Shown here piece after piece: positions 1 to 64,000 of a DNA stretch of 64,000 nucleotides. Every line of letters starts with the position of its first letter. Position 1 is the first letter of the stretch. A model generated the notes under the pieces. That model did no database searches, was not told the origin of the DNA, and was given only the letters and a program-made list of their open reading frames with translations. The DNA comes from Leptolyngbya sp. FACHB-261 (GTDB lineage: Bacteria > Cyanobacteriota > Cyanobacteriia > FACHB-261), in contig NZ_JACJPL010000013.1 in the NCBI RefSeq assembly GCF_014696065.1, forward strand, positions 62,001 through 126,000, given 5' to 3'. The position numbers and the translations under genes were made by a program.

Positions 1-291
1 GGAGAGGTTGAGGGTCAGATCGTCCGAGCAGATATTGTGCGCATTTCAGGCAAGCTCAGGGCCTTTGTGCAGGCGAAACGGGTCGAAATCCTCAAGAGCG
101 GCAAACTGCTCGGCGACGTCGAGACTCAGGCGTTGGACATTCAATCAGGAGCTATCTTTGCCGGTCGCTCTCAGATGAACCCTGGTGAAACACCCAGTGT
201 TGGTCCCGGTAATGGCCTGACCTTAGAAGTGCCAGCTCTGCCGCAACGAGAGGCTAGCCCTATGACAGAAGTTCACGGTCAAGAATCCTAG
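1..291 (+). CDS. Bactofilin (polymer-forming cytoskeletal protein), C-terminal part
   Basis: The reading frame is open from the first base, so the 5' end of the gene lies outside the window; about 96 codons remain. The segment GEVEGQIVRADIVRISGKL followed by VEILKSGKLLGDVETQALDI shows the repeated short beta-strand pattern (hydrophobic residue every second position, G at turns) of the right-handed beta-helix of bactofilins (DUF583). An internal GTG at 37 could start translation but would begin in mid-helix, so it is unlikely. The last 35 residues are a Pro/Gly-rich tail of the kind that follows a bactofilin core. Bactofilins polymerise without nucleotide and act as membrane-associated scaffolds in cell shape and envelope synthesis. 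The specific role here cannot be read from the fragment. Confidence 0.75.
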   Translation, partial: GEVEGQIVRADIVRISGKLRAFVQAKRVEILKSGKLLGDVETQALDIQSGAIFAGRSQMNPGETPSVGPGNGLTLEVPALPQREASPMTEVHGQES

Positions 292-506
292 GCAGGCCAT
301 TCCTGGCTGTCTGCCGATCTTTATTCGTTTATTCCTTCAGTGGCTCTAAGCTACCAGCAGGCCTTTATCATGTCTTGCTAAGTGCAACAGCTTTTGCTGC
401 CTGAAAGCGAGCTTTGTAATTCGCTGAGGTGAGTCTAGGTTAAAACCAAGACCTGCTCACGCCGCTCCTGTCTATTTTGCTAGTGGCCATGATCTTGTAC
501 GAACTC

Positions 507-546
507 AGCCACCGAGGGCCAATAATTCGGTGGCTTGGTTTGTTTT
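507..546 (+). terminator. Hairpin with T-rich tail in the 292-651 gap
   Basis: AGCCACCGA (507-515) pairs perfectly with TCGGTGGCT (527-535) around an 11-nt loop, and TGGTTTGTTTT follows. This looks like an intrinsic terminator reading on the plus strand. It lies 215 bases beyond the bactofilin stop; a weaker imperfect hairpin (GGCAGGCCA/TGGCTGTCTGCC, about 291-316) sits directly after that stop. The remaining bases of this 360-base gap show no gene. A short untranslated RNA ending at 546 is possible but unsupported. Confidence 0.55.
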
Positions 547-651
547 GAGCATTGGCTTTGATCATTGTTTCAGTTGCGTTGAACTTACAATTTCCAGAGA
601 CGTTAGGCTGAGATCAATGCTCGCTGAGACAGCTTTGAATACAGCCTGACT

Positions 652-1881
652 ATGTTGCGCAAGCCTCACATCTTCTTCAATCCGTTTTATGCAGGCGGTA
701 CGGTTCGGCCCCGCTTGGTTGCACCAGGGCCAGAAACTAAGCAGGCAGCCCGTGATGTGCGCTTGATTCTGGAGACTTTTGCGCAATACATTGGCCAGCC
801 ACAGAGTGAAGCTTACAAAGCCCTCAACACCTTGCGCCAACAGAAAGTGGGCGTAGAAGATAAGCGCTGGCAGGGTTTAGTCCACCTGATTGGCAAAGAG
901 TATATCGATGCCGAGATGCAATCGCCGCTCAGCCCCCAAGAGGTGCGCAAAGAAGTCTTTGAAAGAGCGGCAGTTCTACACCCGCTCAACCTTGAGTCGC
1001 GGAGTCATTTGTTGCTGCAAATTGCTTCAGAGTGGGGCTGCACGCCTGCGGAGATTGAACATAGCCTTTATGCCGATCTGGCCGACCGCAAAATTCTCCA
1101 GTCCTTTGAGGTGCCTACCCCCGAAGCCGTCCTCAGCCGTTACAATCTGGCTCAAGCTCAGGGTCTACTCTACTGGGCACGACGCCTGACAATTACGCTG
1201 CGGCGCACAGAGCCCTTTCAAGTCAAATACCTGTTCAAGCACATCAAACGCCTGCGTCTGATGCACGATGTGCGCGGCAATCCGGAGTTGGGCTACGAGA
1301 TCAGCCTGGATGGGCCTATTTCGCTACACAGAGCCAGCACCCACTATGGCGCCGATCTCGCCCAACTGCTGCCCGCGCTGCCTCACATTCAAGATTGGAG
1401 TTTCAGTGCCAGCCTAGAGCACAAAGGCAAAAGCTTCACCTGGACCAGTAGCCCCAGCCAGTTTCCGTCTTATAGCCACTACTTACCGCCCAATAATTAC
1501 GACAGCCCTGTAGAACTAGCCTTTGCTAACGCATGGGCCAAACTTGACACGCCTTGGAGCATGCTACGGGAGCTAGAGGTCATTGATTTGGGCAGCACTG
1601 TCCTCATCCCCGATTTTGTCTTGGAGAACCCAACTGCGAACCCATCACGAGTGAGCTTAGAGATCGTCGGCTACTTCAATCAGGCGTACTTCGAGCGCAA
1701 GTACAGTAAGCTACTGCGCTCTCCCCATCCAGCCCTGATTCTGGCCATTTCGCGCAAGTTTCGCGAGTTTGCACCATTGCTGGAACAGCTACCCTGCCCT
1801 GTAGTTTGGTACTCCACTGAGGTCAGTGCACGCAGCGTGCTTCAGGTGCTTGGACAATTGCCCCAGTCAGAGGCTATCTAG
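652..1881 (+). CDS. DUF790 family protein, Bax1-like PD-(D/E)XK nuclease
   Basis: This 409-residue protein has the layout of DUF790, the family of the archaeal Bax1 nuclease that works with the XPB helicase. The C-terminal third carries a restriction-endonuclease-like core: VELAFANAW (about 287-295), then D321 in LIPDFVLEN, E337 in VSLEIVGYF and K350 in YFERKYSKL, which I take to be the acid-acid-lysine metal centre. The family relation and motif are seen; nuclease activity is inferred. Archaeal and many bacterial homologues are encoded beside an XPB-type helicase. None is visible here, although it could lie elsewhere in the genome. The start ATG at 652 has no strong ribosome site, so the exact N-terminus is uncertain. 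Confidence 0.75.
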   Translation: MLRKPHIFFNPFYAGGTVRPRLVAPGPETKQAARDVRLILETFAQYIGQPQSEAYKALNTLRQQKVGVEDKRWQGLVHLIGKEYIDAEMQSPLSPQEVRKEVFERAAVLHPLNLESRSHLLLQIASEWGCTPAEIEHSLYADLADRKILQSFEVPTPEAVLSRYNLAQAQGLLYWARRLTITLRRTEPFQVKYLFKHIKRLRLMHDVRGNPELGYEISLDGPISLHRASTHYGADLAQLLPALPHIQDWSFSASLEHKGKSFTWTSSPSQFPSYSHYLPPNNYDSPVELAFANAWAKLDTPWSMLRELEVIDLGSTVLIPDFVLENPTANPSRVSLEIVGYFNQAYFERKYSKLLRSPHPALILAISRKFREFAPLLEQLPCPVVWYSTEVSARSVLQVLGQLPQSEAI

Positions 1882-2785
1882 GCCAGGGACAAAATCAAGC
1901 AATCTGAAACTATACAGTGAGCAGAAATACTTATTTGTATGATAAGCTACAAATATGGGAGATGCTCGCTGGAGCTGCACCCCAGTTTTACTGCACACAC
2001 TCCAGGTAAGTCACATGAACACACACAGAAACGAAGCCCCTCAAGCCATCAAAAACCCTGCTGAGCGTATCTTCTGGGCACTACAGTTAGATTCCAGTGA
2101 TGGAACTGAAGCTACCCTCCCATCAGGAGCGACTAGCGACACGACCAGTCCTAGAGGTTCTCATCATCCTCAGCGATAGATACAATAGATACAGCAGCCT
2201 CTTAATCCGGCTCTTACCCCAGTTAACAAACCGACATCAGTCTATAGAAACAGCGCTCGGCTAAGAAGGTCGGGGGGCTTTTAGCATTCCAGTAATGGTA
2301 TTGCTTGCTTAACCGGCTGTCCAAAGTTACGCCACTAACTGGATTAGAATCATGGGTGTATACCCAAGGGGATAGGAGCACTACTCGCCTCACTAGTTGA
2401 GCTTGCTAGTAATGCTCCTTATCCTGCTTGTCAACGGTCTAAAAATCTTCGCATTTTACTGGATAGCTGTACTGAAGAGCTAGAATCATCTAGCCTTCAA
2501 GGTTTCATCGGCTCGATGCATCTGCCTAATGATGCAAACAGGATAGGAGGTAAATCACTCAATTGGCAGTGTTAGCTCGAAAAATATTGATATTAAGCTT
2601 ATCTAAAACCAATAATTGGGAAAGGCAATTGATAAGGTGACGGGTTAAGTGGGCACGAGGCTTTTTAGAGCGGCTTCTGCTCGCTTGTCCTAGCCCCTCA
2701 AACTTGCAAGATTGCATCACTGCATCAAAACCTACATCAAAATCTACGGTCCTAGGCTATTTTCCTGCTCTCTCGTTTAAACCTC
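1882..2785. other. Long intergenic stretch with a large imperfect hairpin
   Basis: About 900 bases separate the DUF790 gene from the ExoD gene. The clearest structure is an imperfect inverted repeat: GGATAGGAGCACTACT (2370-2385) against AGTAATGCTCCTTATCC (2408-2424), about 15 pairs with one bulge and one mismatch. A G-rich run followed by TTTT at about 2269-2281 could end a short transcript. One possible small gene is listed separately. No match to a known riboswitch or structural RNA was recognised. Confidence 0.4.
1955..2179 (+). CDS. Possible small hypothetical protein
   Basis: A 74-codon frame; an internal ATG at 2015 would give 54 residues (MNTHRNEAPQ...). The segment NPAERIFWALQLDSSDG could form a short amphipathic helix; the rest is Ser/Thr/Pro-rich and looks disordered. 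No strong ribosome binding site precedes either start and no family is recognised. It is listed because it is the only sizeable frame in a 900-base gap, but it may be chance. Confidence 0.2.
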   Translation: MGDARWSCTPVLLHTLQVSHMNTHRNEAPQAIKNPAERIFWALQLDSSDGTEATLPSGATSDTTSPRGSHHPQR

Positions 2786-3430
2786 ATGTCTGTTACCTCT
2801 AGTCCGCCACGAACTCTGCAAACCTCCAGGTTACTACGACGGTTTCTGCAACAGCACAGGGGAGACTCTATTCGGCTTAGGGACCTATTTCAAAGTATGG
2901 GAAGCCGCGCTTTTGGGCCTACCCTGCTAGTTTGTTCACTGCCGGAGGCTCTACCCCTACCAATTGCTGGTGTATCAGCGATTTTTGGGATTCCGCTGAT
3001 GTTAGTCTCAGCACAACTAATTTTAGGCTTTTCAAAACCCTGGTTGCCCGGTTGGATTGCAAACCGCTCTTTCAAACGAGTTCAGTTTGAAAAGATTATC
3101 AATAAAGGCTTACATTACCTTGAGAAGATTGAGCGACTGGTTCAGCCTCGCTGGCGCTTTGCAACTACGCCTGGAGCAGAGAGGTTGCTTGGACTGCTGT
3201 TGCTTGTCCTGGCAATTGTGATTGCTTTGCCAATTCCGTTTGCTAATATGTTGCCAGCTATTGCCATCTTGCTAATCAGCCTCGGCATGATTGAGGGGGA
3301 CGGCGCACTAATCGTTGTCGGTGTGCTCAGTTCCTGTGTACTCCTTGCCGTTCTAGTAGGAGCTATCTCCACCCTCGTGCCAGCGGGCAAAGCACTCTTG
3401 GCCAAACTGCTGGCTAAGCTGCCAGGTTAG
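2786..3430 (+). CDS. exoD: ExoD family membrane protein (exopolysaccharide synthesis)
   Basis: The 214-residue product matches the ExoD family in length and pattern. A basic cytoplasmic N-terminus (LLRRFLQQHRGDSIRLRDLF) is followed by the family signature GSRAFGPTLLVCSLPEALPL and then several membrane segments (about 46-90, 132-170 and 174-200). ExoD was first described in rhizobia, where mutants are defective in exopolysaccharide and alkali tolerance; its biochemical role is unknown. The neighbours do not form a polysaccharide cluster, so only the family is assigned. The gene stands alone, with a 350-base AT-richer upstream region. Confidence 0.8.
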   Translation: MSVTSSPPRTLQTSRLLRRFLQQHRGDSIRLRDLFQSMGSRAFGPTLLVCSLPEALPLPIAGVSAIFGIPLMLVSAQLILGFSKPWLPGWIANRSFKRVQFEKIINKGLHYLEKIERLVQPRWRFATTPGAERLLGLLLLVLAIVIALPIPFANMLPAIAILLISLGMIEGDGALIVVGVLSSCVLLAVLVGAISTLVPAGKALLAKLLAKLPG

Positions 3431-3523
3431 GTTGCTGTACTTGAGGCTGAATCACGATCCAACCCTGGCACTGCTTCTACAGTTATTCGCGCTAATTGTC
3501 ACTGTTTGGGATCAATTTTGGGA

Positions 3524-3922
3524 TTAATTACCATTCACGATCTGATATCGCACCAGGGTTCTGACCTCTTGTAGAGATAGCCCTAATTCACGTGCGATTG
3601 CTGTCTCAACTTGATCCAATTCTGTAAACGGAAATTCGAATTCCAGCTCTTTCAAGGCGGAGTTAGCCGTTTTGACTCTCACTCTAGACAAGCCTTCGCG
3701 GGTGCTGATTGCTGCTCTAATCGCAAGCACTAAGCGAGCGGGTTGTACCTGAGGTTGTGCATTAGCCTGGAGTCGAGCCCCTTCAGTCTTATAGCCCTGG
3801 CTCAACAACTGGTCGGTCACCAGGCCACAACCCAACCAGAAGGCCAAGCCCAGCAAGGGCAAAGGCAGCCAAAACTCTAATCCTAAAGAGGGCAGGGCTG
3901 GTAGACGTTTGAATCTCAGCAT
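3524..3922 (-). CDS. Single-pass membrane protein of unknown function
   Basis: 132 residues. After a short basic N-terminus there is one hydrophobic helix (about 15-36, LEFWLPLPLLGLAFWLGCGLV), then a soluble domain containing ARLVLAIRAAISTREGLSRVRV and a closing segment ELDQVETAIARELGLSLQEV that looks like a small alpha/beta fold. The Pro-rich run QANAQPQVQPAR may be a linker. No named family is recognised. It is transcribed towards ExoD and away from the response regulator gene, with which it shares a 139-base promoter region. Confidence 0.55.
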   Translation of the reverse strand: MLRFKRLPALPSLGLEFWLPLPLLGLAFWLGCGLVTDQLLSQGYKTEGARLQANAQPQVQPARLVLAIRAAISTREGLSRVRVKTANSALKELEFEFPFTELDQVETAIARELGLSLQEVRTLVRYQIVNGN

Positions 3923-4061
3923 TTAGATCTCAAGATCAGTGAATCCGGTTTAGGCCAATCACGATACTGGCGGCTTGCCCAAATCATGAGCAGATTACGA
4001 GCACATTAGGATTGGGTAAAAACCGTTGCAGGAATGGACCTTTCTGATATAGCTGATATAT

Positions 4062-4742
4062 ATGGTAATCCTCCTGGTGGAAGACGACCCAGCGCAATTG
4101 GAGCCTCTCCAGGCAGCCCTGTCACAAGCAGGCCACATTGTTGATGCGGTTGAAGATGGAGAGACAGCCCAATGGCTTCTGTCGCAGAAGGACTATGACT
4201 TACTGATCTTGGACTGGATGCTCCCTAAAGTCAGCGGGGTTAGTCTGTGTCACCAATACCGACAATCTAGTAGAACGGCTCCCGTGCTGATGCTCACTGC
4301 CAAAGATACGACTGCGGACAAAGTCACGGGGCTAGACGCGGGCGCTGACGATTATCTGGTGAAACCAGTGGATGTCATTGAGCTCCTAGCACGGGTCCGA
4401 GCCCTCGGACGGCGTTCGCCCCTGTGGCAGGGAGATATGCTCAGCACTGCCGACTTAAATCTGCACCTGCCCCGTCTGCTCCTGGAGCGGCAGCAAGTCG
4501 AAGTCCAACTGTCGGTTCGGGAGTTCCAGCTCATGGAGTATCTCATGCGTCATCCGCGTCAGGTTCTATCGCGTGAGCAGATTGAGCAAGCCCTGTGGTC
4601 ATGGGGAACCGAGCCCGAAAGCAATGCAGTAACTACGCTAGTTCGGCGCCTCCGGCAACGCCTACAAGCAGTTGGTGCCAAAGATTGGTTAGAAACGGTT
4701 TATGGCATGGGGTATCGGCTCAATGCCCCAGAGCACGCCTAA
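4062..4742 (+). CDS. rppA: OmpR-family response regulator, RppA-like
   Basis: 226 residues: a receiver domain (1-118) with acidic pocket EDD (7-9), phosphoacceptor D51 in LLILDWMLPK, T79 in MLTAKD and the Lys switch in DDYLVKP. It is followed by a winged-helix DNA-binding domain (about 128-222) ending TVYGMGYRLN, as in OmpR/PhoB. Sequence style and the adjacent kinase resemble cyanobacterial RppA/RppB (NrsR/NrsS in Synechocystis), linked to nickel and photosystem gene control; the symbol rests on that resemblance only. The kinase ATG lies 29 bases after this stop, so the two form an operon. The start ATG at 4062 gives the canonical VILLVEDD beginning. Confidence 0.8.
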   Translation: MVILLVEDDPAQLEPLQAALSQAGHIVDAVEDGETAQWLLSQKDYDLLILDWMLPKVSGVSLCHQYRQSSRTAPVLMLTAKDTTADKVTGLDAGADDYLVKPVDVIELLARVRALGRRSPLWQGDMLSTADLNLHLPRLLLERQQVEVQLSVREFQLMEYLMRHPRQVLSREQIEQALWSWGTEPESNAVTTLVRRLRQRLQAVGAKDWLETVYGMGYRLNAPEHA

Positions 4743-4771
4743 GCACCTCTCAGCCAACCCTCAGACTGTTT

Positions 4772-6103
4772 ATGTTTAAGCGTAGTCGCCGCACTCTGGC
4801 TTATTGGTTTGCTCTCTCAATGGGCAGTATTCTAATTGTCTTTGCGGGCGTGATTTATTCGCTGGCAGTTGAAGAACAGCGTCAAGCTTTTGATCAGAAT
4901 TTATACGACGGCAGCCAAGCGATTGCAGCGAAAGCTCGCTATCGTTTTCAACAGGGACGGTGGCAGGTCGATTTGGAAGAGGTTCCCTTCCTAGGGAACA
5001 ATAATAATGCGCTAGCTCTCAACAGCAAACTTGCCTACGTTCGCTGGTATAACCAAGCGGGCTATCTGGTGCAGTTTATTGGTGCGCCAGCGCCGATAAG
5101 ACTGCAAGGTACATCAGGATTTAAAACCATAAAACCTAATTATTTAGGCAAAGATCCAGACAAGCTCAATGCCTCAAAAGCCTGGCTGCGACAAGTGACG
5201 CTACCAGTATTTCAGAACAATTTGTTGATCGGTTATTTGCAAGTAGCAGCACCGCTTCTGACACTACGGGAACGGCTCGATCAGGTTCGGCTATTTTTAG
5301 GACTCGGAGTGCCGATCACTCTGGGCATTATTGGCTTGGCTGGCTGGTTTTTGGGAGGAGTGGCGATGCGGCCCATCCGGCGTTCCTATGAGCAACTGCA
5401 ACAATTTACAGCCGATGCTTCCCATGAATTACGCGCTCCCCTTGCGGCGATTCTGAGCAATGCTCAGGTCGGGCTACTGTCGCCCGCCCATGATAGTTCA
5501 CAGCAGCGTTTGCGCTTGGAGAATATTGTCGGGATTACCAAGTCAATGAGTGGCTTGATCGATCACTTACTGTTTCTGGCGCGTCATGAAGGAGCCCTGG
5601 CCCCCGAACGCCTAAAAAGTGTTGATCTAGTCAACTTAATCCAGCGAGTGGTAGAAGACCAAGGGACTCTCGCCAAGGAACAAGGCTTACAACTGATCAG
5701 TCACCTACCGGTGCAACCCTTGAGCTTAAAAGCTGATCCAGATCTATTGCGACAGGCTGTGGTCAATTTGCTGAGTAATGCCTTCAAATATACGGCTTCC
5801 GGTGGCACGGTTCATTTGCGGCTTTTGAGCCAAGCACAGAAGGCAATTATTCAAATCGAAGACAATGGCATTGGCATTCCAGCCACTGATTTACCCCATG
5901 TCTTTGAACGGTTTTATCGAGTTGATACAGCCCGTTCCCGGCAGACCGGGGGTTTTGGCTTGGGATTATCAATTGCGCAGCAAATCGCCCAAGCGCATCG
6001 GGGGCGGATCAGCGCAACTAGCACAGTTGGGCAGGGAGCAATTTTTCAAATCGAGTTGCCTCTTAAGCCAGGCCCTGTCATTGGGCGTCAATTGGGCGTT
6101 TAG
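4772..6103 (+). CDS. rppB: Sensor histidine kinase, RppB-like
   Basis: 443 residues from ATG 4772 (MFKRSRRTLAYW). This start is chosen because upstream codons in the frame overlap the regulator gene and look non-coding. It has two membrane helices (about 10-33 and 172-196) enclosing a periplasmic sensor of about 135 residues. A HisKA domain carries H218 in TADASHELRAPL, and the ATPase domain has an N box (NLLSNAFKYT), G1 (DNGIGIP) and G2 (GGFGLGLSIA). The sensor domain has no His, Met or Cys cluster, so direct metal sensing is not evident. It phosphorylates the regulator encoded just upstream. The DUF6152 and DUF6644 genes follow after 250 bases and may be its targets (inference). Confidence 0.8.
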   Translation: MFKRSRRTLAYWFALSMGSILIVFAGVIYSLAVEEQRQAFDQNLYDGSQAIAAKARYRFQQGRWQVDLEEVPFLGNNNNALALNSKLAYVRWYNQAGYLVQFIGAPAPIRLQGTSGFKTIKPNYLGKDPDKLNASKAWLRQVTLPVFQNNLLIGYLQVAAPLLTLRERLDQVRLFLGLGVPITLGIIGLAGWFLGGVAMRPIRRSYEQLQQFTADASHELRAPLAAILSNAQVGLLSPAHDSSQQRLRLENIVGITKSMSGLIDHLLFLARHEGALAPERLKSVDLVNLIQRVVEDQGTLAKEQGLQLISHLPVQPLSLKADPDLLRQAVVNLLSNAFKYTASGGTVHLRLLSQAQKAIIQIEDNGIGIPATDLPHVFERFYRVDTARSRQTGGFGLGLSIAQQIAQAHRGRISATSTVGQGAIFQIELPLKPGPVIGRQLGV

Positions 6104-6356
6104 GCTGCTGACACTTTTCTGTCATATTTACCGTTCAAACTTGGGATAGCAAGACAAGAGCGGTTGGTTTAATCTCGCGGTTCTTCAGGATGCAGAACTT
6201 CCAGGGGCGCAGATGATGTTCGGTCGGAAGCTTAAGCGATTGAGATCCACACTGACTTTGGGTGAACAGACAGTGCAGGCGCGCTAAGCCCGCCCAGCAA
6301 GACCATCTGGGACGATCCACAACTCCTACATTTACTTTCCGAAGGAGATCAGGGAC

Positions 6357-6755
6357 ATGCTCAAGCAGGGACTCAAGAACGCGCTCAAGCAAAGGCTGAT
6401 GCAGATCGTGATGGCTGTAATTGCAATCGCAGCCCTGGTCACGATTGAAGCGGAACGAGCCAGTGCGCACCACGGCTGGAGCGAGTACAACAATCAGCAG
6501 ACTCTAAACCTCACAGGGCAAATTCGCAGTGTGGGCTATGCCAATCCACACACGGTTATTCAAGTTGAAGCTGCCGGTAAAGTGTGGCGTGCGGTTTTGG
6601 CCCCGCCTGCTCGTATGCAACGTCGAGGTTTGCCCCAGAATGCCCTGCGAGTCGGCCAGACTGTACGAATCGTTGGCTATCCCCACCGCAGCGAGGCCAA
6701 CGAAATGCGGGCAGAGCAGATTGTGCTCAGCAACCAGACGGTGGAGTTGCGCTAA
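6357..6755 (+). CDS. Secreted DUF6152 protein with N-terminal His-His
   Basis: 132 residues with a strong ribosome site (GAAGGAGATC) before the ATG. A signal peptide (basic start, hydrophobic 15-30) ends ERASA, so signal peptidase cleavage would expose HHGWSEYN at the mature N-terminus (H38, H39). This HHGW-type start is the hallmark of DUF6152. The rest is a small beta-rich domain (LTGQIRSVGYANPHTVIQVEA ... LRVGQTVRIVGYPHR) resembling an OB or CopC-like barrel. Function is unknown. An exposed N-terminal His suggests metal, perhaps copper, binding; that is inference. The stop codon overlaps the next gene's ATG by one base (TAATG), implying translational coupling. Confidence 0.75.
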   Translation: MLKQGLKNALKQRLMQIVMAVIAIAALVTIEAERASAHHGWSEYNNQQTLNLTGQIRSVGYANPHTVIQVEAAGKVWRAVLAPPARMQRRGLPQNALRVGQTVRIVGYPHRSEANEMRAEQIVLSNQTVELR

Positions 6756-7246
6756 TGGAGCTGCCTGCGGCCACAGACTGGTCTTGGTTGGAGAACAGTG
6801 TTCTAGCCACTGTGATTCGCGACTGGATCTGGCTCTATCCCCTGGTTGAAACTGTGCACATTTTGGCACTGGCAATCCTGTTCGGAACGGTGACCATGTT
6901 CGATCTCCGTCTGCTTGGGTTTTCCCATCACCTGTTAGTGACGGATCTTGTACAGTTCCTGTTACCTTGGGCTTACCTCAGCTTCGGCATTGCCGTGCTT
7001 TCAGGGCTGCTCCTGTTCGCAGTCGATGCCACTGAGATAGCAGTCAATCCTGCCTTTCGCTGGAAACTGCTCCTGATGACTGGAGCAGGGATTAATGCAG
7101 CTAGCTTCCATGCTGGCCCTTTCAGATCTGTCAAACGCTGGAACCGAGGAATCCGAGTGCCAACCATAGTTCAGATTATTGCTGGGCTTTCTCTGATTCT
7201 GTGGACGGGGGTCATCATCTGTGGACGCATGATTGCCTATGTCTAA
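6755..7246 (+). CDS. DUF6644 family membrane protein
   Basis: 163 residues from the ATG that overlaps the DUF6152 stop. There are four predicted membrane helices. The first region contains ETVHILALAILFG followed by TMFDLRLLG, a conserved His and acidic-Arg arrangement typical of DUF6644; a second His lies in NAASFHAGPF. The combination of a membrane-embedded His and a secreted partner is reminiscent of CopC/CopD pairs, but no homology to CopD can be claimed by eye. The overlap with DUF6152 argues that the two proteins act together at the cytoplasmic membrane. Confidence 0.7.
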   Translation: MELPAATDWSWLENSVLATVIRDWIWLYPLVETVHILALAILFGTVTMFDLRLLGFSHHLLVTDLVQFLLPWAYLSFGIAVLSGLLLFAVDATEIAVNPAFRWKLLLMTGAGINAASFHAGPFRSVKRWNRGIRVPTIVQIIAGLSLILWTGVIICGRMIAYV

Positions 7247-7393
7247 TCATCTATATCTAAATGACCCAAATGATTCGAAAGTGATCCAGAAGCAACTCAG
7301 AGACGAGTCAGAACCTGAGCGGATTGCTCAGCTCTGCGGTCCAAGTTTTGCCTGACTTCGAGAGTCCGTTCAAGAACCCAACCCAAGAGTTGA

Positions 7394-7639
7394 ATGTTTA
7401 GTATGGAATTGAGTAGAAGCAAGGCTCAGCTCGTCAGTTTTCTGCAACAGGAACTGACACTTCCACCTTCATCCATCGCATTAGCCTTGCGGCATTGGGA
7501 GCAGGATCCTGGTCCTCTATCGATGATTCTTTGGCAGTACGGCCTGGTCTCTTTAGAGCAGCTTGAGAAGATTTTTGACTGGCTCGAAATGAGCGAGCAC
7601 GAAGATATTGGTCAGCCCGTTACCGTCCCAATAAGTTAA
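7394..7639 (+). CDS. DUF2949 family protein
   Basis: 81 residues, with an alternative ATG at codon 4 (MELSRSKAQL). The diagnostic segment is DPGPLSMILWQYGLVSLEQL followed by IFDWLE, preceded by a helix SKAQLVSFLQQEL. DUF2949 is a short, cyanobacteria-centred helical family of unknown function, roughly 60-80 residues long. A second member is encoded at 15666-15869 on the other strand. The gene ends 14 bases before the peptidase gene, so the two may be cotranscribed, but there is no functional link known. Confidence 0.75.
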   Translation: MFSMELSRSKAQLVSFLQQELTLPPSSIALALRHWEQDPGPLSMILWQYGLVSLEQLEKIFDWLEMSEHEDIGQPVTVPIS

Positions 7640-7652
7640 AAATCAAAGCAAC

Positions 7653-8999
7653 GTGATCGAGCAGAAATTTAGAATTACCCCTGTCAGAACTAAGCCTCAG
7701 TCAAATCGCAGTATGGTTGCAAGTCCGTGGCGGGCTGCTGCCGCTATAGCTTTGGTTGCAATGTCTGCCGCTTGTGAAGGCGATCTCAGCCGAGTCGGTG
7801 CGCAGACCCCAGCCATTGCCCCCGCCCCTGCCTCTACCCCTGCCCAACAACCTGTTACCGCACCTGCTGAGCCTGGCGACCCTTACGCAACCGCTCAAGC
7901 TTTAGTAGCCCTCGGCCCACGCGTAGCGGGAACTCCAGCAACGGCCCAGGCCAGCAGCTACCTGGTAGAGGCGTATCGCAGAGCGGGTTATGTCACTGAG
8001 GTTCAAACCTTTACTTATTCAAAGTTTCAAGATTTGGGCTCAAGTTTAAACATTGGTGGGACGACGATTGAGGCGCGAGCCCTGAATGGTTCTACCTCTG
8101 GCAGAATCACAGCCCCACTTGTTGCCGTCCCCAATCTGGGACGCCCTGCCGACTTCGCTGCGGTTGATGTTCGAGGGGCAGTTGCAATTGTGCGGCGTGG
8201 CGAGATTCGCTTTTCGGAGAAGGTGCAGAACGCAGCGGCTGCCGGAGCCGTCAGTCTGATCATCATCAACAATGAACCAGGCCAACTGCTCGGCGCAGTG
8301 GGGGGTGAAAGCAGAATCCCCGCACTGACGCTATCGGGGGAGCGCGGCGGTCCATTGCTAGAGCAAGCCCGTCGCCAACGGCTGTCAGTGGACCTGAACG
8401 TGAATACTCGTCAAGGAACTGTCACCGGGCGCAATGTGATCGCGCACTTAGAGGGAGTGGACCGCCCCAGTGTTGTGCTCGGCGGCCACTACGACTCAGT
8501 GCAGGGCTCACCCGGTGCCAATGACAATGCCTCAGGCACGGCAGTTGTCCTGGAGATCGCTCGCCAGTTGAAGGATACGCCTCTGGCCCGTCAGGCCTGG
8601 TTTGTCGCCTTTGATGGCGAAGAAGACGGCTTGCATGGCTCTAAAGCCTTTGTGAAAACCGCCGGACCCCAGTTCTTGACTGGCCTGAAGGGGATGCTGA
8701 ACTTCGACATGGTGGGGGTGAATGACGGCCTTCGGGTGGGCGGCAATTCAGAACTGACAGCGTTAGCCAAAGCCATTGACCCGAAAATTTCCACGTTTGA
8801 TGCCAACGGCGGTAGCGATCACGCTTCGTTTGCAGCAGCTGATGTACCGGTTATCTTCTTTTACCGGGGGCAAGACCCCAATTATCACAGCCCAAATGAC
8901 CGAGTCGTTGATTCCCGTTTGCTTAACGAAACAGCCCGAATTGGGCTTGGAGTAGTCAAGCAACTATTGGCTCCTGATTCTGTTCGTTCCCAAATTTAA
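7653..8999 (+). CDS. M28 family zinc aminopeptidase with PA domain, probable lipoprotein
   Basis: 448 residues from GTG 7653; an ATG at codon 21 (MVASPWRAAA) is an equally good start and would place the signal peptide at the N-terminus. The export signal ends AMSAAC (C41), a lipobox-like site, followed by a Pro/Ala-rich linker (51-75). A PA-like insert lies at about 150-250. The M28 zinc-binding set is visible: H279 in GGHYDS, bridging D291 in GANDNASG, catalytic E323 and ligand E324 in DGEEDG, D352 in FDMVG and H412 in YHSPND. It should remove N-terminal amino acids from peptides outside the cytoplasmic membrane. It is the first of a run of exported or stress proteins on the same strand. Confidence 0.82.
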   Translation: MIEQKFRITPVRTKPQSNRSMVASPWRAAAAIALVAMSAACEGDLSRVGAQTPAIAPAPASTPAQQPVTAPAEPGDPYATAQALVALGPRVAGTPATAQASSYLVEAYRRAGYVTEVQTFTYSKFQDLGSSLNIGGTTIEARALNGSTSGRITAPLVAVPNLGRPADFAAVDVRGAVAIVRRGEIRFSEKVQNAAAAGAVSLIIINNEPGQLLGAVGGESRIPALTLSGERGGPLLEQARRQRLSVDLNVNTRQGTVTGRNVIAHLEGVDRPSVVLGGHYDSVQGSPGANDNASGTAVVLEIARQLKDTPLARQAWFVAFDGEEDGLHGSKAFVKTAGPQFLTGLKGMLNFDMVGVNDGLRVGGNSELTALAKAIDPKISTFDANGGSDHASFAAADVPVIFFYRGQDPNYHSPNDRVVDSRLLNETARIGLGVVKQLLAPDSVRSQI

Positions 9000-9028
9000 T
9001 CCTGATTCCAATTCTCTAAAAAATAACT

Positions 9029-9847
9029 ATGTTTCTCCTTTTTGCCCGGAAGTCAGCAAGTTACTTATCGCTAATTTTATTAGGTGCTGTTGGCGGTTTT
9101 TGGGGCGCCCAGAATTTGCCGACCCAAACGCTACCGATCCAGCTCCCTATTCATTCCCCAACAGCTCGCTTACTACCTGAGTTGACTGGTAATCCAGCGG
9201 CAGCTCTAGGACCTAATACAGAGGCCAATTTCATCGCTGATGCTGTGGAGAAAACTGGCCCCGCAGTCGTTCGGATTGATTCTTCTAGAAATCTAGGAAG
9301 ACCAACAGCCTCTAGAAATCGCGTGATGCGGGGAATTGGCTCTGGCTTTATTGTCCAACCGGATGGCCTGGTTTTGACCAGTGCCCATGTTGTGGACGGA
9401 GCCGACCGCGTAACCGTCACACTCAAGGATGGCCGGAACTTCAACGGACGAGTTTTGGGCGAGGATGAACGAACTGATGTCGCCGTCATTAAGATTGAAG
9501 CGGCTAATTTGCCCGCAGTTACACTTGGCAATTCGGCAGATCTGCGCCCCGGTGAGTGGGCGATTGCTATTGGCAATCCCCTAGGTTTAGACAACACAGT
9601 GACCGCAGGCATCATCAGTGCCACTGACCGTTCCAGCCAAGACGTGGGTGCCCGTAATCGACAGATTGATTTTATCCAGACTGATGCCGCGATTAACCCT
9701 GGTAACTCTGGTGGTCCTTTGTTGAATCAACAGGGCCAAGTGATTGGCATGAACACGGCAATTATCGGTCGAGCGCAGGGTTTAGGCTTTGCCGTGCCGA
9801 TTAATCGAGTTCAACAAATCGCCAGCCAATTAGCGGCGCAAAGCTAG
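9029..9847 (+). CDS. Trypsin-like (HtrA/HhoA-type) serine protease without PDZ domain
   Basis: 272 residues. A hydrophobic N-terminus (about 10-27) serves as signal or anchor, then the HtrA protease core follows with H120 in LTSAHVV, D150 in ERTDVAVIK and S227 in GNSGGPL. The core ends AQGLGFAVPI, after which only about 15 residues remain. Classical cyanobacterial HhoA/HhoB/HtrA carry a PDZ domain of about 90 residues after this point; here the stop comes first. The terminus shows no sign of frameshift. It is likely a periplasmic or thylakoid-lumen protease of degradation type, with substrate recognition different from PDZ-bearing relatives. Confidence 0.82.
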   Translation: MFLLFARKSASYLSLILLGAVGGFWGAQNLPTQTLPIQLPIHSPTARLLPELTGNPAAALGPNTEANFIADAVEKTGPAVVRIDSSRNLGRPTASRNRVMRGIGSGFIVQPDGLVLTSAHVVDGADRVTVTLKDGRNFNGRVLGEDERTDVAVIKIEAANLPAVTLGNSADLRPGEWAIAIGNPLGLDNTVTAGIISATDRSSQDVGARNRQIDFIQTDAAINPGNSGGPLLNQQGQVIGMNTAIIGRAQGLGFAVPINRVQQIASQLAAQS

Positions 9848-9932
9848 AGATTCAAACTTAGAAACTCAGAGTTAGAAACTCAAAGCCAATCAATAGCCAA
9901 ACCCAGCTTGACTGGATTAGTTTAGCAAACAG

Positions 9933-10634
9933 ATGGATTCTCAAAGACGAACTCAAGTGATGGAACCCTCTGACCTGGCTGCCTGTTATCGAACGCTAGG
10001 CCTGACCAACGAAGCTACAGAACAAGACATCAAGTCCGCCTATCGGCAGCTGGCTCGTCAATATCACCCGGATGTCAATCCGGGTGATCCAACTGCCGAA
10101 GCGCACTTCAAGCAGGTCGCCTTGGCTTATCAGGCTCTCCTCACAGCTTTTCAGCAGCGGTCACAAGGTCATCCCCCTAGCGGGACCAGTCCATCCGTCT
10201 CAACCTCCCCGGCACCCACAACACCCTCAGCAGGAGCATCAGTACCCACTGCGGCTTCTACCGAGGTGCGCTTTCATATCCACAATCCCGAACAACGAAC
10301 TCCAACCAGTCATTCTCCACAGACCAGTCAATTGGAGAACGAATGGAAGCGACGACAGTTGAATCAGCTCCAGCGTTTGCTGCAACGGGGTAAATGGCAG
10401 CAGGCTATTGAGTTGGCCGAAGACTTAGCCTATCGCTTTAAAGACGATCCAGAAGTTCAGCAAGGGCAGGGGCTGGCTTACCACGGTTGGGGCAGAAAGC
10501 TCCTGGACCGCAAGCGCTATGAGCAGGCGCGGGTCTATCTCAAAAAAGCGTTGCAAGCTGACCCGCGCAACCAGAAGCTCTGGTCTGAGGTTGAACGAGA
10601 CTACAGACGCATCGAACGCCAACTGAGGCTGTAG
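9933..10634 (+). CDS. J-domain protein with C-terminal TPR-like region
   Basis: 233 residues (an ATG at codon 10, MEPSDLAACY, is possible). A J domain occupies about 14-75 with the HPD motif at H45-D47 (RQYHPDVNPGD), which stimulates an Hsp70 (DnaK) partner. A Ser/Pro/Thr-rich linker (about 80-115) follows, then a helical region (130-233) with TPR-like pairs such as LLQRGKWQQAIELAEDLAYR and KRYEQARVYLKKALQADPRN. There is no Gly/Phe region or zinc finger, so it is a type III J protein. The neighbours are proteases and a peroxiredoxin, which fits a protein-quality role. Confidence 0.8.
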   Translation: MDSQRRTQVMEPSDLAACYRTLGLTNEATEQDIKSAYRQLARQYHPDVNPGDPTAEAHFKQVALAYQALLTAFQQRSQGHPPSGTSPSVSTSPAPTTPSAGASVPTAASTEVRFHIHNPEQRTPTSHSPQTSQLENEWKRRQLNQLQRLLQRGKWQQAIELAEDLAYRFKDDPEVQQGQGLAYHGWGRKLLDRKRYEQARVYLKKALQADPRNQKLWSEVERDYRRIERQLRL

Positions 10635-10690
10635 ACCTACGTAGCTGTCTAAGGCTAAATGGTCTGGGGCTGGCCCTTCTAGGGCTATAA

Positions 10691-12220
10691 GTGGGTTCAG
10701 TCCGTTTCGCCCCTGGGGATACCCCTTTGAGCCCACGTTGGAGTCAAGCTAGCCTGCCGCAACCTCGCTGGTTGCTGCTACTCCTGTCACTTCTGCTGAT
10801 TGCCCTTTCCTGGTGGGGACTGCTGGCTGCACGCACAGGCTTAAATGTGCGTTCCCTAGAGCACGATGGCGTGCCGATGCTGTATCTGGCACTGCAGCAG
10901 GCGAGCCAAGCACCAGGGGTTCTGATTGCGCATGGCTATGCTGGCTCCAAGCAGTTAATGCTGGGCTACGGTTACACCCTGGCCCGGTCTGGCTATGCAG
11001 TGATGCTATGGGACTTCGATGGTCACGGTGCTAACACAGCTGCTCTAGAACGTCTTTCGCTCCAGAGAAATCTTGATACCGCCTATGCTGCCCTCCTGGA
11101 GCAGCCCGAAGTTGATCCCAAACGTCTAGCCCTCCTTGGCCATTCAATGGGCAGTGGTGCGGTGATGTCTGCGGCGATTCAAGACCCAGCTCGCTTCGCA
11201 GCAACGGTTGCAATCTCCCCTACAGGTGCGGCAGTCACACCCGAAACCCCTCGCAATCTGATGCTGCAAGCCGGAAGTTGGGAGCAGGGTTTCGTTGCCA
11301 ATGCTCAACGACTGCTAGCGGCAGCGGGTGGCGAAAACAACGACTTAGCCGGGGGACGGGGGCGGACCTTTGTGCTGATCCCTAAAGCTGAGCACATCAC
11401 CATCCTCCTGCGGCCTATCAGTCATCAGGCTGCGCTTAACTGGCTCGACCAGACCTTTAACCTGCTACGCTCGGCCCAGGCTACCATGCAGCCCTATATC
11501 GACCGGCGCTTTCTCTGGTATGGGCTGCATTTGCTGGCCTGGTTGCTATGCCTCAGCGCCCTCGCACCAACCCTGACGGCCATTGTCCCTGAGAGCAAAG
11601 TGACAAGCAGTCGCCTCAGACGCTGGGGTGGGTTGCTGCTATCGCCTCTGTTGGCCGGTGGAGCGCTGCTGTTGCTCAGCCGTAGCATCCAACTCGAGAG
11701 TTTGGGAGGCGTGCAGGTCGGCGGTGCTGTCGGTCTCTGGTTTCTGGTAGCTGGCCTGGTCTGGCTGGCGAGCCTATTTCGCCTACCCCGACCCACGCTG
11801 CCAGCCCTCGGTGTGGGCGCTGTGCTGTTCGGGTTACTTTGGCTTGCCTTTGGGGTGATGGCACAAGAAGTTTGGCTGCAATGGTGGCTCTTAGCAGGAC
11901 GGCTACGCCTATGGCCCCTGCTCGCGGTAGCCTGTGTGCCTTGGTTCCTTGCCTCAGGCTTAGCCCAACGTCATGCTGGAGGGGCGGAGCGTCTGCTGTG
12001 GTGGCTGGCGCAAAGTGTGGTGTTAGTGGTGGGCTTTGGTTGGCTGACTCAATTACTGCCTCAATTGGGCTTTATTTACCTGTTGCTGCCGTTATTTCCA
12101 CTGTTGATGGCTATGTTTGTTTGGATCGCAGCCTTGCTCCGGGATGCTTGGAGTTACGCTTTGGGCAGTGCCCTGTTCTTCGGCTGGGTTTTGGCTGCCG
12201 TCTTTCCCCTAGCGTCTTGA
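10691..12220 (+). CDS. Membrane-anchored alpha/beta hydrolase with C-terminal multi-span domain
   Basis: 509 residues from GTG 10691. The N-terminal helix (27-46) anchors an alpha/beta hydrolase domain (about 50-265) with oxyanion segment IAHGYAGSK, nucleophile S152 in LLGHSMGSG and a probable catalytic His in KAEHITILL. The remainder (about 285-509) holds six to seven membrane helices rich in Leu and Trp. Hydrolase plus polytopic membrane tail is an unusual architecture; substrate unknown, though lipid or ester hydrolysis at the membrane is plausible. It lies between the J protein and the peroxiredoxin on the same strand, with short gaps. Confidence 0.75.
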
Positions 12221-12327
12221 CTAGGTGGAATCGCGTCACAGCAAGCAGATTTCGGAAGCTGCGATTGGTAATCTTTACAGCTCGCCGAGAAGTTCAGAGT
12301 GAAATTCATAGCCAAGGAGTCAGACTG

Positions 12328-13062
12328 ATGGTGTCTAGCCGTGAAGGCCAAAGAGTTCCCAAAGTCACTTTTCGTACTCGCCAAAATGGTCAATGGCAAG
12401 ACGTGACCACAGATGAATTATTTACGGGTAAAAACGTCATTGTTTTCGCGTTGCCAGGGGCATTCACTCCAACCTGCTCCTCCACACACCTACCGGGTTA
12501 CAACGAGCTGGCTAAAACCTTTAAGGAAAATGGTGTAGATGAAATTATCTGCCTTTCGGTTAACGATCCCTTTGTAATGAATGAATGGGCAAAGGATCAA
12601 GAAGCAGAAAACATCACCATGATGCCCGATGGCAATGGCGAGTTCACGGATGGTATGGGCATGTTGGTGGATAAAGCAGATCTGGGGTTGGGCAAGCGCT
12701 CTTGGCGCTACTCAATGCTGGTGAAAGATGGTCTGATTGACAAAATGTTTATTGAACCTGATGAACCCGGCGACCCTTTCAAGGTCTCAGATGCGCAAAC
12801 CATGCTCAAACACATTAATCCCCAGGCTTCGAAACCGAAGTGCGTTTCCCTGTTTACCAAGGTGGGCTGCCCCTTCTGCGCCCGAGCTAAGGAAATGCTG
12901 ACCGAGCACGGACTGAATTACGAAGAAATCACCTTAGGCGAGAATGCAACTTCTCGCTCGCTCAAGGCGGTTACCGGAGCAACAACAGTTCCCCAAGTTT
13001 TTATTGATGGCCGCTTGATTGGCGATTCTGAAGCTTTGGCCAACTATCTCAAAACGGCCTAG
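12328..13062 (+). CDS. Peroxiredoxin-glutaredoxin fusion (hybrid PGdx)
   Basis: 244 residues from ATG 12328, chosen because AAGGAG lies at 12314-12319 and the upstream frame has no family match. The Prx5-type peroxiredoxin domain (1-165) has peroxidatic C50 in [12 protein letters not shown]. The glutaredoxin domain (about 170-244) has the dithiol site CPFC (C181, C184) and TVPQVFIDG. Hybrid Prx5-Grx proteins reduce peroxides using glutathione without a separate glutaredoxin; they are known from Haemophilus, Chromatium and several cyanobacteria. The protein is soluble and cytosolic. Length and motifs are intact. Confidence 0.92.
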
Positions 13063-13458
13063 GTTAAACCTAAGTTTAACTGGGAGTGCTGCCTCAAGAA
13101 AGACCTACTTTTCTTAAAATCGGCGCACTTGCAATCGACACCATGTTTCTTGCGAAAGCTGCTGGACCGGAGGTGAGCGGACGATTTTCCAGCTCCTCAG
13201 CCCTTAATGAGGTACTTTCCGGGCCTAAATTTCTGGCCTCATGAACTGGTCTCATGAAATCGTCTGTTTCTATCCCTATCAGGGGATTTCAGGCCAAACG
13301 GTCCAGCGTCGGCTTGGCTGAGCTAGCTCAGCCAAGCCACCAAAATTCGAGAGTGTCCAAAAAATTTCCCTCAAAAGGGCAACTTGACCGCCCCAGGAGT
13401 AGTACATTAGTATTACTTAGTCACAGATTTACTCTCGTTTAACCCTCCCTGGGGACCT
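13063..13458. promoter_or_regulatory. Upstream region of the ParM-like gene with a perfect 28-bp palindrome
   Basis: At 13311-13338 the half-site GGCTTGGCTGAGCT is followed immediately by its exact reverse complement. There is no T-run after it, so it is not a standard terminator. It lies 120 bases before the ParM-like start and could be an operator or part of a centromere-like site bound by the ParR-like protein; equally, it could be an RNA hairpin ending the peroxiredoxin transcript. Other short motifs: CTCATGAA twice (about 13238 and 13251) and ATCCCtatcaGGGGAT (about 13271-13287). No array of iterons typical of plasmid parC was found. A -10-like TAGTATTAC sits at about 13407-13415. Confidence 0.45.
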
Positions 13459-14505
13459 ATGGCACTTAAAAAGCACATCAGCCTTTACCCTGCAGACCTT
13501 GGCAACGGTACTCTGAAGTGGATTCCACCCGGCAATCACGAAGTTCAGGCAATGCCTTCAGTGGCTGCTGACATCATTCCCGGGGAGCGAGTTACGGGCG
13601 ACCTCGGTGGCTCGGTCTACTTACAAGTCCTCGAATCCGACTGTGAGCAACTCAATGGCCGCAACGTGGTGGTCGGTCGCAAGGCTTACGAATATCCCAA
13701 CGCCAGAGCCACATTCAAGGCACCCGATAAAACGCCCTATTACCCAATTCTGGCCCTTGCCACGATCGATGGCGAGGAAGGCGCAGAAATCACGATCGAT
13801 TGTCTAGTACTCCAGATGCTCGACACTAAAGATGAGTCGGGCAAAGCATTGCTGCGCGAGCAGATCGTGGGCAAGCACTTCAAGCTCAGTCGCAACGGCA
13901 AAGTATTCAAGCTACTGATCAAGAATCTGGTGGTAGTTCCTGAAGCATTTCCTGGATACATCTACACCAAGCAAATGGATCTGTTGCTGCCGGATTCTTA
14001 CAATGCCTATTTGGACGTAGGTGCCGGCACGATTCAAGGCATGGTTGTCAAGCCGAACGGTGAGATTTATCAGGGCACCAGTTTTGTAGTTGAGCGCCGA
14101 GGTGTAGGCCGCATTGCCGAAGACATTGCTCGCAACCCAGCAATTATCGAGGCTCTGGGCAATCGCCATGCCAAGCCCGAGCAGATTCTCGAAGCGATTA
14201 AGGGTGGCACTTACGCGATTGGTTCTACCTTCCGACGCGTGGATTTCAAGGCTCAATACGATGCTTTACGCAGTGGTTGGATGATCAACGCTGTCGATGA
14301 TGCGCTGCGCTATTGGGATCACTGCATCGAGCTGGTCGAAACTATTTACCTGTTTGGTGGTGGCGCCAATCATATGCGGCAAATTGCCGCTGTGAACGAA
14401 GGCTGGGTGATTTTAGATCAGCCTGAATATGTCAATATCCGAGGTTTGGCTCTGTATGGAGCTTTTGCTGGCGTAGGAGCCACGCCGCTACGCAAGGTTG
14501 GTTAG
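13459..14505 (+). CDS. parM: ParM/StbA-like actin-family protein
   Basis: 348 residues. The actin-fold phosphate loops are visible: N-terminal D13 in YPADLGNGTLKW and the second loop YLDVGAGTIQGMVV (about 181-194), with the adenosine motif LFGGGANHM near 307. KGGTYAIGS and the C-terminal RGLALYGAFAG match ParM/StbA-type proteins found in cyanobacteria and plasmids. It should polymerise with ATP and push or position DNA or another cargo. The next gene begins 13 bases downstream and encodes a small basic protein that fits a ParR adaptor. No replication gene is nearby, so this is probably a chromosomal copy. Symbol by resemblance only. Confidence 0.75.
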   Translation: MALKKHISLYPADLGNGTLKWIPPGNHEVQAMPSVAADIIPGERVTGDLGGSVYLQVLESDCEQLNGRNVVVGRKAYEYPNARATFKAPDKTPYYPILALATIDGEEGAEITIDCLVLQMLDTKDESGKALLREQIVGKHFKLSRNGKVFKLLIKNLVVVPEAFPGYIYTKQMDLLLPDSYNAYLDVGAGTIQGMVVKPNGEIYQGTSFVVERRGVGRIAEDIARNPAIIEALGNRHAKPEQILEAIKGGTYAIGSTFRRVDFKAQYDALRSGWMINAVDDALRYWDHCIELVETIYLFGGGANHMRQIAAVNEGWVILDQPEYVNIRGLALYGAFAGVGATPLRKVG

Positions 14506-14518
14506 GGGGATTGGAAAC

Positions 14519-14896
14519 ATGACAGGCACATTAGAACCGAATCAAAAATCCACGAAAAAGCTGAAGCTGCTGATTGAAGATAATTACAAAGAGCAACTGC
14601 AAAGCTTGAAAAAAGCGTTCAAAGTCAGCAGCATGAATCTGGCAATTGAGCGGCTGATTGACTTATACGGGGAGCGAGCAGAGCGGGATCAAAGGGCATT
14701 TGAGGAAGCGATTCGCTCAGGGCGAACCGTACTGACAGCGCCAGGACCCGGCTCTGGGTCTACTGTACAGACCGTACAGCCTGCTGCTCTACAACCTGTT
14801 GCGCTACAACCGATTGCAGAACCACCGCCGCCGGTGGAGGAAGCGCCAGTGCGCAGACTTAGTAAATTCAGCCGAGGACTTGACGCTTTGCGTTAA
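14519..14896 (+). CDS. ParR-like small DNA-binding adaptor (predicted)
   Basis: 125 residues from ATG 14519 (MTGTLEPNQK); a GTG at 14498 inside the preceding gene would add seven residues. The N-terminal part, KKLKLLIEDNYKEQLQSLKK followed by SSMNLAIERLIDLYGERAER, has the strand-helix-helix pattern of ribbon-helix-helix proteins. The middle is low complexity (Pro/Gln/Val repeats TVQTVQPAALQPVALQPIA), and a conserved-looking basic end reads RRLSKFSRGLDALR. In type II partition systems ParR binds the centromere by such a fold, and its C-terminal peptide caps ParM filaments; that layout fits here. The assignment is inference from position and architecture. Confidence 0.55.
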   Translation: MTGTLEPNQKSTKKLKLLIEDNYKEQLQSLKKAFKVSSMNLAIERLIDLYGERAERDQRAFEEAIRSGRTVLTAPGPGSGSTVQTVQPAALQPVALQPIAEPPPPVEEAPVRRLSKFSRGLDALR

Positions 14897-14915
14897 TGTT
14901 TGGCGTGGTTTGCTC

Positions 14916-15065
14916 TTACCCGTTGCCCGTAATTGCAGGATTAATCAAGTGGCTGGTGGCACCAGCAATGCCATTGAGCATAAACTGAACCCCAACTGCA
15001 GCCAGTAACAGGCCTAGAATTCGGGTGGCAATATCTAGGTCTGTTTTACCAGCTTTGAACAACCC
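14916..15065 (-). pseudogene. MarC-family membrane protein, C-terminal remnant
   Basis: Reading the minus strand from about 15065 to the TAA at 14916-14918 gives FKAGKTDLDIATRILGLLLA then AVGVQFMLNGIAGATSHLIN and NPAITGNG. This is the last transmembrane helix and tail of MarC/UPF0056 proteins (typical R-x-x-G-L-L-L-A-A-x-x-V-Q-F-x-L-N-G). Upstream on that strand the frame continues without a start codon or the remaining 150 residues, so only about 45 family residues survive. A MITE-like element lies about 80 bases further upstream and may mark the breakpoint. Confidence 0.5.
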
Positions 15066-15148
15066 AGTAGGTCTTGTCTGAGAATGAGACCTGCACCTGT
15101 ACGGTTAAGTAGCACCTCACCGCAACCAGTTTGAGCTGAGATGCTACT

Positions 15149-15267
15149 TATACCAACTCACTTTTTAATCGCTACACACCGACCCCTCCCAACCTCCCCC
15201 TGCTAAGGGGAGGAGCCGTAGGCGGTGGGGTTTTGATTGGTAGCTCTCATTTAGAGAATTGGTATTA
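15149..15267. repeat. MITE-like element with short terminal inverted repeats
   Basis: The ends TATACCAACTC (15149-15159) and GAGAATTGGTATTA (15254-15267) are imperfect inverted repeats sharing TACCAA/TTGGTA and GAG/CTC. Inside is a stem rich in C and G: CCTCCCC-type run (about 15194-15200) against GGGGAGG (15207-15213), of the kind found in many dispersed cyanobacterial repeats. Only this copy is in the window, so mobility cannot be shown. Confidence 0.4.
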
Positions 15268-15294
15268 CAGCTTTAGGACATCCAAGGGATCGCT

Positions 15295-15558
15295 TTAGCG
15301 GCCATAAAGCGTAATCGGCACACCCGACTGCATGATCACGATCCGAGAGGCAGTAATGTTACCCGTTGCAACTCCAGCGACGGCCCCGCCTAATGTGCTG
15401 GCAGCACTGTCCGCTTGAACAGCAGTTCCTGGATGGAGGTGAAGCTCAACATTACTACGAGAGTAGGCTTCGGCTGGCTGAACTGTTATCAGGGTCGTCC
15501 CTGCCAATCCCAGACTGAGAGCGGTTGCATACAAGGCTTTATTGACACGTATGCTCAT
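15295..15558 (-). CDS. Small secreted protein of unknown function
   Basis: 87 residues with a good ribosome site (AGGAGA, 6-7 bases before ATG). The N-terminus MSIRVNKALYATALSLGLAG is a signal peptide with probable cleavage after AEA (about 30-32, PAEAYSRS). The mature part of about 55 residues contains HLHPGTAVQADSAAS, a Gly/Ala segment LGGAVAGVATG and ends VPITLYGR. No family is recognised. It is on the minus strand between a repeat element and the second DUF2949 gene. Confidence 0.6.
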   Translation of the reverse strand: MSIRVNKALYATALSLGLAGTTLITVQPAEAYSRSNVELHLHPGTAVQADSAASTLGGAVAGVATGNITASRIVIMQSGVPITLYGR

Positions 15559-15665
15559 GGTCTTTCTCCTAAAATTATGAATCTGAGGATGAATCTGAGG
15601 GGTTAGCGAGTATTTTGTAAGGGACGCCTGTCAATGACTCGGCTCTATTACTAATCAGGCTTGGG

Positions 15666-15869
15666 TTAGGCGTGAGTGTAGTGCTCCAACCAGTCAAAAA
15701 TCTGCTCAAGCTGTTGAAGTGAGACCAAACCGTACTGCCAAAGAATCATGGGCAAGGGACCAGGGTCTTGCTCCGAAAGGCGCAGGGCTAAGTTGAGTGA
15801 GTCTTCTGACAGCGCCAAGTTTTGCCGTAGAAAGTTGACGAGCTGAGTTTTGCTGTTTTGCAGAATCAT
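15666..15869 (-). CDS. DUF2949 family protein, second copy
   Basis: 67 residues. It carries the same core as the protein at 7394-7639: SKTQLVNFLRQNL, then EQDPGPLPMILWQYGLVSLQ and IFDWLE, roughly two thirds identical over 60 positions. This copy lacks the C-terminal extension of the first one and begins closer to the helix. Function unknown. Confidence 0.75.
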   Translation of the reverse strand: MILQNSKTQLVNFLRQNLALSEDSLNLALRLSEQDPGPLPMILWQYGLVSLQQLEQIFDWLEHYTHA

Positions 15870-16315
15870 TATTAAACCCTCTTACGAATACTGGTCGTTC
15901 TCTATAAAGCTGAAAGCAGCGCTGGAAACCACTGGACTCAGTATTGAGCTACAACAGCCTTGAGAACAGGCAAGATCTGCCAGTAAGGCCGTAATTTAAA
16001 ATTCAACTTAAGCACTACCCAGCCGAAACTAAGCCAAAAGCAGTCACTCAACTCAGTTGATCTGTCACAAGAACAGGCGAGACCCGCTTGGAGTGAACCG
16101 ATTGGCTTCAACAAAGGAAACTTAAAAGCGACAATTTTTTGAAGAATACCCTAGCAGCCAATGTCGTTTGGCTATTGGTTTGGCAAGAAATCAAGTTGTT
16201 TTCTAAATGGCTTATCTTAGCTGTTCAAAGCTTCTAAGAAGAGGAAAACTGAGCATAGTTCTTGGGGAAGGTAACCTCACCGGTTCAGATCCCAATCCTT
16301 ATTAGGAGTAGTCCA
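15870..16315. other. Divergent intergenic region
   Basis: About 445 bases between the minus-strand DUF2949 gene and a plus-strand secreted-protein gene, so it must hold two promoters. On the minus strand the words CTTAAGTTGAA (about 16000-16010) and CTTGCCTG (about 15967-15974) recall a repeat found at 35665 and 57111, but the similarity in between is poor. No RNA gene is visible. Confidence 0.3.
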
Positions 16316-16627
16316 ATGCGCTTATTACTAAAAACCCTGACTCTCGCTGCGCTACTAAGTCTGACCCTAGCCTCTGCGGCAAAAGCGGCAAAACCAGCTC
16401 CGGCTCTGCCCAACTCAAACCCTATTGGCCCTTCCGATTCCCAGTACACAGTGCGGGGTCTTGGCAAGAATGAGGGGTACTATCTTTCCACTGTTCAACC
16501 ACAAGGTACTAAACATCTTACCTCCCAATCTCTAACACACATCCAGATGGAAAAGTCTCTCAAGACTACCGCTCCCAAGCAAGGGGTGTCTGCAGAAGAT
16601 CGGCAATGGCCTCATTTCAATCGATAG
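16316..16627 (+). CDS. Small secreted protein of unknown function
   Basis: 103 residues from ATG 16316, chosen for the ribosome site TAGGAG nine bases upstream and because it begins a clean signal peptide (MRLLLKTLTLAALLSLTLAS, cleavage near AKA-AKP). The mature part is Pro/Ala/Ser-rich with SQYTVRGLGKNEGYYLSTVQ in the middle and a polar Lys-rich end. No family is recognised; it is probably periplasmic and partly disordered. Confidence 0.55.
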   Translation: MRLLLKTLTLAALLSLTLASAAKAAKPAPALPNSNPIGPSDSQYTVRGLGKNEGYYLSTVQPQGTKHLTSQSLTHIQMEKSLKTTAPKQGVSAEDRQWPHFNR

Positions 16628-16680
16628 ATGCTGTCGCCGCATCTTGGGGAGACTATCTTAGCTATGCTGCAGCAACCTAG

Positions 16681-16911
16681 GTGCCGGCTGCAATCTGTAG
16701 TATTGGCAGCAGCCGGTTTGATATTTCTCAGCTGACCGGTGCAATTTCTCAACTTCCTGCTCGCACTTTGCAAGTGAAGCTGATATTTAGCAACGGCACT
16801 ACTAGCCAGTGGGGGTTAGGTCACGAAACCGTGCAAGCCCTGGAGAATTTAATCACCCTACGTCACACCCGGCGGCGTCCCACAACCCGTTTCAACGCCT
16901 TAGCCCTTTAA
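16681..16911 (+). CDS. Possible small protein or gene remnant
   Basis: A 76-codon frame with GTG start and no clear ribosome site. ISQLPARTLQVKLIFSNGTT and GLGHETVQALENLI look like genuine strand-helix protein sequence, so this may be the end of a decayed gene; the ATG at 16663 in another frame gives a short hydrophobic peptide before a stop. The frame overlaps the end of FruA by four bases in convergent orientation. Not recognised. Confidence 0.25.
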   Translation: MPAAICSIGSSRFDISQLTGAISQLPARTLQVKLIFSNGTTSQWGLGHETVQALENLITLRHTRRRPTTRFNALAL

Positions 16912-18716
16912 ACGGGCTGATGCTTCGCCGCTTTCGGTTGCCAACGCTTGAGTTGGGTCATCGTGAGACCTGTTACCAGGGTGCCTATTGCGATTGCGAC
17001 CACATAGAGCCCACCTTGACTTACAGCATTCGGAATTGCCAACACGAAAATGCCGCCATGAGGGGCACGCAAGCTACAACCGAACAACATCGACAGCCCC
17101 CCAGCGACTGCCGAACCAGCAACGCAAGCAGGTAACACCCGAATTGGGTCTTTGGCCGCGAAGGGAATAGCGCCCTCAGTAATAAAGGAAATCCCCAGCA
17201 CGGTTGCGACTCTACCCGCTTCTCGTTCTTCTTGCGTAAATTGGCGTTTTGCCATCAGGGTTGCCAGGGCCATTCCCAAGGGAGGCGTCATACCCGCTGC
17301 CATCACCGCTGCCATCGGCTGAGTAACGTTACTGGCAAGGAGTCCCACGGCGAAGGTATAAGCCGCTTTGTTAACCGGACCTCCCATATCTACCGCCATC
17401 ATGCCGCCCAGAATCAAGCCCAGAATAACGGCGTTGGTTTGCCCCATGCTCTGCAAAAAGGCCGTCATACCATCCAGAATGGCTTTGACGGGTGCGCCAA
17501 ACACGTAAACCAACAGCAGCCCAACCGCTAAGGTTGAGAGCAGGGGAATGATCAAGACCGGCTTCAGTCCTTCAAAGTTGGCTGGCACGTTGACTTTATC
17601 GCGCACAAATAGAGCAATATAGCCCGCCAGAAAGCCAGCCACGATACCGCCCAGAAAACCCATGCCTAGATTGGACGCCAGCATGCCGCCAATCAGACCG
17701 GGTGCTAAACCAGGACGGTCAGCAATGGAAAAAGCAATGAAACCAGACAGAACCGGCACAATCAAGGCAAAGGCAGACTTGCCCCCAATCTGAAGCAGAG
17801 CATCACCAAAGCTGCCAGGTTCAGGCTTCAGGCCAAAGACAAAAGATAGGGCAATAATTAAGCCCCCGGCAACAATCACAGGCAGCATGTAGGAAACTCC
17901 GGTCAGGAGATGCTTGTAGGGACTGGAGCGCTTTGCTGACTGTTCTGTTTTTACCTGCTGGACCGACTGTAAATAGCCTCCCTGCCCGTTGGTGCTTTGC
18001 GCTTCTGGAGCTGGCATGGTCAGAGCTGAGTCGATTACCGCTTTTCCAGATTTCAAGGCTTGCTTGGTGGAGGTTTGATAGAGCCGCTTGCCACCAAAGC
18101 GAGATAAGTCTACGTGGGTATCAGCAGCGATAACCACAGCATCGGCCTGAGCAATTTCTTCGGCAGTTAGCTGATTTTTGGCCCCCACCGAACCTTGCGT
18201 TTCTACTTTAATCTCGTGGCCGAGTTCAACCGCCGCTTTGCGTAATGCCTCCGCTGCCATAAAGGTATGAGCAATACCAGTGGGACAGGAGGTGATGCCC
18301 ACCAAGTGTTTGACTGTGCTAGTAGGGGCCGCTGACGGAACAGGGATTGGCGGATCTTCAGGCGTGGGAACGAGGGGTTCGCTGTCTTCTTGCCTCTCCT
18401 GATCAGCCTCAGCAATCGCCTCTTCAATCACGGCTTTGGTGTTACGAATTGCCTGACTGGTTGAGGTTGCATAGACTGGTTTACCAGAGAACCGGGACGC
18501 ATCTACATGGATATCCGCGCCAATAATCGCCAGATCGGCCTCTGCGATATCTGCCGCTGAAAGCGGCGTTTTGACACCTTCTGATCCTTGGGTTTCTACC
18601 TTGATGTCATAGCCCATCACTTGAGCCGTTTTTCTAAGGGCTTCGGCTGCCATGAACGTATGGGCAATGCCAGTAGGGCAAGCCGTAACTGCCACAATTT
18701 TTTTAATAGAGTTCAT
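16908..18716 (-). CDS. fruA: PTS fructose-specific EIIBBC component FruA
   Basis: 602 residues. Two tandem IIB domains come first, each with the phosphocysteine loop ACPTGIAHTFMAAEAL: C13 in the first and C144 in the second (TSCPTGIAHTF). A Glu/Pro-rich linker (about 103-130) lies between them. A IIC membrane domain (about 270-595) follows with helices such as LLTGVSYMLPVIVAGGLIIA and the substrate-site region GGPVNKAAYTFAVG and ISFITEGAIPFAAKDP. This is the IIB'BC order of E. coli FruA. It transports fructose and phosphorylates it to fructose 1-phosphate. It is the last gene of a three-gene minus-strand operon; a weak hairpin AGCCC/GGGCT overlaps the stop. Confidence 0.92.
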   Translation of the reverse strand: MNSIKKIVAVTACPTGIAHTFMAAEALRKTAQVMGYDIKVETQGSEGVKTPLSAADIAEADLAIIGADIHVDASRFSGKPVYATSTSQAIRNTKAVIEEAIAEADQERQEDSEPLVPTPEDPPIPVPSAAPTSTVKHLVGITSCPTGIAHTFMAAEALRKAAVELGHEIKVETQGSVGAKNQLTAEEIAQADAVVIAADTHVDLSRFGGKRLYQTSTKQALKSGKAVIDSALTMPAPEAQSTNGQGGYLQSVQQVKTEQSAKRSSPYKHLLTGVSYMLPVIVAGGLIIALSFVFGLKPEPGSFGDALLQIGGKSAFALIVPVLSGFIAFSIADRPGLAPGLIGGMLASNLGMGFLGGIVAGFLAGYIALFVRDKVNVPANFEGLKPVLIIPLLSTLAVGLLLVYVFGAPVKAILDGMTAFLQSMGQTNAVILGLILGGMMAVDMGGPVNKAAYTFAVGLLASNVTQPMAAVMAAGMTPPLGMALATLMAKRQFTQEEREAGRVATVLGISFITEGAIPFAAKDPIRVLPACVAGSAVAGGLSMLFGCSLRAPHGGIFVLAIPNAVSQGGLYVVAIAIGTLVTGLTMTQLKRWQPKAAKHQPV

Positions 18717-18820
18717 GATGGTTGTCAGTAATTGTCAATTTGATTCGGTTGTAGAGTTAAGGTTTTTTCTGTTGGTCAGCGAGAGCATCAAAGCAGTGCC
18801 AAAAAGGTCAGAGAATAGCG

Positions 18821-19759
18821 CTACAGCGTTTTCACGCTGACCTTATTCATAAAAGACTCAATGGTTTCTCTGGGAGGTAATCGAGGTCCGACTTGGCTCA
18901 ACGCGCCCATCGAAAAAGCAGTTGCCAGCCGCGCGCAATCTGCAAGAGCCAACCCCCGAAGCTTGCCGGTGACCAAGCCCGAAACCATCGCATCGCCTGC
19001 GCCCACCGTGCTGACCACTTCGATTTGGGGAGGACGAGCCACCACGGCTTCAGTTGCTTCCGCAAAAATCGCCCCTCTCGCCCCCATCGACACGACAACG
19101 CACTGGATGCCTTTGGCCAAAAGGTCTTGAGCAGCTTGGGCAATCGCCTCCTCGGTCTCTAATGCCTTGCCAAATAACTCTTGCAACTCATCAAGGTTGG
19201 GTTTGATCGCATAGGGTGCAAACGGAATGGCTTGGCGAAAACTTTCACCACTGGCATCTAGAACCACAGTTTTGCCTTGCGCTTTCAGTCGAGCTACAAG
19301 CTCCCCATAAATGCTAGTAGGCAGCCCAGCCGGGATACTGCCAGATAGCACAAACCAATCATGATCAGCTACCAACTCATCAATGATTTGTTGCAGCATA
19401 GCCACGTCATTGACGCTCGCAGCTTGCCCCGGGAAGTTAATATCTGTAACTTGATTTTGTGCGGCATCAATGATTTTGACATTGACCCGAGTTTTGCCAG
19501 GGATGGCAATAAATCGGTTTTGGATACCTTTTTGAGCGAAGAAGCTTTGGAACAGTTCTGCGTTGTCCTTGCCCAGGAAACCCGAGACCGTGACTGAGAA
19601 CTCAAAACCTGTCAAAAATGAGGCGACATTTACACCTTTACCGCCGGGATCGGCCTGTTCCCATTCCACCCGATTGACTTCGCCAGCTCTGAAATTGGCA
19701 ATCGAAGCCGTCTGATCAATAGCTGGGTTTAGGGTAATTGTGGCAATTTTGGGACTCAT
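18821..19759 (-). CDS. fruK: 1-Phosphofructokinase FruK
   Basis: 312 residues of the PfkB/ribokinase family. The first PfkB signature region is GGKGVNVASFL (about 39-49). The C-terminal active-site signature VSTVGAGDAMVSGLVTG (about 244-260) includes the catalytic base in GAGD. The start TITLNPAIDQT is typical of FruK/LacC. It converts fructose 1-phosphate, the FruA product, to fructose 1,6-bisphosphate with ATP. It lies 82 bases downstream of the EIIA-HPr-EI gene and 104 bases upstream of fruA on the same strand, so the three are one operon. Confidence 0.92.
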   Translation of the reverse strand: MSPKIATITLNPAIDQTASIANFRAGEVNRVEWEQADPGGKGVNVASFLTGFEFSVTVSGFLGKDNAELFQSFFAQKGIQNRFIAIPGKTRVNVKIIDAAQNQVTDINFPGQAASVNDVAMLQQIIDELVADHDWFVLSGSIPAGLPTSIYGELVARLKAQGKTVVLDASGESFRQAIPFAPYAIKPNLDELQELFGKALETEEAIAQAAQDLLAKGIQCVVVSMGARGAIFAEATEAVVARPPQIEVVSTVGAGDAMVSGLVTGKLRGLALADCARLATAFSMGALSQVGPRLPPRETIESFMNKVSVKTL

Positions 19760-19841
19760 GATTCTCTTCTTTTAATGCGAGATCGCGACGCCGTTGCTTC
19801 AGCAAAGCGATGCTGTGCAGAACACATCTCGCAGGATTGGC

Positions 19842-22310
19842 CTACAGGGCACGAACTTCCTGCGCATTGCGACATTGCAAAGCGCGTTTCGCTAATACTT
19901 GCGTTTGCCCAAGGGAGAGGCTGCGTAGTTTCGCCTTAACCGCCGCCACGCTAGGAATGCTGATGCTTAACTCGCTGACGCCGAGCCCTGCCAAGATAGC
20001 TGCCCCTTTAGGATCACCGGCAATGCCGCCGCAGACACCAACCCACTTACCGGCCCCATTTGCAGCTCGAACCGTTTGATCAATTAGCCGTAGAATCGCC
20101 GGATGCAGGCCATCAGCCTGTTTAGCTAAGGCGGGATGGCCCCGATCCATGGCCAGAGTGTACTGAGTCAAATCGTTAGTGCCAACTGAGAAGAAATCGA
20201 CTTCTTGAGCAAACTCAGGCGCCATCAACACCGCAGAAGGCACTTCGATCATCATGCCGATTTCTATAGGCTCCGCGCCAATTTCTAAACGAACTTCCTC
20301 AGCAATTGTCTTGGCAGCCTGTAAATCTTCAAGCGTAGCGATCATCGGGAACATGATCTTGACCGAACCAGTGTGAGCAACTCGAAAAATCGCGCGCAGT
20401 TGAGGCTTAAACAAGTCTGGACGTTGCAAGCAAAGCCGAATGCCTCGGATTCCCAAAAAAGGATTTTCTTCTGCTGGCAAATTAAGATAGGGAACCGCTT
20501 TATCGCCACCGATATCTAGGGTTCGGATAATTAGAGGCAAGCCGTTGAGGGCTTGGGTCATCTGGCTGTAGGCCGCGAACTGCTCCTCCTCCGAGGGCGG
20601 CTCCGAGCGATTCAGGAACAGAAACTCGGTTCTCAACAGCCCGATCCCCTCTGCCCCCGCATTCACGGCTTGTTCTGCTTCAGCAGCTGCGCCAATGTTG
20701 GCAACCACCTCTACCCGATGCCCGTCGGTCATCAGCGCAGGTTGGTAGCACGCCAACTTTTCTGCTTCCCGAATAGCCTGCAAATCCTGCTGCGCCGTTT
20801 TGGCAGTCTCTAGATCAGCCTGCGAGGGATGGGGATAGAGCCCTCCACTTTCGCCGTCGAGGATACAGGCGGTCCCATCAGCCAAGTTGAGGATCGCAGG
20901 ACCTGCACCAACAATGGCTGGGATATCCAAGGAGCGGGCAATAATTGCGCTATGCGAGGTGGGGCCACCGTAGGCTGTGCAAAAGCCCAAGGTCAACTGC
21001 GGATTTAGACTCGCTGTGTCCGATGGTGTCAAATCCTCCGCAATCAGAATCACGGGGTATTCGGGTAAGGTCAGCTCATCTTCCACCTTGTCTGCTAGCA
21101 GCCGCAGCACGCGCCGCCCCACGTCGCGCAGATCGGTTGCCCGGCCGGCTAATAAAGGATCTTTAAGCTGTTCTAGGGTTTGAGCCCGTTGTTCGTAGGC
21201 CTGCTGCCAAGCCCAAGCAGCACTGCGATGGTCCTGCAACTGCGCCCTTGCCCCTGCCACCAGTTCTGGATCATCCAAAAATTCCTGATGCGCCAGAAAA
21301 ATTGAGGCTTTGCCCGTACCAGAACGCGCCTTCACATCCTCGTAGAGTTCGCGCAACTGTGCTTTGGCCGTTTCTACCGCCTGACGTAGGCGAGTTTCCT
21401 CGGCTGCTGGGTCTTTGGCCACAGCCTCAAACACAACCTTGCCCCGCTTAAGTTGAAAGACCGGTCCAATTGCCAAGCCCGGTGAAGCTGCAATGCCCGG
21501 TATTGCTGCGGATTCAAACTCCAGCCTTCGTCCTAAGCTGACAGCTGAAATCTCCTCCGCTTCATCACCCAAACCTGATTCGACTTCACGTTTCAGAGTT
21601 TGCAGCGCTTGATCGGCATCGGCTCCCTGCGCCATCAGGCGAATCGTTTGACCGCCTTCAACACCCAGTTTCAGCAGCGAGACCAAGCTTTTCGCATTCG
21701 CTGTCTGGTTTCGGTAACGCACTCGAATCTCTGACTCAAACTCCTTAGCCAGATTGATTAAAACCGTGGCTGGGCGAGCATGCAAACCTGTATTGCCCTG
21801 AATCGCTACATCTACAAACTTGGCAAAGTCAGACTCAGTATTTTCTAAGTTCGCTAAAGCTTTGCCGTTATTGTCATTACTGGTTGGGTTAACCAGGCAG
21901 TTGATAATATCGTCTGGGTTGGTAGTTCTAGACAAACGTTGAACGGTTGCCTCATCATCCAAAATATGGGTGAGATTAGAGAGAATTTCGATATGCTCAT
22001 CTGACTTAGCGGCAATGCCGACGACTAGATGAACCCGCTCTCCAGGATTCCACTCTACCCCAGCCGGAATTTGCACCACTGAGATACCAGTTTGCGCGAT
22101 TAAATTCCGGTCTTTGGGTAAGCCATGAGGAATGGCAATCCCGTTGCCCAAATAGGTATGAGCAACCTTTTCCCTTTCCATCATGCTAGTGATGTATTCC
22201 GTCTTCATGTTGCCGTTTTCAACTAGCAGGGTACCGGCCTGACGTATAGCATCAGCTTTGTTGACTGCCTCTGCCTTAAGCTTGATATTGCCCTTGTTCA
22301 GATTCATCAT
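19842..22310 (-). CDS. fruB: EIIA-HPr-EI multiphosphoryl transfer protein (fructose PTS)
   Basis: 822 residues fusing three PTS parts. EIIA-Fru (1-145) has phospho-His H62 in AIPHGLPKD. HPr (about 165-250) has H177 in NTGLHARPAT and the region NAKSLVSLLKLGV. Enzyme I (about 268-822) has phospho-His H453 in GGPTSHSAIIAR, PEP-binding segments LLRTEFLFLNR and FFSVGTNDLTQY, and the catalytic Cys in VGVCGGIAGD. Such IIA-HPr-EI fusions are known as FruB/FPr-type multiphosphoryl transfer proteins. With FruA it gives a complete PEP-to-fructose phosphate chain from a single operon. It is the first gene of the operon and diverges from PEP synthase. Confidence 0.92.
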   Translation of the reverse strand: MMNLNKGNIKLKAEAVNKADAIRQAGTLLVENGNMKTEYITSMMEREKVAHTYLGNGIAIPHGLPKDRNLIAQTGISVVQIPAGVEWNPGERVHLVVGIAAKSDEHIEILSNLTHILDDEATVQRLSRTTNPDDIINCLVNPTSNDNNGKALANLENTESDFAKFVDVAIQGNTGLHARPATVLINLAKEFESEIRVRYRNQTANAKSLVSLLKLGVEGGQTIRLMAQGADADQALQTLKREVESGLGDEAEEISAVSLGRRLEFESAAIPGIAASPGLAIGPVFQLKRGKVVFEAVAKDPAAEETRLRQAVETAKAQLRELYEDVKARSGTGKASIFLAHQEFLDDPELVAGARAQLQDHRSAAWAWQQAYEQRAQTLEQLKDPLLAGRATDLRDVGRRVLRLLADKVEDELTLPEYPVILIAEDLTPSDTASLNPQLTLGFCTAYGGPTSHSAIIARSLDIPAIVGAGPAILNLADGTACILDGESGGLYPHPSQADLETAKTAQQDLQAIREAEKLACYQPALMTDGHRVEVVANIGAAAEAEQAVNAGAEGIGLLRTEFLFLNRSEPPSEEEQFAAYSQMTQALNGLPLIIRTLDIGGDKAVPYLNLPAEENPFLGIRGIRLCLQRPDLFKPQLRAIFRVAHTGSVKIMFPMIATLEDLQAAKTIAEEVRLEIGAEPIEIGMMIEVPSAVLMAPEFAQEVDFFSVGTNDLTQYTLAMDRGHPALAKQADGLHPAILRLIDQTVRAANGAGKWVGVCGGIAGDPKGAAILAGLGVSELSISIPSVAAVKAKLRSLSLGQTQVLAKRALQCRNAQEVRAL

Positions 22311-22806
22311 GTCATTTCAAAACTAATTACGAACGTCAAAACCCGCCTTCGCAATCCTGCAAAAGCTTTGCAAAGGCTGAAGTCTGCTTCTAGCCTGGTC
22401 TGGCAAGTAAAAGGCCAGATCTCGAGAGAAAGAGGACTTTAATTCTAGGGGATCGAGAAAGGATGGAATTGGTATATAAATTCATGGTAGGAGCTAAAGA
22501 TTGAATTTTTTAGCTCGTTTAATCTTTTGTAAGATCAGCAAAGATCAAATAACGGCGAGCCAGTTGATAGACTAGGGCAAAGCTTAAGAAGTCTTAATAC
22601 ATGCCAGCCTAGGAGGTGAGTTAGACTCGCTGATCTAAGGCTTGTATGCGTTGATAGTTTTTTTGAATAACTTCTGAGCACTCTGTTTGCGAGACAAAAT
22701 CTCGCAAGCCAGTTTAAAGAAGTTCGGTTTTGGAGCTTGTCTTCATCTTTGTTGTCGCATCTCAAATAATGCGAGCCATTGAATCATACTAACAGGAGAA
22801 AGTGAG
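22311..22806. promoter_or_regulatory. Divergent promoter region between the fructose PTS operon and PEP synthase
   Basis: About 500 bases separating oppositely transcribed operons. Structures seen: TGCAAA-AGC-TTTGCA (22358-22372), a LacI/GalR-like half-site pair; TTGCGAGA-CAAAA-TCTCGCAA (22687-22707), a perfect 8-bp hairpin; and TCGCAT-N8-ATGCGA (22755-22774), close to the ppsA start. Any could be an operator or leader hairpin. A ribosome site (AGGAGA) precedes the ppsA ATG. No regulator gene of the LacI, DeoR or Cra type lies in the window, so the controlling protein is unknown. Confidence 0.5.
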
Positions 22807-25332
22807 ATGTTTACTTCCAAAAAACTAGACATTCCTCTTTTAAATCAAGAACTTAAAGAGAAAGCGCTGGTGCTCTGGTTTGAGCAAGTAGGCATCGTCG
22901 ATGTGCCCTTAGTGGGAGGTAAAAATGCATCGCTGGGAGAGATGATTCGGCAGCTCTCCCCCCAAGGTGTAAACGTTCCCACGGGCTTTGCAACCACTTC
23001 TCACGCGTTCCGTTACTTCATAGAATCAGCAGGCCTAAAAGCGCGTTTGCAGCGCTTATTGGCAGAGCTAGACGTTGAAAATGTCAACAACTTACGAGAA
23101 CGGGGGCGACAAGCGCGAACCTTAATTCTGGACACACCTTTTCCAGCCGATTTAGAAGAGGCCATCCTTAACGCCTATGTGCAGTTGTCCCAACGTTATG
23201 GAGTCAACGTAGACCTGTGCGACCGCTTAGTCGGGGACGAATTGCAAGCCTGTATAAGCCGACACAGTGGTGTCGATGTAGCTGTTCGCTCCAGTGCAAC
23301 AGCAGAAGACCTGCCCGATGCCAGCTTTGCCGGACAACAGGAAAGCTACCTCAATATAAACGGCATCAATAGCGTGTTGGAAGCTTGCCACATGTGCTTT
23401 GCTTCCCTATTTACCGATCGGGCTATTTCTTATCGCACGATCAAAGGCTTCGATCATTTCGAGATTGCGCTTTCGGTCGGGGTACAGAAAATGGTGCGCT
23501 CTGACCTAGCCTCCTCTGGCGTGATGTTCTCGATCGATACCGAAACTGGGTTCAAAAACGCGGCTCTGGTGACTGCAGCCTATGGCTTGGGTGAAAATGT
23601 CGTGCAAGGAGTGGTGAACCCTGACGAGTATATTGTCTTCAAACCCACGCTCAAGCAAGGCTTTCGTCCCATCCTAGAAAAGCGACTGGGCAGCAAAAAA
23701 ATCAAAATGACCTATGACATCGGTGGCAGCAAGCCGACGTCAAACGTTCTAGTTTCTAAAGCAGAGCAGGCCCGATATGCCCTCAACGATGATGAAATTC
23801 TCAAGCTTGCGGAATGGACCTGCATCATTGAGGATCATTATTCCAGAGTTCGAGAAGCTTATAGCCCAATGGACATCGAGTGGGCAAAAGATGGGGCAAC
23901 TGGCGAATTGTTTATTGTGCAAGCTCGGCCTGAGACTATCCATTCTCAGAAGACCAACAACATTCTCAAGACTTATAGACTCACAGGCACGAAACACTCT
24001 CAACCGCTGCTCACCGGTCGGGCAGTGGGCGAAATGATTGGTCAGGGTAGAGTCCGAACCATTGTCGATGTTCGTAAGTTGGATGAGTTTCAAGAGGGAG
24101 AAGTGCTGGTAACGACTCGCACTGACCCTGATTGGGAACCGATTATGAAGAGAGCGAGTGCCGTGATCACCAACCAGGGTGGACGCACCTGCCACGCTGC
24201 GATTATTGCCCGAGAATTAGGCATTCCTGCCCTAGTGGGTTGTGACAATGCGACCGATATTTTGAGAGATGATCAGGAGGTTACTGTCTCCTGCGCTGAA
24301 GGGGAAGAAGGGTATGTTTACGACGGTCTATTGACGTTTGAGATCGAGGAACTTGAATTAGGCAATTTGCCCCGCACCCGCACCCAGGTATTAATGAATG
24401 TTGGCAATCCCCAGGAGGCATTTAGGTTGTCGCTGCTGCCGAATGATGGTGTCGGCTTAGCGCGAACCGAGTTTATTATTGCCAACCACATCAAAGTTCA
24501 CCCCTTAGCATTACTGCATTTTGACACTCTTAAGGACAAAGCAGCGAAGTGGGAAATCAGCCAGTTGACCGCTCAGTACGAGGATTTACCCACCTACTTT
24601 GTTGATAAGTTAGCGTCAGGAATTGGCATCTTAGCGGCTGCGTTCTATCCAAAGCCAGTCATCGTTCGCATGTCAGATCTCAAGAGCAACGAATACGCTA
24701 ACCTGCTGGGGGGAAGAGAGTTTGAGCCAGAAGAAGAAAATCCGATGATCGGCTGGCGGGGAGCCTCCCGCTACTACGACCCCAAATATCGAGATGCCTT
24801 TGGCCTGGAGTGCAAAGCCTTCAAACGAGTTCGGGAGGAGATGGGTTTAACTAATGTGATTCCCATGATTCCCTTCTGCCGCACACCTGCTGAAGGACGC
24901 AAAGTCTTAGCAGAAATGGCAAAACACGGACTAGTACAGGGCGAGAACGGCTTGCAAGTCTACGTCATGTGCGAATTACCCAGCAACGTTGAGTTGGCCG
25001 ACCGCTTTAGCGAAATATTTGATGGCTTCTCGATTGGCTCCAATGATCTGACCCAATTAACCCTGGGCCTCGATCGGGACTCTGCCCTGGTTTCTCATCT
25101 ATTTGATGAACGTGACGAAGCGGTAAAACGCAAGCTACAGCGAGTGATTGCCTGTGCAAAACAGTTCAATCGCAAGATTGGAATCTGTGGTCAGGCTCCC
25201 AGTGACTATCCTGAATTTGCAGGATTTTTAGTCGAGCAAGGTATCGATTCAATTAGTCTGAATCCCGATTCAGTCTTGAAGGCCCGACTCGCAATTGCCA
25301 AGACCGAAGCAGCTCTCGACCAGTCTTCTTGA
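22807..25332 (+). CDS. ppsA: Phosphoenolpyruvate synthase
   Basis: 841 residues. The N-terminal ATP-grasp domain has VGGKNASLGEMIRQL (about 36-50) and RSSATAEDLPDASFAGQQES (about 161-180). The swivelling phosphohistidine domain has NQGGRTCHAAIIARELG (phospho-His in TCHAA). The C-terminal PEP/pyruvate domain has GSNDLTQLTLGLDRD and the catalytic Cys in GICGQAPSD. It converts pyruvate and ATP to PEP, AMP and phosphate. Its position opposite the PTS operon suggests that it regenerates the PEP spent on fructose uptake. A 36-base gap separates it from the convergent kinase gene. All key motifs are intact. Confidence 0.92.
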   Translation: MFTSKKLDIPLLNQELKEKALVLWFEQVGIVDVPLVGGKNASLGEMIRQLSPQGVNVPTGFATTSHAFRYFIESAGLKARLQRLLAELDVENVNNLRERGRQARTLILDTPFPADLEEAILNAYVQLSQRYGVNVDLCDRLVGDELQACISRHSGVDVAVRSSATAEDLPDASFAGQQESYLNINGINSVLEACHMCFASLFTDRAISYRTIKGFDHFEIALSVGVQKMVRSDLASSGVMFSIDTETGFKNAALVTAAYGLGENVVQGVVNPDEYIVFKPTLKQGFRPILEKRLGSKKIKMTYDIGGSKPTSNVLVSKAEQARYALNDDEILKLAEWTCIIEDHYSRVREAYSPMDIEWAKDGATGELFIVQARPETIHSQKTNNILKTYRLTGTKHSQPLLTGRAVGEMIGQGRVRTIVDVRKLDEFQEGEVLVTTRTDPDWEPIMKRASAVITNQGGRTCHAAIIARELGIPALVGCDNATDILRDDQEVTVSCAEGEEGYVYDGLLTFEIEELELGNLPRTRTQVLMNVGNPQEAFRLSLLPNDGVGLARTEFIIANHIKVHPLALLHFDTLKDKAAKWEISQLTAQYEDLPTYFVDKLASGIGILAAAFYPKPVIVRMSDLKSNEYANLLGGREFEPEEENPMIGWRGASRYYDPKYRDAFGLECKAFKRVREEMGLTNVIPMIPFCRTPAEGRKVLAEMAKHGLVQGENGLQVYVMCELPSNVELADRFSEIFDGFSIGSNDLTQLTLGLDRDSALVSHLFDERDEAVKRKLQRVIACAKQFNRKIGICGQAPSDYPEFAGFLVEQGIDSISLNPDSVLKARLAIAKTEAALDQSS

Positions 25333-25368
25333 CACTAATTTTCTTCTGAGAGCACTGGATGCAAATCC

Positions 25369-27873
25369 TCAGCTATTCTTGTCTTCCGTGAGAATTTTGC
25401 TGAGAACCTCATGCAGCTTTTCGATCTCGTAGGGCTTCGCCAGAAGCCCTCTAAAACCATACTGTTGAAATTGAGCAACCAGTGGATCATTCGAATATCC
25501 ACTGGAAACAATTGCTTTCACGCCTGGGTCAAATCTCAGCAACTTCTTAATAGCTTCCTTGCCTCCTACTCCTCCGGGTACGGTTAAGTCCATGATCACA
25601 GCATCGAAGGGCTGGTCGGCTTTTTTGGCTTTTTTGTAGAGTTCAACTGCCTCTAATCCATCTTTAGCAAAACCTACGTCATAGCCAAAGTGAGTGAGCA
25701 TTTTGCCAGCAATCTCCCTCACCTTTTCTTCATCATCCATTACCAAGATTTTGCCTTTGCCAGCAGTAGAGTTTTTTTCCTCCTCTGCCTCAGCCAGAAT
25801 CTGATTTTGTGAGGCCGGGAGATAAATACAGAACTCAGTACCAACTTCTAGTTCAGACTCTACGTCGATCAAGCCGCCGTGGTTTTTGATGATCGAGTAA
25901 GAAGTTGATAAACCTAAGCCACTACCTTTTTGTTTAGTTGTAAAGTAGGGATCGAAAATTTTTGAAAGATGTTCTTCAGGAATGCCAATCCCCTGATCTT
26001 GAATTGAGATCTTGACATATTGCCCCCCTGCTAAAGGTAGAAAACTCTCTTCTTCAAGCTCTATATTTTCTACCTTAACCTGCACAGTTCCGCCGTCAGG
26101 CATCGCCTGATTAGCGTTGATAATTAGGTTATTAAGCACCTGGCTGATCTGGCCTTCATCCATCTCAACTGGCCAGAGGTCCTCTGCAATAGAAAGCTCA
26201 CATTTCACATTTGAGCCTCTCAAGCCAAACCCGAGAGTATCCTTAATTAACTCTGCAATCGAGGCTGTCTTTTTAATAGGTGCTCCACCCTTTGAAAAAG
26301 TCAGCAATTGCTGGGTTAAGTCCTTCGCTCGCTGCGATGCTTTCCTAGCCTCCGTTAATCTGGCATAGATCTGACTATCAGGATGAGCATCCATTTGGGC
26401 AAGGGAAACATTGCCTAGAATAATCGTCAAAATGTTGTTGAAGTCATGAGCGATTCCACCCGCTAGAATGCCTATCGATTCAAGCTTTCTCGCCTTAATC
26501 AGCTCCTCCTCCATCTTCTGCTTCTCCAGCTCTTGCCGCTTCTGCATCAACGCAGTGGTTAGGTGATTGCTCAGCGCTTGTGCCAGTTCGATTTCGTCAT
26601 TTGTCCATTCCTGAGATTGGCCCCGTTTGAGTTCTCGCCAGGCTTCAAAGGAGCGGCGTGGCAGCCGTTGACGCTCGTCACTATCTCGATGGCCAGCCCA
26701 CAGAGTCTCAACCTCAATTTCGTTGCGAAAAATGCTCAGGTATCCCAGCAGTTTCTGTCGGTATTGCAAGGGAACACTGAGTAGACCTCGGATTTCAGTC
26801 GGCGCAAAGGCTGGCCCCAGAGCACGGAGTTCAGGCTCATGGTAAAGGTCATTAACTGCTTGCAGAGATAAGGTTTCCCTATCGTTAACCGGCTGACTCC
26901 ACAGGAGCTGCTCTTGTCCCAATACCCTGCTCAAATGCATAAATCGCTGCCAGCAAACGCTGTCTTCGATCAGTTCATTTTCCGTCTCGGGCTGGGGAAT
27001 TGGCTGTTGCCCATAGGTGTAGAGCCTACTGATCTGACTTAGACCATCAGCGGTGATATAAAGTCTGCCACTGGTGCCCTCTAGCGCTTGCACCGTTTCC
27101 CGCAGAACAACTGGGAGAACTTCCTGGAGTTTAGTAGAGGCATGCAGGAGGGTGGCAATTTTGCTAATCGTGGCTTCCTGGCGGGCCTGCTCTCGTGCCT
27201 GACTCAGTAGCTTGGATTGGGAAATCGCAATTGAGACCTGATTTGCCAGCAGTTGAACAATTTGAAGCTCCCGTTCTGAATACTCTCGGGTCCTAGAGTG
27301 ATGGGAAATTAGTAATCCCCAAAGCTGCTTGTGATACAGGATGGGCACAACCAGACATGACTGAACCCCCATGGCTGCCAGGTATTCGAGATGGCAAGGG
27401 TCGGCGGGGCAGTAACGAACGTCCTCGACCACCAGAGTTTCACCAGTTTCTGGAGAATCGAGATGACTAATGATGCTGAGTTGCGCTTGAACATCGACAA
27501 TGACCCGTTGACGAGCTTTGACGAACAGCTCTCGGGAGATCGGAGGAATATCATCAGCAGGAAAACTCAAGCCCATCAACGAGGGCAAACGCTCCTGATT
27601 CGCAGATTGCGCAATGACCTCACCACTGCCATCAGCTCGAAACCGATAGATTTGAACCCGGTCCGTCTGCAAAAAGGAGCGGATCTCAACGACTGTGGCC
27701 GTCAAGATTTCCTGCAATTCTAGAGACTGACGAATGCGGTTAGTCATCCGGTTGAGCAGCGCTTCCTGGGTAAGCCCCCGCTGAGCCTCTTGCTTGCCTT
27801 TTTTGGCTTTCCCGCGACTCATATCTCTAGGTCTCTCGAACCATTGGACGTTACCGTCCTGTAATGATATCAA
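25369..27873 (-). CDS. PAS-less phytochrome-type hybrid histidine kinase (GAF-PHY-HK-REC)
   Basis: 834 residues. A GAF domain (about 45-220) carries phytochrome hallmarks: SFPADDIPPISRELF (D108-I109-P110) and DPCHLEYLAAMGV with C160-H161 at the position of the bilin-binding Cys-His of Cph1 and plant phytochromes. A second domain (about 235-445) contains PRRSFEAWRELKRGQSQEW (405-423), which matches the PRxSF tongue motif of PHY domains. A HisKA-type region with H476 in GGIAHDFNNIL follows, then an ATPase (DQGIGIP, GSGLGLSTSY) and a receiver domain (about 708-830) with D762 in VIMDLTVPGG and K813. No PAS domain precedes the GAF, as in group II (Cph2-like) phytochromes. It probably senses red/far-red light; chromophore binding is inferred. 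The output partner is unknown. Confidence 0.8.
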   Translation of the reverse strand: MISLQDGNVQWFERPRDMSRGKAKKGKQEAQRGLTQEALLNRMTNRIRQSLELQEILTATVVEIRSFLQTDRVQIYRFRADGSGEVIAQSANQERLPSLMGLSFPADDIPPISRELFVKARQRVIVDVQAQLSIISHLDSPETGETLVVEDVRYCPADPCHLEYLAAMGVQSCLVVPILYHKQLWGLLISHHSRTREYSERELQIVQLLANQVSIAISQSKLLSQAREQARQEATISKIATLLHASTKLQEVLPVVLRETVQALEGTSGRLYITADGLSQISRLYTYGQQPIPQPETENELIEDSVCWQRFMHLSRVLGQEQLLWSQPVNDRETLSLQAVNDLYHEPELRALGPAFAPTEIRGLLSVPLQYRQKLLGYLSIFRNEIEVETLWAGHRDSDERQRLPRRSFEAWRELKRGQSQEWTNDEIELAQALSNHLTTALMQKRQELEKQKMEEELIKARKLESIGILAGGIAHDFNNILTIILGNVSLAQMDAHPDSQIYARLTEARKASQRAKDLTQQLLTFSKGGAPIKKTASIAELIKDTLGFGLRGSNVKCELSIAEDLWPVEMDEGQISQVLNNLIINANQAMPDGGTVQVKVENIELEEESFLPLAGGQYVKISIQDQGIGIPEEHLSKIFDPYFTTKQKGSGLGLSTSYSIIKNHGGLIDVESELEVGTEFCIYLPASQNQILAEAEEEKNSTAGKGKILVMDDEEKVREIAGKMLTHFGYDVGFAKDGLEAVELYKKAKKADQPFDAVIMDLTVPGGVGGKEAIKKLLRFDPGVKAIVSSGYSNDPLVAQFQQYGFRGLLAKPYEIEKLHEVLSKILTEDKNS

Positions 27874-28191
27874 TCAGGGATAAAAAACTGATGCATTTCT
27901 TAATATTTCTAAGTTCAGGTCGATCGACAAGCTGATCATCAGGAGCAGTTCCAGATGGGCTGTCAAGTAAAGTCTTCTGGATTAAAGTGAGCTTGCTAAA
28001 TTGCGTCAGGCCAATGTACCCCTTCTTAATTTCCTCTCAGAATAAAAGCATGAGTGGTAGAGACTTGGATAGCTATAAGGAGATGGCTATAAGCAAGAGG
28101 GTTAACAAGGCGTAGCAGGCTCTAGAGATTTACACTTGAGCCTGCTAGCCCTTTAGTTTAAGCAGGCAACACTCGGCTGATCCTTACAAGC
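27874..28191. other. Intergenic region upstream of the phytochrome-type kinase
   Basis: About 320 bases between two minus-strand genes; it should contain the kinase promoter. No strong hairpin, repeat or small gene is seen. Confidence 0.3.
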
Positions 28192-28398
28192 TTAGCGACC
28201 CTCGCTAGAGCCCTGATTATTGAGGTTAGTTTCTAAGACCAATAAATGCATGGGACACAAGTTACCACTAGTCAGCTGAGGGCACTCGATTAGCTTATCT
28301 GAGTAGAGCCAGGATAGCTGCGTCACGGCTCGGGACAGACCGTGAGTCTCCACTAGGTTTTTGAGAAATCCACATAAATCAGACGATTCTTCTGACAT
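28192..28398 (-). CDS. Small hypothetical protein
   Basis: 68 residues preceded by an excellent ribosome site (AAGGAGGAA). SDLCGFLKNLVETHGLSRAV is an amphipathic helix pair, followed by LSWLYSDKLIECPQL and a Cys-containing segment NLCPMHLLVLETNL. The three Cys residues are spread, so there is no clear metal site. No family is recognised. It lies 70 bases downstream of another small gene on the same strand. Confidence 0.5.
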   Translation of the reverse strand: MSEESSDLCGFLKNLVETHGLSRAVTQLSWLYSDKLIECPQLTSGNLCPMHLLVLETNLNNQGSSEGR

Positions 28399-28469
28399 GA
28401 AAACAATTCCTCCTTCAACACAAAATCATTGATAACCGCTGTCACTTTGAGCAAGCGTACTGGCTTCAG

Positions 28470-28769
28470 CTAGGCTTTGCCAGCGTGATTACCTGAAACA
28501 CTTGCCAGCTCATCCTGAGCTTGGGCTAGCTCAGACTGCTTGTCTAAAAGGCTGGCTTCGAGAGATGCGATAGACTTGTTTAACTTCTCCAGCAAGGCCA
28601 TTCTGCCTAAAGCTTTGGCAAAGATCATTGGCCTTAACTGGACTCTCTGCTCCGAATTGCCGATGCAGGGTAGAGGTTCTTGAATGAGCGTTTCCCATTG
28701 GGAATAAAGCTGTTCTAAGTTGCCTTGGAGAGCCCTAACTTCCTCTCGCAGTAACGTGATTCCTTTCAT
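28470..28769 (-). CDS. Small coiled-coil hypothetical protein
   Basis: 99 residues with a strong ribosome site (AAAGGAG, 4 bases before ATG). Two long helices with heptad spacing (LREEVRALQGNLEQLYSQWE and LLEKLNKSIASLEASLLDKQ to SELAQAQDELAS) flank a short Pro-containing link, so a helical hairpin or coiled-coil dimer is likely. No family is recognised; function cannot be inferred. Confidence 0.5.
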   Translation of the reverse strand: MKGITLLREEVRALQGNLEQLYSQWETLIQEPLPCIGNSEQRVQLRPMIFAKALGRMALLEKLNKSIASLEASLLDKQSELAQAQDELASVSGNHAGKA

Positions 28770-28921
28770 CAGTCTCCTTTTGCTTATGGAGCTCTATAGA
28801 TGAACTCAGGTAACTTTTCTATGCTTAAGGCTTTACGTTGTCATATACATCTAAACACGACGCAGCAAAGCTCAAAACTTTACGATAGTTTCATGAATTT
28901 ACATTAAAATCTCAGAATCAG

Positions 28922-28949
28922 TTACTCTCAAGAATATTTCTGAGAGTAA
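28922..28949. promoter_or_regulatory. Perfect 9-bp inverted repeat
   Basis: TTACTCTCA (28922-28930) and TGAGAGTAA (28941-28949) with a 10-base spacer. It lies about 150 bases upstream of the minus-strand coiled-coil gene and before a weak plus-strand frame. It has no T-run on either side, so an operator is more likely than a terminator. Confidence 0.35.
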
Positions 28950-28981
28950 AGAAAACCAAACTTATTTAGAGCCTGCACGGT

Positions 28982-29227
28982 TTGGATAGGCTATCTCTTG
29001 CTCTTTTTCCAACCATAAAAATTCTAGAATTGAAAGGCTTGGTCGCTTTAGCAGCCATTGGTTTTAGCTCTCGCAAAGCTGCTAGACAGTCACAAGCCTT
29101 TCAATCAGTAGAATATATCGAAATGGATATTTTGGGGATCCTGTGGCACCTTGCTGAAGGAAAGCCAGTACAGGTAAAGGGGCTGTACCATTTCAATCAA
29201 GATAGCAGGATCCGTCGGCTTGACTAA
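28982..29227 (+). CDS. Doubtful small ORF
   Basis: 81 codons from a TTG start without a ribosome site. The N-terminal LELKGLVALAAIGFSS is hydrophobic; the rest has no recognisable pattern. It is kept only because the 560 bases between the flanking genes otherwise hold no gene. Confidence 0.15.
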   Translation: MDRLSLALFPTIKILELKGLVALAAIGFSSRKAARQSQAFQSVEYIEMDILGILWHLAEGKPVQVKGLYHFNQDSRIRRLD

Positions 29228-29331
29228 GGAAGAACTGGCTCCTGTAGCATAGGCTTTCTGGATATCACTTCAATGACTAAAACCAAATTATTCATCATTC
29301 TCCCTGTTCGCTATGGGTTGGTTGAAATTCA

Positions 29332-29730
29332 TTAAAATAAACCGCCTTTGAAAACAAATGATTGAACTAATAAGGTTCCCCAGACCAGAAGACCGACTAG
29401 CTCAGAGTTCACGGTTAACAACCCCTTTTTCCAGGAGTAACGGCTACGAAATAGGAACACACACACGGTTGGCAGAGTCATGAGCAGAGGCATGCCAGTA
29501 CTCGTTGTGAAGCCGCGAACAATGAGTACTGGACCTGTGCCAAATTGCAGAGCTAATGCTGACCATCGAGCAGCCTGCCCCAAAAACCACTCGGAGTCTA
29601 GAAATTTGATCACACGAATGAGCGCAGAACTTTTCTGCTTAGCTCGATGTGCCGCACTGCTGGACATATTGCTTGATAGTTCTGAAAACTGTGTTTGTTG
29701 TTGAGCAGGGTTGAAGGGAAGGTTGGTCAC
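29332..29730 (-). CDS. Small membrane protein of unknown function
   Basis: 132 residues from GTG 29730. A polar, Ser-rich N-terminus (1-45) is followed by two or three membrane segments (about 52-75, 78-95 and 108-130) with Arg/Lys loops (FRSRYSWKKG). No family is recognised. The start codon sits inside a small hairpin (GGTTGG-AGTGA-CCAACC on the coding strand, 29721-29737). It follows the glycosyltransferase gene on the same strand, with a 41-base gap. Confidence 0.45.
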   Translation of the reverse strand: MTNLPFNPAQQQTQFSELSSNMSSSAAHRAKQKSSALIRVIKFLDSEWFLGQAARWSALALQFGTGPVLIVRGFTTSTGMPLLMTLPTVCVFLFRSRYSWKKGLLTVNSELVGLLVWGTLLVQSFVFKGGLF

Positions 29731-29747
29731 TCCAACCCTGGACCTTA

Positions 29748-29771
29748 TATTAATCCCTCTGGATCAGGGAA
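29748..29771 (-). terminator. Weak terminator after the glycosyltransferase gene
   Basis: On the minus strand, TCCCT-GATCCAG-AGGGA lies immediately after the glycosyltransferase stop and is followed by TTAATAT. The stem is short (5 bp), so termination may be partial. Confidence 0.3.
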
Positions 29772-31124
29772 CTAGGCTCGACCTAGCATTTTCGCAGGGG
29801 CCACCTTTGTAGACCTTGACAGGTGAGCCTTAACAGAACCGGATGGCCAAGGGCTACGACGGGGTAAATCATGCATGATCGACCGAGCGAGTAAGCATCG
29901 GTAAAGTTCGCTCAATTGAGCCGCAACGCCACACCAGCTAAACTGCTCCCGCACCCGTGCTGCTGCCTGACTGCCCAAGAGGCTAGCCCATTTCTGGTCG
30001 GCCAGGATGCGATCAATTGCGATAGAAAACGCCTCAGCATCCTGCGGCGGTGCCAATAGCCCGGTCTCTTCTGGGACGACTGTAAATTGCAGCCCGCCCA
30101 CATTAGAAGCCACCACTGGCGTGCCGCAGGCCATAGCCTCGATTGCCACTAATCCAAACGGCTCATAGTGACTTGGCACCACACATACATCCGCTGCTGC
30201 GTAATAGAGCGGCAGTTGATCATGGCCCAAACGCCCAACAAAAAGGGTCTGTTCTATCAGACCCTCCGCTTGCACAATCTGTTTAATACGCGCCCGTTCT
30301 AGACCATCTGCTTGGCCAGGGCTACTGCCACCCGCAATGACTAGACGAAGTTTGCCTTGATTGCGGGCCTTAGATAAAGCACAAGCACGAACCAGGGTTT
30401 CAATCCCTTTGCGGGGGTCAAAGCGTCCGACATAAAACACAATCTGCTCATTGAGATTTAACCCCAATTTCGTCCGAGCTTCAGCTTGAGTCACAACCTG
30501 GAAGTTATCCACATCTGTGCCGCAGGGAATAACCTTCACACAGCCCGTTTGGGAAACCAACGTCCGCAGATGTTCTTGTTCCTGTGGACTGGTTGCTACT
30601 ACACAATCCGCTTGCTCTAAAATCTGTTTCTCGACACTTAGACGTATCTCTGCGTTCGATGGGGAAGCCACAGATAAATACTTCACAGCCCCTAATGAGT
30701 GATAGGTGTGAATGAGCTGGACATTGTTCAACTCCCGCAGTTGCAAACCGATCCAAGCCGAGAGCCAGTAGTGCGTATGTACAAGTGGATAATAGGCGCC
30801 TTGCTTGGCTTGGAAAGCTTGAAACGCCTCCACAAATTGGGGCATGTACTCAAATAGCGCATCGCGTGGAATGAACTGCTCCGGACCCGCTACCAAGCGA
30901 ATGGTCCGGCAGTGCGGGGAATGCTGCACAATCGCGGCATCGTTCGGATTGACCTTACGCGTGAACATATCGACTTGCCAACCCAAAGCAGCAAGAGCCT
31001 CTCCAGCTCGGCGAACGTAAACGTTCTGTCCACCAGCCTCTTCTTTGCCAATTTCGGCTGCGGGGTCGCCGTGATCAGAGATGAGGGCGATCGCCTGTCT
31101 GCTGCGACTAAGCATGCTTGACAC
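29772..31124 (-). CDS. GT4-family glycosyltransferase, sucrose-phosphate-synthase/MshA-like
   Basis: 450 residues of GT-B fold. The N-terminal acceptor domain has the loop EEAGGQNVYVRRAGEALAAL (about 27-46) and HTHYWLSAW. The C-terminal donor domain has FYVGRFDPRKGIETLVRA (about 230-247), the GT4 signature SHYEPFGLVAIEAMACGTPVVAS (E-x7-E) and GGLQFTV. This resembles SPS- and MshA-like enzymes that use a nucleotide sugar with a retaining mechanism. The precise donor and acceptor cannot be read. The HIP1 octamer GCGATCGC lies in the 5' coding end (31087). It diverges from the first exoprotein gene across a 650-base region. Confidence 0.8.
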   Translation of the reverse strand: MSSMLSRSRQAIALISDHGDPAAEIGKEEAGGQNVYVRRAGEALAALGWQVDMFTRKVNPNDAAIVQHSPHCRTIRLVAGPEQFIPRDALFEYMPQFVEAFQAFQAKQGAYYPLVHTHYWLSAWIGLQLRELNNVQLIHTYHSLGAVKYLSVASPSNAEIRLSVEKQILEQADCVVATSPQEQEHLRTLVSQTGCVKVIPCGTDVDNFQVVTQAEARTKLGLNLNEQIVFYVGRFDPRKGIETLVRACALSKARNQGKLRLVIAGGSSPGQADGLERARIKQIVQAEGLIEQTLFVGRLGHDQLPLYYAAADVCVVPSHYEPFGLVAIEAMACGTPVVASNVGGLQFTVVPEETGLLAPPQDAEAFSIAIDRILADQKWASLLGSQAAARVREQFSWCGVAAQLSELYRCLLARSIMHDLPRRSPWPSGSVKAHLSRSTKVAPAKMLGRA

Positions 31125-31778
31125 CTTTAGTTGACACCTTGATTGAACAGATCACTCTGTACTTGGGCCGAGGGGGCTCCTCAGCACAAGTACAGAGTGT
31201 GTAAACAAAAGTGTACGCACTCTCATTTCCCATTTCTGTCAACCAGTAGGCTAAAGTGCGCAGCCGAAAAGTTGTATCCTAGGTATTTCCTACTTGGATC
31301 CAGGTAACAGATACCTGGACGCCTTGAGGTCAAGCAGCAATCCCTAAACTTGGGGTAGGAGCAGGGATGGTGCATCCACAAAGCGTAGCCAGCTGCAGTC
31401 TCCCTAATCCCCCGTCTCAGCTAGAGTAATACAAAGGTATTCAAGACTCTATACGAATGCAGAAATTTCCAGATGAGAGCCACAAGCCCTAACAATAAGT
31501 AAGCCTAAGCTTCCAAAATACAGCGATCAGGCAACTCAGACTAACGAGATTGTGGCCTCAGCTTTGTCGCGAGGTACAGCCTAAGCTAAGGGTAGATCAA
31601 GCCTGCTTGAACCTTTGCATATTGGATCAAGAATAAAAGCTAAGCAGAAAAGCGATTACCAAACTCAATTAAAAAATCGTTAAGGGTAAACTTCCAATCA
31701 CACATCAGCACTGTCTCTATAACTAAGCCCAAAGTAGTTATATCCTGTCTGTATCACTACAGGGGCTAAGACAGCGAA
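31125..31778. promoter_or_regulatory. Divergent regulatory region with two perfect hairpins
   Basis: CACTCTGTACTTG (31153-31165) and CAAGTACAGAGTG (31187-31199) form a perfect 13-bp inverted repeat with a 21-base loop, 29 bases upstream of the glycosyltransferase start. TCCAGGTA-ACAGA-TACCTGGA (31299-31319) is a second perfect 8-bp one. Neither has a T-tract. Just before the exoprotein ATG the leader CACTACAGGGGCTAAGACAGC is nearly the same as in front of the other two exoprotein genes. Confidence 0.5.
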
Positions 31779-34700
31779 ATGAACCAGTGGCCTTCGAGCG
31801 TATGGTTTTTGACTGGTAGCACCCTGGGTGCTTTACTTTGTGCCCAACCCATCGCCGCTCAAGTCGTGCCTGATAATACGCTGCCTGGCGGAGAGCGCTC
31901 ACAAGTCACGGGCAATCCCAATTTTCAGATTGATGGCGGGGCAAAGCGGGGTGGCAATTTATTCCACAGCTTTCAGCAGTTTTCTGTCCCTACAGGAGGG
32001 TCTGCCTACTTTAACAACGCCCCCACCATCACCACCATTTTCACTCGCGTTACAGGTGGGTCAGCCTCGAATATTGATGGCTTGATTCGAGCCAATGGCA
32101 CAGCCAACCTGTTTTTACTCAATCCCAATGGCATTCTGTTTGGTCCCAATGCGTCACTCAATATTGGCGGTTCCTTTGTGGGCACGACTGCCAATGAAAT
32201 CGGCTTTCCCAATGGCGAATTGTTCAGTAGTAATGCAACGCAACCTCTGCCCAATCAACTCCTGAACGTCAGTCCTAATGCCTTGTTTTTCAACCAACTA
32301 GCAGCACAATCGATCGTCAATCGCTCGACCGCAAACAATGGAATCGGGCTGCAGGTGCCAGCGGGACAGAGCCTATTGCTAGTGGGTGGTGATGTCCGAT
32401 TAGAAGGCGGGCAAATCGTGAGCCCGGGTAGCCGAGTGGAGTTGGGTGCTGTTGCCGGACAGGGAAACGTAGGGCTGAGTGAAACGTCGAGTGATTGGCA
32501 GTTGAGTTTTCCAGATAGTGTGGCGCGAGCAGATGTTTCCCTCAACAACAGTGCTCAAGTAAACGTTCTTGCTGGGGGTGGCGGGAGTATTACCATCACA
32601 GCTCGAAACTTATCCCTGAGTGAGGCAAGTAGACTTCGAGCGGGAATCAACGACAGGTTAGGCTTTGCTGGTGCGCAAGCAGGAGACATTCAGCTCAATG
32701 CAACAGAAGCAATAAACCTAACTAATAGCAGCGCAATCAGCAACGGTGTGCAGGCTGGAAGTACGGGTAATGCCGGTAACATCGACATCACAACAGGATT
32801 ACTTTCTCTTACAGAGGGCGCTCAACTGAGTTCCAGCACTTTTGGATGGGGGAATGCAGGCAATGTAAATATCAGTGCTCGCGACACCGTCTCTTTCGAT
32901 GACATTGCTGTCTTCAATACCGTGGGACCAACTGGTGTTGGTAACGCTGGCAGTATCAATATCACATCAGGGTCGCTTTCTCTCGTAAGAGGTTCTCAAG
33001 TAGGTTCCGCCACGGCTGGACAAGGAGACGCAGGTAGTGTAAACATCACTACCCGCGATACCGTTCTTGTGGATGGTATCAGTAATGGTTTTAGGAGTGT
33101 TTTAGTGACTGCCGTGCAAGCAGCTGGTGTTGGTAACGCTAGCAGTATCAACATCACATCAGGGTCGCTTTCTGTCACAGGGGGTGCTCTATTGCTTTCC
33201 AGGACGGCTGGACAAGGAGATGCTGGGAATATAACGATCTCAACGGGCTCCCTCTCGGTGACTAGTGGAGGGCAATTGAATGCTCTCACCTACGGACAGG
33301 GAAGAGCGGGGAATGTCAACATTATGGTTCGCGATGCCGCCGTCTTTGATGGAGCAGGCATCAATGACGCGCCTAGTGGTGTCCTCACCGGGGTGGTCGA
33401 GGGCGCGGTGGGGGAGGGGGGCGACCTGAGCATCACGGCAGGTTCTCTGAGGTTGACTAACGGGGCAGCACTGAGTGCTAACACCTTGGCGAAAGGAAGT
33501 GCGGGCAATATCAACATTACTGTCCGCGATGCCGTCTTGATAGAAGGCATCGCTAGGGGGGGTACTGGCATCTTCGCTACGGTAGGAGAGACCGGCGTGG
33601 GCAATGGGGGCACCATCAACCTCAGCGCTGGCTCCCTGTCTCTCATCGGGGATGGTGCTATCGCTGCCGATACCAATGGACAAGGACGAGGGGGCAATAT
33701 CAATCTCGATGTCCAAGGCACCCTCCTGCTTAGTGGTGGCGGCAGGGCGGCACCAACGGGAGAATCGAGCCGCATTACCCTAGGGGTGCAGCCCGGAGGG
33801 AGCGCTTCTGGCGGCAACCTTCGCATCAATGCGGGCTCTCTAGTGCTGAACAATGGCGGTCTGCTCAAAGCCAGCACTCAAGGTCAGGCAGATGCAGGTA
33901 ATCTCGACATCCAGGCGGATAGAGTCGATATCTCTGGCAGTGTTCCCAGCAGTGGCTTGCCCAGTGGCTTGTTTACTAGTAGCGATACCGCTGGCAATGC
34001 AGGCGATATTACCCTTCAGACTCAGACCTTTCGCATTGCCGACGGAGCTGCCTTGAGCGCCCGCAGCCGAGGCGATGGGCAGGGGGGAGACATCACTGTC
34101 AATACCACCCGCACCTTTGAGGCTGTCAACGGTGGACAACTCATCACCACCACCTTCAGACGGGGACAAGCGGGCACGATCACCGTCAATGCAGCAGAGC
34201 AAATCATGATTGCAGGCAGCGACCCGACTTACACCGTTCGCTTAGCCAAGTTTCCCAATCCCATCGATCCCTTAGTGGCCAACGCCATCATTGAAACAGG
34301 TCCCGCTAGCGGTTTTTTCGCCAACACTGAGCCGAACTCCACCGGGCGTGGTGGCAATATCCAAATCACGACCGGACGCTTCACCGTTCAAGAGGGAGCT
34401 CGACTCATTACTAGCACCTCTGGAAGTGGACGGGCAGGAGACATCAGGGTGAGTGCTCCTGATATCCAACTCTCGGGTGCGGCCAGTGGTCTATTTGCTC
34501 AGACCACCACTGCTGCCAATGCCGGCAATCTCACCATCCAGCCCCGAGGCAACGGCCAAAGGGTGCGGGTGAACCTGCAAGGCGGGGCACAAATCTCTGC
34601 CTCCACTTCCAGCAGTGGGCGGGGAGGACAGCTGACCATTACTGCCCCGGAGTCTATTACGCTCACTGGCAATGGTTCGATCATTGCTGCTGGGACGGAG

Positions 34701-35582
34701 GGCAGAGGCGCAGGGGGCAATTTAAGGCTGACAACCGGCACCCTCAACCTTCAAAACCAGGCGGAAGTGAGCGTTAGCAGTTCGAGCACGGGACCGGCAG
34801 GCTCCTTGTTCGTGGAGGCCAATCGCATTTTCCTCAACAACCAGGGCAGAGTTCGGGCAGACACTTCAGGCGGTGGGGGCAATATCAACCTGCGTTCTGG
34901 GGATATCATTTTGCGTCGTGGCAGTAACATCACAACCAATGCCACGGGCAGCAATATTCCCGGGGGCGACATTGCGATTGATACTCAATTTCTAGTGGCG
35001 GTTCCTAACGAAGACAGCAACATTAGTGCTGACTCTGAGGACTTTCGCGGCGGCAATGTCAGCATCAATGCCTTTGCGATCTTTGGTCTTCAGTCCCGTC
35101 TTAGCCCTACTGACTTCAGCGACATCACCGCGACTGGAGCCAACTCTGCTTTAAGTGGCACTGTTAATGTCACCACTGCCGGTATCGACCCAACTTCGGG
35201 TCTAGTGGAATTATCGACTGACCTAGTAGACCCATCAGGGTTGATTGCTCAAGGCTGTCCTGCCGACCAGGGCAACTCGTTTGTGGTCACCGGTCGAGGG
35301 GGATTACCGCCTACACCAGAACAACAGTTAGACGATGATTCTGAGTGGCAGGACCGACGCAGGCTAACCGTGGCTCAGCAGACCAATCCGGCTAGAGAAG
35401 TCGGGAGCCAAAAGTTGGATGGTAGCGCCCAGACCCTACACCCGGATGCTGATAAGCCCATCACCGAAGCAACGGGCTGGCAGATGAGTCCGACCGGAGA
35501 GGTCGTCCTAGTTGCTACCACCCCTGAGCCAACAGTGCAGAATAGGCTGAATCAACCTGTTACCTGCAAAAGCAGACAGTAG
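31779..35582 (+). CDS. Two-partner secretion exoprotein (filamentous haemagglutinin N-terminal domain), copy 1
   Basis: 1267 residues. A signal peptide (MNQWPSSVWFLTGSTLGALL to about AAQ-27) is followed by the TPS domain (about 28-170) with QVTGNPNFQIDGGA and the hallmark LFLLNPNGILFGPNASLNIG. The middle (about 250-1000) is a long beta-helix made of repeats like GNAGNINITTGSLSLTNGA. The end has the conserved cyanobacterial tail (GNSFVVTGRGGLPPTPEQQL then SEWQDRRRLT). TPS proteins are exported across the outer membrane by a TpsB/ShlB porin; none is encoded in the window. It probably acts as an adhesin or surface protein. Its first 130 codons and last 260 codons are nearly identical to those of copy 2; the middle differs. 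Confidence 0.88.
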   Translation: MNQWPSSVWFLTGSTLGALLCAQPIAAQVVPDNTLPGGERSQVTGNPNFQIDGGAKRGGNLFHSFQQFSVPTGGSAYFNNAPTITTIFTRVTGGSASNIDGLIRANGTANLFLLNPNGILFGPNASLNIGGSFVGTTANEIGFPNGELFSSNATQPLPNQLLNVSPNALFFNQLAAQSIVNRSTANNGIGLQVPAGQSLLLVGGDVRLEGGQIVSPGSRVELGAVAGQGNVGLSETSSDWQLSFPDSVARADVSLNNSAQVNVLAGGGGSITITARNLSLSEASRLRAGINDRLGFAGAQAGDIQLNATEAINLTNSSAISNGVQAGSTGNAGNIDITTGLLSLTEGAQLSSSTFGWGNAGNVNISARDTVSFDDIAVFNTVGPTGVGNAGSINITSGSLSLVRGSQVGSATAGQGDAGSVNITTRDTVLVDGISNGFRSVLVTAVQAAGVGNASSINITSGSLSVTGGALLLSRTAGQGDAGNITISTGSLSVTSGGQLNALTYGQGRAGNVNIMVRDAAVFDGAGINDAPSGVLTGVVEGAVGEGGDLSITAGSLRLTNGAALSANTLAKGSAGNINITVRDAVLIEGIARGGTGIFATVGETGVGNGGTINLSAGSLSLIGDGAIAADTNGQGRGGNINLDVQGTLLLSGGGRAAPTGESSRITLGVQPGGSASGGNLRINAGSLVLNNGGLLKASTQGQADAGNLDIQADRVDISGSVPSSGLPSGLFTSSDTAGNAGDITLQTQTFRIADGAALSARSRGDGQGGDITVNTTRTFEAVNGGQLITTTFRRGQAGTITVNAAEQIMIAGSDPTYTVRLAKFPNPIDPLVANAIIETGPASGFFANTEPNSTGRGGNIQITTGRFTVQEGARLITSTSGSGRAGDIRVSAPDIQLSGAASGLFAQTTTAANAGNLTIQPRGNGQRVRVNLQGGAQISASTSSSGRGGQLTITAPESITLTGNGSIIAAGTEGRGAGGNLRLTTGTLNLQNQAEVSVSSSSTGPAGSLFVEANRIFLNNQGRVRADTSGGGGNINLRSGDIILRRGSNITTNATGSNIPGGDIAIDTQFLVAVPNEDSNISADSEDFRGGNVSINAFAIFGLQSRLSPTDFSDITATGANSALSGTVNVTTAGIDPTSGLVELSTDLVDPSGLIAQGCPADQGNSFVVTGRGGLPPTPEQQLDDDSEWQDRRRLTVAQQTNPAREVGSQKLDGSAQTLHPDADKPITEATGWQMSPTGEVVLVATTPEPTVQNRLNQPVTCKSRQ

Positions 35583-36065
35583 ATCGCCTAAAGTGGAATT
35601 AACTCACTAGTCTGGTGGCATCTAGTCTTTTGCAGTGGCATCAAAGCTACTGAGTGATTGGGATGCTTAAGTTGAACTTAACTTAGGATTTATCTGCCAT
35701 AACTTGCCTGGTTCAATTTAGGCAAACACTGAAGAATGGGCATAGTTCGTTCAGGGGAGAAGCGCTGGAAGCTGTCCGAATTGCTGCTGAGAGATTGGAA
35801 CTGCCTGAATACCCCTTTGATGCGGTTTATGTCGTGGCTTATATTGCTGCGCTTGCCGATCATTTAGTGATTTAAGCTGAATTTCTCCGCAAGAATATTG
35901 GCCTCCGTAAAAATATTGGCCAGACAAATGGGCTGGATGATATGGAGACCAACGGTTTCTTTATTGAGATTTCGTAGGGTATTGGCAGAGAGCTGTGGTT
36001 TTTAGAAGCCCACCTGCAAACCTCATTTTCGTAAGTTCTAAAGTTAACCCTGAAGGAGTTGAGCC
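35583..36065. other. Intergenic region with a dispersed repeat and a short open stretch
   Basis: Words GCTTAAGTTGAA (35665-35676), AACTTGCCTGGT (35701-35712) and GAAGAATGGG (35731-35740) recur in the same order at 57111-57175. A stop-to-stop frame at 35687-35875 reads ALEAVRIAAERLELPEYPFD and so on; it looks protein-like but has no start and no recognised family, so it may be a gene remnant. ATATTGGCC occurs twice (about 35893 and 35913). Confidence 0.35.
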
Positions 36066-36431
36066 ATGAGCCCATCTAATCTGTCCGCTGTTGCTCAGGA
36101 AGCGGCGACTGATACCATCCTGGACATTGATCTCAACGTTCAAGCCGAGAAGGGTCCGGACCTGCGAAAAGACCATCCTAAAAGTCACGGCTTAGTTTGG
36201 GGAGAATTCAAGGTTGAGGACAGTATTCCTGAAGCATTAAAGGTGGGTATCTTTGCCCAGCCTAAGACCTATCCAATTTGGGCGAGGTTCTCCAATGCTT
36301 CCTCAGTGGAGAAGCGCGGTAGGATCAAGTCGGATCTTGATCCTGATGTGCGCGCACTCGCTATCAAACTCCTACAGGTAGAGGGTGAGAAGCCGCAAGC
36401 CTATAGTTCAGTCTTGGACAATCCTGAATAA
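36066..36431 (+). pseudogene. Catalase-family protein, N-terminal remnant
   Basis: 121 codons with ribosome site AAGGAG before the ATG. KDHPKSHGLVWGEFKVED carries the His of the catalase distal haem pocket region. PIWARFSNAS and LDPDVRALAIKLL then match the N-terminal part of small catalase/SrpA-like haem proteins (normally 300 or more residues). The frame ends VEGEKPQAYSSVLDNPE, leaving out the Asn, the haem-ligand Tyr and the rest, so the product could not be a working catalase. A GMC-oxidoreductase fragment follows 55 bases later, indicating a decayed locus. Confidence 0.65.
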
Positions 36432-36486
36432 TCCTTCTTGCAAACTACTTCCGTCATGAGTTGTTGGCGGAAGTAATATCTCGGAA

Positions 36487-36669
36487 GTGTCAGATTTAGT
36501 CGTAATTGTCATTGGTGCCGGTTCAGCAAGCTGTGTAGTTGCCAACTGCCTGACAGCAGACCTAGACACTACTGTGGCTGTTGCTCGAAGCGGGCAATCC
36601 AGATACGAAGTCAGAGATTCAAATTTCACTGCAATGTACACACCTACTAGGCAACAGGTGGACTATTGA
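36487..36669 (+). pseudogene. GMC-oxidoreductase N-terminal fragment
   Basis: The frame reads VIGAGSASCVVANCLTADLD then TTVAVARSGQS and ends QQVDY. It aligns with residues 7-60 of the intact GMC protein at 53871-55427 (VVGAGSAGCVVANRLTQDSD, TTVLLLEAGNP, TEVDWSY). The FAD-binding GxGxxG is altered (G to S in the third position) and the remaining 450 residues are missing. A hairpin ACTTCCG/CGGAAGT (36447-36474) separates it from the catalase remnant. Confidence 0.7.
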
Positions 36670-36763
36670 AAATGATTCAGCAACCAGAGAAGGCCGTATG
36701 ACTTCTCTCAATGAATTTTAACCACTGAAGCTAAAGCAGCTCTATAAGGAGACATCTTTTTCA

Positions 36764-37384
36764 ATGATCAATTTTTCTTTCGGTATCTGGTTGAAACGGC
36801 ACTGTATGGTTGTTGGAGGAGCGCTGCTTGTGGCCGTCCTAACAGCCTGCGATGCCTCCGCCAAATCACAACCATCGTTCGCGCATACCCCATCAACTGC
36901 AAGTTCCTTGGTCGCGTCCAGCCCGACACTGCCGCCAACATCTGCTACTCAAAGCACTTCCGGTTCGACCTCACCGCCAGTTTCTCTCTCACAAAGTGCT
37001 GCCAGTGCTAAGAAGCTGCAACAGGAAGCAGTCCAAGTCATTCGTGACTATTACAGTGCGATCAATCGTCGAGACTATCAACAGGCCTACTCAGCTTGGG
37101 AGCGAGATACTGCTGCTGGCCAGCAGTCATTTGAGCAATTCCGGCAGGGTTTTGCCAGCACCGCATCCACTGCTGTAGAGGTTGGAGAAGCCGATAGGCT
37201 AGACGGAGCAGCAGGGTCCGTCTACATTCAGATTCCGGTTACCATTACAGCCATCACCACGAATGGAACTCGGCAACGATTTCGCGGTAGCTATATTTTG
37301 CGACGAGTCAATGATATTCCTGGCTCAACTTCAGAGCAGCGTAGATGGCATCTGCACTCGGCGAATATTACTCAGGTTAATTAG
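36764..37384 (+). CDS. Lipoprotein with NTF2-like domain (predicted)
   Basis: 206 residues with ribosome site AAGGAG upstream. The signal peptide ends in the lipobox LTAC (C29), followed by a long Ser/Thr/Pro-rich linker (30-85). The C-terminal domain (about 87-206) begins QEAVQVIRDYYSAINRRDYQ QAY and contains FEQFRQGFAST and a beta sheet (GSVYIQIPVTITAITTNG ... GSYILRRV), a pattern seen in NTF2-like/DUF4440 folds. It is probably anchored in a membrane facing the periplasm. Function unknown. Confidence 0.65.
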   Translation: MINFSFGIWLKRHCMVVGGALLVAVLTACDASAKSQPSFAHTPSTASSLVASSPTLPPTSATQSTSGSTSPPVSLSQSAASAKKLQQEAVQVIRDYYSAINRRDYQQAYSAWERDTAAGQQSFEQFRQGFASTASTAVEVGEADRLDGAAGSVYIQIPVTITAITTNGTRQRFRGSYILRRVNDIPGSTSEQRRWHLHSANITQVN

Positions 37385-37498
37385 CTCGTTGCAGAACTTG
37401 TGCATTAGCAGGATGAAAATCACAGCTATCTCAGCAACAAGCTTTCATCTTTCGCGTGCAATCTCAATTACACAAGTAAAAAAGGTAGAGTCTAAACC

Positions 37499-37846
37499 AT
37501 GTTCAAAGTATCCGCTAAATTGTCTGTCGTGCTGGTCTTTATTACAGCGTTAGTATTGGTCTGTTTGCAGTCCTTTGAGGCAAAACCTGCTCTATCTGAA
37601 ACCTCAGATATACACTTTCCTGACCAGCCAACAATTGTTGCAACGGCCCCCCTTCCCCCTAATCTCGTACCTGCGGTGTTAGGAGGTAAACCAGTTTATG
37701 TTCTGTACGTGACCCGATCCGAAGATACTGTCCTGGTACGCTGTTATCCCGGCTATGAGCCAGCGATAACAGTTCAAGCGATGGGTAGTAATTCCAATGC
37801 CAACACACCGAGAGAAGGGGTCATGACCTGCCGTCCTTCTGCATAG
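37499..37846 (+). CDS. Small secreted protein of unknown function
   Basis: 115 residues. The signal peptide (about 1-33, hydrophobic VVLVFITALVLVCL) is followed by a mature part with VYVLYVTRSEDTVLVRCYPG and a second Cys in GVMTCRPSA, so a single disulfide is possible. No family is recognised. It follows the NTF2-like lipoprotein by 114 bases on the same strand and is closed by a strong terminator. Confidence 0.5.
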   Translation: MFKVSAKLSVVLVFITALVLVCLQSFEAKPALSETSDIHFPDQPTIVATAPLPPNLVPAVLGGKPVYVLYVTRSEDTVLVRCYPGYEPAITVQAMGSNSNANTPREGVMTCRPSA

Positions 37847-38003
37847 AAGCGGTGCTGTGCGATCAATGCCAATTAGGGCACTGATCAAATAGACTCCTCC
37901 CTTGAATCTAGCTGTCAGAAGAACAAAACAGGGTGGGAGCAGAGTATCAAGTGGTGACATTTAGCTACCACTTTAAGGCAAATGTCGAAGAGAGCAAACA
38001 TCT

Positions 38004-38036
38004 AGGGCAGGCATTTTATCTGTTCCTGCCCTTTTT
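38004..38036 (+). terminator. Intrinsic terminator
   Basis: AGGGCAGG (38004-38011) pairs with CCTGCCCT (38025-38032) and is followed by TTTTA, a standard rho-independent structure 158 bases after the small secreted protein gene. The rest of 37847-38210 shows nothing else. Confidence 0.75.
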
Positions 38037-38210
38037 ACTCCTGTTGCCTAGCTAGACTTCACTCGCAAGCCCAATTGACTGATTTTGCCAAATTAACAAT
38101 TAGAATTTCTTGAGAAACTAGGCGTTGGCAACACAATCAGAAGTTATCCTAGATTAATTCAGCTACCTAGTTAAATTGCTCAGACAATAGAAAAGCAATC
38201 CCTTGCAATA

Positions 38211-38783
38211 CTAATGATTCTTTTCCTTGCGCTTTCCCCACGGCTTTAGCGCAGAAATACCGATAATAACAAAGAGAAATGAAATTTGAATTAATGAGCC
38301 GATTAGCACCCCTTTTGCATCAAACAAGTAGACAGGATTCTTGAATGCATCCAATCCCTCTGTTGATGCGATGCGTTCAGCAGCATTCCCCCAGGGAAAC
38401 AACCAAAAGGTACCGAAAACAATCAGCCCAGTGGTTAGAATCCATTTTGTGATTACCCAATAGAATTTGAAAAAACCGTAGTTAGTCTGCCAGCAAAGTA
38501 GCGTGGCTGTAATCACTGAGCCAATTGCAGCAGGAATCACAATAAAATCATCGAGTAGATTAATCGCTGAATTGAGCGCAAAGAGAACGTCAGAGTCAGT
38601 TGTATCCTTGTTTCTGAGGGCAATGAGGAACATGCTCAGGACCGCTCCAGTCCAGAGTGCTGCAAATCCGATGTGAAACGACAAAATCCAGTTCTTTTGC
38701 TGAAGGCTAAGTTTAAATAGCTTCTTATTTTTTTGCTTTGTGTCAGGTGTTGGTGTCTTTTCGCCTGCTTCGAGTGTTGTCAT
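38211..38783 (-). CDS. Four-helix membrane protein of unknown function
   Basis: 190 residues from ATG 38783, chosen because AAGGAG lies just upstream; the frame is open further but without a ribosome site. After a Lys-rich cytoplasmic N-terminus there are four membrane helices (about 35-58, 70-96, 108-132 and 160-182) with WILSFHIGFAALWTGAVLSM, a conserved-looking His and Trp, and LLCWQTNYGFFKFYWVITKW. The pattern resembles DUF2269-like predicted integral membrane proteins. It is downstream of and parallel to the AraC-type gene, 160 bases away. Confidence 0.55.
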   Translation of the reverse strand: MTTLEAGEKTPTPDTKQKNKKLFKLSLQQKNWILSFHIGFAALWTGAVLSMFLIALRNKDTTDSDVLFALNSAINLLDDFIVIPAAIGSVITATLLCWQTNYGFFKFYWVITKWILTTGLIVFGTFWLFPWGNAAERIASTEGLDAFKNPVYLFDAKGVLIGSLIQISFLFVIIGISALKPWGKRKEKNH

Positions 38784-38944
38784 TGAATACTCCTTGTGGT
38801 TGGCGTCATGAATTACCATACGAAGAGACAGTACAGATGTTTCTGTAGATTGTTTCTCTGTATGGGAATGCGCTGAGTTTAGCAATGCCCTCCATTAGGA
38901 GCTTGACCAAATTTGCTCAAACTGTGCAGATCTTGCCGCAATCT

Positions 38945-39847
38945 CTATTGCGACACTCTAAACACCTTGGGTGTCACACCAACATATTGGCGAAAAAGCC
39001 TGGTAAATGAACTGTGATTGGTTAAACCTACTTCAAAGGCAACTTCGGTAATGGTCAGTTTAGTCGTTGACAACAGCCGTTTTGCTTGAGAAATTCGGCA
39101 CGGGGTCAAATACTGATGTGGAGTAGCGCCGGTTGCTTGTTTAAATAGACGGCAGAAGTGATATTGGCTCAGGCTTAGTACACTAGCAATATCTGACAAG
39201 GCAATGTCTTGATGGAGATGAGTATGAATGTAATCGAATACTTGCCGCAACTGCTGCTCAGATAAATGGCCTGTCTTGCCAGAAGATGGCTGAGGTTGCC
39301 AAACTGAGTACTGCTTGAGTAGATGAATCACTAGACCAGTCGCTAAAGACTCACCAAATATTCGACCTACAGGATGCTTTGCCTCAACATCATCTTTTAA
39401 AGCAAGCCCGATTTGCTGCACGAACGGATCACTAATGCCAATGTGCGGAATTAGTTCGACCTGTTTCACTTGGACTGATTCATAGGCGATTTGCTCAAAG
39501 AACTTGTGGGAAAAGCCAAGCAAGGAAAACTCACCTGCCTGGAGCCAATTTGATGAGTACCGAATCCCCGCAGGGATAAACAGCATTTCACCCGGTTTGC
39601 AGTAAAGGTTCTGGAGCTGACCCTTCAACCGATGTTCTGACTTAACCGGATGTCCACCGCGCCCTGTAATACCAATGATGTGCTGCGTCCACTGATGCTC
39701 TGGGCTTTCATAAGCAGGATGGTCATAATGTTCGAAAAATATACCATTCCACCCTGATCGTTTACTCGACAAGATTGGACAATCAGCCAGTGCAGGGTGG
39801 GTGTGTCTAGTCATATCAACCTGCGGCAGTCTATCCATTGTTGTCAT
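38945..39847 (-). CDS. AraC-family transcriptional regulator
   Basis: 300 residues. An N-terminal cupin-like sensing domain (about 30-150, RSGWNGIFFEHYDHPAYESP, GEMLFIPAGI) precedes two helix-turn-helix motifs (about 200-298) ending in the AraC signature EVAFEVGLTNHSSFTRLFRQ YVGVTPKVFR. It diverges from the Rieske flavoprotein gene with 394 bases between starts, so it probably controls that gene, itself, or the downstream membrane protein gene. Ligand unknown. The start is uncertain by three codons (a second ATG at codon 4). Confidence 0.82.
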   Translation of the reverse strand: MTTMDRLPQVDMTRHTHPALADCPILSSKRSGWNGIFFEHYDHPAYESPEHQWTQHIIGITGRGGHPVKSEHRLKGQLQNLYCKPGEMLFIPAGIRYSSNWLQAGEFSLLGFSHKFFEQIAYESVQVKQVELIPHIGISDPFVQQIGLALKDDVEAKHPVGRIFGESLATGLVIHLLKQYSVWQPQPSSGKTGHLSEQQLRQVFDYIHTHLHQDIALSDIASVLSLSQYHFCRLFKQATGATPHQYLTPCRISQAKRLLSTTKLTITEVAFEVGLTNHSSFTRLFRQYVGVTPKVFRVSQ

Positions 39848-40241
39848 AGCAGAAGAAGCAAGTATCGTTAATCTTTAGAGTTTAATGTTAATCGCTTGAG
39901 TTGCTTTATCACACCACGCCACCCGACTTTCCTGATAGAAATCTTCTCGGTAACCTCATAACTACTAGGAGACCAACGAGATAGAAAAACCAGGATGGTG
40001 TAATTGAGTGCTATAAATCCTTCTTGGTCTCAAGCTGAATAAAAGACAACTTAAAAAAGGGGTAAAAGCGCTGAATTGAAGCTTCGCTGCTACCCACTCT
40101 AACAAAGCAGAAGATACTCAATAATTCGCCTTAGCTATCTATTGCAAGGCTCTCTTGCCGATCTCTCCTTCTTTCGAGAGAACATGATATTTGTAAATTT
40201 ATGTAAAGATTCTTAGAGACCGGAAATAACAAGGCCGAGAA
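39848..40241. promoter_or_regulatory. Divergent AraC/flavoprotein promoter region
   Basis: GAGACCAA (39969-39976), its complement TTGGTCTC (40024-40031) and GAGACC (40216-40221) are repeated words that could be regulator half-sites, but their spacing is irregular. A small hairpin TCTC/GAGA lies near 40165-40180. No gene is seen. Confidence 0.3.
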
Positions 40242-41792
40242 GTGATGCGTAAAGACTCTGGACAAAGTACTTCGGTTTGGATGAAAACGGCAACAGTCCC
40301 TGAGCGACCGTCCTTAGCAGAAACCCTTCATGCTGATGTTTGTGTGGTTGGGGCGGGGATTGCAGGATTAACCACCGCATATCTGTTGGCTAAGCAGAAG
40401 AAGTCTGTAGTGGTGTTAGAGGGCAGAGAAATTGGCGGTGGCCAAACGGTTCGGACAACAGCCCACATCTCGACAGCCCTAGATGATCGCTATTATGAGA
40501 TTGAGGATATCCATGATCAGGAAGCGGCAAAGTTAGTCGCTGACAGTTTTACCGCAGCGATTGCCCGCGTCGAATCTATTGTCACTACTGAGAAAATCGA
40601 CTGCGATTTTGAGCGTCTGGATGGCTATTTGTTTGCTGCCACACTGGATGAAGCCAAAGAATTAGACAAAGAGTTGGCAGCGACCCATCGAGCAGGTTTA
40701 ACGCCTGTAGAAAAGCTAGCGCGGTCGCCCATCACCAGCTTTGATACGGGGCCTTGCTTACGTTTTCCTCAACAAGCCCAGTTTGACCCACAGAAATACA
40801 TGGCAGGGCTGGCAGAAGCGATCACCCGTCTCGGCGGACGCATCTACACCCATACGCACATCAGTGAGGTGAAGGGCGGTTCTCCAGCTCAGGTGCAGAC
40901 GAGGGAAGGGTTAGTGGTCACCGCTAATGCACTCGTGATTGCAACCAACTCTCCCATCAATGACCGCATCTTTACACACTTGAAGCAGGCCCCTTATCAG
41001 ACCTATGTGATTGCAGCGAAGGTGCCAAGCGGTTCGATTGCCAAAGGCCTATATTGGGATACACTCGACCCCTACCACTACGTCCGCTTACAAACAATGC
41101 AGGCGGATGGGCAAACTTACGACTTGCTAATTGTGGGAGGAGAAGACCATAAAACCGGGCAGGCAAACGATGCTGATGCGCGTTATGCTGCACTAGAAAC
41201 CTGGACAAAAGAGCGGTTTCCAATGGTGGAAAGTATTGAATTTAGCTGGTCTGGTGAGGTGATGGAATCAGCGGATGGGCTGGCATACATTGGGCAAAGC
41301 CCTGACCAGGCAGAGAATGTCTACATCGCAACAGGCGATTCGGGCATGGGTATGACTCACGGCACAATCGCCGGAATGCTCCTGACCGATCTAATTCTGG
41401 GGCACGAGAATCCTTGGAAAGACTTGTACAATCCAGGACGGGTGCCCGTAGGTGCTGCTTCCGACCTAATCACAGAAGGGCTGAATGTTGCAGCTCAGTA
41501 CAAAGACTGGGTCACAGGGGGTGACATTGATCATGCTGAGCAGTTAACTCCAGGCACAGGGGCTATCGTCCGACGCGGGCTCACAAAAGTCGCTGCTTAC
41601 CGCGACGAAGCCGGTGAACTACATGAGTGTTCGGCAGTCTGCCCACACTTAGGCTGCATCGTAGCCTGGAACTCTTCTGAAAAATCCTTTGATTGCCCCT
41701 GTCACGGCTCGCGCTTTAGTGCGGAAGGCGAAGTTTTGAATGCACCAGCGATCAAAGGGTTGAGTCCTGCTAATGTCAGCTCGACAAAATAA
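40242..41792 (+). CDS. FAD-dependent oxidoreductase with C-terminal Rieske [2Fe-2S] domain
   Basis: 516 residues (GTG 40242, or ATG one codon later). A DadA-type FAD fold begins with VCVVGAGIAGLTTAYLLA (GxGxxG, about 34-51), an Arg/Gly loop GGGQTVRTTAHIS, and the second FAD segment YIATGDSGMGMTHGT (about 361-375). The C-terminal Rieske domain (about 430-510) has both cluster boxes, C467-P-H469 in CPHLGC and C485-x-x-H488 in CPCHGS. Such fusions occur in bacteria as amine- or amino-acid-oxidase-like enzymes that pass electrons through the iron-sulfur centre. The substrate is unknown. Confidence 0.85.
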   Translation: MMRKDSGQSTSVWMKTATVPERPSLAETLHADVCVVGAGIAGLTTAYLLAKQKKSVVVLEGREIGGGQTVRTTAHISTALDDRYYEIEDIHDQEAAKLVADSFTAAIARVESIVTTEKIDCDFERLDGYLFAATLDEAKELDKELAATHRAGLTPVEKLARSPITSFDTGPCLRFPQQAQFDPQKYMAGLAEAITRLGGRIYTHTHISEVKGGSPAQVQTREGLVVTANALVIATNSPINDRIFTHLKQAPYQTYVIAAKVPSGSIAKGLYWDTLDPYHYVRLQTMQADGQTYDLLIVGGEDHKTGQANDADARYAALETWTKERFPMVESIEFSWSGEVMESADGLAYIGQSPDQAENVYIATGDSGMGMTHGTIAGMLLTDLILGHENPWKDLYNPGRVPVGAASDLITEGLNVAAQYKDWVTGGDIDHAEQLTPGTGAIVRRGLTKVAAYRDEAGELHECSAVCPHLGCIVAWNSSEKSFDCPCHGSRFSAEGEVLNAPAIKGLSPANVSSTK

Positions 41793-41840
41793 CACTACAG
41801 ATTAAGGTAGTGCTGAGAGCGTCAGAAGCAATTGCGTGAT

Positions 41841-41919
41841 GCCCAGCAGATCCCCAACTTCTAAGTTGAGACCCTTCATCACTATTAATTGAACTCAATC
41901 AAGAAGTTGGGGATTTGGG
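41841..41919. repeat. Palindromic dispersed element (hairpin MITE)
   Basis: ATCCCCAACTTCT (41850-41862) and AGAAGTTGGGGAT (41902-41914) form a perfect 13-bp stem, with outer GCCCA/TGGGC (41841/41919) and inner TTGAG/CTCAA pairs and a central loop. Very similar GGGGAT hairpins are scattered through many cyanobacterial genomes. It could act as a terminator for the flavoprotein gene. Confidence 0.55.
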
Positions 41920-42418
41920 CCTACTATTTGTTTCTCAAATGTGTGTTGGTCATAACAAACAGAAAACTGCTCGGAACAGATTTCAACCTGATTACTAGCA
42001 GGGTAGGGGCAAACGAAACAAGCATCCTCTCTGATAAATCTCACAACTGTTAATGCTAGGTTTCACGGCTCTCACAGCCTAAGCTTTACCCAAACACCAT
42101 CTCGACGCCGAGGAGTAGGTAGGGCTGTCAGGTCCAAGTTCTGCCTCTATTCGGGACGACTCCCACTCATACCCTCACCCTAGAAAGGGTACGAACAGCC
42201 TCTCTCTAGCCTCTCTGAAGTTGAAGATTCCGATGGTGTAAGACCAAGTTCTCTAAAAGAGAGCTACGAATCAAGGGAATCACAAAAGTTCAGACGCGGT
42301 GCTAGAGTGGGCCGTCACTACAGTGGTCGCTGATAATGCTTGTCTGGATCGACTACTCGCAGTTGCTAATATTACCTAAGCATTTTATTTTCAGCAGACT
42401 TGCCTAGGTAACTAGATC
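41920..42418. other. Intergenic region with no gene seen
   Basis: About 500 bases. ACCCT-CACCCTAGAA-AGGGT (about 42175-42190) is a short hairpin, and CCAAGTTCT occurs twice (about 42143 and 42244), the second next to CTCTAAAAGAGAG. These look like decayed dispersed repeats. No protein or RNA gene is supported. Confidence 0.3.
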
Positions 42419-43132
42419 TTAAGAGAGCAACTGTCCCTGTGTTAGTTTGGCTCCAGTTAGGTTGGCTCCACTCAGGATAGCTTCATCAAGCCTTATCCCT
42501 CTCAGGTCAGCAAAGCTAAGATTAGCCCCGCTCAAATTGGTCTTCTCGAGCAAAGCCCCACTTAAGGTGGCCTTGCTTAAATCTGCTCCGCTTAGGTCAG
42601 CTTCACTGAAATTACTACGGCTCAGGTTCGTCCTCGTTAAGCATGCTTGATGCAAATAGGCGCCACTCAAGCAGGCCTCACTCAGGTCTGCTGCCGTTAA
42701 GTCAGCTCCTCTCAAACAAGCTTGGCTAAGGTTGGCCCAACCGAGCTTGGCGTAGCTCAAATTCACCCCAACCAAAGAGCACTGACTTAGCCTTGCGGAC
42801 CTCAAGTTAGCGTTGCTGAAATTTCTCTCGCCCGCTGCATACCGCCTCAATAGCTCATCTGTCGTCAATCTAATCAGCAGGGTTCTTGCCTCCCCGCTAG
42901 CACACCAGGAAGCTTCCATCAAAGCAGCCGCGGTGTCAACAGCGACTTTGTCAACAGATCCCAAGCTCACTCCATTGCAGCCATCCCACTGCCCGCCGAG
43001 CATTAAGGCAACTTCAGAGGCGGCAACTGTGGAATCAAACAACAGAAGGTGGGGTGTGCGGTCCGACTCAAGCTTCGCACCTGTTAGTCGATTGAGCAGT
43101 TCAGAAAACCTTATTTGCAGCACGTCTTTCAT
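42419..43132 (-). CDS. Pentapeptide repeat protein
   Basis: 237 residues. The N-terminal 100 residues are unique (LLLFDSTVAASEVALMLGGQ; helix LLIRLTTDELLRRYAAGERN). From about 102 to the end come some 26 pentapeptide repeats of A(D/N)L-x-x type (for example LRGADLTAADLSEACLSGAY), forming a four-sided beta helix. Pentapeptide proteins are abundant in cyanobacteria and mostly of unknown function. There is no signal peptide, so it is likely cytoplasmic. The RRYAAGERNF lead-in is a common junction before such repeats. Confidence 0.85.
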   Translation of the reverse strand: MKDVLQIRFSELLNRLTGAKLESDRTPHLLLFDSTVAASEVALMLGGQWDGCNGVSLGSVDKVAVDTAAALMEASWCASGEARTLLIRLTTDELLRRYAAGERNFSNANLRSARLSQCSLVGVNLSYAKLGWANLSQACLRGADLTAADLSEACLSGAYLHQACLTRTNLSRSNFSEADLSGADLSKATLSGALLEKTNLSGANLSFADLRGIRLDEAILSGANLTGAKLTQGQLLS

Positions 43133-43588
43133 AGCTCAGGGGAGGAAGCGCTCACTCTACCCTAGAATCGCTCAGCGCCTTCGGGTAGCCCTTAAAGATG
43201 GATAAAGCAGCCTGAATGGCAAGATCATCAGTGGGTAGAGGCCTCTCCAGCCTTCCCTTTGGATCTCATGATTGTAGAAGGGCAATCTCAGGTCGAGCAC
43301 CTTGAACTCGTCTGCTACCTGAGTTTAATTACAGGTGCCGAACAAATTGATACTCCAACCCTAAGGAACTGCATTAATACGCAAGTGCCTCTGGGGTGAC
43401 AACGATTACACTTTATGGTTGCTGATGCACTCTGAGTAGCATTCGATGAGGCAGCAAGGTCATACTGCTGGTGGATTCTCTTGATCACTATCGGAAGTAG
43501 GCTGAAATTTCTGTGGTGGTGTTGTTAAGTTCATAGTTAATAACAATAAGCACAGATTCAAATCAGCTTCCAGGGAAAGGCAGAGACA
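43133..43588. other. Intergenic region with a possible 43-residue frame
   Basis: A frame at 43268-43399 (MIVEGQSQVEHLELVCYLSL ... TPTLRNCINTQVPLG) reads like protein but has no ribosome site or known family; it may be a remnant. Nothing else is apparent between the divergent pentapeptide and HAD genes. Confidence 0.2.
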
Positions 43589-44128
43589 ATGAGTCTACTG
43601 ATGGTTGATCTTGATGGCACAGTTCGGAAACCCCTAAGCGGGCAAATTCACATTCAGCACCCCAAAGACCAAGGTCTAATTGAAGGCGTCAATGTGGCAC
43701 TGAGTGCTTACAACGACGACTGGATGATTGTGGGCATCACTAATCAAGGTGGAGTAGAAGCTGGGTACAAATCGATGCAAGCTTGCATTCAGGAGCAGCA
43801 ACACACCCTTCATCTTTTGCCTATGCTGCGCGAGATCTATTTTTGTCCAGACTTTGCGGGCAAGAAATGTTTTCGGGTAACGTTACACAATGCACACAAC
43901 CTGAGCAAAACTCAGTGGTCAGGGCAATACCGTAAGCCTGGGGCAGGCATGCTGCAACTGGCAATGGCAAAGCATCACCACAGCCCAGCTACTTCAGTAT
44001 ATGTGGGTGACCGAACTGAAGATGAACAAGCAGCTCATAGGGTAGGGGTGAGGTTTCAATGGGCATCGAACTGGATTGAGCAACATCAAGAGGCAACGAG
44101 TTTAAAACTGGAGGAGACTACACCATAA
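43589..44128 (+). CDS. HAD-superfamily phosphatase (polynucleotide-kinase-3'-phosphatase/HisB-N like)
   Basis: 179 residues. Motif I is VDLDGTVRKP (nucleophile D7, acid D9). Motif II lies in IVGITNQGGVEAG (T and N-Q-G-G as in PNKP and GmhB/HisB). A Cys and His set around YFCPDF ... KKCFRV may be a reduced zinc loop of GmhB type. Motif III/IV is KPGAGMLQLAM and YVGDRTEDEQAA. It hydrolyses a phosphate ester; the substrate (DNA 3'-phosphate or a sugar phosphate) cannot be decided from sequence alone. The gene stands alone with its own ribosome site. Confidence 0.75.
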   Translation: MSLLMVDLDGTVRKPLSGQIHIQHPKDQGLIEGVNVALSAYNDDWMIVGITNQGGVEAGYKSMQACIQEQQHTLHLLPMLREIYFCPDFAGKKCFRVTLHNAHNLSKTQWSGQYRKPGAGMLQLAMAKHHHSPATSVYVGDRTEDEQAAHRVGVRFQWASNWIEQHQEATSLKLEETTP

Positions 44129-44661
44129 CTAACTCAAATGCTCCGTGAAAAAACCATGTCAATCAGGGCCAGCAGGACGACTATTTTAATGAGGATCTCG
44201 CCAGCGGCTCTCAGAGAGCAAATCAAGTGGTGGAGCCGCCTAATTCAGATCTGTAGCCCTCGGCCTAGCCGCCCTCAATTAATTCTGACTGCTAGGTGAG
44301 AGTCTTAGGTTGTTTTCCCAAGGCTTTCTAGTAACATGACTTCTTTTGTCTAAAACTTAGGAGCATGTAAACGATCAGGGTGCCACTACCTTTTTCTATT
44401 GGTGGCGCGATTTTGAGCTTGCTAAGAACCCATAAAGAACTTGGCTTGTTCGCGCTCATTGGTATTGTCTTGCTGATTGGTCTGGTGCCTAGGCCTTGGC
44501 GCTAGCACAGAAGTCCGCAGTCCAATGGCAATCGCAGTCATCGGTGAGCTCACAACTTCCACGTCACTATCAGCGCCACTGTTGTGGAAAAGCAAACTCA
44601 CCTGGGCAGTAGACCTGTTGCTCAACAACTCAGGAGTTGTTTTTGGCCTGCAACAACTCTA
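44129..44661. other. Intergenic region with a terminator-like hairpin
   Basis: About 530 bases between convergent genes. AACAACTC-AG-GAGTTGTT (44624-44641) followed by TTT is a plausible plus-strand terminator close to the CHAT gene end. Two overlapping opposite-strand frames of about 70 codons exist here, but neither has a ribosome site or protein-like composition, so no gene is called. Confidence 0.4.
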
Positions 44662-47340
44662 TTACAGCCAATTTCCTAAGAGAACAAACGGTGCCCAGTA
44701 ATAGGGGGCTGCGTAATCGTCTTCTTGCAACAAAGCCACCTGAGCACGACGGAGGGCTTCGGCTTTCGTAATGCCAGGCTGACCCAACTCACGATAAAAG
44801 TTAATCATGAGCAATGATGTAGAACGATCGCTAACTGACCATAACGAGGCAAGAGTGCTTCGTGCGCCGGAGCGTACAGCCACTCCTGCCATGCCCAAGG
44901 CAGACCGCTTATCGCCTGTTGCCGTTTGACAGGCACTGAGTACCAGCAATTCGATTGGATTGAGTTTACCCTCTCTAGAGCGGAGCAGTTGGTCCAATTG
45001 TTTAACGTTGATGCGTCCATCCCAGGCCAAGATAAAAGTATCGTCAGCGTTGGAACTAAACTGTCCATGCGTTGCCAAATGAACGATTGGTGACGGAGTG
45101 GAATCGATCTGGTTCTGAAAGGCTTGATTAGTAAATGAGCCATTGAGAAGCACTTGAGCCGGGATTTCTGCTTCAATTTGGTTGATTTCAGCTACAACAT
45201 TAGGCAAAGCCGAAAAACCCTCCCGTGCTTGACTCAGCCCCGCTAGTAATCCATTGAGGTTCAGGCGTTCAAGTGGTTGAGGTTGAAGTAGTTGCAGGCC
45301 GGGGGTTAGTACAACGCTGTACTTTTCAATCAGATACTGCTGGCGATCATGGAGCACTGACATTGGCAGACTGCGGAGCAATCCATCTGGTACAAACACG
45401 AGCGTTTTGATGTTACTTGCTGCTAACTCAGCCTCTACAGGTCGCAGGAGCAGATCATAGATCTGTTGAGCAAGGGGCAACCAATCTTTTGCAAAGGCAG
45501 TAGGTCTCAGAGATTGACGCGTTTGGGTGAGGAGTTGCTCTACTTCCGCCTGGTTAAGAGACGACTTGTGATAGTGCAAAGGCTGATTGGGCAAGGACAC
45601 AATCACAGAGAACTGGTTGGGCAGGATAATCGGGTAGACAACGGCCGCTTTAGGATCAATCTCATCAATTTTTACAGGACGAGCATTCACACAAGCTTCT
45701 CGGAAGAAGTTGTCGAGTTCTGCCAACTGCAATGCTTCAATGCCCTCCCGAGCTTGCCTAAGGCTTTCCTGACTGGGGGCACTGCTTTCAGATTGCAACA
45801 ACAGTTCCACGAACTGCCGGTAGACAGGTTCAACGCTTTCTCGAAATGAGAATTGCACATCTTGGTTAACGGCGACCAGGTCGCTGCGCAGGGATTGCAG
45901 CGTCTTAACGGCCTCTGAATATGCAAAGGTTGCATTTTGCTGGTTGCCGGTGGCAGAGCAGGGCTGAGTGCCTCTACAGAAAATCCGTCCTAGCTGCCAC
46001 TGCCACTGATAAGCGATATCGGGTGCATCAATCGACTGAGCCAAGCTGAGAGCTTGTTGAGTCAGGGTTTTAGCGTTGTCCCACTGGTGGGTAGTCTCAT
46101 AAAGGCCGCCTAGGGTGCCCAGGGCATGGGATTCGGCACGACGATCACCTAAAGCCCGAACCTGCTGAACAGCAGTAGCTAGCTCCTTAGCTGAGGTGGT
46201 GAGAAGATTGGGAGACATAGCTTCCCAGCCCCTGCTTTTCATCTTCGTTAAGCTTTGAGCCAGATTAATTCGAGCGTAAGCTGCCAATCGACCCGGAGGT
46301 AACTCGACAAGCTGGGCTTGAATTTGAGGCAACAAACGTTGGGCTTCTGCTCGCCTATCGGCTTCAACCAGTAGGCTTAACTGAACAAGTTGAACTTGAG
46401 TTTTTGCTGTTAATGAGGGAGCGGTAGTTGCTGCCTGCTGGTAGAACGCTAGGGCCTTATCGGTTTCTTCTTGGGCACGAGTAGTGTTGCCTAGGCTAAA
46501 CAAAATACCGCTAAGATCTGATGCAGATTGAGGTGTTTCGTCTCGGAGTTTTTCGGCAATCGTCAAGCTCTGCTGCAAGACAGTACGAGATTGAGCCAGA
46601 TTGCCAACCAACCTCAGAATCTTGCCCAGATTTCTCAAGCCTGTTACCTTAAGCCGTGAATCGGGCTGGTCTTGTAGGAACTTTTCTACCTGTGTGAGAA
46701 GAGCTGTAGATCGTCTGTAAAGTCCTTCTGATTGTAAAGCCCTTGCTTGGTTGATCTGGCTGCCCAATATACCACTGGTATCTTCTGCTTTTCGGTAAGC
46801 AGTCTCAGCCTGCTGCCAGGTTTCCAACGCTTCTGATGCTTTACCTTGAGCCAGTTGCAGCTTTCCTTGAGTAGTGAGAACTTGGGCAAGAACTGATGAG
46901 GCATCTGGATTGGATGCTAGATTTTGAGCGTTTAGCAGTAAGATTGCCTGCTCGATGGCGCCATTCGCTTGGGTCCATTGTCCGAGGTCTTCAAAGGCAT
47001 TGCCGAGGAAACTGAGAACGAGTGCCTGATTGAGGCGATCACCTTCGCGCTCGTAACGAGCCGCGGCCTGTTGCCAAAGGGCAGCCGCTTCTGAAATTTG
47101 CCCTGCCTGATAGCGGTTTTCTGCCTGCTGCACGAGTTGAGCCGCAGGAGAAGTTGCGGAGGGTTGAAGGGAGTTTGATGTAGCGTTTGTCGGTTGCTCT
47201 CTATTCTCAGTCCTAGCCGAGTTGTCAGGTCCATCGATTGCAACCGCAATCTTTGCATTAAGGCCAATGGTAATAAGGAGCCCCAACAAAGCGAAGCAAA
47301 AGAATCGGAGCCATCCTCTCTTAGAAAAGAGGCGATGCAT
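44662..47340 (-). CDS. TPR-CHAT protein (caspase-like peptidase domain)
   Basis: 892 residues from ATG 47340 (MHRLFSKRGWLRFFCFALLG); an ATG 16 codons earlier is possible. A signal peptide or anchor (about 7-34) precedes about 450 residues of TPR helices (AENRYQAGQISEAAALWQQA, LVLSFLGNAFEDLGQWTQAN and others). The C-terminal CHAT domain (about 560-892) has the catalytic His H758 in VHLATHGQF and Cys C804 in VLSACQTATGD. CHAT domains are clan CD cysteine peptidases related to caspase and separase. In cyanobacteria, exported TPR-CHAT proteins are frequently encoded beside haemagglutinin-type exoproteins, as here: copies 2 and 3 lie immediately upstream on the same strand. Substrate unknown. Confidence 0.85.
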   Translation of the reverse strand: MHRLFSKRGWLRFFCFALLGLLITIGLNAKIAVAIDGPDNSARTENREQPTNATSNSLQPSATSPAAQLVQQAENRYQAGQISEAAALWQQAAARYEREGDRLNQALVLSFLGNAFEDLGQWTQANGAIEQAILLLNAQNLASNPDASSVLAQVLTTQGKLQLAQGKASEALETWQQAETAYRKAEDTSGILGSQINQARALQSEGLYRRSTALLTQVEKFLQDQPDSRLKVTGLRNLGKILRLVGNLAQSRTVLQQSLTIAEKLRDETPQSASDLSGILFSLGNTTRAQEETDKALAFYQQAATTAPSLTAKTQVQLVQLSLLVEADRRAEAQRLLPQIQAQLVELPPGRLAAYARINLAQSLTKMKSRGWEAMSPNLLTTSAKELATAVQQVRALGDRRAESHALGTLGGLYETTHQWDNAKTLTQQALSLAQSIDAPDIAYQWQWQLGRIFCRGTQPCSATGNQQNATFAYSEAVKTLQSLRSDLVAVNQDVQFSFRESVEPVYRQFVELLLQSESSAPSQESLRQAREGIEALQLAELDNFFREACVNARPVKIDEIDPKAAVVYPIILPNQFSVIVSLPNQPLHYHKSSLNQAEVEQLLTQTRQSLRPTAFAKDWLPLAQQIYDLLLRPVEAELAASNIKTLVFVPDGLLRSLPMSVLHDRQQYLIEKYSVVLTPGLQLLQPQPLERLNLNGLLAGLSQAREGFSALPNVVAEINQIEAEIPAQVLLNGSFTNQAFQNQIDSTPSPIVHLATHGQFSSNADDTFILAWDGRINVKQLDQLLRSREGKLNPIELLVLSACQTATGDKRSALGMAGVAVRSGARSTLASLWSVSDRSTSLLMINFYRELGQPGITKAEALRRAQVALLQEDDYAAPYYWAPFVLLGNWL

Positions 47341-47521
47341 TATGGGCTTTCCCTGATTGATTCGCCTGTTCCGGTGACGCTCACTCATCTGCTTGTGCGG
47401 CTACTTACAGTGCTGATACCAGTGGATGTCTTCTCGGTCTAGTGCTTATCGTTATCTCAAACTCAAGTTTTGCAGAATTACGACTAGGCCAGATCAGTGA
47501 GTTGATTTTACTTTAGGTAGT

Positions 47522-50500
47522 TTACTGCCTACCTTTGCAGATAACGGACTGATTCAGCATATTCTGCATGGTTGGCTCAGGGGTGGCCGCAACCAGGATG
47601 ACTTCTCCGGTCGGCCCCACCTGCCAACCGGTTGCTTCGATGATGGGCATGTCAGCAGTTGGGCGTAGAGTCTGAGTGCTGCCATCCAACTTTTGGCTTC
47701 TGATTTCTCTGGCCGGATTGGTCTGCTGAGCCACGGTTAGCCTGCGTCGGTCCTGCCACTCAGAATCATCGTCTAACTGTTGCTCAGGCGTGGGAGGTAA
47801 TCCCCCTCGACCCGTGACCACAAACGAGTTGCCCTGGTTGGCAGGACAGGCTTGAGCAATCAACCCTGATGGGTCTACCAGGTCAGTCGATAATTCCACT
47901 AAACCCGAAGTGGGGTCGATACCGGCAGTGGTGACATTAACAGTGCCACTTAAAGCAGAGTTGGCTCCAGTCGCGGTAATGTCGCTGAAGTCAGTAGGGC
48001 TAAGACGGGACTGAAGACCAAAGATTGCGAAGGCATTGATGCTGACATTGCCGCCGCGAAAGTCCTCAGAATCAGCACTAATGTTGCTGTCCTCGTTAGG
48101 AACTGCCACCAGAAAACGGGTATCAATCGCAATGTCGCCCCCGGGAATGTTGATGCCCGTCGCATTAGTTGTGATGTTACTGCCACGACGCAAGATGATG
48201 TCCCCAGAGCGCAGGTTGATATTGCCGCCACCGCCTGAAGTGTCAGCCCGAACTCTGCCCTGGTTGTTGAGGAAGATGCGATTGGCCTCCACAAACAAGG
48301 AACCAGCACTGCCTGTACCCACACTGCTGACGCTCACTTCTGCCTGATTTTGGATGTTGAGGTCTCCTGCTTGCAGCGTTAAGTTACCGCCTACTCCTTC
48401 ACCGCTTGTTTCAGCAGAGATGATGGAGCCATTGCCAGTGAGGGTGATGGACTCAGGAGCCGTAATGGTGAGCCTGCCACCCCGACCACTGCTGGCGGTA
48501 GAGGCAGAGATTTGGGCACCAGAGTCGAGCTCTACCCGCACATCTTGCCCACTGCCACGCGGTTGAATCGTTAAGTTACCTGCATCTCCAGTACTGGTCG
48601 TGCCCGCAAATAGACCACTGGTTCTTCCCGATAGCTGAAGGTTGGGCGTATTGATGGTGATATTGCCTGCCTGACCCCGGCTTGAGGTGCTGGTACGCAG
48701 TTGAGCCGCACCGCTCAATTGCACTGCATCGGCACTCACGGTGATGTCACCTGCGTCTCCAACTCCAGAAACCGTAGCCAAGAGTCGAGAGCCATCAAGA
48801 AGTGAGAGTCTACTTGCATTAATCTGAATGTTGCCGCCATTGCCTGTGCCAGCTGCCGATGCGGTAATCGAACTATTGTTTCGCAGCAGCACAAAATCTC
48901 GCACATTGAGGTTGATGTTGCCCCCCTCTCCAGAGACAGTAGCTGCAGTAATCGAGCCACCGCGATTTACAACAATTGAATTAGCGTTCACCCGCAATGT
49001 GCCAGCATTTCCAGTTCCATTATTGCTGACAGTGATATTTGCCCCATCACTAATGCTCAAACGAGGGGTATTAATGGTCAAGCTACCAGAATTTCCGCTT
49101 GATCTATCAGGTAGCTGAAAGGCTTGTTGTACAGATTCAGCCACAACAGGTGCAGCCGAACCTATATAACTGAATACAGGTTCGGCTGCACCACTGATCT
49201 CGACATACTCACTGGCATTAACCGTGACACTGCCACCATTTCCAGTTCCTACGGTGGAAGAATTAATGTTGCCGTTCTGAAGCACTAACTTCGCCGTGTT
49301 GATAGTGACTTCCCCAGCATCTCCAACTCCAGCAGTGACAGCGGTAGAAGCTATAGCGCTTTGAAGTGAGGGATCTGACACTCCTATTACTTCTACTGCC
49401 CTAGTTGCGTTCACCGTCACATTGCCGGCGTTGCCATTCCTAAAAGCGGCAGTTGATACCGTTGCTCCTCTTAAAACACTTAATTGCCCTGTTGATACCG
49501 TTACTGCTCCTCCGTCTCCAGAGTTGAACGAACCGCTACCGATAACACTGCCAAGAACACGATTTATAGGTGAGCGCCCAATCAGTTGGATAAAGTCAGA
49601 AGCACTTATAGTTACATTGCCAGCATCACCAGAGCCGTAGGAGCGGGTAAGGGTTGCCGCCCCACGTTGTGCTATTAACTGCTGAGTTGAAACTGTAATA
49701 TCTGCTCCACGTCCAACTCCCACAGTTTCACTGGTTAAGCCGCCATAAGTCCCACCATCTGGGCTACTCCCGCTTAGTTTTAAAGACTGAGCAGCATTCA
49801 CTCTAATGCTCCCCCCTGCCTGAGCTCCCTGGTTTTGAATTAACATAATTGAACCGTCTGCCAGCGAGACTTGATTTCCCTGCACCTGAATTGAACCGCC
49901 ACCACTCGCATCGGCTAATGCCTGCCGCGATAAATGAATGTCGCCCAAGGTCTGCGCTCCTGAGTAGCTCAAGGCAAAGCCGTCACTAAGGCTGACTTGC
50001 CCACTCCGGACGCTTCCCAATTCAATTCGTCCTTGCTCTGCTGTTAGAGTACCGCCATTAATGGCTATATCCCCGCCAATTAAGGCAAGGGTTTGACCGA
50101 CTGGCACCCATAATCCTGCTGCACTGTTACGTCTGACAATTGGGGAGAAAAAAGGCACTGCAACCGATAAATCGTATCCATTCCCCTGAAGGCTAATTTG
50201 CCCTGGATTGGTTCCCATCTGCAAGCCAACTGGAACGCTCACTGTCAACAGTGGTGGAGTTTGAGGATTCGTGGCACTGTACTGAAATCCATCAGCAAAG
50301 TTAATGCTGTTGGCAGTCGTGCCAATAAAGGAACCGCCAATATTGAGCGAGGCATTGGGACCAAAGATAATGCCATTGGGATTAAGCAGAAACAGATTGG
50401 CAGCACCATTTGCCCGAATCAAACCATCAATATTAGAAATCGACCCGCCTGTGACTCGTGTGAGAATGTTTCGAATACCAGCAGCATTGTTGAAGTAGGC

Positions 50501-50725
50501 AGAGCCGCCAGTCGGCACCGAAAACTGCTGAAAGCTGTGGAATAGGTTGCTACCCCGCCTTGCTCCGCCATCAATCTGAAAATTGGGATTACCTGTGACT
50601 TGCGATCGCTCTCCCCCAGGCAGCGTATTATCAGGCACGACTTGGGCAGTGATAGGTTGAGTACAGAGCAGCGCCCCCAGGGTGCTACCAGTCAAAAACC
50701 ATGCTTGCAAAGGCCAGTGGTTCAT
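47522..50725 (-). CDS. Two-partner secretion exoprotein, copy 2
   Basis: 1067 residues with the same signal peptide start (MNHWPLQAWFLTGSTLGALL), TPS domain (LFLLNPNGIIFGPNASLNIG) and C-terminal tail as copy 1. The part after the TPS domain (PLLTVSVPVGLQMGTNPGQI to about residue 300) matches copy 3 instead, and the last 260 codons match copy 1, so it is a mosaic. The middle is beta-helix repeats such as GNAGNVTVNATRAVEVIG. It is expected to be secreted by a TpsB partner encoded elsewhere. It lies about 180 bases upstream of the CHAT gene on the same strand, so the two may be cotranscribed. Confidence 0.88.
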   Translation of the reverse strand: MNHWPLQAWFLTGSTLGALLCTQPITAQVVPDNTLPGGERSQVTGNPNFQIDGGARRGSNLFHSFQQFSVPTGGSAYFNNAAGIRNILTRVTGGSISNIDGLIRANGAANLFLLNPNGIIFGPNASLNIGGSFIGTTANSINFADGFQYSATNPQTPPLLTVSVPVGLQMGTNPGQISLQGNGYDLSVAVPFFSPIVRRNSAAGLWVPVGQTLALIGGDIAINGGTLTAEQGRIELGSVRSGQVSLSDGFALSYSGAQTLGDIHLSRQALADASGGGSIQVQGNQVSLADGSIMLIQNQGAQAGGSIRVNAAQSLKLSGSSPDGGTYGGLTSETVGVGRGADITVSTQQLIAQRGAATLTRSYGSGDAGNVTISASDFIQLIGRSPINRVLGSVIGSGSFNSGDGGAVTVSTGQLSVLRGATVSTAAFRNGNAGNVTVNATRAVEVIGVSDPSLQSAIASTAVTAGVGDAGEVTINTAKLVLQNGNINSSTVGTGNGGSVTVNASEYVEISGAAEPVFSYIGSAAPVVAESVQQAFQLPDRSSGNSGSLTINTPRLSISDGANITVSNNGTGNAGTLRVNANSIVVNRGGSITAATVSGEGGNINLNVRDFVLLRNNSSITASAAGTGNGGNIQINASRLSLLDGSRLLATVSGVGDAGDITVSADAVQLSGAAQLRTSTSSRGQAGNITINTPNLQLSGRTSGLFAGTTSTGDAGNLTIQPRGSGQDVRVELDSGAQISASTASSGRGGRLTITAPESITLTGNGSIISAETSGEGVGGNLTLQAGDLNIQNQAEVSVSSVGTGSAGSLFVEANRIFLNNQGRVRADTSGGGGNINLRSGDIILRRGSNITTNATGINIPGGDIAIDTRFLVAVPNEDSNISADSEDFRGGNVSINAFAIFGLQSRLSPTDFSDITATGANSALSGTVNVTTAGIDPTSGLVELSTDLVDPSGLIAQACPANQGNSFVVTGRGGLPPTPEQQLDDDSEWQDRRRLTVAQQTNPAREIRSQKLDGSTQTLRPTADMPIIEATGWQVGPTGEVILVAATPEPTMQNMLNQSVICKGRQ

Positions 50726-50938
50726 TTGCTGTCTTAGCCTCCTGGAGTGGTACAGGCAGGATAGTTGCTGGAGCTTAGTTAAAGGAGGGACTTCAAGTTA
50801 CTTAGTTTGAGTTGCCTCTCTCAAACTTCTATAGACCCAGCATCAACGTCTAGACAGCAACAAGATAAAAGGATTATCAGAATTACACCAGGCAAGATAA
50901 GCAGGCAAGATAAGGGAGTTAATTTCACTTTAAGCGGT

Positions 50939-53440
50939 TTACTGCCTGCCTTTACAAACCCCTGACTGGTTCAATGGATTCTGCACAATTGGCTCAGGGG
51001 TGGCCGCAACCAGGATGACTTCTCCGGTCGGACTCACCTGCCAGCCCGTTGCTTCGAGGATTGGGCTATCTAACTTTCGGCTCCTGACTGCTGAGCCCTG
51101 ACTTCTGACTTCTCCACCAGTAGTCTGACTAGCCACGGTTAGCCTACGGCGGTCTTGCCACTCGGCATCATCATCCAACTGTTGCTCAGGGGTGGGAGGT
51201 AATCCCCCTCGACCGGTGATCACAAACGAGTTACCTTGCGTAGCAGGACAACCTTGGGCAATGAAACGAGCTGGATCAGCAACAGTGGTGGACAGTTCGA
51301 CTAAGCCAGAGGTGGGGTCAAGTTGATTGATATTGAGTTGGACGGTGCCACTCTCAGCAGAGCTGGCTCCGGTAGTGGTGATGTCGCTCGAAGTCGTGTC
51401 TTGAGAACGAAACTGGATGCCGAAGATGCCAGAGGTATTAATCAAGACACTACCGCCACGAGCGCTGACAGAATTGGCACGAATGTCGCTATTTTCAGTG
51501 GGTACAGCAACAATCGAGCCTGCATCAATCCGCATGTTGCCGCCATTGCCAGTACCACCCGCCGAGGTTGTAATTTGACTATTGCTTCGCAGCAACAAAA
51601 CGTCCTTTACATTCAGGTCAAGGTTGCCTCCCTCTCCAGATGCAGTAGCCGCAGTAATCGCACTACCACAGTCGATAACGATCGAGTCGGCATTCACCCG
51701 CAAAGTGCCAGCACTTCCAGTTCCCTCATTACTGACAGTGGCGTTTGCCCCATTGCTGATGCTCAAACGGGGCGTGTTAATGGTCAAGCTACCTGAACTT
51801 CCACTAGGTCTATCAGGTAATCCAAAAGCTTGTCGTAAGGCTTCAGGCGCAATCGCAGCAGCCGACCTCACTGCACTGGGTGCACCAGGTGTGAGGGGGC
51901 GACCACTGATCTCGACAGACTCTCTGGCATTGACAGTGATATTACCTGCACGACCAGTTCCTAGAGTAGAAGTCGAAAGGGATCCCCCATCCTGAATCAC
52001 TAACTTTGCAGTATTGACTGTGATCTGACCAGCATCTCCAGGACTATTAGTAGTAGCAGCTAGAGTACTTGGATTGGAAACATTACCCTGTCCAATCAGT
52101 CTTATCGAGTCGAGCACATTGACGGTGATATCTCCGCTGCGACCAACTCCAAAAGTTGGCGATGCGATGACTCCTCCATCAAGAACAGTTATCTCCTGTG
52201 TTGACACGATGACATCTCCTGCATCTCCAGAGCTGAAAGCAATAGTACTGATGGCGCTGCTTACACTAGGATTTGTAGGTGAAGTTCCAGTCAATTGAAC
52301 AGAATCAGAAGCATTTACAGTTATATTGCCAGCATCCCCAGAACTGTGGGAGCGAGCAAAGGCTGCCGCCCCATTCTGTACAATCAACTGCTGAGTTGAA
52401 ACTGTAATATCTGCTCCACGTCCAACTCCCACAGTTTCACTTTCCAAGCCGCGAAATTCAACATCTGCGTTGCTTCCACTCACTTCTAAAGACCGTGCAG
52501 CATTAACCCTGACGCTCCCGCCTGCTTGAGTCCCCTGGTTCTGAATCAAAAGAATTGAGCCATCAGTGAGCGATACATTATTACCCTGTACTTGAATCAA
52601 CCCACCTCCACTAGCATCGGCTAGTGCCTGTTGCGAGAGGCGAATATCACCAAAGCGTTGGCTTCCCTGATAATCAAACGCAAAACCAGAGGTCGTAGAA
52701 CTGAGGTTCACTTGCCCATCGCGCACACTACCTAACTCAATCCGCCCTTGTTCTGCTGTCAGCGTGCCGCCATCAATGGCTATATCTCCACCAATCAAAG
52801 CAAGGGTCTGAGCGGCTGGCACTTGCAACCCTGCTCCACTACCACCTCTAATCAGAGGTGAAAAAATAGGCACTGTAACGGATAAATCGTATCCATTCCC
52901 CTGCACCACAATCGGACCTGGATTTGCTCCCATCTGCAACCCAGATGGAACACTAACAGTTAACAACGGTGTCCTTTGAGGATTCGTGGCGCTGTACTGA
53001 AAATTATCGGCAAAGCTGATGCTGTTGGCAGTCGTCGCTACAAACGAACCACCAATGTTAAGTCGGGCATTCGGACCAAACAAAATGCCATTCGGGTTAA
53101 GCAAAAACAGATTCGCCGCCCCATTTGCCCGAATCAAACCATCAATATTAGAAATCAACCCACCTGTGACGCGAGTGAAAATGGTGGTGATGCTGGGTGC
53201 ATTGTTGAAGTAGGCAGAGCCTCCAGTCGGCACAGAAAACTGTCTAAAGCTGTGGAATAGATTGCCACCCTGCCTTGCTCCGCCATTAATCTGGAAATTA
53301 AGATTGCCCGTGACTTGCGATCGCTCTCCCCCAAGCAGCGTATTATCAGGCACGACTTGTGCGGCCATTGATTGAGCGAAAAGCAACGCACCCAGGGTGC
53401 TACCAGTCAAAAACCATGCTTGCAAACGCCCCTGGTTCAT
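50939..53440 (-). CDS. Two-partner secretion exoprotein, copy 3
   Basis: 833 residues. It has a signal peptide (MNQGRLQAWFLTGSTLGALL), TPS domain (LFLLNPNGILFGPNARLNIG), a shorter beta-helix than copies 1 and 2, and the same family tail (GNSFVITGRGGLPPTPEQQL) with a deletion between the tail and SPILEATGWQVSPTGEV. It is the most upstream gene of the minus-strand trio (copy 3, copy 2, CHAT). The untranslated leader (CACTCCAGGGGCTAAGACAG) is shared with copies 1 and 2, pointing to duplication of whole genes with their ribosome region. Confidence 0.88.
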   Translation of the reverse strand: MNQGRLQAWFLTGSTLGALLFAQSMAAQVVPDNTLLGGERSQVTGNLNFQINGGARQGGNLFHSFRQFSVPTGGSAYFNNAPSITTIFTRVTGGLISNIDGLIRANGAANLFLLNPNGILFGPNARLNIGGSFVATTANSISFADNFQYSATNPQRTPLLTVSVPSGLQMGANPGPIVVQGNGYDLSVTVPIFSPLIRGGSGAGLQVPAAQTLALIGGDIAIDGGTLTAEQGRIELGSVRDGQVNLSSTTSGFAFDYQGSQRFGDIRLSQQALADASGGGLIQVQGNNVSLTDGSILLIQNQGTQAGGSVRVNAARSLEVSGSNADVEFRGLESETVGVGRGADITVSTQQLIVQNGAAAFARSHSSGDAGNITVNASDSVQLTGTSPTNPSVSSAISTIAFSSGDAGDVIVSTQEITVLDGGVIASPTFGVGRSGDITVNVLDSIRLIGQGNVSNPSTLAATTNSPGDAGQITVNTAKLVIQDGGSLSTSTLGTGRAGNITVNARESVEISGRPLTPGAPSAVRSAAAIAPEALRQAFGLPDRPSGSSGSLTINTPRLSISNGANATVSNEGTGSAGTLRVNADSIVIDCGSAITAATASGEGGNLDLNVKDVLLLRSNSQITTSAGGTGNGGNMRIDAGSIVAVPTENSDIRANSVSARGGSVLINTSGIFGIQFRSQDTTSSDITTTGASSAESGTVQLNINQLDPTSGLVELSTTVADPARFIAQGCPATQGNSFVITGRGGLPPTPEQQLDDDAEWQDRRRLTVASQTTGGEVRSQGSAVRSRKLDSPILEATGWQVSPTGEVILVAATPEPIVQNPLNQSGVCKGRQ

Positions 53441-53590
53441 TTTGCTGTCTTAGCCCCTGGAGTGATATGGACAAGATAGCTCCTTTGGGTGATTGTGTTG
53501 TAAAAACTGCTGAAGGGCAAGCGGTCGACTTGACTAAAACTCGCTCAAACAACCACTCCTCTCAATTTGAGATTCGAAATTATGCTCGCG

Positions 53591-53881
53591 CTACATCATG
53601 ACAGAAAAATCAAAATCTGGATTGCCAATCATAGGAGTACTAGACATGGCAGTATTCATTGAAATCATTATGCTTGTCTGACATTGATCTATCTCCTTAG
53701 GCACTACAAAATGATAAGTAGCCGAACTGATCTGATTTGCTAGTGTCAGTAGCGGTGCTAACTGCGAGGCGGATGAAATAGGCAACACCCTTTTGACCAG
53801 CAAGGGCAGGCCGATTGTCTTCGTTGTCACCAGCAGATAGAGAAGGCCTTCGTCCGTGTTAGCTAGACTGTTAACTGGCAA
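53591..53881 (-). CDS. Possible small protein overlapping the GMC gene end
   Basis: 96 codons from a TTG that overlaps the GMC stop by 11 bases. VTTKTIGLPLLVKRVLPISS and QLAPLLTLANQISSATYHFV look like folded-protein sequence, but no family is recognised and there is no ribosome site. Translational coupling to the GMC gene is the only support. Confidence 0.25.
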   Translation of the reverse strand: MPVNSLANTDEGLLYLLVTTKTIGLPLLVKRVLPISSASQLAPLLTLANQISSATYHFVVPKEIDQCQTSIMISMNTAMSSTPMIGNPDFDFSVMM

Positions 53882-55427
53882 TTGCTAAAGGTACTTGTTG
53901 TGAAGCGTCACCCGCAGCTTTAATTAAATCGGCTCCTTTTTCGCCGATCATGATGGTGGGTGCGTTCGTATTACCTGTGGTGATCGTCGGCATGATGGAT
54001 GCATCGACAACACGCAACCCTTCAACTCCATAGACCCGCAGTTCAGGGTCTACAACCGCCATCGAGTCAGTGCCCATTTTGCAGGTTCCGACAGGATGCC
54101 ACTCTGTGCCACAACTGTTGCGGATATAAGCTTCAAGGTCTTCATCGCTCTGAATCTCGGCACCCGGAGCGATTTCTGCACCGCGAAATTCATCAAAGAA
54201 GCTGGTATGAAACAATTGACGGATTAACTTAATTGCGAAAACAACTTTTCGCACATCGACTTCACTTTGCAGATAGTTCATCTGTAACATGGGGGCATCT
54301 TTCGGATCGAGCGATCGCAACTTGACACTACCTGTGTTTTGCGGATGGGTTAAAGAGAACGCCCCTGTGAATGCCCAATCAGAGTGGGGATAGCCAGGTG
54401 GTGCGAACAGCTTGGGACCGAAATAAAACCGTAAATCGGGTGCAGGTCCCGAATTCCACTCGGTATGCAAAAATAATCCAGCTTCCGCGATACTACTGGT
54501 GGTTGCAGGGTGTAAATTCTGAGTTGCTTGATATGCCACAGGAATGAGAATGTGGTCTTGGAGGTTTTGACCAACCCCTGGCAAATCAGCGACGACAGAA
54601 AGCCCCATTGCTTGCAAGTAAGCTGCATTGCCAATGCCAGAAAGCATCAACAGTTTGGGTGAATCGAACGCACCCGCACTTAAAATCACTTCCTGATTAA
54701 CTCTGACCTGGTGCAGCGAGCCCTCTTGCAGATATTCCACTCCGACGGTGCGAGTGCCCTCAAACAACAATCGAGTTACTAAGGCCCCAGTTGTTACGGT
54801 CAAATTGGGACGCTGGAGAATGGGCACGAGGAAGGCAGCCGCAGCACTGTGTCGTTTACCATTCTTGACAGTCAACTGATATAATCCTGCCCCTTCCTGT
54901 TGTATACCGTTGAAATCAGGATTGTAGTCATATCCCAATGCCACCGCTGCGTCTGTAAAGCGGTGGGATACGACAGCAGGGGAAATCGGATCAGTCACAC
55001 TTAACTCCCCATCGACCCCGTGAAACTCGGACCCGCCTCGCTGCTGGTGCTCAGATTTCTTAAAATAGGGCAAGACATCCTGGTAACTCCAACCGGGATT
55101 TCCTAATGCTTGCCAGTGGTCATAATCATGACGACTGCCTCGAATGTAAAACATGAAATTAATCGAACTGCTGCCACCCAAGACTTTGCCACGAGAACAA
55201 AAGATATTGCGGTTATTCAGGTAGGGTTCTGGTTCAGAGAAATAGCTCCAATCCACCTCAGTGCCGAGTAGATTGACGCATTCTCCCGGGATTTGAATCT
55301 CTGGTTTCGTATCCGGGTTGCCCGCTTCGAGTAATAACACAGTTGTGTCACTATCTTGTGTCAGACGGTTTGCGACCACGCAGCCTGCCGAACCTGCACC
55401 AACCACAATGTAGTCGTATTGGGGCAT
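53871..55427 (-). CDS. GMC-family FAD oxidoreductase (choline dehydrogenase-like)
   Basis: 518 residues. The N-terminal FAD motif is YIVVGAGSAGCVVANRL (GxGxxG). GMC signature 1 lies in GKVLGGSSSINFMFYIRG (about 80-98) and signature 2 in GAFDSPKLLMLSGIG (about 253-267). The C-terminal catalytic His is in CGTEWHPVGTCKMG, with the second pocket residue in TITTGNTNAPTIMIGEKGA. It oxidises a primary alcohol to an aldehyde with FAD; the best-known relatives are choline and alkyl-alcohol dehydrogenases. A decayed copy of its N-terminus lies at 36487-36669. AGGAGG precedes the start. Confidence 0.88.
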   Translation of the reverse strand: MPQYDYIVVGAGSAGCVVANRLTQDSDTTVLLLEAGNPDTKPEIQIPGECVNLLGTEVDWSYFSEPEPYLNNRNIFCSRGKVLGGSSSINFMFYIRGSRHDYDHWQALGNPGWSYQDVLPYFKKSEHQQRGGSEFHGVDGELSVTDPISPAVVSHRFTDAAVALGYDYNPDFNGIQQEGAGLYQLTVKNGKRHSAAAAFLVPILQRPNLTVTTGALVTRLLFEGTRTVGVEYLQEGSLHQVRVNQEVILSAGAFDSPKLLMLSGIGNAAYLQAMGLSVVADLPGVGQNLQDHILIPVAYQATQNLHPATTSSIAEAGLFLHTEWNSGPAPDLRFYFGPKLFAPPGYPHSDWAFTGAFSLTHPQNTGSVKLRSLDPKDAPMLQMNYLQSEVDVRKVVFAIKLIRQLFHTSFFDEFRGAEIAPGAEIQSDEDLEAYIRNSCGTEWHPVGTCKMGTDSMAVVDPELRVYGVEGLRVVDASIMPTITTGNTNAPTIMIGEKGADLIKAAGDASQQVPLAIAS

Positions 55428-55630
55428 GACATCCTCCTTCTCGGTTGTAATGGATTAATGTCACCAGGAATGAGCGAGAATTAATGGGTTTGAAGAACGC
55501 TCGCTGAAACACTGCTGAGTCATTTGCTCACAATGCCTACAGGGTCTGGTTGAAGTAAAGCACTGTATGCAGAGATCTTATAAGTTCGACAGAGTGATCA
55601 CCAGGCAAAATTAATCAGTTAAGATGTAAC

Positions 55631-56192
55631 TTAAGCAAGTTTGAAGAACAGCAGTTGAATCGCGGTCAGGATAACGCCTAATCAAGCACCAGCAGCCGCC
55701 TGCGTAATTGTGTATCGCCTCAAAATAATTCGCGCTTGGCCCACTAGCAGCAGTAATAGATAGAAGGGAAGAAAAATCGCGCCAAATCGATAAAGTGAGA
55801 GCTACTAGAGAGCAAGCCATGCTTCCTGTATGAATACTGGTTTTCCACCAGTACGAAATGATGGCGACAATCAGTGTTTCTGTGGCGTAACACCACATTA
55901 AGCCCTGTATCAGGTTAGGTGCATGAGCAAACGATAAAGTAAGGAAGCCAGCGAATAATACAATTGCAGCCACAATTAAGGGGAAAGAGCGCTGCTTGCG
56001 ATCAGGAATATCTGGAGAGTTAATCAGCCCGAGACGCATGAAGATGAACAGGCACAAAATGACTAGCCCAGAGGCAAACAGACTGGCAATCCCCGAAAAC
56101 TTGATTTTTTCTGCCAGCTTCAACGGTTGATCTGCCAATACAAGTAGCGAAAAAGTAATTAATGGATTGATAACCGGGTTGAACACAGTCAA
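55631..56192 (-). pseudogene. PAP2-like membrane phosphatase, frameshifted and interrupted
   Basis: The first frame (from 56192) encodes membrane helices up to ISYWWKTSIHTGSMACSLVA LTL. A shift into another frame there restores LYRFGAIFLPFYLLLLLVGQ then ARIILRRYTITQAAAGA, which ends in an in-frame TGA; after it LGVILTAIQLLFFKLA continues to the TAA at 55631-55633. The ARIILRR-x-T-x-x-Q-x-x-A-G pattern is the last catalytic region of PAP2-superfamily membrane proteins. One frameshift and one nonsense codon mean the gene is inactive, unless these are sequencing errors. Confidence 0.7.
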
Positions 56193-56234
56193 AACGACTT
56201 TGCACTGGTTTTGTTCATCATCTTAAGGGAATCG

Positions 56235-56687
56235 CTATGGGTTCGTAGCATCTGCGAAGGGTAGGGCTCCGAGCGGACCCAGAATTTCGTCGCCGATCTC
56301 GGCAGAAATACGTTCAGCTAGCTCCATGTCCGGTGGTTCTGTCTCATCCAGCGTCCCCACCGCTGCAATCAGCCGCGCAAAGGCACTGGGTGCAGCAACG
56401 ACCAAGCCGCGAGCTGGCTGGTTGCCGAGTGCAGCGACAACGTGAGTTGTGCCAATCGGAATCAGGAAGCTTTCACCTTCGCTCAGCACAACTTTGTTCT
56501 CACCTGCCCAGACTGTGAACTCCCCTTCCAGCACATAGAGTTGTTCAGAATAGCGCGTGTGGCGATGAGGAGGGGTTTGTGAGCCAGGTGGGAAGTAGCC
56601 TTCGATCAAATCGTACTTACCTCCAGTCGTGGTGTGATCGGCAACGATGTTGAGGCGAGCGCCAAAAAACCAGAGTGACTGTGTCAT
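56235..56687 (-). CDS. Cupin-domain protein
   Basis: 150 residues. The two cupin boxes are clear: PGSQTPPHRHTRYSEQLYVL EGEF (H42, H44 and E49 as likely metal ligands) and FLIPIGTTHVVAAL (H83). Size and sequence resemble quercetin-dioxygenase-like single-domain cupins. The C-terminal tail (DMELAERISAEIGDEILGPL) is helical. It is cytoplasmic and could be an isomerase, dioxygenase or small-molecule sensor. It is followed downstream on the same strand by the broken PAP2 gene. Confidence 0.8.
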   Translation of the reverse strand: MTQSLWFFGARLNIVADHTTTGGKYDLIEGYFPPGSQTPPHRHTRYSEQLYVLEGEFTVWAGENKVVLSEGESFLIPIGTTHVVAALGNQPARGLVVAAPSAFARLIAAVGTLDETEPPDMELAERISAEIGDEILGPLGALPFADATNP

Positions 56688-57456
56688 TCGATTGTCCTTA
56701 TTGATGAATGATTTGTGTGATGAACTATCAAGCCTCCGCCCTAGAAGGCGTTCATATCAGCAACATCAGAGAGGAAACTCTTATTTCTCGAACCCTCTCA
56801 AAACAGCTGCTCTTGCAATCTCGAAGCCCTCTTCCTGGAAAGCTTCAAAGTGCTCGACCTTCAAGATAGTTACTATGGCCCATCCCTATCCCCTTATGAC
56901 TACCTCTACCGTAGTCTTCAAGATTTACCCAAATTCCACCACTCAAGATGCGCCAGTTAAGCTCTGAGTTAGGTCAATCATCTCAACCCTCGATACAGGC
57001 CACGGGCAGCCTAAGCCAACGCACCGAATGCTTCAGGGGTGATTTTTTGCATTTCACTTCAGTCAATCCTGTTGCTCCTTAGACATTACGTGCCTTCGTC
57101 AACTTCAGAGGCTTAAGTTGAAACTTATCTTCAAGAACTTGCCTGGTCTGAATTAGCCTAACTCCGAAGAATGGGGGTGGCTCGTTTGAAATCAGGTGAA
57201 ATACATCCGCTCCTTCAGGTTTTGCAGCACAACCAAAATTACTACTTATTGCAAAAGTCATTCAGCTAAGGAGCAATCTGATCACACCATTTCCTTGGCT
57301 GTTTGACTCTCGCGTCTGCGCTGCTGCAGATCAAACACTGACCACAGTGCTGAGAGAATATCACCATTCTCTCAGCCCAGAGCAAAAATTAAATTCCTGA
57401 TTTTGCCCTGGGCTGGAATGGCAATCTGATTTTTTGTATAGATAACATCCCTGACT
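56688..57456. other. Intergenic region with gene scraps, a repeat and overlapping hairpins
   Basis: On the minus strand near 56785-56890 the stretch VTILKVEHFEAFQEEGFEIA RAAVLRGFEK then stop reads like a gene end but has no beginning and no recognised family. A copy of the 35665 repeat lies at 57111-57175. GCTGAGAGAA/TTCTCTCAGC (57349-57376) is a perfect 10-bp hairpin; CAGCCCAG-A-GCAAAA/TTTTGC-C-CTGGGCTG (57373-57415) is a second stem that overlaps it, so only one can form at a time. Both lie just before the NTF2-like gene. Confidence 0.45.
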
Positions 57457-57879
57457 ATGAATCCACACTCTCAAACAGAAGTCGCCTCACAAGGAACCAG
57501 CTACCATACCCAATTCGAGATCGCCCGTCACTTCCACGCTGCGCTTGTTGCACGAGACTGGAGCGCGCTGCGGGCCCTCCTGGCTAACGACGCACACTGG
57601 ACATTGCCGGGCGACAACACAATCTCAGGAACTGCCAACGGAGCTGATTCTGTAGTTGAGCGGGCGAGCAAGATTGCAGGCTACAGTCTGAGCTTTGAGC
57701 TACAGCATATTCTCGTTAGCAGAGACAACGTGGCTTTGTCTTTGCACAATACTGCCCAGCAAGGCAATCGCACACTCGACGAGTATCTGGCAACGGTATG
57801 TCAGCTCAAGGGCAACAAAATTGCCGCAATCGAGACTTATCTCTCCGACGTTGAGGGTATGAACGCCTTCTTTATCTGA
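57457..57879 (+). CDS. NTF2/SnoaL-like protein
   Basis: 140 residues. The cone-shaped NTF2 fold is indicated by an opening helix FEIARHFHAALVARDWSALR ALLANDAHWTLPGDN, a loop GTANGADSVVERASKI, and sheets LQHILVSRDNVALSLHNTAQ and ATVCQLKGNKIAAIETYLSD. This is the nuclear-transport-factor-2/SnoaL group of small-molecule-binding proteins or isomerases. Substrate unknown. It is the first gene of the plus-strand accessory region, followed 45 bases later by a decayed hydrolase gene. Confidence 0.8.
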   Translation: MNPHSQTEVASQGTSYHTQFEIARHFHAALVARDWSALRALLANDAHWTLPGDNTISGTANGADSVVERASKIAGYSLSFELQHILVSRDNVALSLHNTAQQGNRTLDEYLATVCQLKGNKIAAIETYLSDVEGMNAFFI

Positions 57880-57924
57880 GCTGGAAGTTTAAAGCAACAA
57901 ACCAATTAACAAAAGAAGACTTTA

Positions 57925-58260
57925 ATGCCTTACGTTACTGTCGGCAAAGAAAACTCTGAAAGCATCGATATTTACTACGAAGATTTTGGAGCAGGTGCTT
58001 CAGCTAAGGGGGCTCTGGACTGTGTCCCAGCCTGACTGACCGACTTTCGCGATGATCTGCCACGCATCAACGTGCCAACCCTAATCCTTCAGGGAGAGGC
58101 CGATCGCATCCTTCCTTATCATTCCACTGGAGCAAGGCTACCCAAGTTGATCAAAGACAGTCACTTTGTAGTGATATCTGGCGGTCCCCACGCAGTCATT
58201 TGGACTTCTGCGGAGCAAGTCAACCCTGCATGGTTGAACTTCCTTAAACAAGGGAATTAA
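57925..58260 (+). pseudogene. Alpha/beta hydrolase with internal deletion and stop codon
   Basis: The ATG at 57925 opens MPYVTVGKENSESIDIYYED, the usual N-terminus of chloroperoxidase-like alpha/beta hydrolases. After about 30 codons the sequence jumps to the C-terminal part: TDFRDDLPRINVPTLILQGE ADRILP and VVISGGPHAVIWT with the catalytic Asp and His. About 190 residues including the nucleophile elbow are missing, and a TGA at 58033-58035 replaces a probable Trp. Both ends are preserved, so the loss was internal. Confidence 0.75.
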
Positions 58261-58407
58261 TCCAATACTTCCGGTTAAAGGGCAAAAGGCAAAAGTGGAA
58301 GAAAGAATTTGGCTTTGGTAGCTTGCCCTTTTCTCCTTAAATAGTTGGAAAGTAGGTAGCATTTCAACGTCTGCCCAAAGTGGATGCGAGTTAGCAGAGC
58401 TATAAAT

Positions 58408-58625
58408 ATGAAACTTATCTCTGTCAACGTAGGGCTTCCGCATGAAGCGGCTTGGAAAGGGAAAAAAGTTAGAACTGGGATTTTCAAAGAGCCAGTCAAC
58501 GAGCGAGTTATACTGCGATTGCTCAATTTGGACGGCAGCGGCAGGCCGATCTGACCGTTCACGGAGGACCAGACAAAGCCGTCTAGGTCTATCCATTCGA
58601 ATATTACGATTACTGGCAAGTTGAT
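58408..58625 (+). pseudogene. MOSC-domain protein, frameshifted remnant
   Basis: ATG 58408 opens MKLISVNVGLPHEAAWKGKK VRTGIFKEPVNERV, the standard start of YiiM-like MOSC proteins. After LDGSG the frame shifts by one to ADLTVHGGPDKAV, then a TAG, then VYPFEYYDYW. The motif HGGPDKAV is diagnostic for MOSC domains. The remaining 100 or more residues, including the molybdenum-cofactor Cys region, are absent. Confidence 0.7.
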
Positions 58626-58649
58626 TTTACAGTTTTCTTCACCGTTCAA

Positions 58650-58948
58650 TCCTCTGGCTCAATCACATTTTTCGGCTTACCCATTTCCGTTTTCGTGCTT
58701 GCCAGGTGAAGCATTATCTCTCGTGTTTACACTATTTAATTTTTGCTCGTTAAATTAGATCTTAACTTGCCGATCTCGCCTGGTGTAAATCAATGGTGTG
58801 TCCTAAGTTTAAGAGGTACACAATTGCATTCCAAACCTAGTTCAGACAACTGCAACTGTCATGCAAGGATTTAAGCAGATAGAAAGCTTTGTTGTTTCAG
58901 TTTTTATCTAAGTTCCAATAAAGTCGAACGTTTGCAGGAACTCTACTC
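58650..58948. other. AT-rich intergenic region
   Basis: About 300 bases upstream of the DUF981 gene. No hairpin or gene is recognised; it probably holds that gene's promoter. Confidence 0.3.
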
Positions 58949-59518
58949 ATGTTTATCGATTACGTTACACTCATGCTGATTAACTTGGCAGCTGGACTCG
59001 TTCTGCTAGCTGCCTATGTATATTTTGGGCTAGGTACTTCAAACCAGAGACGCTGGATTCCAGGTTTTGGTGTGGTCGGCGCGATCGCCTTGGTCACTGG
59101 CCTGCACATGACGTTCACCTGGCCCATTCCCGGTAGTTTCAATATCGCCTTTGGCGAAACAACTGCCCTATTTGGCGTTCTATTTGCAGGAACTTCACTC
59201 ACTTTGGCAATGGGTTGGGAGCTAATAAGTCTGGGCATCTATGGATTCTTTGCCGGACTCGTATCACTTCTCATTGGCTTGCGCTTCATCAATCTGGGGC
59301 TAACACCAATTGCTGTGCCAGCAGGAATTGGGTTCATCTTAGTGGGGTTAGGAGGGGTTTTTGCTGCACTGACGCTCTATCTCAAAGAAAATCGTTTCTT
59401 GCGAATAATTGGAGCCATTGTATTAATTGTGGCAGCACTCATCTTTGGTTTTATTGGATTGGCTTCCTACTGGGTACATCTTGCTAACTTCTCAGCCTGG
59501 CAGCCTATGCCAAAGTAG
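58949..59518 (+). CDS. DUF981 family membrane protein
   Basis: 189 residues with about six membrane helices. The family-type segments are ALVTGLHMTFTWPIPGSFNI AFGETTALFGVLFAGTSL and the final ASYWVHLANFSAW, with conserved His in TGLHMTFTWP and WVHL. DUF981 proteins are small polytopic membrane proteins of unknown function found in bacteria and archaea. The gene is intact, unlike its neighbours on both sides. Confidence 0.75.
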   Translation: MFIDYVTLMLINLAAGLVLLAAYVYFGLGTSNQRRWIPGFGVVGAIALVTGLHMTFTWPIPGSFNIAFGETTALFGVLFAGTSLTLAMGWELISLGIYGFFAGLVSLLIGLRFINLGLTPIAVPAGIGFILVGLGGVFAALTLYLKENRFLRIIGAIVLIVAALIFGFIGLASYWVHLANFSAWQPMPK

Positions 59519-59572
59519 CTGATGCAAAACAACTCTAATGCGCTTTCCTTTCCAACAAGTGTGAGATAAATA

Positions 59573-59662
59573 GTGACGAAGGTTTTAATTGTTTACGCAG
59601 CCGATTACGGCAATACCCAGAAGCTGCTACCTTAGCAGGCAAAGAATTGTTTGCCAAGTAAA
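59573..59662 (+). pseudogene. Flavodoxin-like gene reduced to its two ends
   Basis: GTG 59573 opens VTKVLIVYAADYGNTQKLLP then TAG; VLIVYAxDYGNTQKL is the FMN phosphate loop at the start of flavodoxins. In another frame, ATLAGKELFAK then stop (59627-59662) resembles the final helix of a flavodoxin-like protein. About 120 residues between are missing. The C-terminal match is short and less certain than the N-terminal one. Confidence 0.55.
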
Positions 59663-59751
59663 AAACTCAAGGCTTACGCAATTAAAGCAGCGAGTTCTGC
59701 TGTGAAGTAATCTCAATGCCGAATGAAGGAACGTCAAACGCAGAGGTAAAA

Positions 59752-61140
59752 ATGGATACTCAATACTACGACGATATTATTATTGGCAGCGGTAAAGCAG
59801 GTAAAACTCTAGCACCTGCACTAGCCGCGGACGGACGCAAAACCGCTCTGGTGGAACGCAGCTTAAACATGATCGGTGGCTCGTGCCCTAACATTGCTTG
59901 CATTCCCAGCAAAACAATGGTGGCCAGTGCAGAGGTTGCAAATACTGTGCGAAACAGTGCTGCCTATGGCATCAACACAACACTACCCACGATTGACTTG
60001 GCTGCAGTGATTCAGCGCAAACGATCGGTCGTGCAGTCCCTGCGACCCATCAATCTTAATAACTTGCACACTGCATTGGGGGATGATCTGATCATTGGCA
60101 CCGCTCGCTTTGTGGCACCTAAAACAATTGAAGTGGCAACATCTGAGGGAGTAACTCGCTTACTCACCGCAGAACGGTTTTTTATCAATGCAGGCACGCG
60201 ACCGTTAATTCCACCGGTGCCAGGGCTCGAAGAAGCTGGGTTTCTGACAAGTGAGTCGATTATGGAGAACGAACAGTTGCCTGAGCACCTGATCGTGCTC
60301 GGGAGTGGCTACATTGGGTTGGAGTTTGCCCAGACGTTCCGGCGCTTTGGCTCTCGTGTCACCGTAATTGGACAAAGTGAGCAAATCCTGTCGCAGCAAG
60401 ATCCCGATATTGCCAATGCGGTACAAACGCTACTGGAACGAGACGGCATTGACTTCTTGCTAAAAGCAAAGGTATTGAGAGTTGATCGCTCTGGCAATGA
60501 AATTACCCTACAGATCCAGGTTGCCGAGCGTGACATTAAGCTCCAGGGTTCGCATTTGCTCGTCGCCGTCGGTCGGTCGTCAAACGCTGATTCCTTAAAT
60601 TTAGCCGCTGTGGGTGTGGCGACAGATACTCGCGGATTTATTCAAGTTAACGAGCGCTTGGAGACGAATGTACCGAATATTTGGGCCTTAGGCGATATCA
60701 ACGGCGGGCCGCAATATACCCATGTGTCGCTGGACGATTATCGGATTGTCAAAGCGAATCTGATTGATGGTGGCAACCGCAGCACGCGCAAACGCTTGGT
60801 TCCATCCTGTCTGTTCATCGATCCAGAACTGGCTCAGGTAGGTCTGACCGAAACCGAAGCACGACGACAAGGGTATGCCATCCGTGTGGCGAAGCTAGAT
60901 CCCTCAGACATTATGCGAGCGGTAACAGAGGGTCAAACGGATGGGCTGCTGAAGGTGATCGTGGATACCGAGACAGGTCGTATTCTCGGGTGTTCGCTCT
61001 TGTGCCATGAAGCGGGTGAGGTGATTTCAACGGTGCAGATGGTGATGTTGGCCCAGATGCCCTACACCGTTTTGCGTGACGGAGTTTTGACCCATCCCAC
61101 GATGACTGAAGGGTTAAACGCGCTGTTTTCAAAGTTGTAG
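59752..61140 (+). CDS. Mercuric-reductase/RclA-like flavoprotein disulfide reductase
   Basis: 462 residues from ATG 59752 ([20 protein letters not shown]), which has a GAGG site; an ATG 12 codons upstream is possible. It has FAD-binding GSGKAG, the redox-active pair C45 and C50 in [14 protein letters not shown], an NAD(P)H-binding [15 protein letters not shown], the second FAD motif [16 protein letters not shown], and the C-terminal active-site His-Glu in HPTMTEGLN (H448, E453). The Pro in CPNIAC instead of CVNVGC is the form of RclA-like proteins. No mercury transport gene or N-terminal metal-binding domain is present. It is likely an oxidative-stress reductase. Confidence 0.85.
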
Positions 61141-61166
61141 GCAGCGAGTGCAATATTACTGGATTA

Positions 61167-61412
61167 ATGATCATGAAAAAGCTAGACGGAAAAGTTGCAG
61201 TTGTGACAGGGGCATCCAAAGGAATTGGTACCGAGATCGCTAAACATCTGGCATCCGAAGGAGCATTGGTAGTTGTTAACTATGCTTCGCAAATTCTCTT
61301 GGGACGGATCGGACAACCCCAGGACATTGCCCCTGCGGTTGTCTTCCTCGCATCTTCCGATTCAGCCTGGATCACGGGGGCAACGCTGCCTATCGCAGGT
61401 GGTTTTGCTTAA
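61167..61412 (+). pseudogene. Short-chain dehydrogenase with internal deletion
   Basis: The frame is unbroken but only 81 codons long. It joins the SDR N-terminus [20 protein letters not shown] (cofactor loop TGxxxGIG) through VVVNYAS directly to the C-terminus [20 protein letters not shown] and [12 protein letters not shown]. About 165 residues including the Ser-Tyr-Lys catalytic set are missing. It could be translated but cannot be an active dehydrogenase. Confidence 0.8.
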
Positions 61413-61453
61413 CGTATTTGATCCCATAGACCTGATCTTCAAGGAGTAATCTC

Positions 61454-62344
61454 GTGACTACATTTCGCACCGTTTCGATCGATGGTTTAGATATCTTTTA
61501 TCGCGAAGCGGGCTCGCGCAGTAATCCGACAATTTTGCTGCTGCACGGCTTCCCGACATCCTCTCACATGTTCCGCAATCTGATCCCTGCGTTAGCCGAT
61601 AAATTCCATCTGGTTGCACCCGATTATCCAGGTTATGGCAACAGTTCGATGCCAACCGTGGATGAGTTTGACTACACGTTTGATCATCTGGCTGAGATTA
61701 TGGAGAAATTCATTGCCGCGATCGATCTCCAGAAATATAGCCTTTACGTAATGGATTATGGTGCTCCCATCGGCTATCGGATTGCAGCAAAACACCCAGA
61801 GCGAGTGGAAGCGTTGATTGTCCAAAACGGGAATGCCTACGAGGAAGGACTGCGCGAATTTTGGGACCCGATCAAGGCTTACTGGCAAGAGCGTTCGCCT
61901 GAGAATGCTAGCAAGCTCACTCACCTTGTCACCCTGGAAGCAACCAAGTGGCAATATACCAACGGCGTTAGCGATCTTGAAGCGATTAGCCCGGATACCT
62001 GGACTATGGATCAACTCTTCCTCGACCGCCCCGGAAACGCTGAAATCCAACTGGCGCTGTTGTATAGCTATGGCACGAATCCGCCACTATACCCCCAATG
62101 GCAAGAGTATTTCCGCAAATACCAGCCGCCGACCCTGATTGTTTGGGGTAAGAACGACTATATCTTCCCCGCTGAGGGTGCCTATCCCTACCAGCGCGAT
62201 CTGAAAGATGTTGAGTTCCATTTACTGGATACTGGGCACTTTGCCCTAGAAGAGGACGGGGATGTGATCGCGGATCATATTCGTGGCTTTATGACAACTC
62301 ATGTTATGAAAAAGGGTCTTATGGCAACCTCTAGCCGAAAATAA
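61454..62344 (+). CDS. Haloalkane-dehalogenase/epoxide-hydrolase-like alpha/beta hydrolase, copy 1
   Basis: 296 residues from GTG 61454 with CAAGGAG upstream. It has oxyanion loop [16 protein letters not shown] (about 28-43), a nucleophile elbow VMDYGAPIG with Asp (D101) in place of Ser, a probable acid D235 in WGKNDYIF and the base H262 in DTGHFALEE. An Asp nucleophile is typical of haloalkane dehalogenases and epoxide hydrolases, which form an ester intermediate opened by water. The substrate is unknown. A second, highly similar copy begins at 63595. Confidence 0.82.
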
Positions 62345-62409
62345 TCTTCACTGGAAAGCGATATCGATAGCCGGTGATCATCATTCCACGATCGCTGCCC
62401 ATCAGTTAG

Positions 62410-62437
62410 CACTGTCAAGTTAATTAGCTTGACAGTG
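62410..62437. promoter_or_regulatory. Perfect 10-bp inverted repeat before the esterase gene
   Basis: CACTGTCAAG (62410-62419) and CTTGACAGTG (62428-62437) with an 8-base loop, 66 bases after the hydrolase stop and 46 bases before the esterase ATG. It has no T-tract. An operator is as likely as a transcript-end hairpin. Confidence 0.4.
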
Positions 62438-62482
62438 ACACTTCAACAAATTATTCACCCCCTATAAATTCAGGGAGAACTT

Positions 62483-63478
62483 ATGGTTGCTCAAGCAAAC
62501 TCACAAGCGGTGAAAATTTTGGAAGTCGCAGATGATCCACGTCTTTCCAGAGAAGTGAAAGCATTTTTGAAAGTTCTGAATTCAAGTGGTGTACCTTTAG
62601 AGACGCTCCCTCCAGTCGAAGCGCGTCAAGCGCTAGTGGATGCGCAAGCTTCTGTTGAGGTTGATCTTTCAGGGATTGACGAGTCTGAGAAGACAATTAC
62701 TGCTGACGGCTATTCGATCAAGCTAAACATCGTGCGACCTGAAGGTGTTAAGGGCACCTTACCTGTTTTCATGTTTATTCATGGCGGCGGCTGGGTGCTG
62801 GGTGATTATCCAACACATAAACGCATGGTTCGCGATCTCGTCGTGCTTTCAGGTTTTGCGGCTGTCTTTGTCAACTACACTCCAACTCCCGATGCTCAGT
62901 ACCCGCAGGCTATCAATGAGATCTATGCCGCGACGCAATGGGTTGCCGAGCATGGTGAAGAGATTGGTGTTGATGGCAAAAATCTGGCAATTGTCGGCAA
63001 CAGTGTTGGCGGTAACATGACGACTGTGACCGCATTGAAGGCAAAAGAGAAGGGAGGACCAGACATTAAGTTGCAAATCCTGATGTGGCCGATCGTGGAC
63101 GCTAATTTTGAAACAGATTCTTATCAACAATTTGGCGAGAAACGTTTCCTGACCACACCTTTGATGAAGTGGATGTATGACCTTTATACAACTGATCTGG
63201 AAAAACGCAAAGAAATTTACGCCTCTCCTCTACAGGCTACGATTGAGCAACTGAAAGGATTGCCCCCAGCGTTAATTCAGGTCGCCGAAAGCGATATCTT
63301 GCGAGATGAAGGCGAAGCTTATGGACGCAAGTTGGATGAAGCCGGGGTAACCGTGACAACTGTGCGTTACAACGGCATGATCCATGACTTCGGACTGTTG
63401 AATGGTTTGGCCGAGGTTCCGGCCGTTCGTTCTCTTTTCGTCCACGCAGCCGCTGAACTGAAAAAATACCTGCAATAG
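62483..63478 (+). CDS. HSL-family (lipase GDXG) esterase
   Basis: 331 residues. The oxyanion motif HGGGW (100-104), nucleophile S174 in VGNSVGG, acid D271 in VAESDILRDEG and base H301 in MIHDFG form the hormone-sensitive-lipase-type triad. In this family the elbow is usually GDSAGG; here it is GNSVGG. The N-terminal 70 residues form a helical cap. It probably hydrolyses short-chain esters or related acyl compounds in the cytoplasm. It sits between the two dehalogenase-like copies, all on the plus strand. Confidence 0.85.
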   Translation: MVAQANSQAVKILEVADDPRLSREVKAFLKVLNSSGVPLETLPPVEARQALVDAQASVEVDLSGIDESEKTITADGYSIKLNIVRPEGVKGTLPVFMFIHGGGWVLGDYPTHKRMVRDLVVLSGFAAVFVNYTPTPDAQYPQAINEIYAATQWVAEHGEEIGVDGKNLAIVGNSVGGNMTTVTALKAKEKGGPDIKLQILMWPIVDANFETDSYQQFGEKRFLTTPLMKWMYDLYTTDLEKRKEIYASPLQATIEQLKGLPPALIQVAESDILRDEGEAYGRKLDEAGVTVTTVRYNGMIHDFGLLNGLAEVPAVRSLFVHAAAELKKYLQ

Positions 63479-63594
63479 GGATCGCTCGTTCAGCAAGAAA
63501 GACTATGAATATCAAGCATGAATGATGCCGCAGTGGTCATCATCACTCTGCGGAACGGCCTTGTATTTGACGCATCCATTTGAGGAGATTGTAT

Positions 63595-64000
63595 GTGACG
63601 GTATCTCGCACAGTTACTGTTGATGGGCTTGACATTTTCTACCGGGAAGCAGGTTCACCTGATGCGCAAACTATCTTGTTGCTACACGGTTTTCCCACGT
63701 CATCCCACATGTTCCGCAATCTGATGCCTGCGCTTGCCGATCGCTTCCATCTGGTTGCCCCCGACTATCCTGGCTTTGGTTATAGTTCCATGCCCGCGGT
63801 GGATGAGTTTGATTACACCTTCGATCACCTTGCCGAAGTGATGACAGGCTTTATCGATGCGATCGGGTTGAAACGCTACAGCCTTTACTTAATGGATTAT
63901 GGCGCGCCCATTGGCTATCGAATCGCGGCTAAAAATCCAGAGCGAGTAGAGTCCCTGATTGTGCAGAATGGCAATGCCTATGAGGAAGGGTTAGGCGACT
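63595..64000 (+). CDS. Dehalogenase-like alpha/beta hydrolase, copy 2 (cut by window end)
   Basis: 135 codons are visible from GTG 63595 (ribosome site GAGGAG; an ATG two bases earlier meets TGA at once). It has [40 protein letters not shown] and [12 protein letters not shown] in the same order as copy 1, roughly 80 percent identical over the visible part, including the Asp nucleophile. The 3' end is outside the window. The pair looks like a recent tandem duplication with the esterase gene in between. Confidence 0.85.

Follow-up and report, generated by a model that had tools for sequence, protein, structure and literature searches.

A cyanobacterial DUF6152–DUF6644 gene pair as a candidate CopC/CopD-like metal relay with an N-terminal His-His on a predicted OB-fold

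The adjoining DUF6152 and DUF6644 genes of Leptolyngbya sp. FACHB-261 probably encode a metal-handling pair, as judged from their sequences and those of their relatives. They lie in a 64,000-nucleotide stretch of contig NZ_JACJPL010000013.1, hereafter called "the window". We propose that the pair forms a CopC/CopD-like relay for a metal that is most likely Cu(II), in which the secreted half is an OB-fold protein and DUF6644 is the membrane half. We give this reading a probability of about 0.5.

How would such a pair handle a metal ion? DUF6152 would be exported, and in most lineages the signal peptidase would cut directly before the His-His. The mature OB-fold protein would then bind a transition-metal ion, most likely Cu(II), and the candidate ligands are the N-terminal His-His and probably His28 of a Pro-His turn. 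Finally, DUF6152 would exchange the ion with DUF6644, in the manner of the relay from secreted CopC to membrane CopD, and the candidate receiving site is His35 with Lys104 near the outer membrane face. We infer that these ligands bind metal, that the metal is copper and that the two proteins touch; copper is favoured because of the link between DUF6644 and CopD. The features on which this proposal rests are collected in Table 1.

Table 1. Positions in the window of the gene pair, its key residues and the upstream two-component genes
Feature	Coordinates	Strand	Basis
RppA-type response regulator (context only)	4062..4742	+	NF041734, 257.5 bits (cut-off 250)
RppB-like histidine kinase (context only)	4772..6103	+	NF041735, 307.9 bits (under cut-off 400)
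DUF6152 gene, secreted protein, 132 aa	6357..6755	+	PF19649, 54.4 bits (cut-off 27)
Putative signal peptide, 37 aa, ending ERASA	6357..6467	+	(-3,-1) rule and entropy dips
Mature His1-His2 codons	6468..6473	+	HH kept in 106/107 relatives
Mature His28 codon, Asn-Pro-His turn between strands 1 and 2	6549..6551	+	Pro-His conservation
TAATG overlap of DUF6152 and DUF6644	6753..6757	+	sequence
DUF6644 gene, four-helix membrane protein, 163 aa	6755..7246	+	PF20349, 25.8 bits (cut-off 27)
DUF6644 His35 codon, helix 1	6857..6859	+	100/100; on invariant CopD His
DUF6644 Lys104 codon, helix 3	7064..7066	+	100/100; on invariant CopD Lys
DUF6644 His119 codon, end of helix 3	7109..7111	+	88/100, otherwise Arg or Cys

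The coordinates and sequence given in the initial annotation of this DNA were confirmed. It had proposed that cleavage after ERASA would leave a mature protein starting HHGWSEYN. The family bears this prediction out: the (-3,-1) rule is satisfied directly before HH in 98 of 105 distinct DUF6152 sequences. (We number mature residues from precursor H38, directly after ERASA.) Across these sequences, with one match carrying fewer than 12 residues before HH left out, the column entropy is 2.89 bits at position -4, 1.35 at -3, 3.13 at -2 and 0.49 at -1. By this residue pattern, the dips at -1 and -3 are the footprint of signal peptidase I. The seven exceptions are L008, which has Met at -3, and six sequences with Leu or Phe at -1, five from Balneolaceae and one from Gemmatimonadales. 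In these six members, the cleavage site may lie one to three residues nearer the N-terminus, or cleavage may fail altogether, and the free His1 amine is thus a non-universal feature. The free N-terminal histidine that the initial annotation had suggested therefore holds, as a prediction, for most lineages and is doubtful for these six sequences.

The His-His itself is conserved beyond these differences. An alignment of the family had been suggested as a check for an invariant HH, and 106 of 107 DUF6152 proteins keep it, followed in each case by Gly or Ser. The count is based on 108 HMM matches, one of which is the C-terminal half of a stop-broken gene in L023; the window and L001 stand outside it, as do 13 of the 44 matches from the class of a Rhodospirillaceae genome, for which no locus was read. 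Members lacking HH could escape the Pfam DUF6152 model, since the model spans the HH region, although the one exceptional protein, that of L004, was still matched. In alignments A4 and A6, in contrast, HH is invariant by construction, because the rows were cut at HH. A second conserved element is Pro-His, which every one of the 106 proteins with HH carries; its His is residue 28 in 87 proteins and residue 27 in 19. P27 and H28 are invariant in the 69 sequences of A4. By conservation, His1, His2 and His28 would be the candidates for a copper histidine brace, in which the amine and side chain of an N-terminal His and another His surround a single Cu. Moreover, DUF6152 proteins of the HHSF/HHSY/HHST type without an adjoining DUF6644 (in L010, L132 and L134) retain HH, so the motif is not bound to the DUF6644 partner alone.

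The structure prediction for mature DUF6152 is an OB-fold with a mean pLDDT of 94.6, in which His28 opens strand 2 directly after the turn. The best-aligned solved structure is PriB (Z 10.4, rmsd 1.8, 74 aligned residues, 20% identity), while a sequence search of solved structures with DUF6152 gave no match. OB-folds commonly bind proteins or nucleic acids. A DNA-binding role suggested by the PriB and SSB fold matches is nevertheless not favoured, because DUF6152 is predicted to be exported and the OB is a common fold; we take the PriB likeness as one of fold only.

The partner gene starts within the stop codon of DUF6152, and the overlap of the two genes, previously noted, is one base long. 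The membrane protein was also correctly described as having four helices and a conserved His: its model (pLDDT 91.4) has helices at residues 27–53, 62–90, 99–120 and 137–159, and His35 is found in all 100 sequences of the conservation set, from which six of 105 matches, each shorter than about 120 aa, were excluded. Lys104 is likewise invariant in this set, followed by Arg52 (99), Arg158 (98), Asp50 (93) and His119 (88). Counts of charged residues put the N-terminus and loop 2 on the outer side of the membrane and loops 1 and 3 on the inner side, so that in the model His35 and Lys104 would lie toward the outer face, on the DUF6152 side, and His119 toward the inner face. The window protein narrowly misses the Pfam cut-off. 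It is 34–61% identical to the 66 other members of alignment A5, all of which match PF20349 at E <= 1, and it matches a profile of 60 relatives, the window protein included, at E = 7e-62. It is thus a family relative undershot by the Pfam model. The same model gives no match at E 0.001 in the cyanobacterial genomes G393 and G401 (L003 and L002), where a profile of relatives including both finds DUF6644 at about E 1e-58.

Next, we compared DUF6644 with CopD. A profile built from 52 DUF6644 sequences aligns with seven CopD proteins at a score of 35.9 (E 2.9e-4, hhalign probability 40%), while 60 block-shuffled CopD alignments score no higher than 25.7 and a reversed CopD alignment scores 15.5. 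In this alignment, His35 matches the invariant His of the LH motif in CopD and Lys104 the invariant Lys of the AKL motif, and adding E. coli YebZ leaves both CopD residues invariant. At the level of single sequences, Pfam matches at E <= 1 among 67 DUF6644 members include CopD in seven (best 4.7e-6) and DUF2214, a family of unknown function, in 16 (best 2e-4); in the diverse set of 52 at E <= 0.01, CopD is matched once and DUF2214 nine times. The window DUF6644 has no match to Pfam CopD (PF05425). These comparisons suggest that DUF6644 is a distant relative of the C-terminal half of CopD. The likeness has limits: DUF6644 has four helices and its alignment starts beyond the first invariant His of CopD, in the GH motif, so that of the two invariant His residues in CopD alignments DUF6644 is aligned with one.

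Is the association of the two genes a regular one? We scanned species genomes with a single DUF6644 peptide pattern and obtained 59 loci, which are free of any HH bias because they were found through DUF6644. DUF6152 lies directly upstream in 58 of them. The 59th, betaproteobacterial locus L034, has an intact DUF6644 and, just upstream of position 4001, a short frame ending CKTVELR and a stop. This frame resembles both ends of DUF6152 with the middle deleted and, by that resemblance, looks like a deletion remnant. Conversely, DUF6644 adjoins downstream on the same strand in 101 of the 108 DUF6152 matches; the other seven are L004, both genes of L010, both genes of L132, the L134 gene and L129, in which, read from coordinates, DUF6644 precedes DUF6152. 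In 103 pairs, spaced by the nearest in-frame start, 43 overlap, 24 are separated by 0–10 nt, 28 by 11–50 nt and eight by more. On plasmids, five loci were opened among the 20 DUF6644 matches listed (74 records in total). The preceding gene is a DUF6152 with HH in L169, L170 and L171, whereas the HH-bearing DUF6152 comes after DUF6644 in L172 and lies about 2.6 kb away on the opposite strand in L168.

The surroundings of the pair vary: no family occurs more than five times among the 100 flanking ORFs taken from 30 loci, and the two genes are therefore themselves the unit. These 100 ORFs come from a crude caller, so that some may be spurious, and are what was scanned of 114, since 14 long ones were dropped, two of which were scanned separately. 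No copper family stands beside the pair among the 25 families listed of 104 found in the 100 ORFs, and a conserved neighbour as a clue to the metal was sought among the flanking ORFs and not found. In the window, the genes downstream of the pair encode a DUF2949 protein, an M28 peptidase and a trypsin-like (HtrA-like) protease.

The pair is widespread and patchy. Hosts of the 59 loci include Cupriavidus, Azospirillum, Rokubacteria, Balneolaceae, Meiothermus and a few cyanobacteria, among others. By the Pfam model, DUF6152 occurs in 38 of 289 genomes in the class of a Rhodospirillaceae genome, in six of 274 in the class of a Cupriavidus, in four of 59 among the relatives of the window genome, which is included, and in one of 386 in its phylum, namely the window genome itself. 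DUF6152 is thus rare in this phylum. In a tree of 104 mature DUF6152 sequences, which omits L023, L129 and L131, a single branch (99/93) has all eight cyanobacterial members on the same side, which would fit one entry into this phylum. When viral contigs were searched with DUF6152, 13 stretches matched a pattern and none of them encodes a relative.

A single genome, G410, provides what is, by its sequence, a natural knockout, which lacks both the histidines and the membrane partner. Its locus (L004) has the same gene order as the window, with RppA 80%, RppB 53%, DUF6152 55%, M28 65% and HtrA 58% identical, and has no match to DUF6644 or DUF2949. A profile search at E 0.001 detected no DUF6644 anywhere in the genome, which is 100% complete by the tool used. 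Where the window protein reads ASAHHGWSEYN, the G410 protein reads ASAQSWSNYN, and NPH is replaced by NPI, with Ile at the position of His28. It is the sole one of the 107 proteins without HH. In the tree, it groups with the window protein (93/84, unstarred) on a branch of 0.78 versus 0.12, among relatives that have both the histidines and the partner. Over the mature part, it is 57% identical to the window protein versus 73% for the L013 protein, which is also nearer by path.

The near-obligate, CopD-related membrane partner strengthens the analogy with CopC that the initial annotation had drawn. As in CopC and CopD, a small secreted protein with a His at or near its mature N-terminus is followed directly by a membrane-partner gene; the footprint and the HH conservation point to such a mature N-terminal His in DUF6152. 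The E. coli yobA-yebZ genes have the same order, secreted then membrane, and in YobA the likely cleavage site reads Ala-His. On the other hand, DUF6152 has no match to the CopC family (PF04234), and its predicted OB-fold differs from the cupredoxin-like beta-sandwich of CopC. Bacterial copper entry is described as poorly understood, with CopC and CopD among the few candidates, in the consulted part of a study of B. subtilis YcnJ, according to which His24 of the CopC part and His295 of the CopD part are both required under copper limitation (PMC13344008). By this analogy, we infer that the direction would be uptake or delivery and not export. The pair does not regularly accompany CopC, nor does it strictly take its place, since CopC is present in 11 of 32 pair-bearing genomes and was not found in 21 of them, including that of the window. 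G410, with its solitary DUF6152, has a weak CopC match below the cut-off. Mutual replacement of CopC and the pair is rejected by their co-occurrence in 289 alphaproteobacterial genomes, where CopC is found in 17 of 38 with DUF6152 versus 36 of 251 without (odds ratio 4.8, p 4e-5); this association is not used as evidence, because kinship and genome size are uncontrolled.

Other known systems share parts of this arrangement. CusF is also a small, secreted periplasmic OB-fold protein in copper handling. Its ligands, a His, two Met and one Trp, belong to the barrel, whereas the invariant His residues of DUF6152 lie at its N-terminus and in its first turn. Work on N-terminal-His metal proteins is active. 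A 2025 paper on signal-strapping describes, in the text consulted, four classes of N-terminal-His metal proteins—DUF4198, DUF6702, Ang-1 and Ang-2—in which a signal peptide is followed by a conserved His, as in DUF6152, and the Ang proteins also carry a membrane permease domain (PMC12537917). The same text describes DUF6702 and Ang-1 as beta-sandwiches, unlike the predicted OB-fold of DUF6152, and the Ang membrane half as HupE/UreJ, unlike DUF6644 (PMC12537917). Neither DUF6152 nor DUF6644 is mentioned in the searched text of 5.39 million open-access papers, and the word "OB-fold" is absent from the consulted part of a 2023 review of the histidine brace (PMC10952591). In the literature searched, mainly the main text of open-access papers, an OB-fold with an N-terminal-His metal site is unreported.

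The metal need not be copper, and nickel, zinc or cobalt in its place is an unlikely alternative. The initial annotation had pointed to an RppAB-like two-component system upstream of the pair; the system is indeed present, with RppA above its cut-off, while the kinase stays below the NCBIfam cut-off. RppAB relatives are nickel or redox responsive, which would speak for nickel if the system belonged to the pair. As a functional clue, however, it is not supported: RppAB was seen beside DUF6152 only in the window and in the G410 locus, which lacks DUF6644, and it was rejected as a functional partner because it is not conserved beside the pair. Of the other cyanobacterial loci examined, L014, L056 and L065 have neighbours unrelated to RppAB, and L013 has a different two-component pair upstream (569-3247), made up of a CHASE3/PAS kinase and a LuxR-type regulator. 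Nickel is also the metal preferred by other N-terminal-His proteins, DUF4198 and DUF6702, in the consulted text of the signal-strapping paper (PMC12537917). Against all three metals stands the relationship of the membrane partner to CopD, a family named for copper. A reading that we consider quite improbable dispenses with metal altogether and makes HH a structural motif or a site at which the membrane partner docks. It draws on the Balneolaceae, in which HH is kept where cleavage directly before it is unlikely, on the DUF6152 proteins that keep HH without an adjoining DUF6644, and on the habit of OB-folds, seen in the fold neighbours and generally known, of binding proteins or nucleic acids. 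Against it stand the cleavage residues, which in most lineages are conserved exactly one position before HH, and the one lineage that lost HH and His28 along with the CopD-like partner while its DUF6152 remained recognizable (57%).

DUF6644 could also be a b-type haem protein, akin to HemJ or cytochrome b, with His35 as a ligand and DUF6152 as its periplasmic partner, in a pair that handles haem or electrons; we regard this as rather doubtful. The fold search gives it some grounds, since the top rows for the DUF6644 model include the designed two-haem protein 4D2 (Z 10.6, rmsd 2.4, 104 aligned) and cytochrome bd (Z 9.7, rmsd 3.2, 132 aligned), with b6f also matched (Z 8.2, rmsd 5.2, 135 aligned). 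However, two designed bundles titled as binding the small molecule HBC are ranked next to these (Z 9.6 and 9.2), and according to the fold-search tool a Z under about 13 is common among helical bundles. A sequence search of solved structures gave two rows only, at E 0.24 and 0.34. HemJ (protoporphyrinogen oxidase) has a helix-1 His and a helix-3 Lys at matching profile positions: HemJ His10 aligns with His35 and the HemJ Lys with Lys104. The aligned sequences are identified as HemJ by our reading of CopD-model matches, and they are longer, at up to 202 columns versus the 163 aa of DUF6644. The HemJ profile scores 23.6 (E 0.007, or 0.078 with a narrower profile), which lies below the best of 60 shuffles at 25.2, whereas CopD beats its own shuffles; HemJ was therefore rejected as a close relative of DUF6644 in spite of a coherent alignment. 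The CopD and HemJ profiles are themselves weakly related (E 0.004). A small C-x-x-C-H protein adjoins two DUF6644 genes in L168, which would fit a haem role. Judged by the order of the helices, His35 lies close to one membrane face and His119 close to the other, so that they are no obvious bis-His pair.

The CopC/CopD-like relay can also be put in a bolder and more tentative form, in which the pair is a second, independently built system of the CopC/CopD type that joins a CopD-like half to an unrelated OB-fold copper carrier using the N-terminal His and His28. If this were true, an N-terminal histidine copper site would exist on an OB-fold, and N-terminal histidine metal sites could arise on another fold. 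The two-gene module would then extend across Pseudomonadota, Rokubacteria, Balneolota, Deinococcota and a few cyanobacteria. It would likely be a metal-acquisition module beyond surveys by known copper families, which would miss the pair because both genes are annotated only as unknown. In addition, a pair working like CopC and CopD would give two unnamed families a testable job.

Several further arrangements were observed among the loci. In Leptolyngbya sp. FACHB-321 (L065, 3982-4473), DUF6644 is split across two frames beside an intact DUF6152, through either a sequencing error or a recent loss. Pseudoduganella flava (L067) carries two DUF6152–DUF6644 pairs inside about 4 kb. A second DUF6152 type, starting HHSF or HHSY, stands in tandem in L010 and L132 with no adjoining DUF6644, and in L010 a TonB-dependent receptor is encoded two genes past it; the same type lies near DUF6644 in L168 and L172. 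In the Novosphingobium plasmid locus L168 (3499-4992), two DUF6644 genes in tandem are followed by the gene of a small, haem c-like protein with CVACH. In the window itself, the C-terminal half of an ORF at 12200-13062 reads, by eye, as a peroxiredoxin-glutaredoxin fusion.
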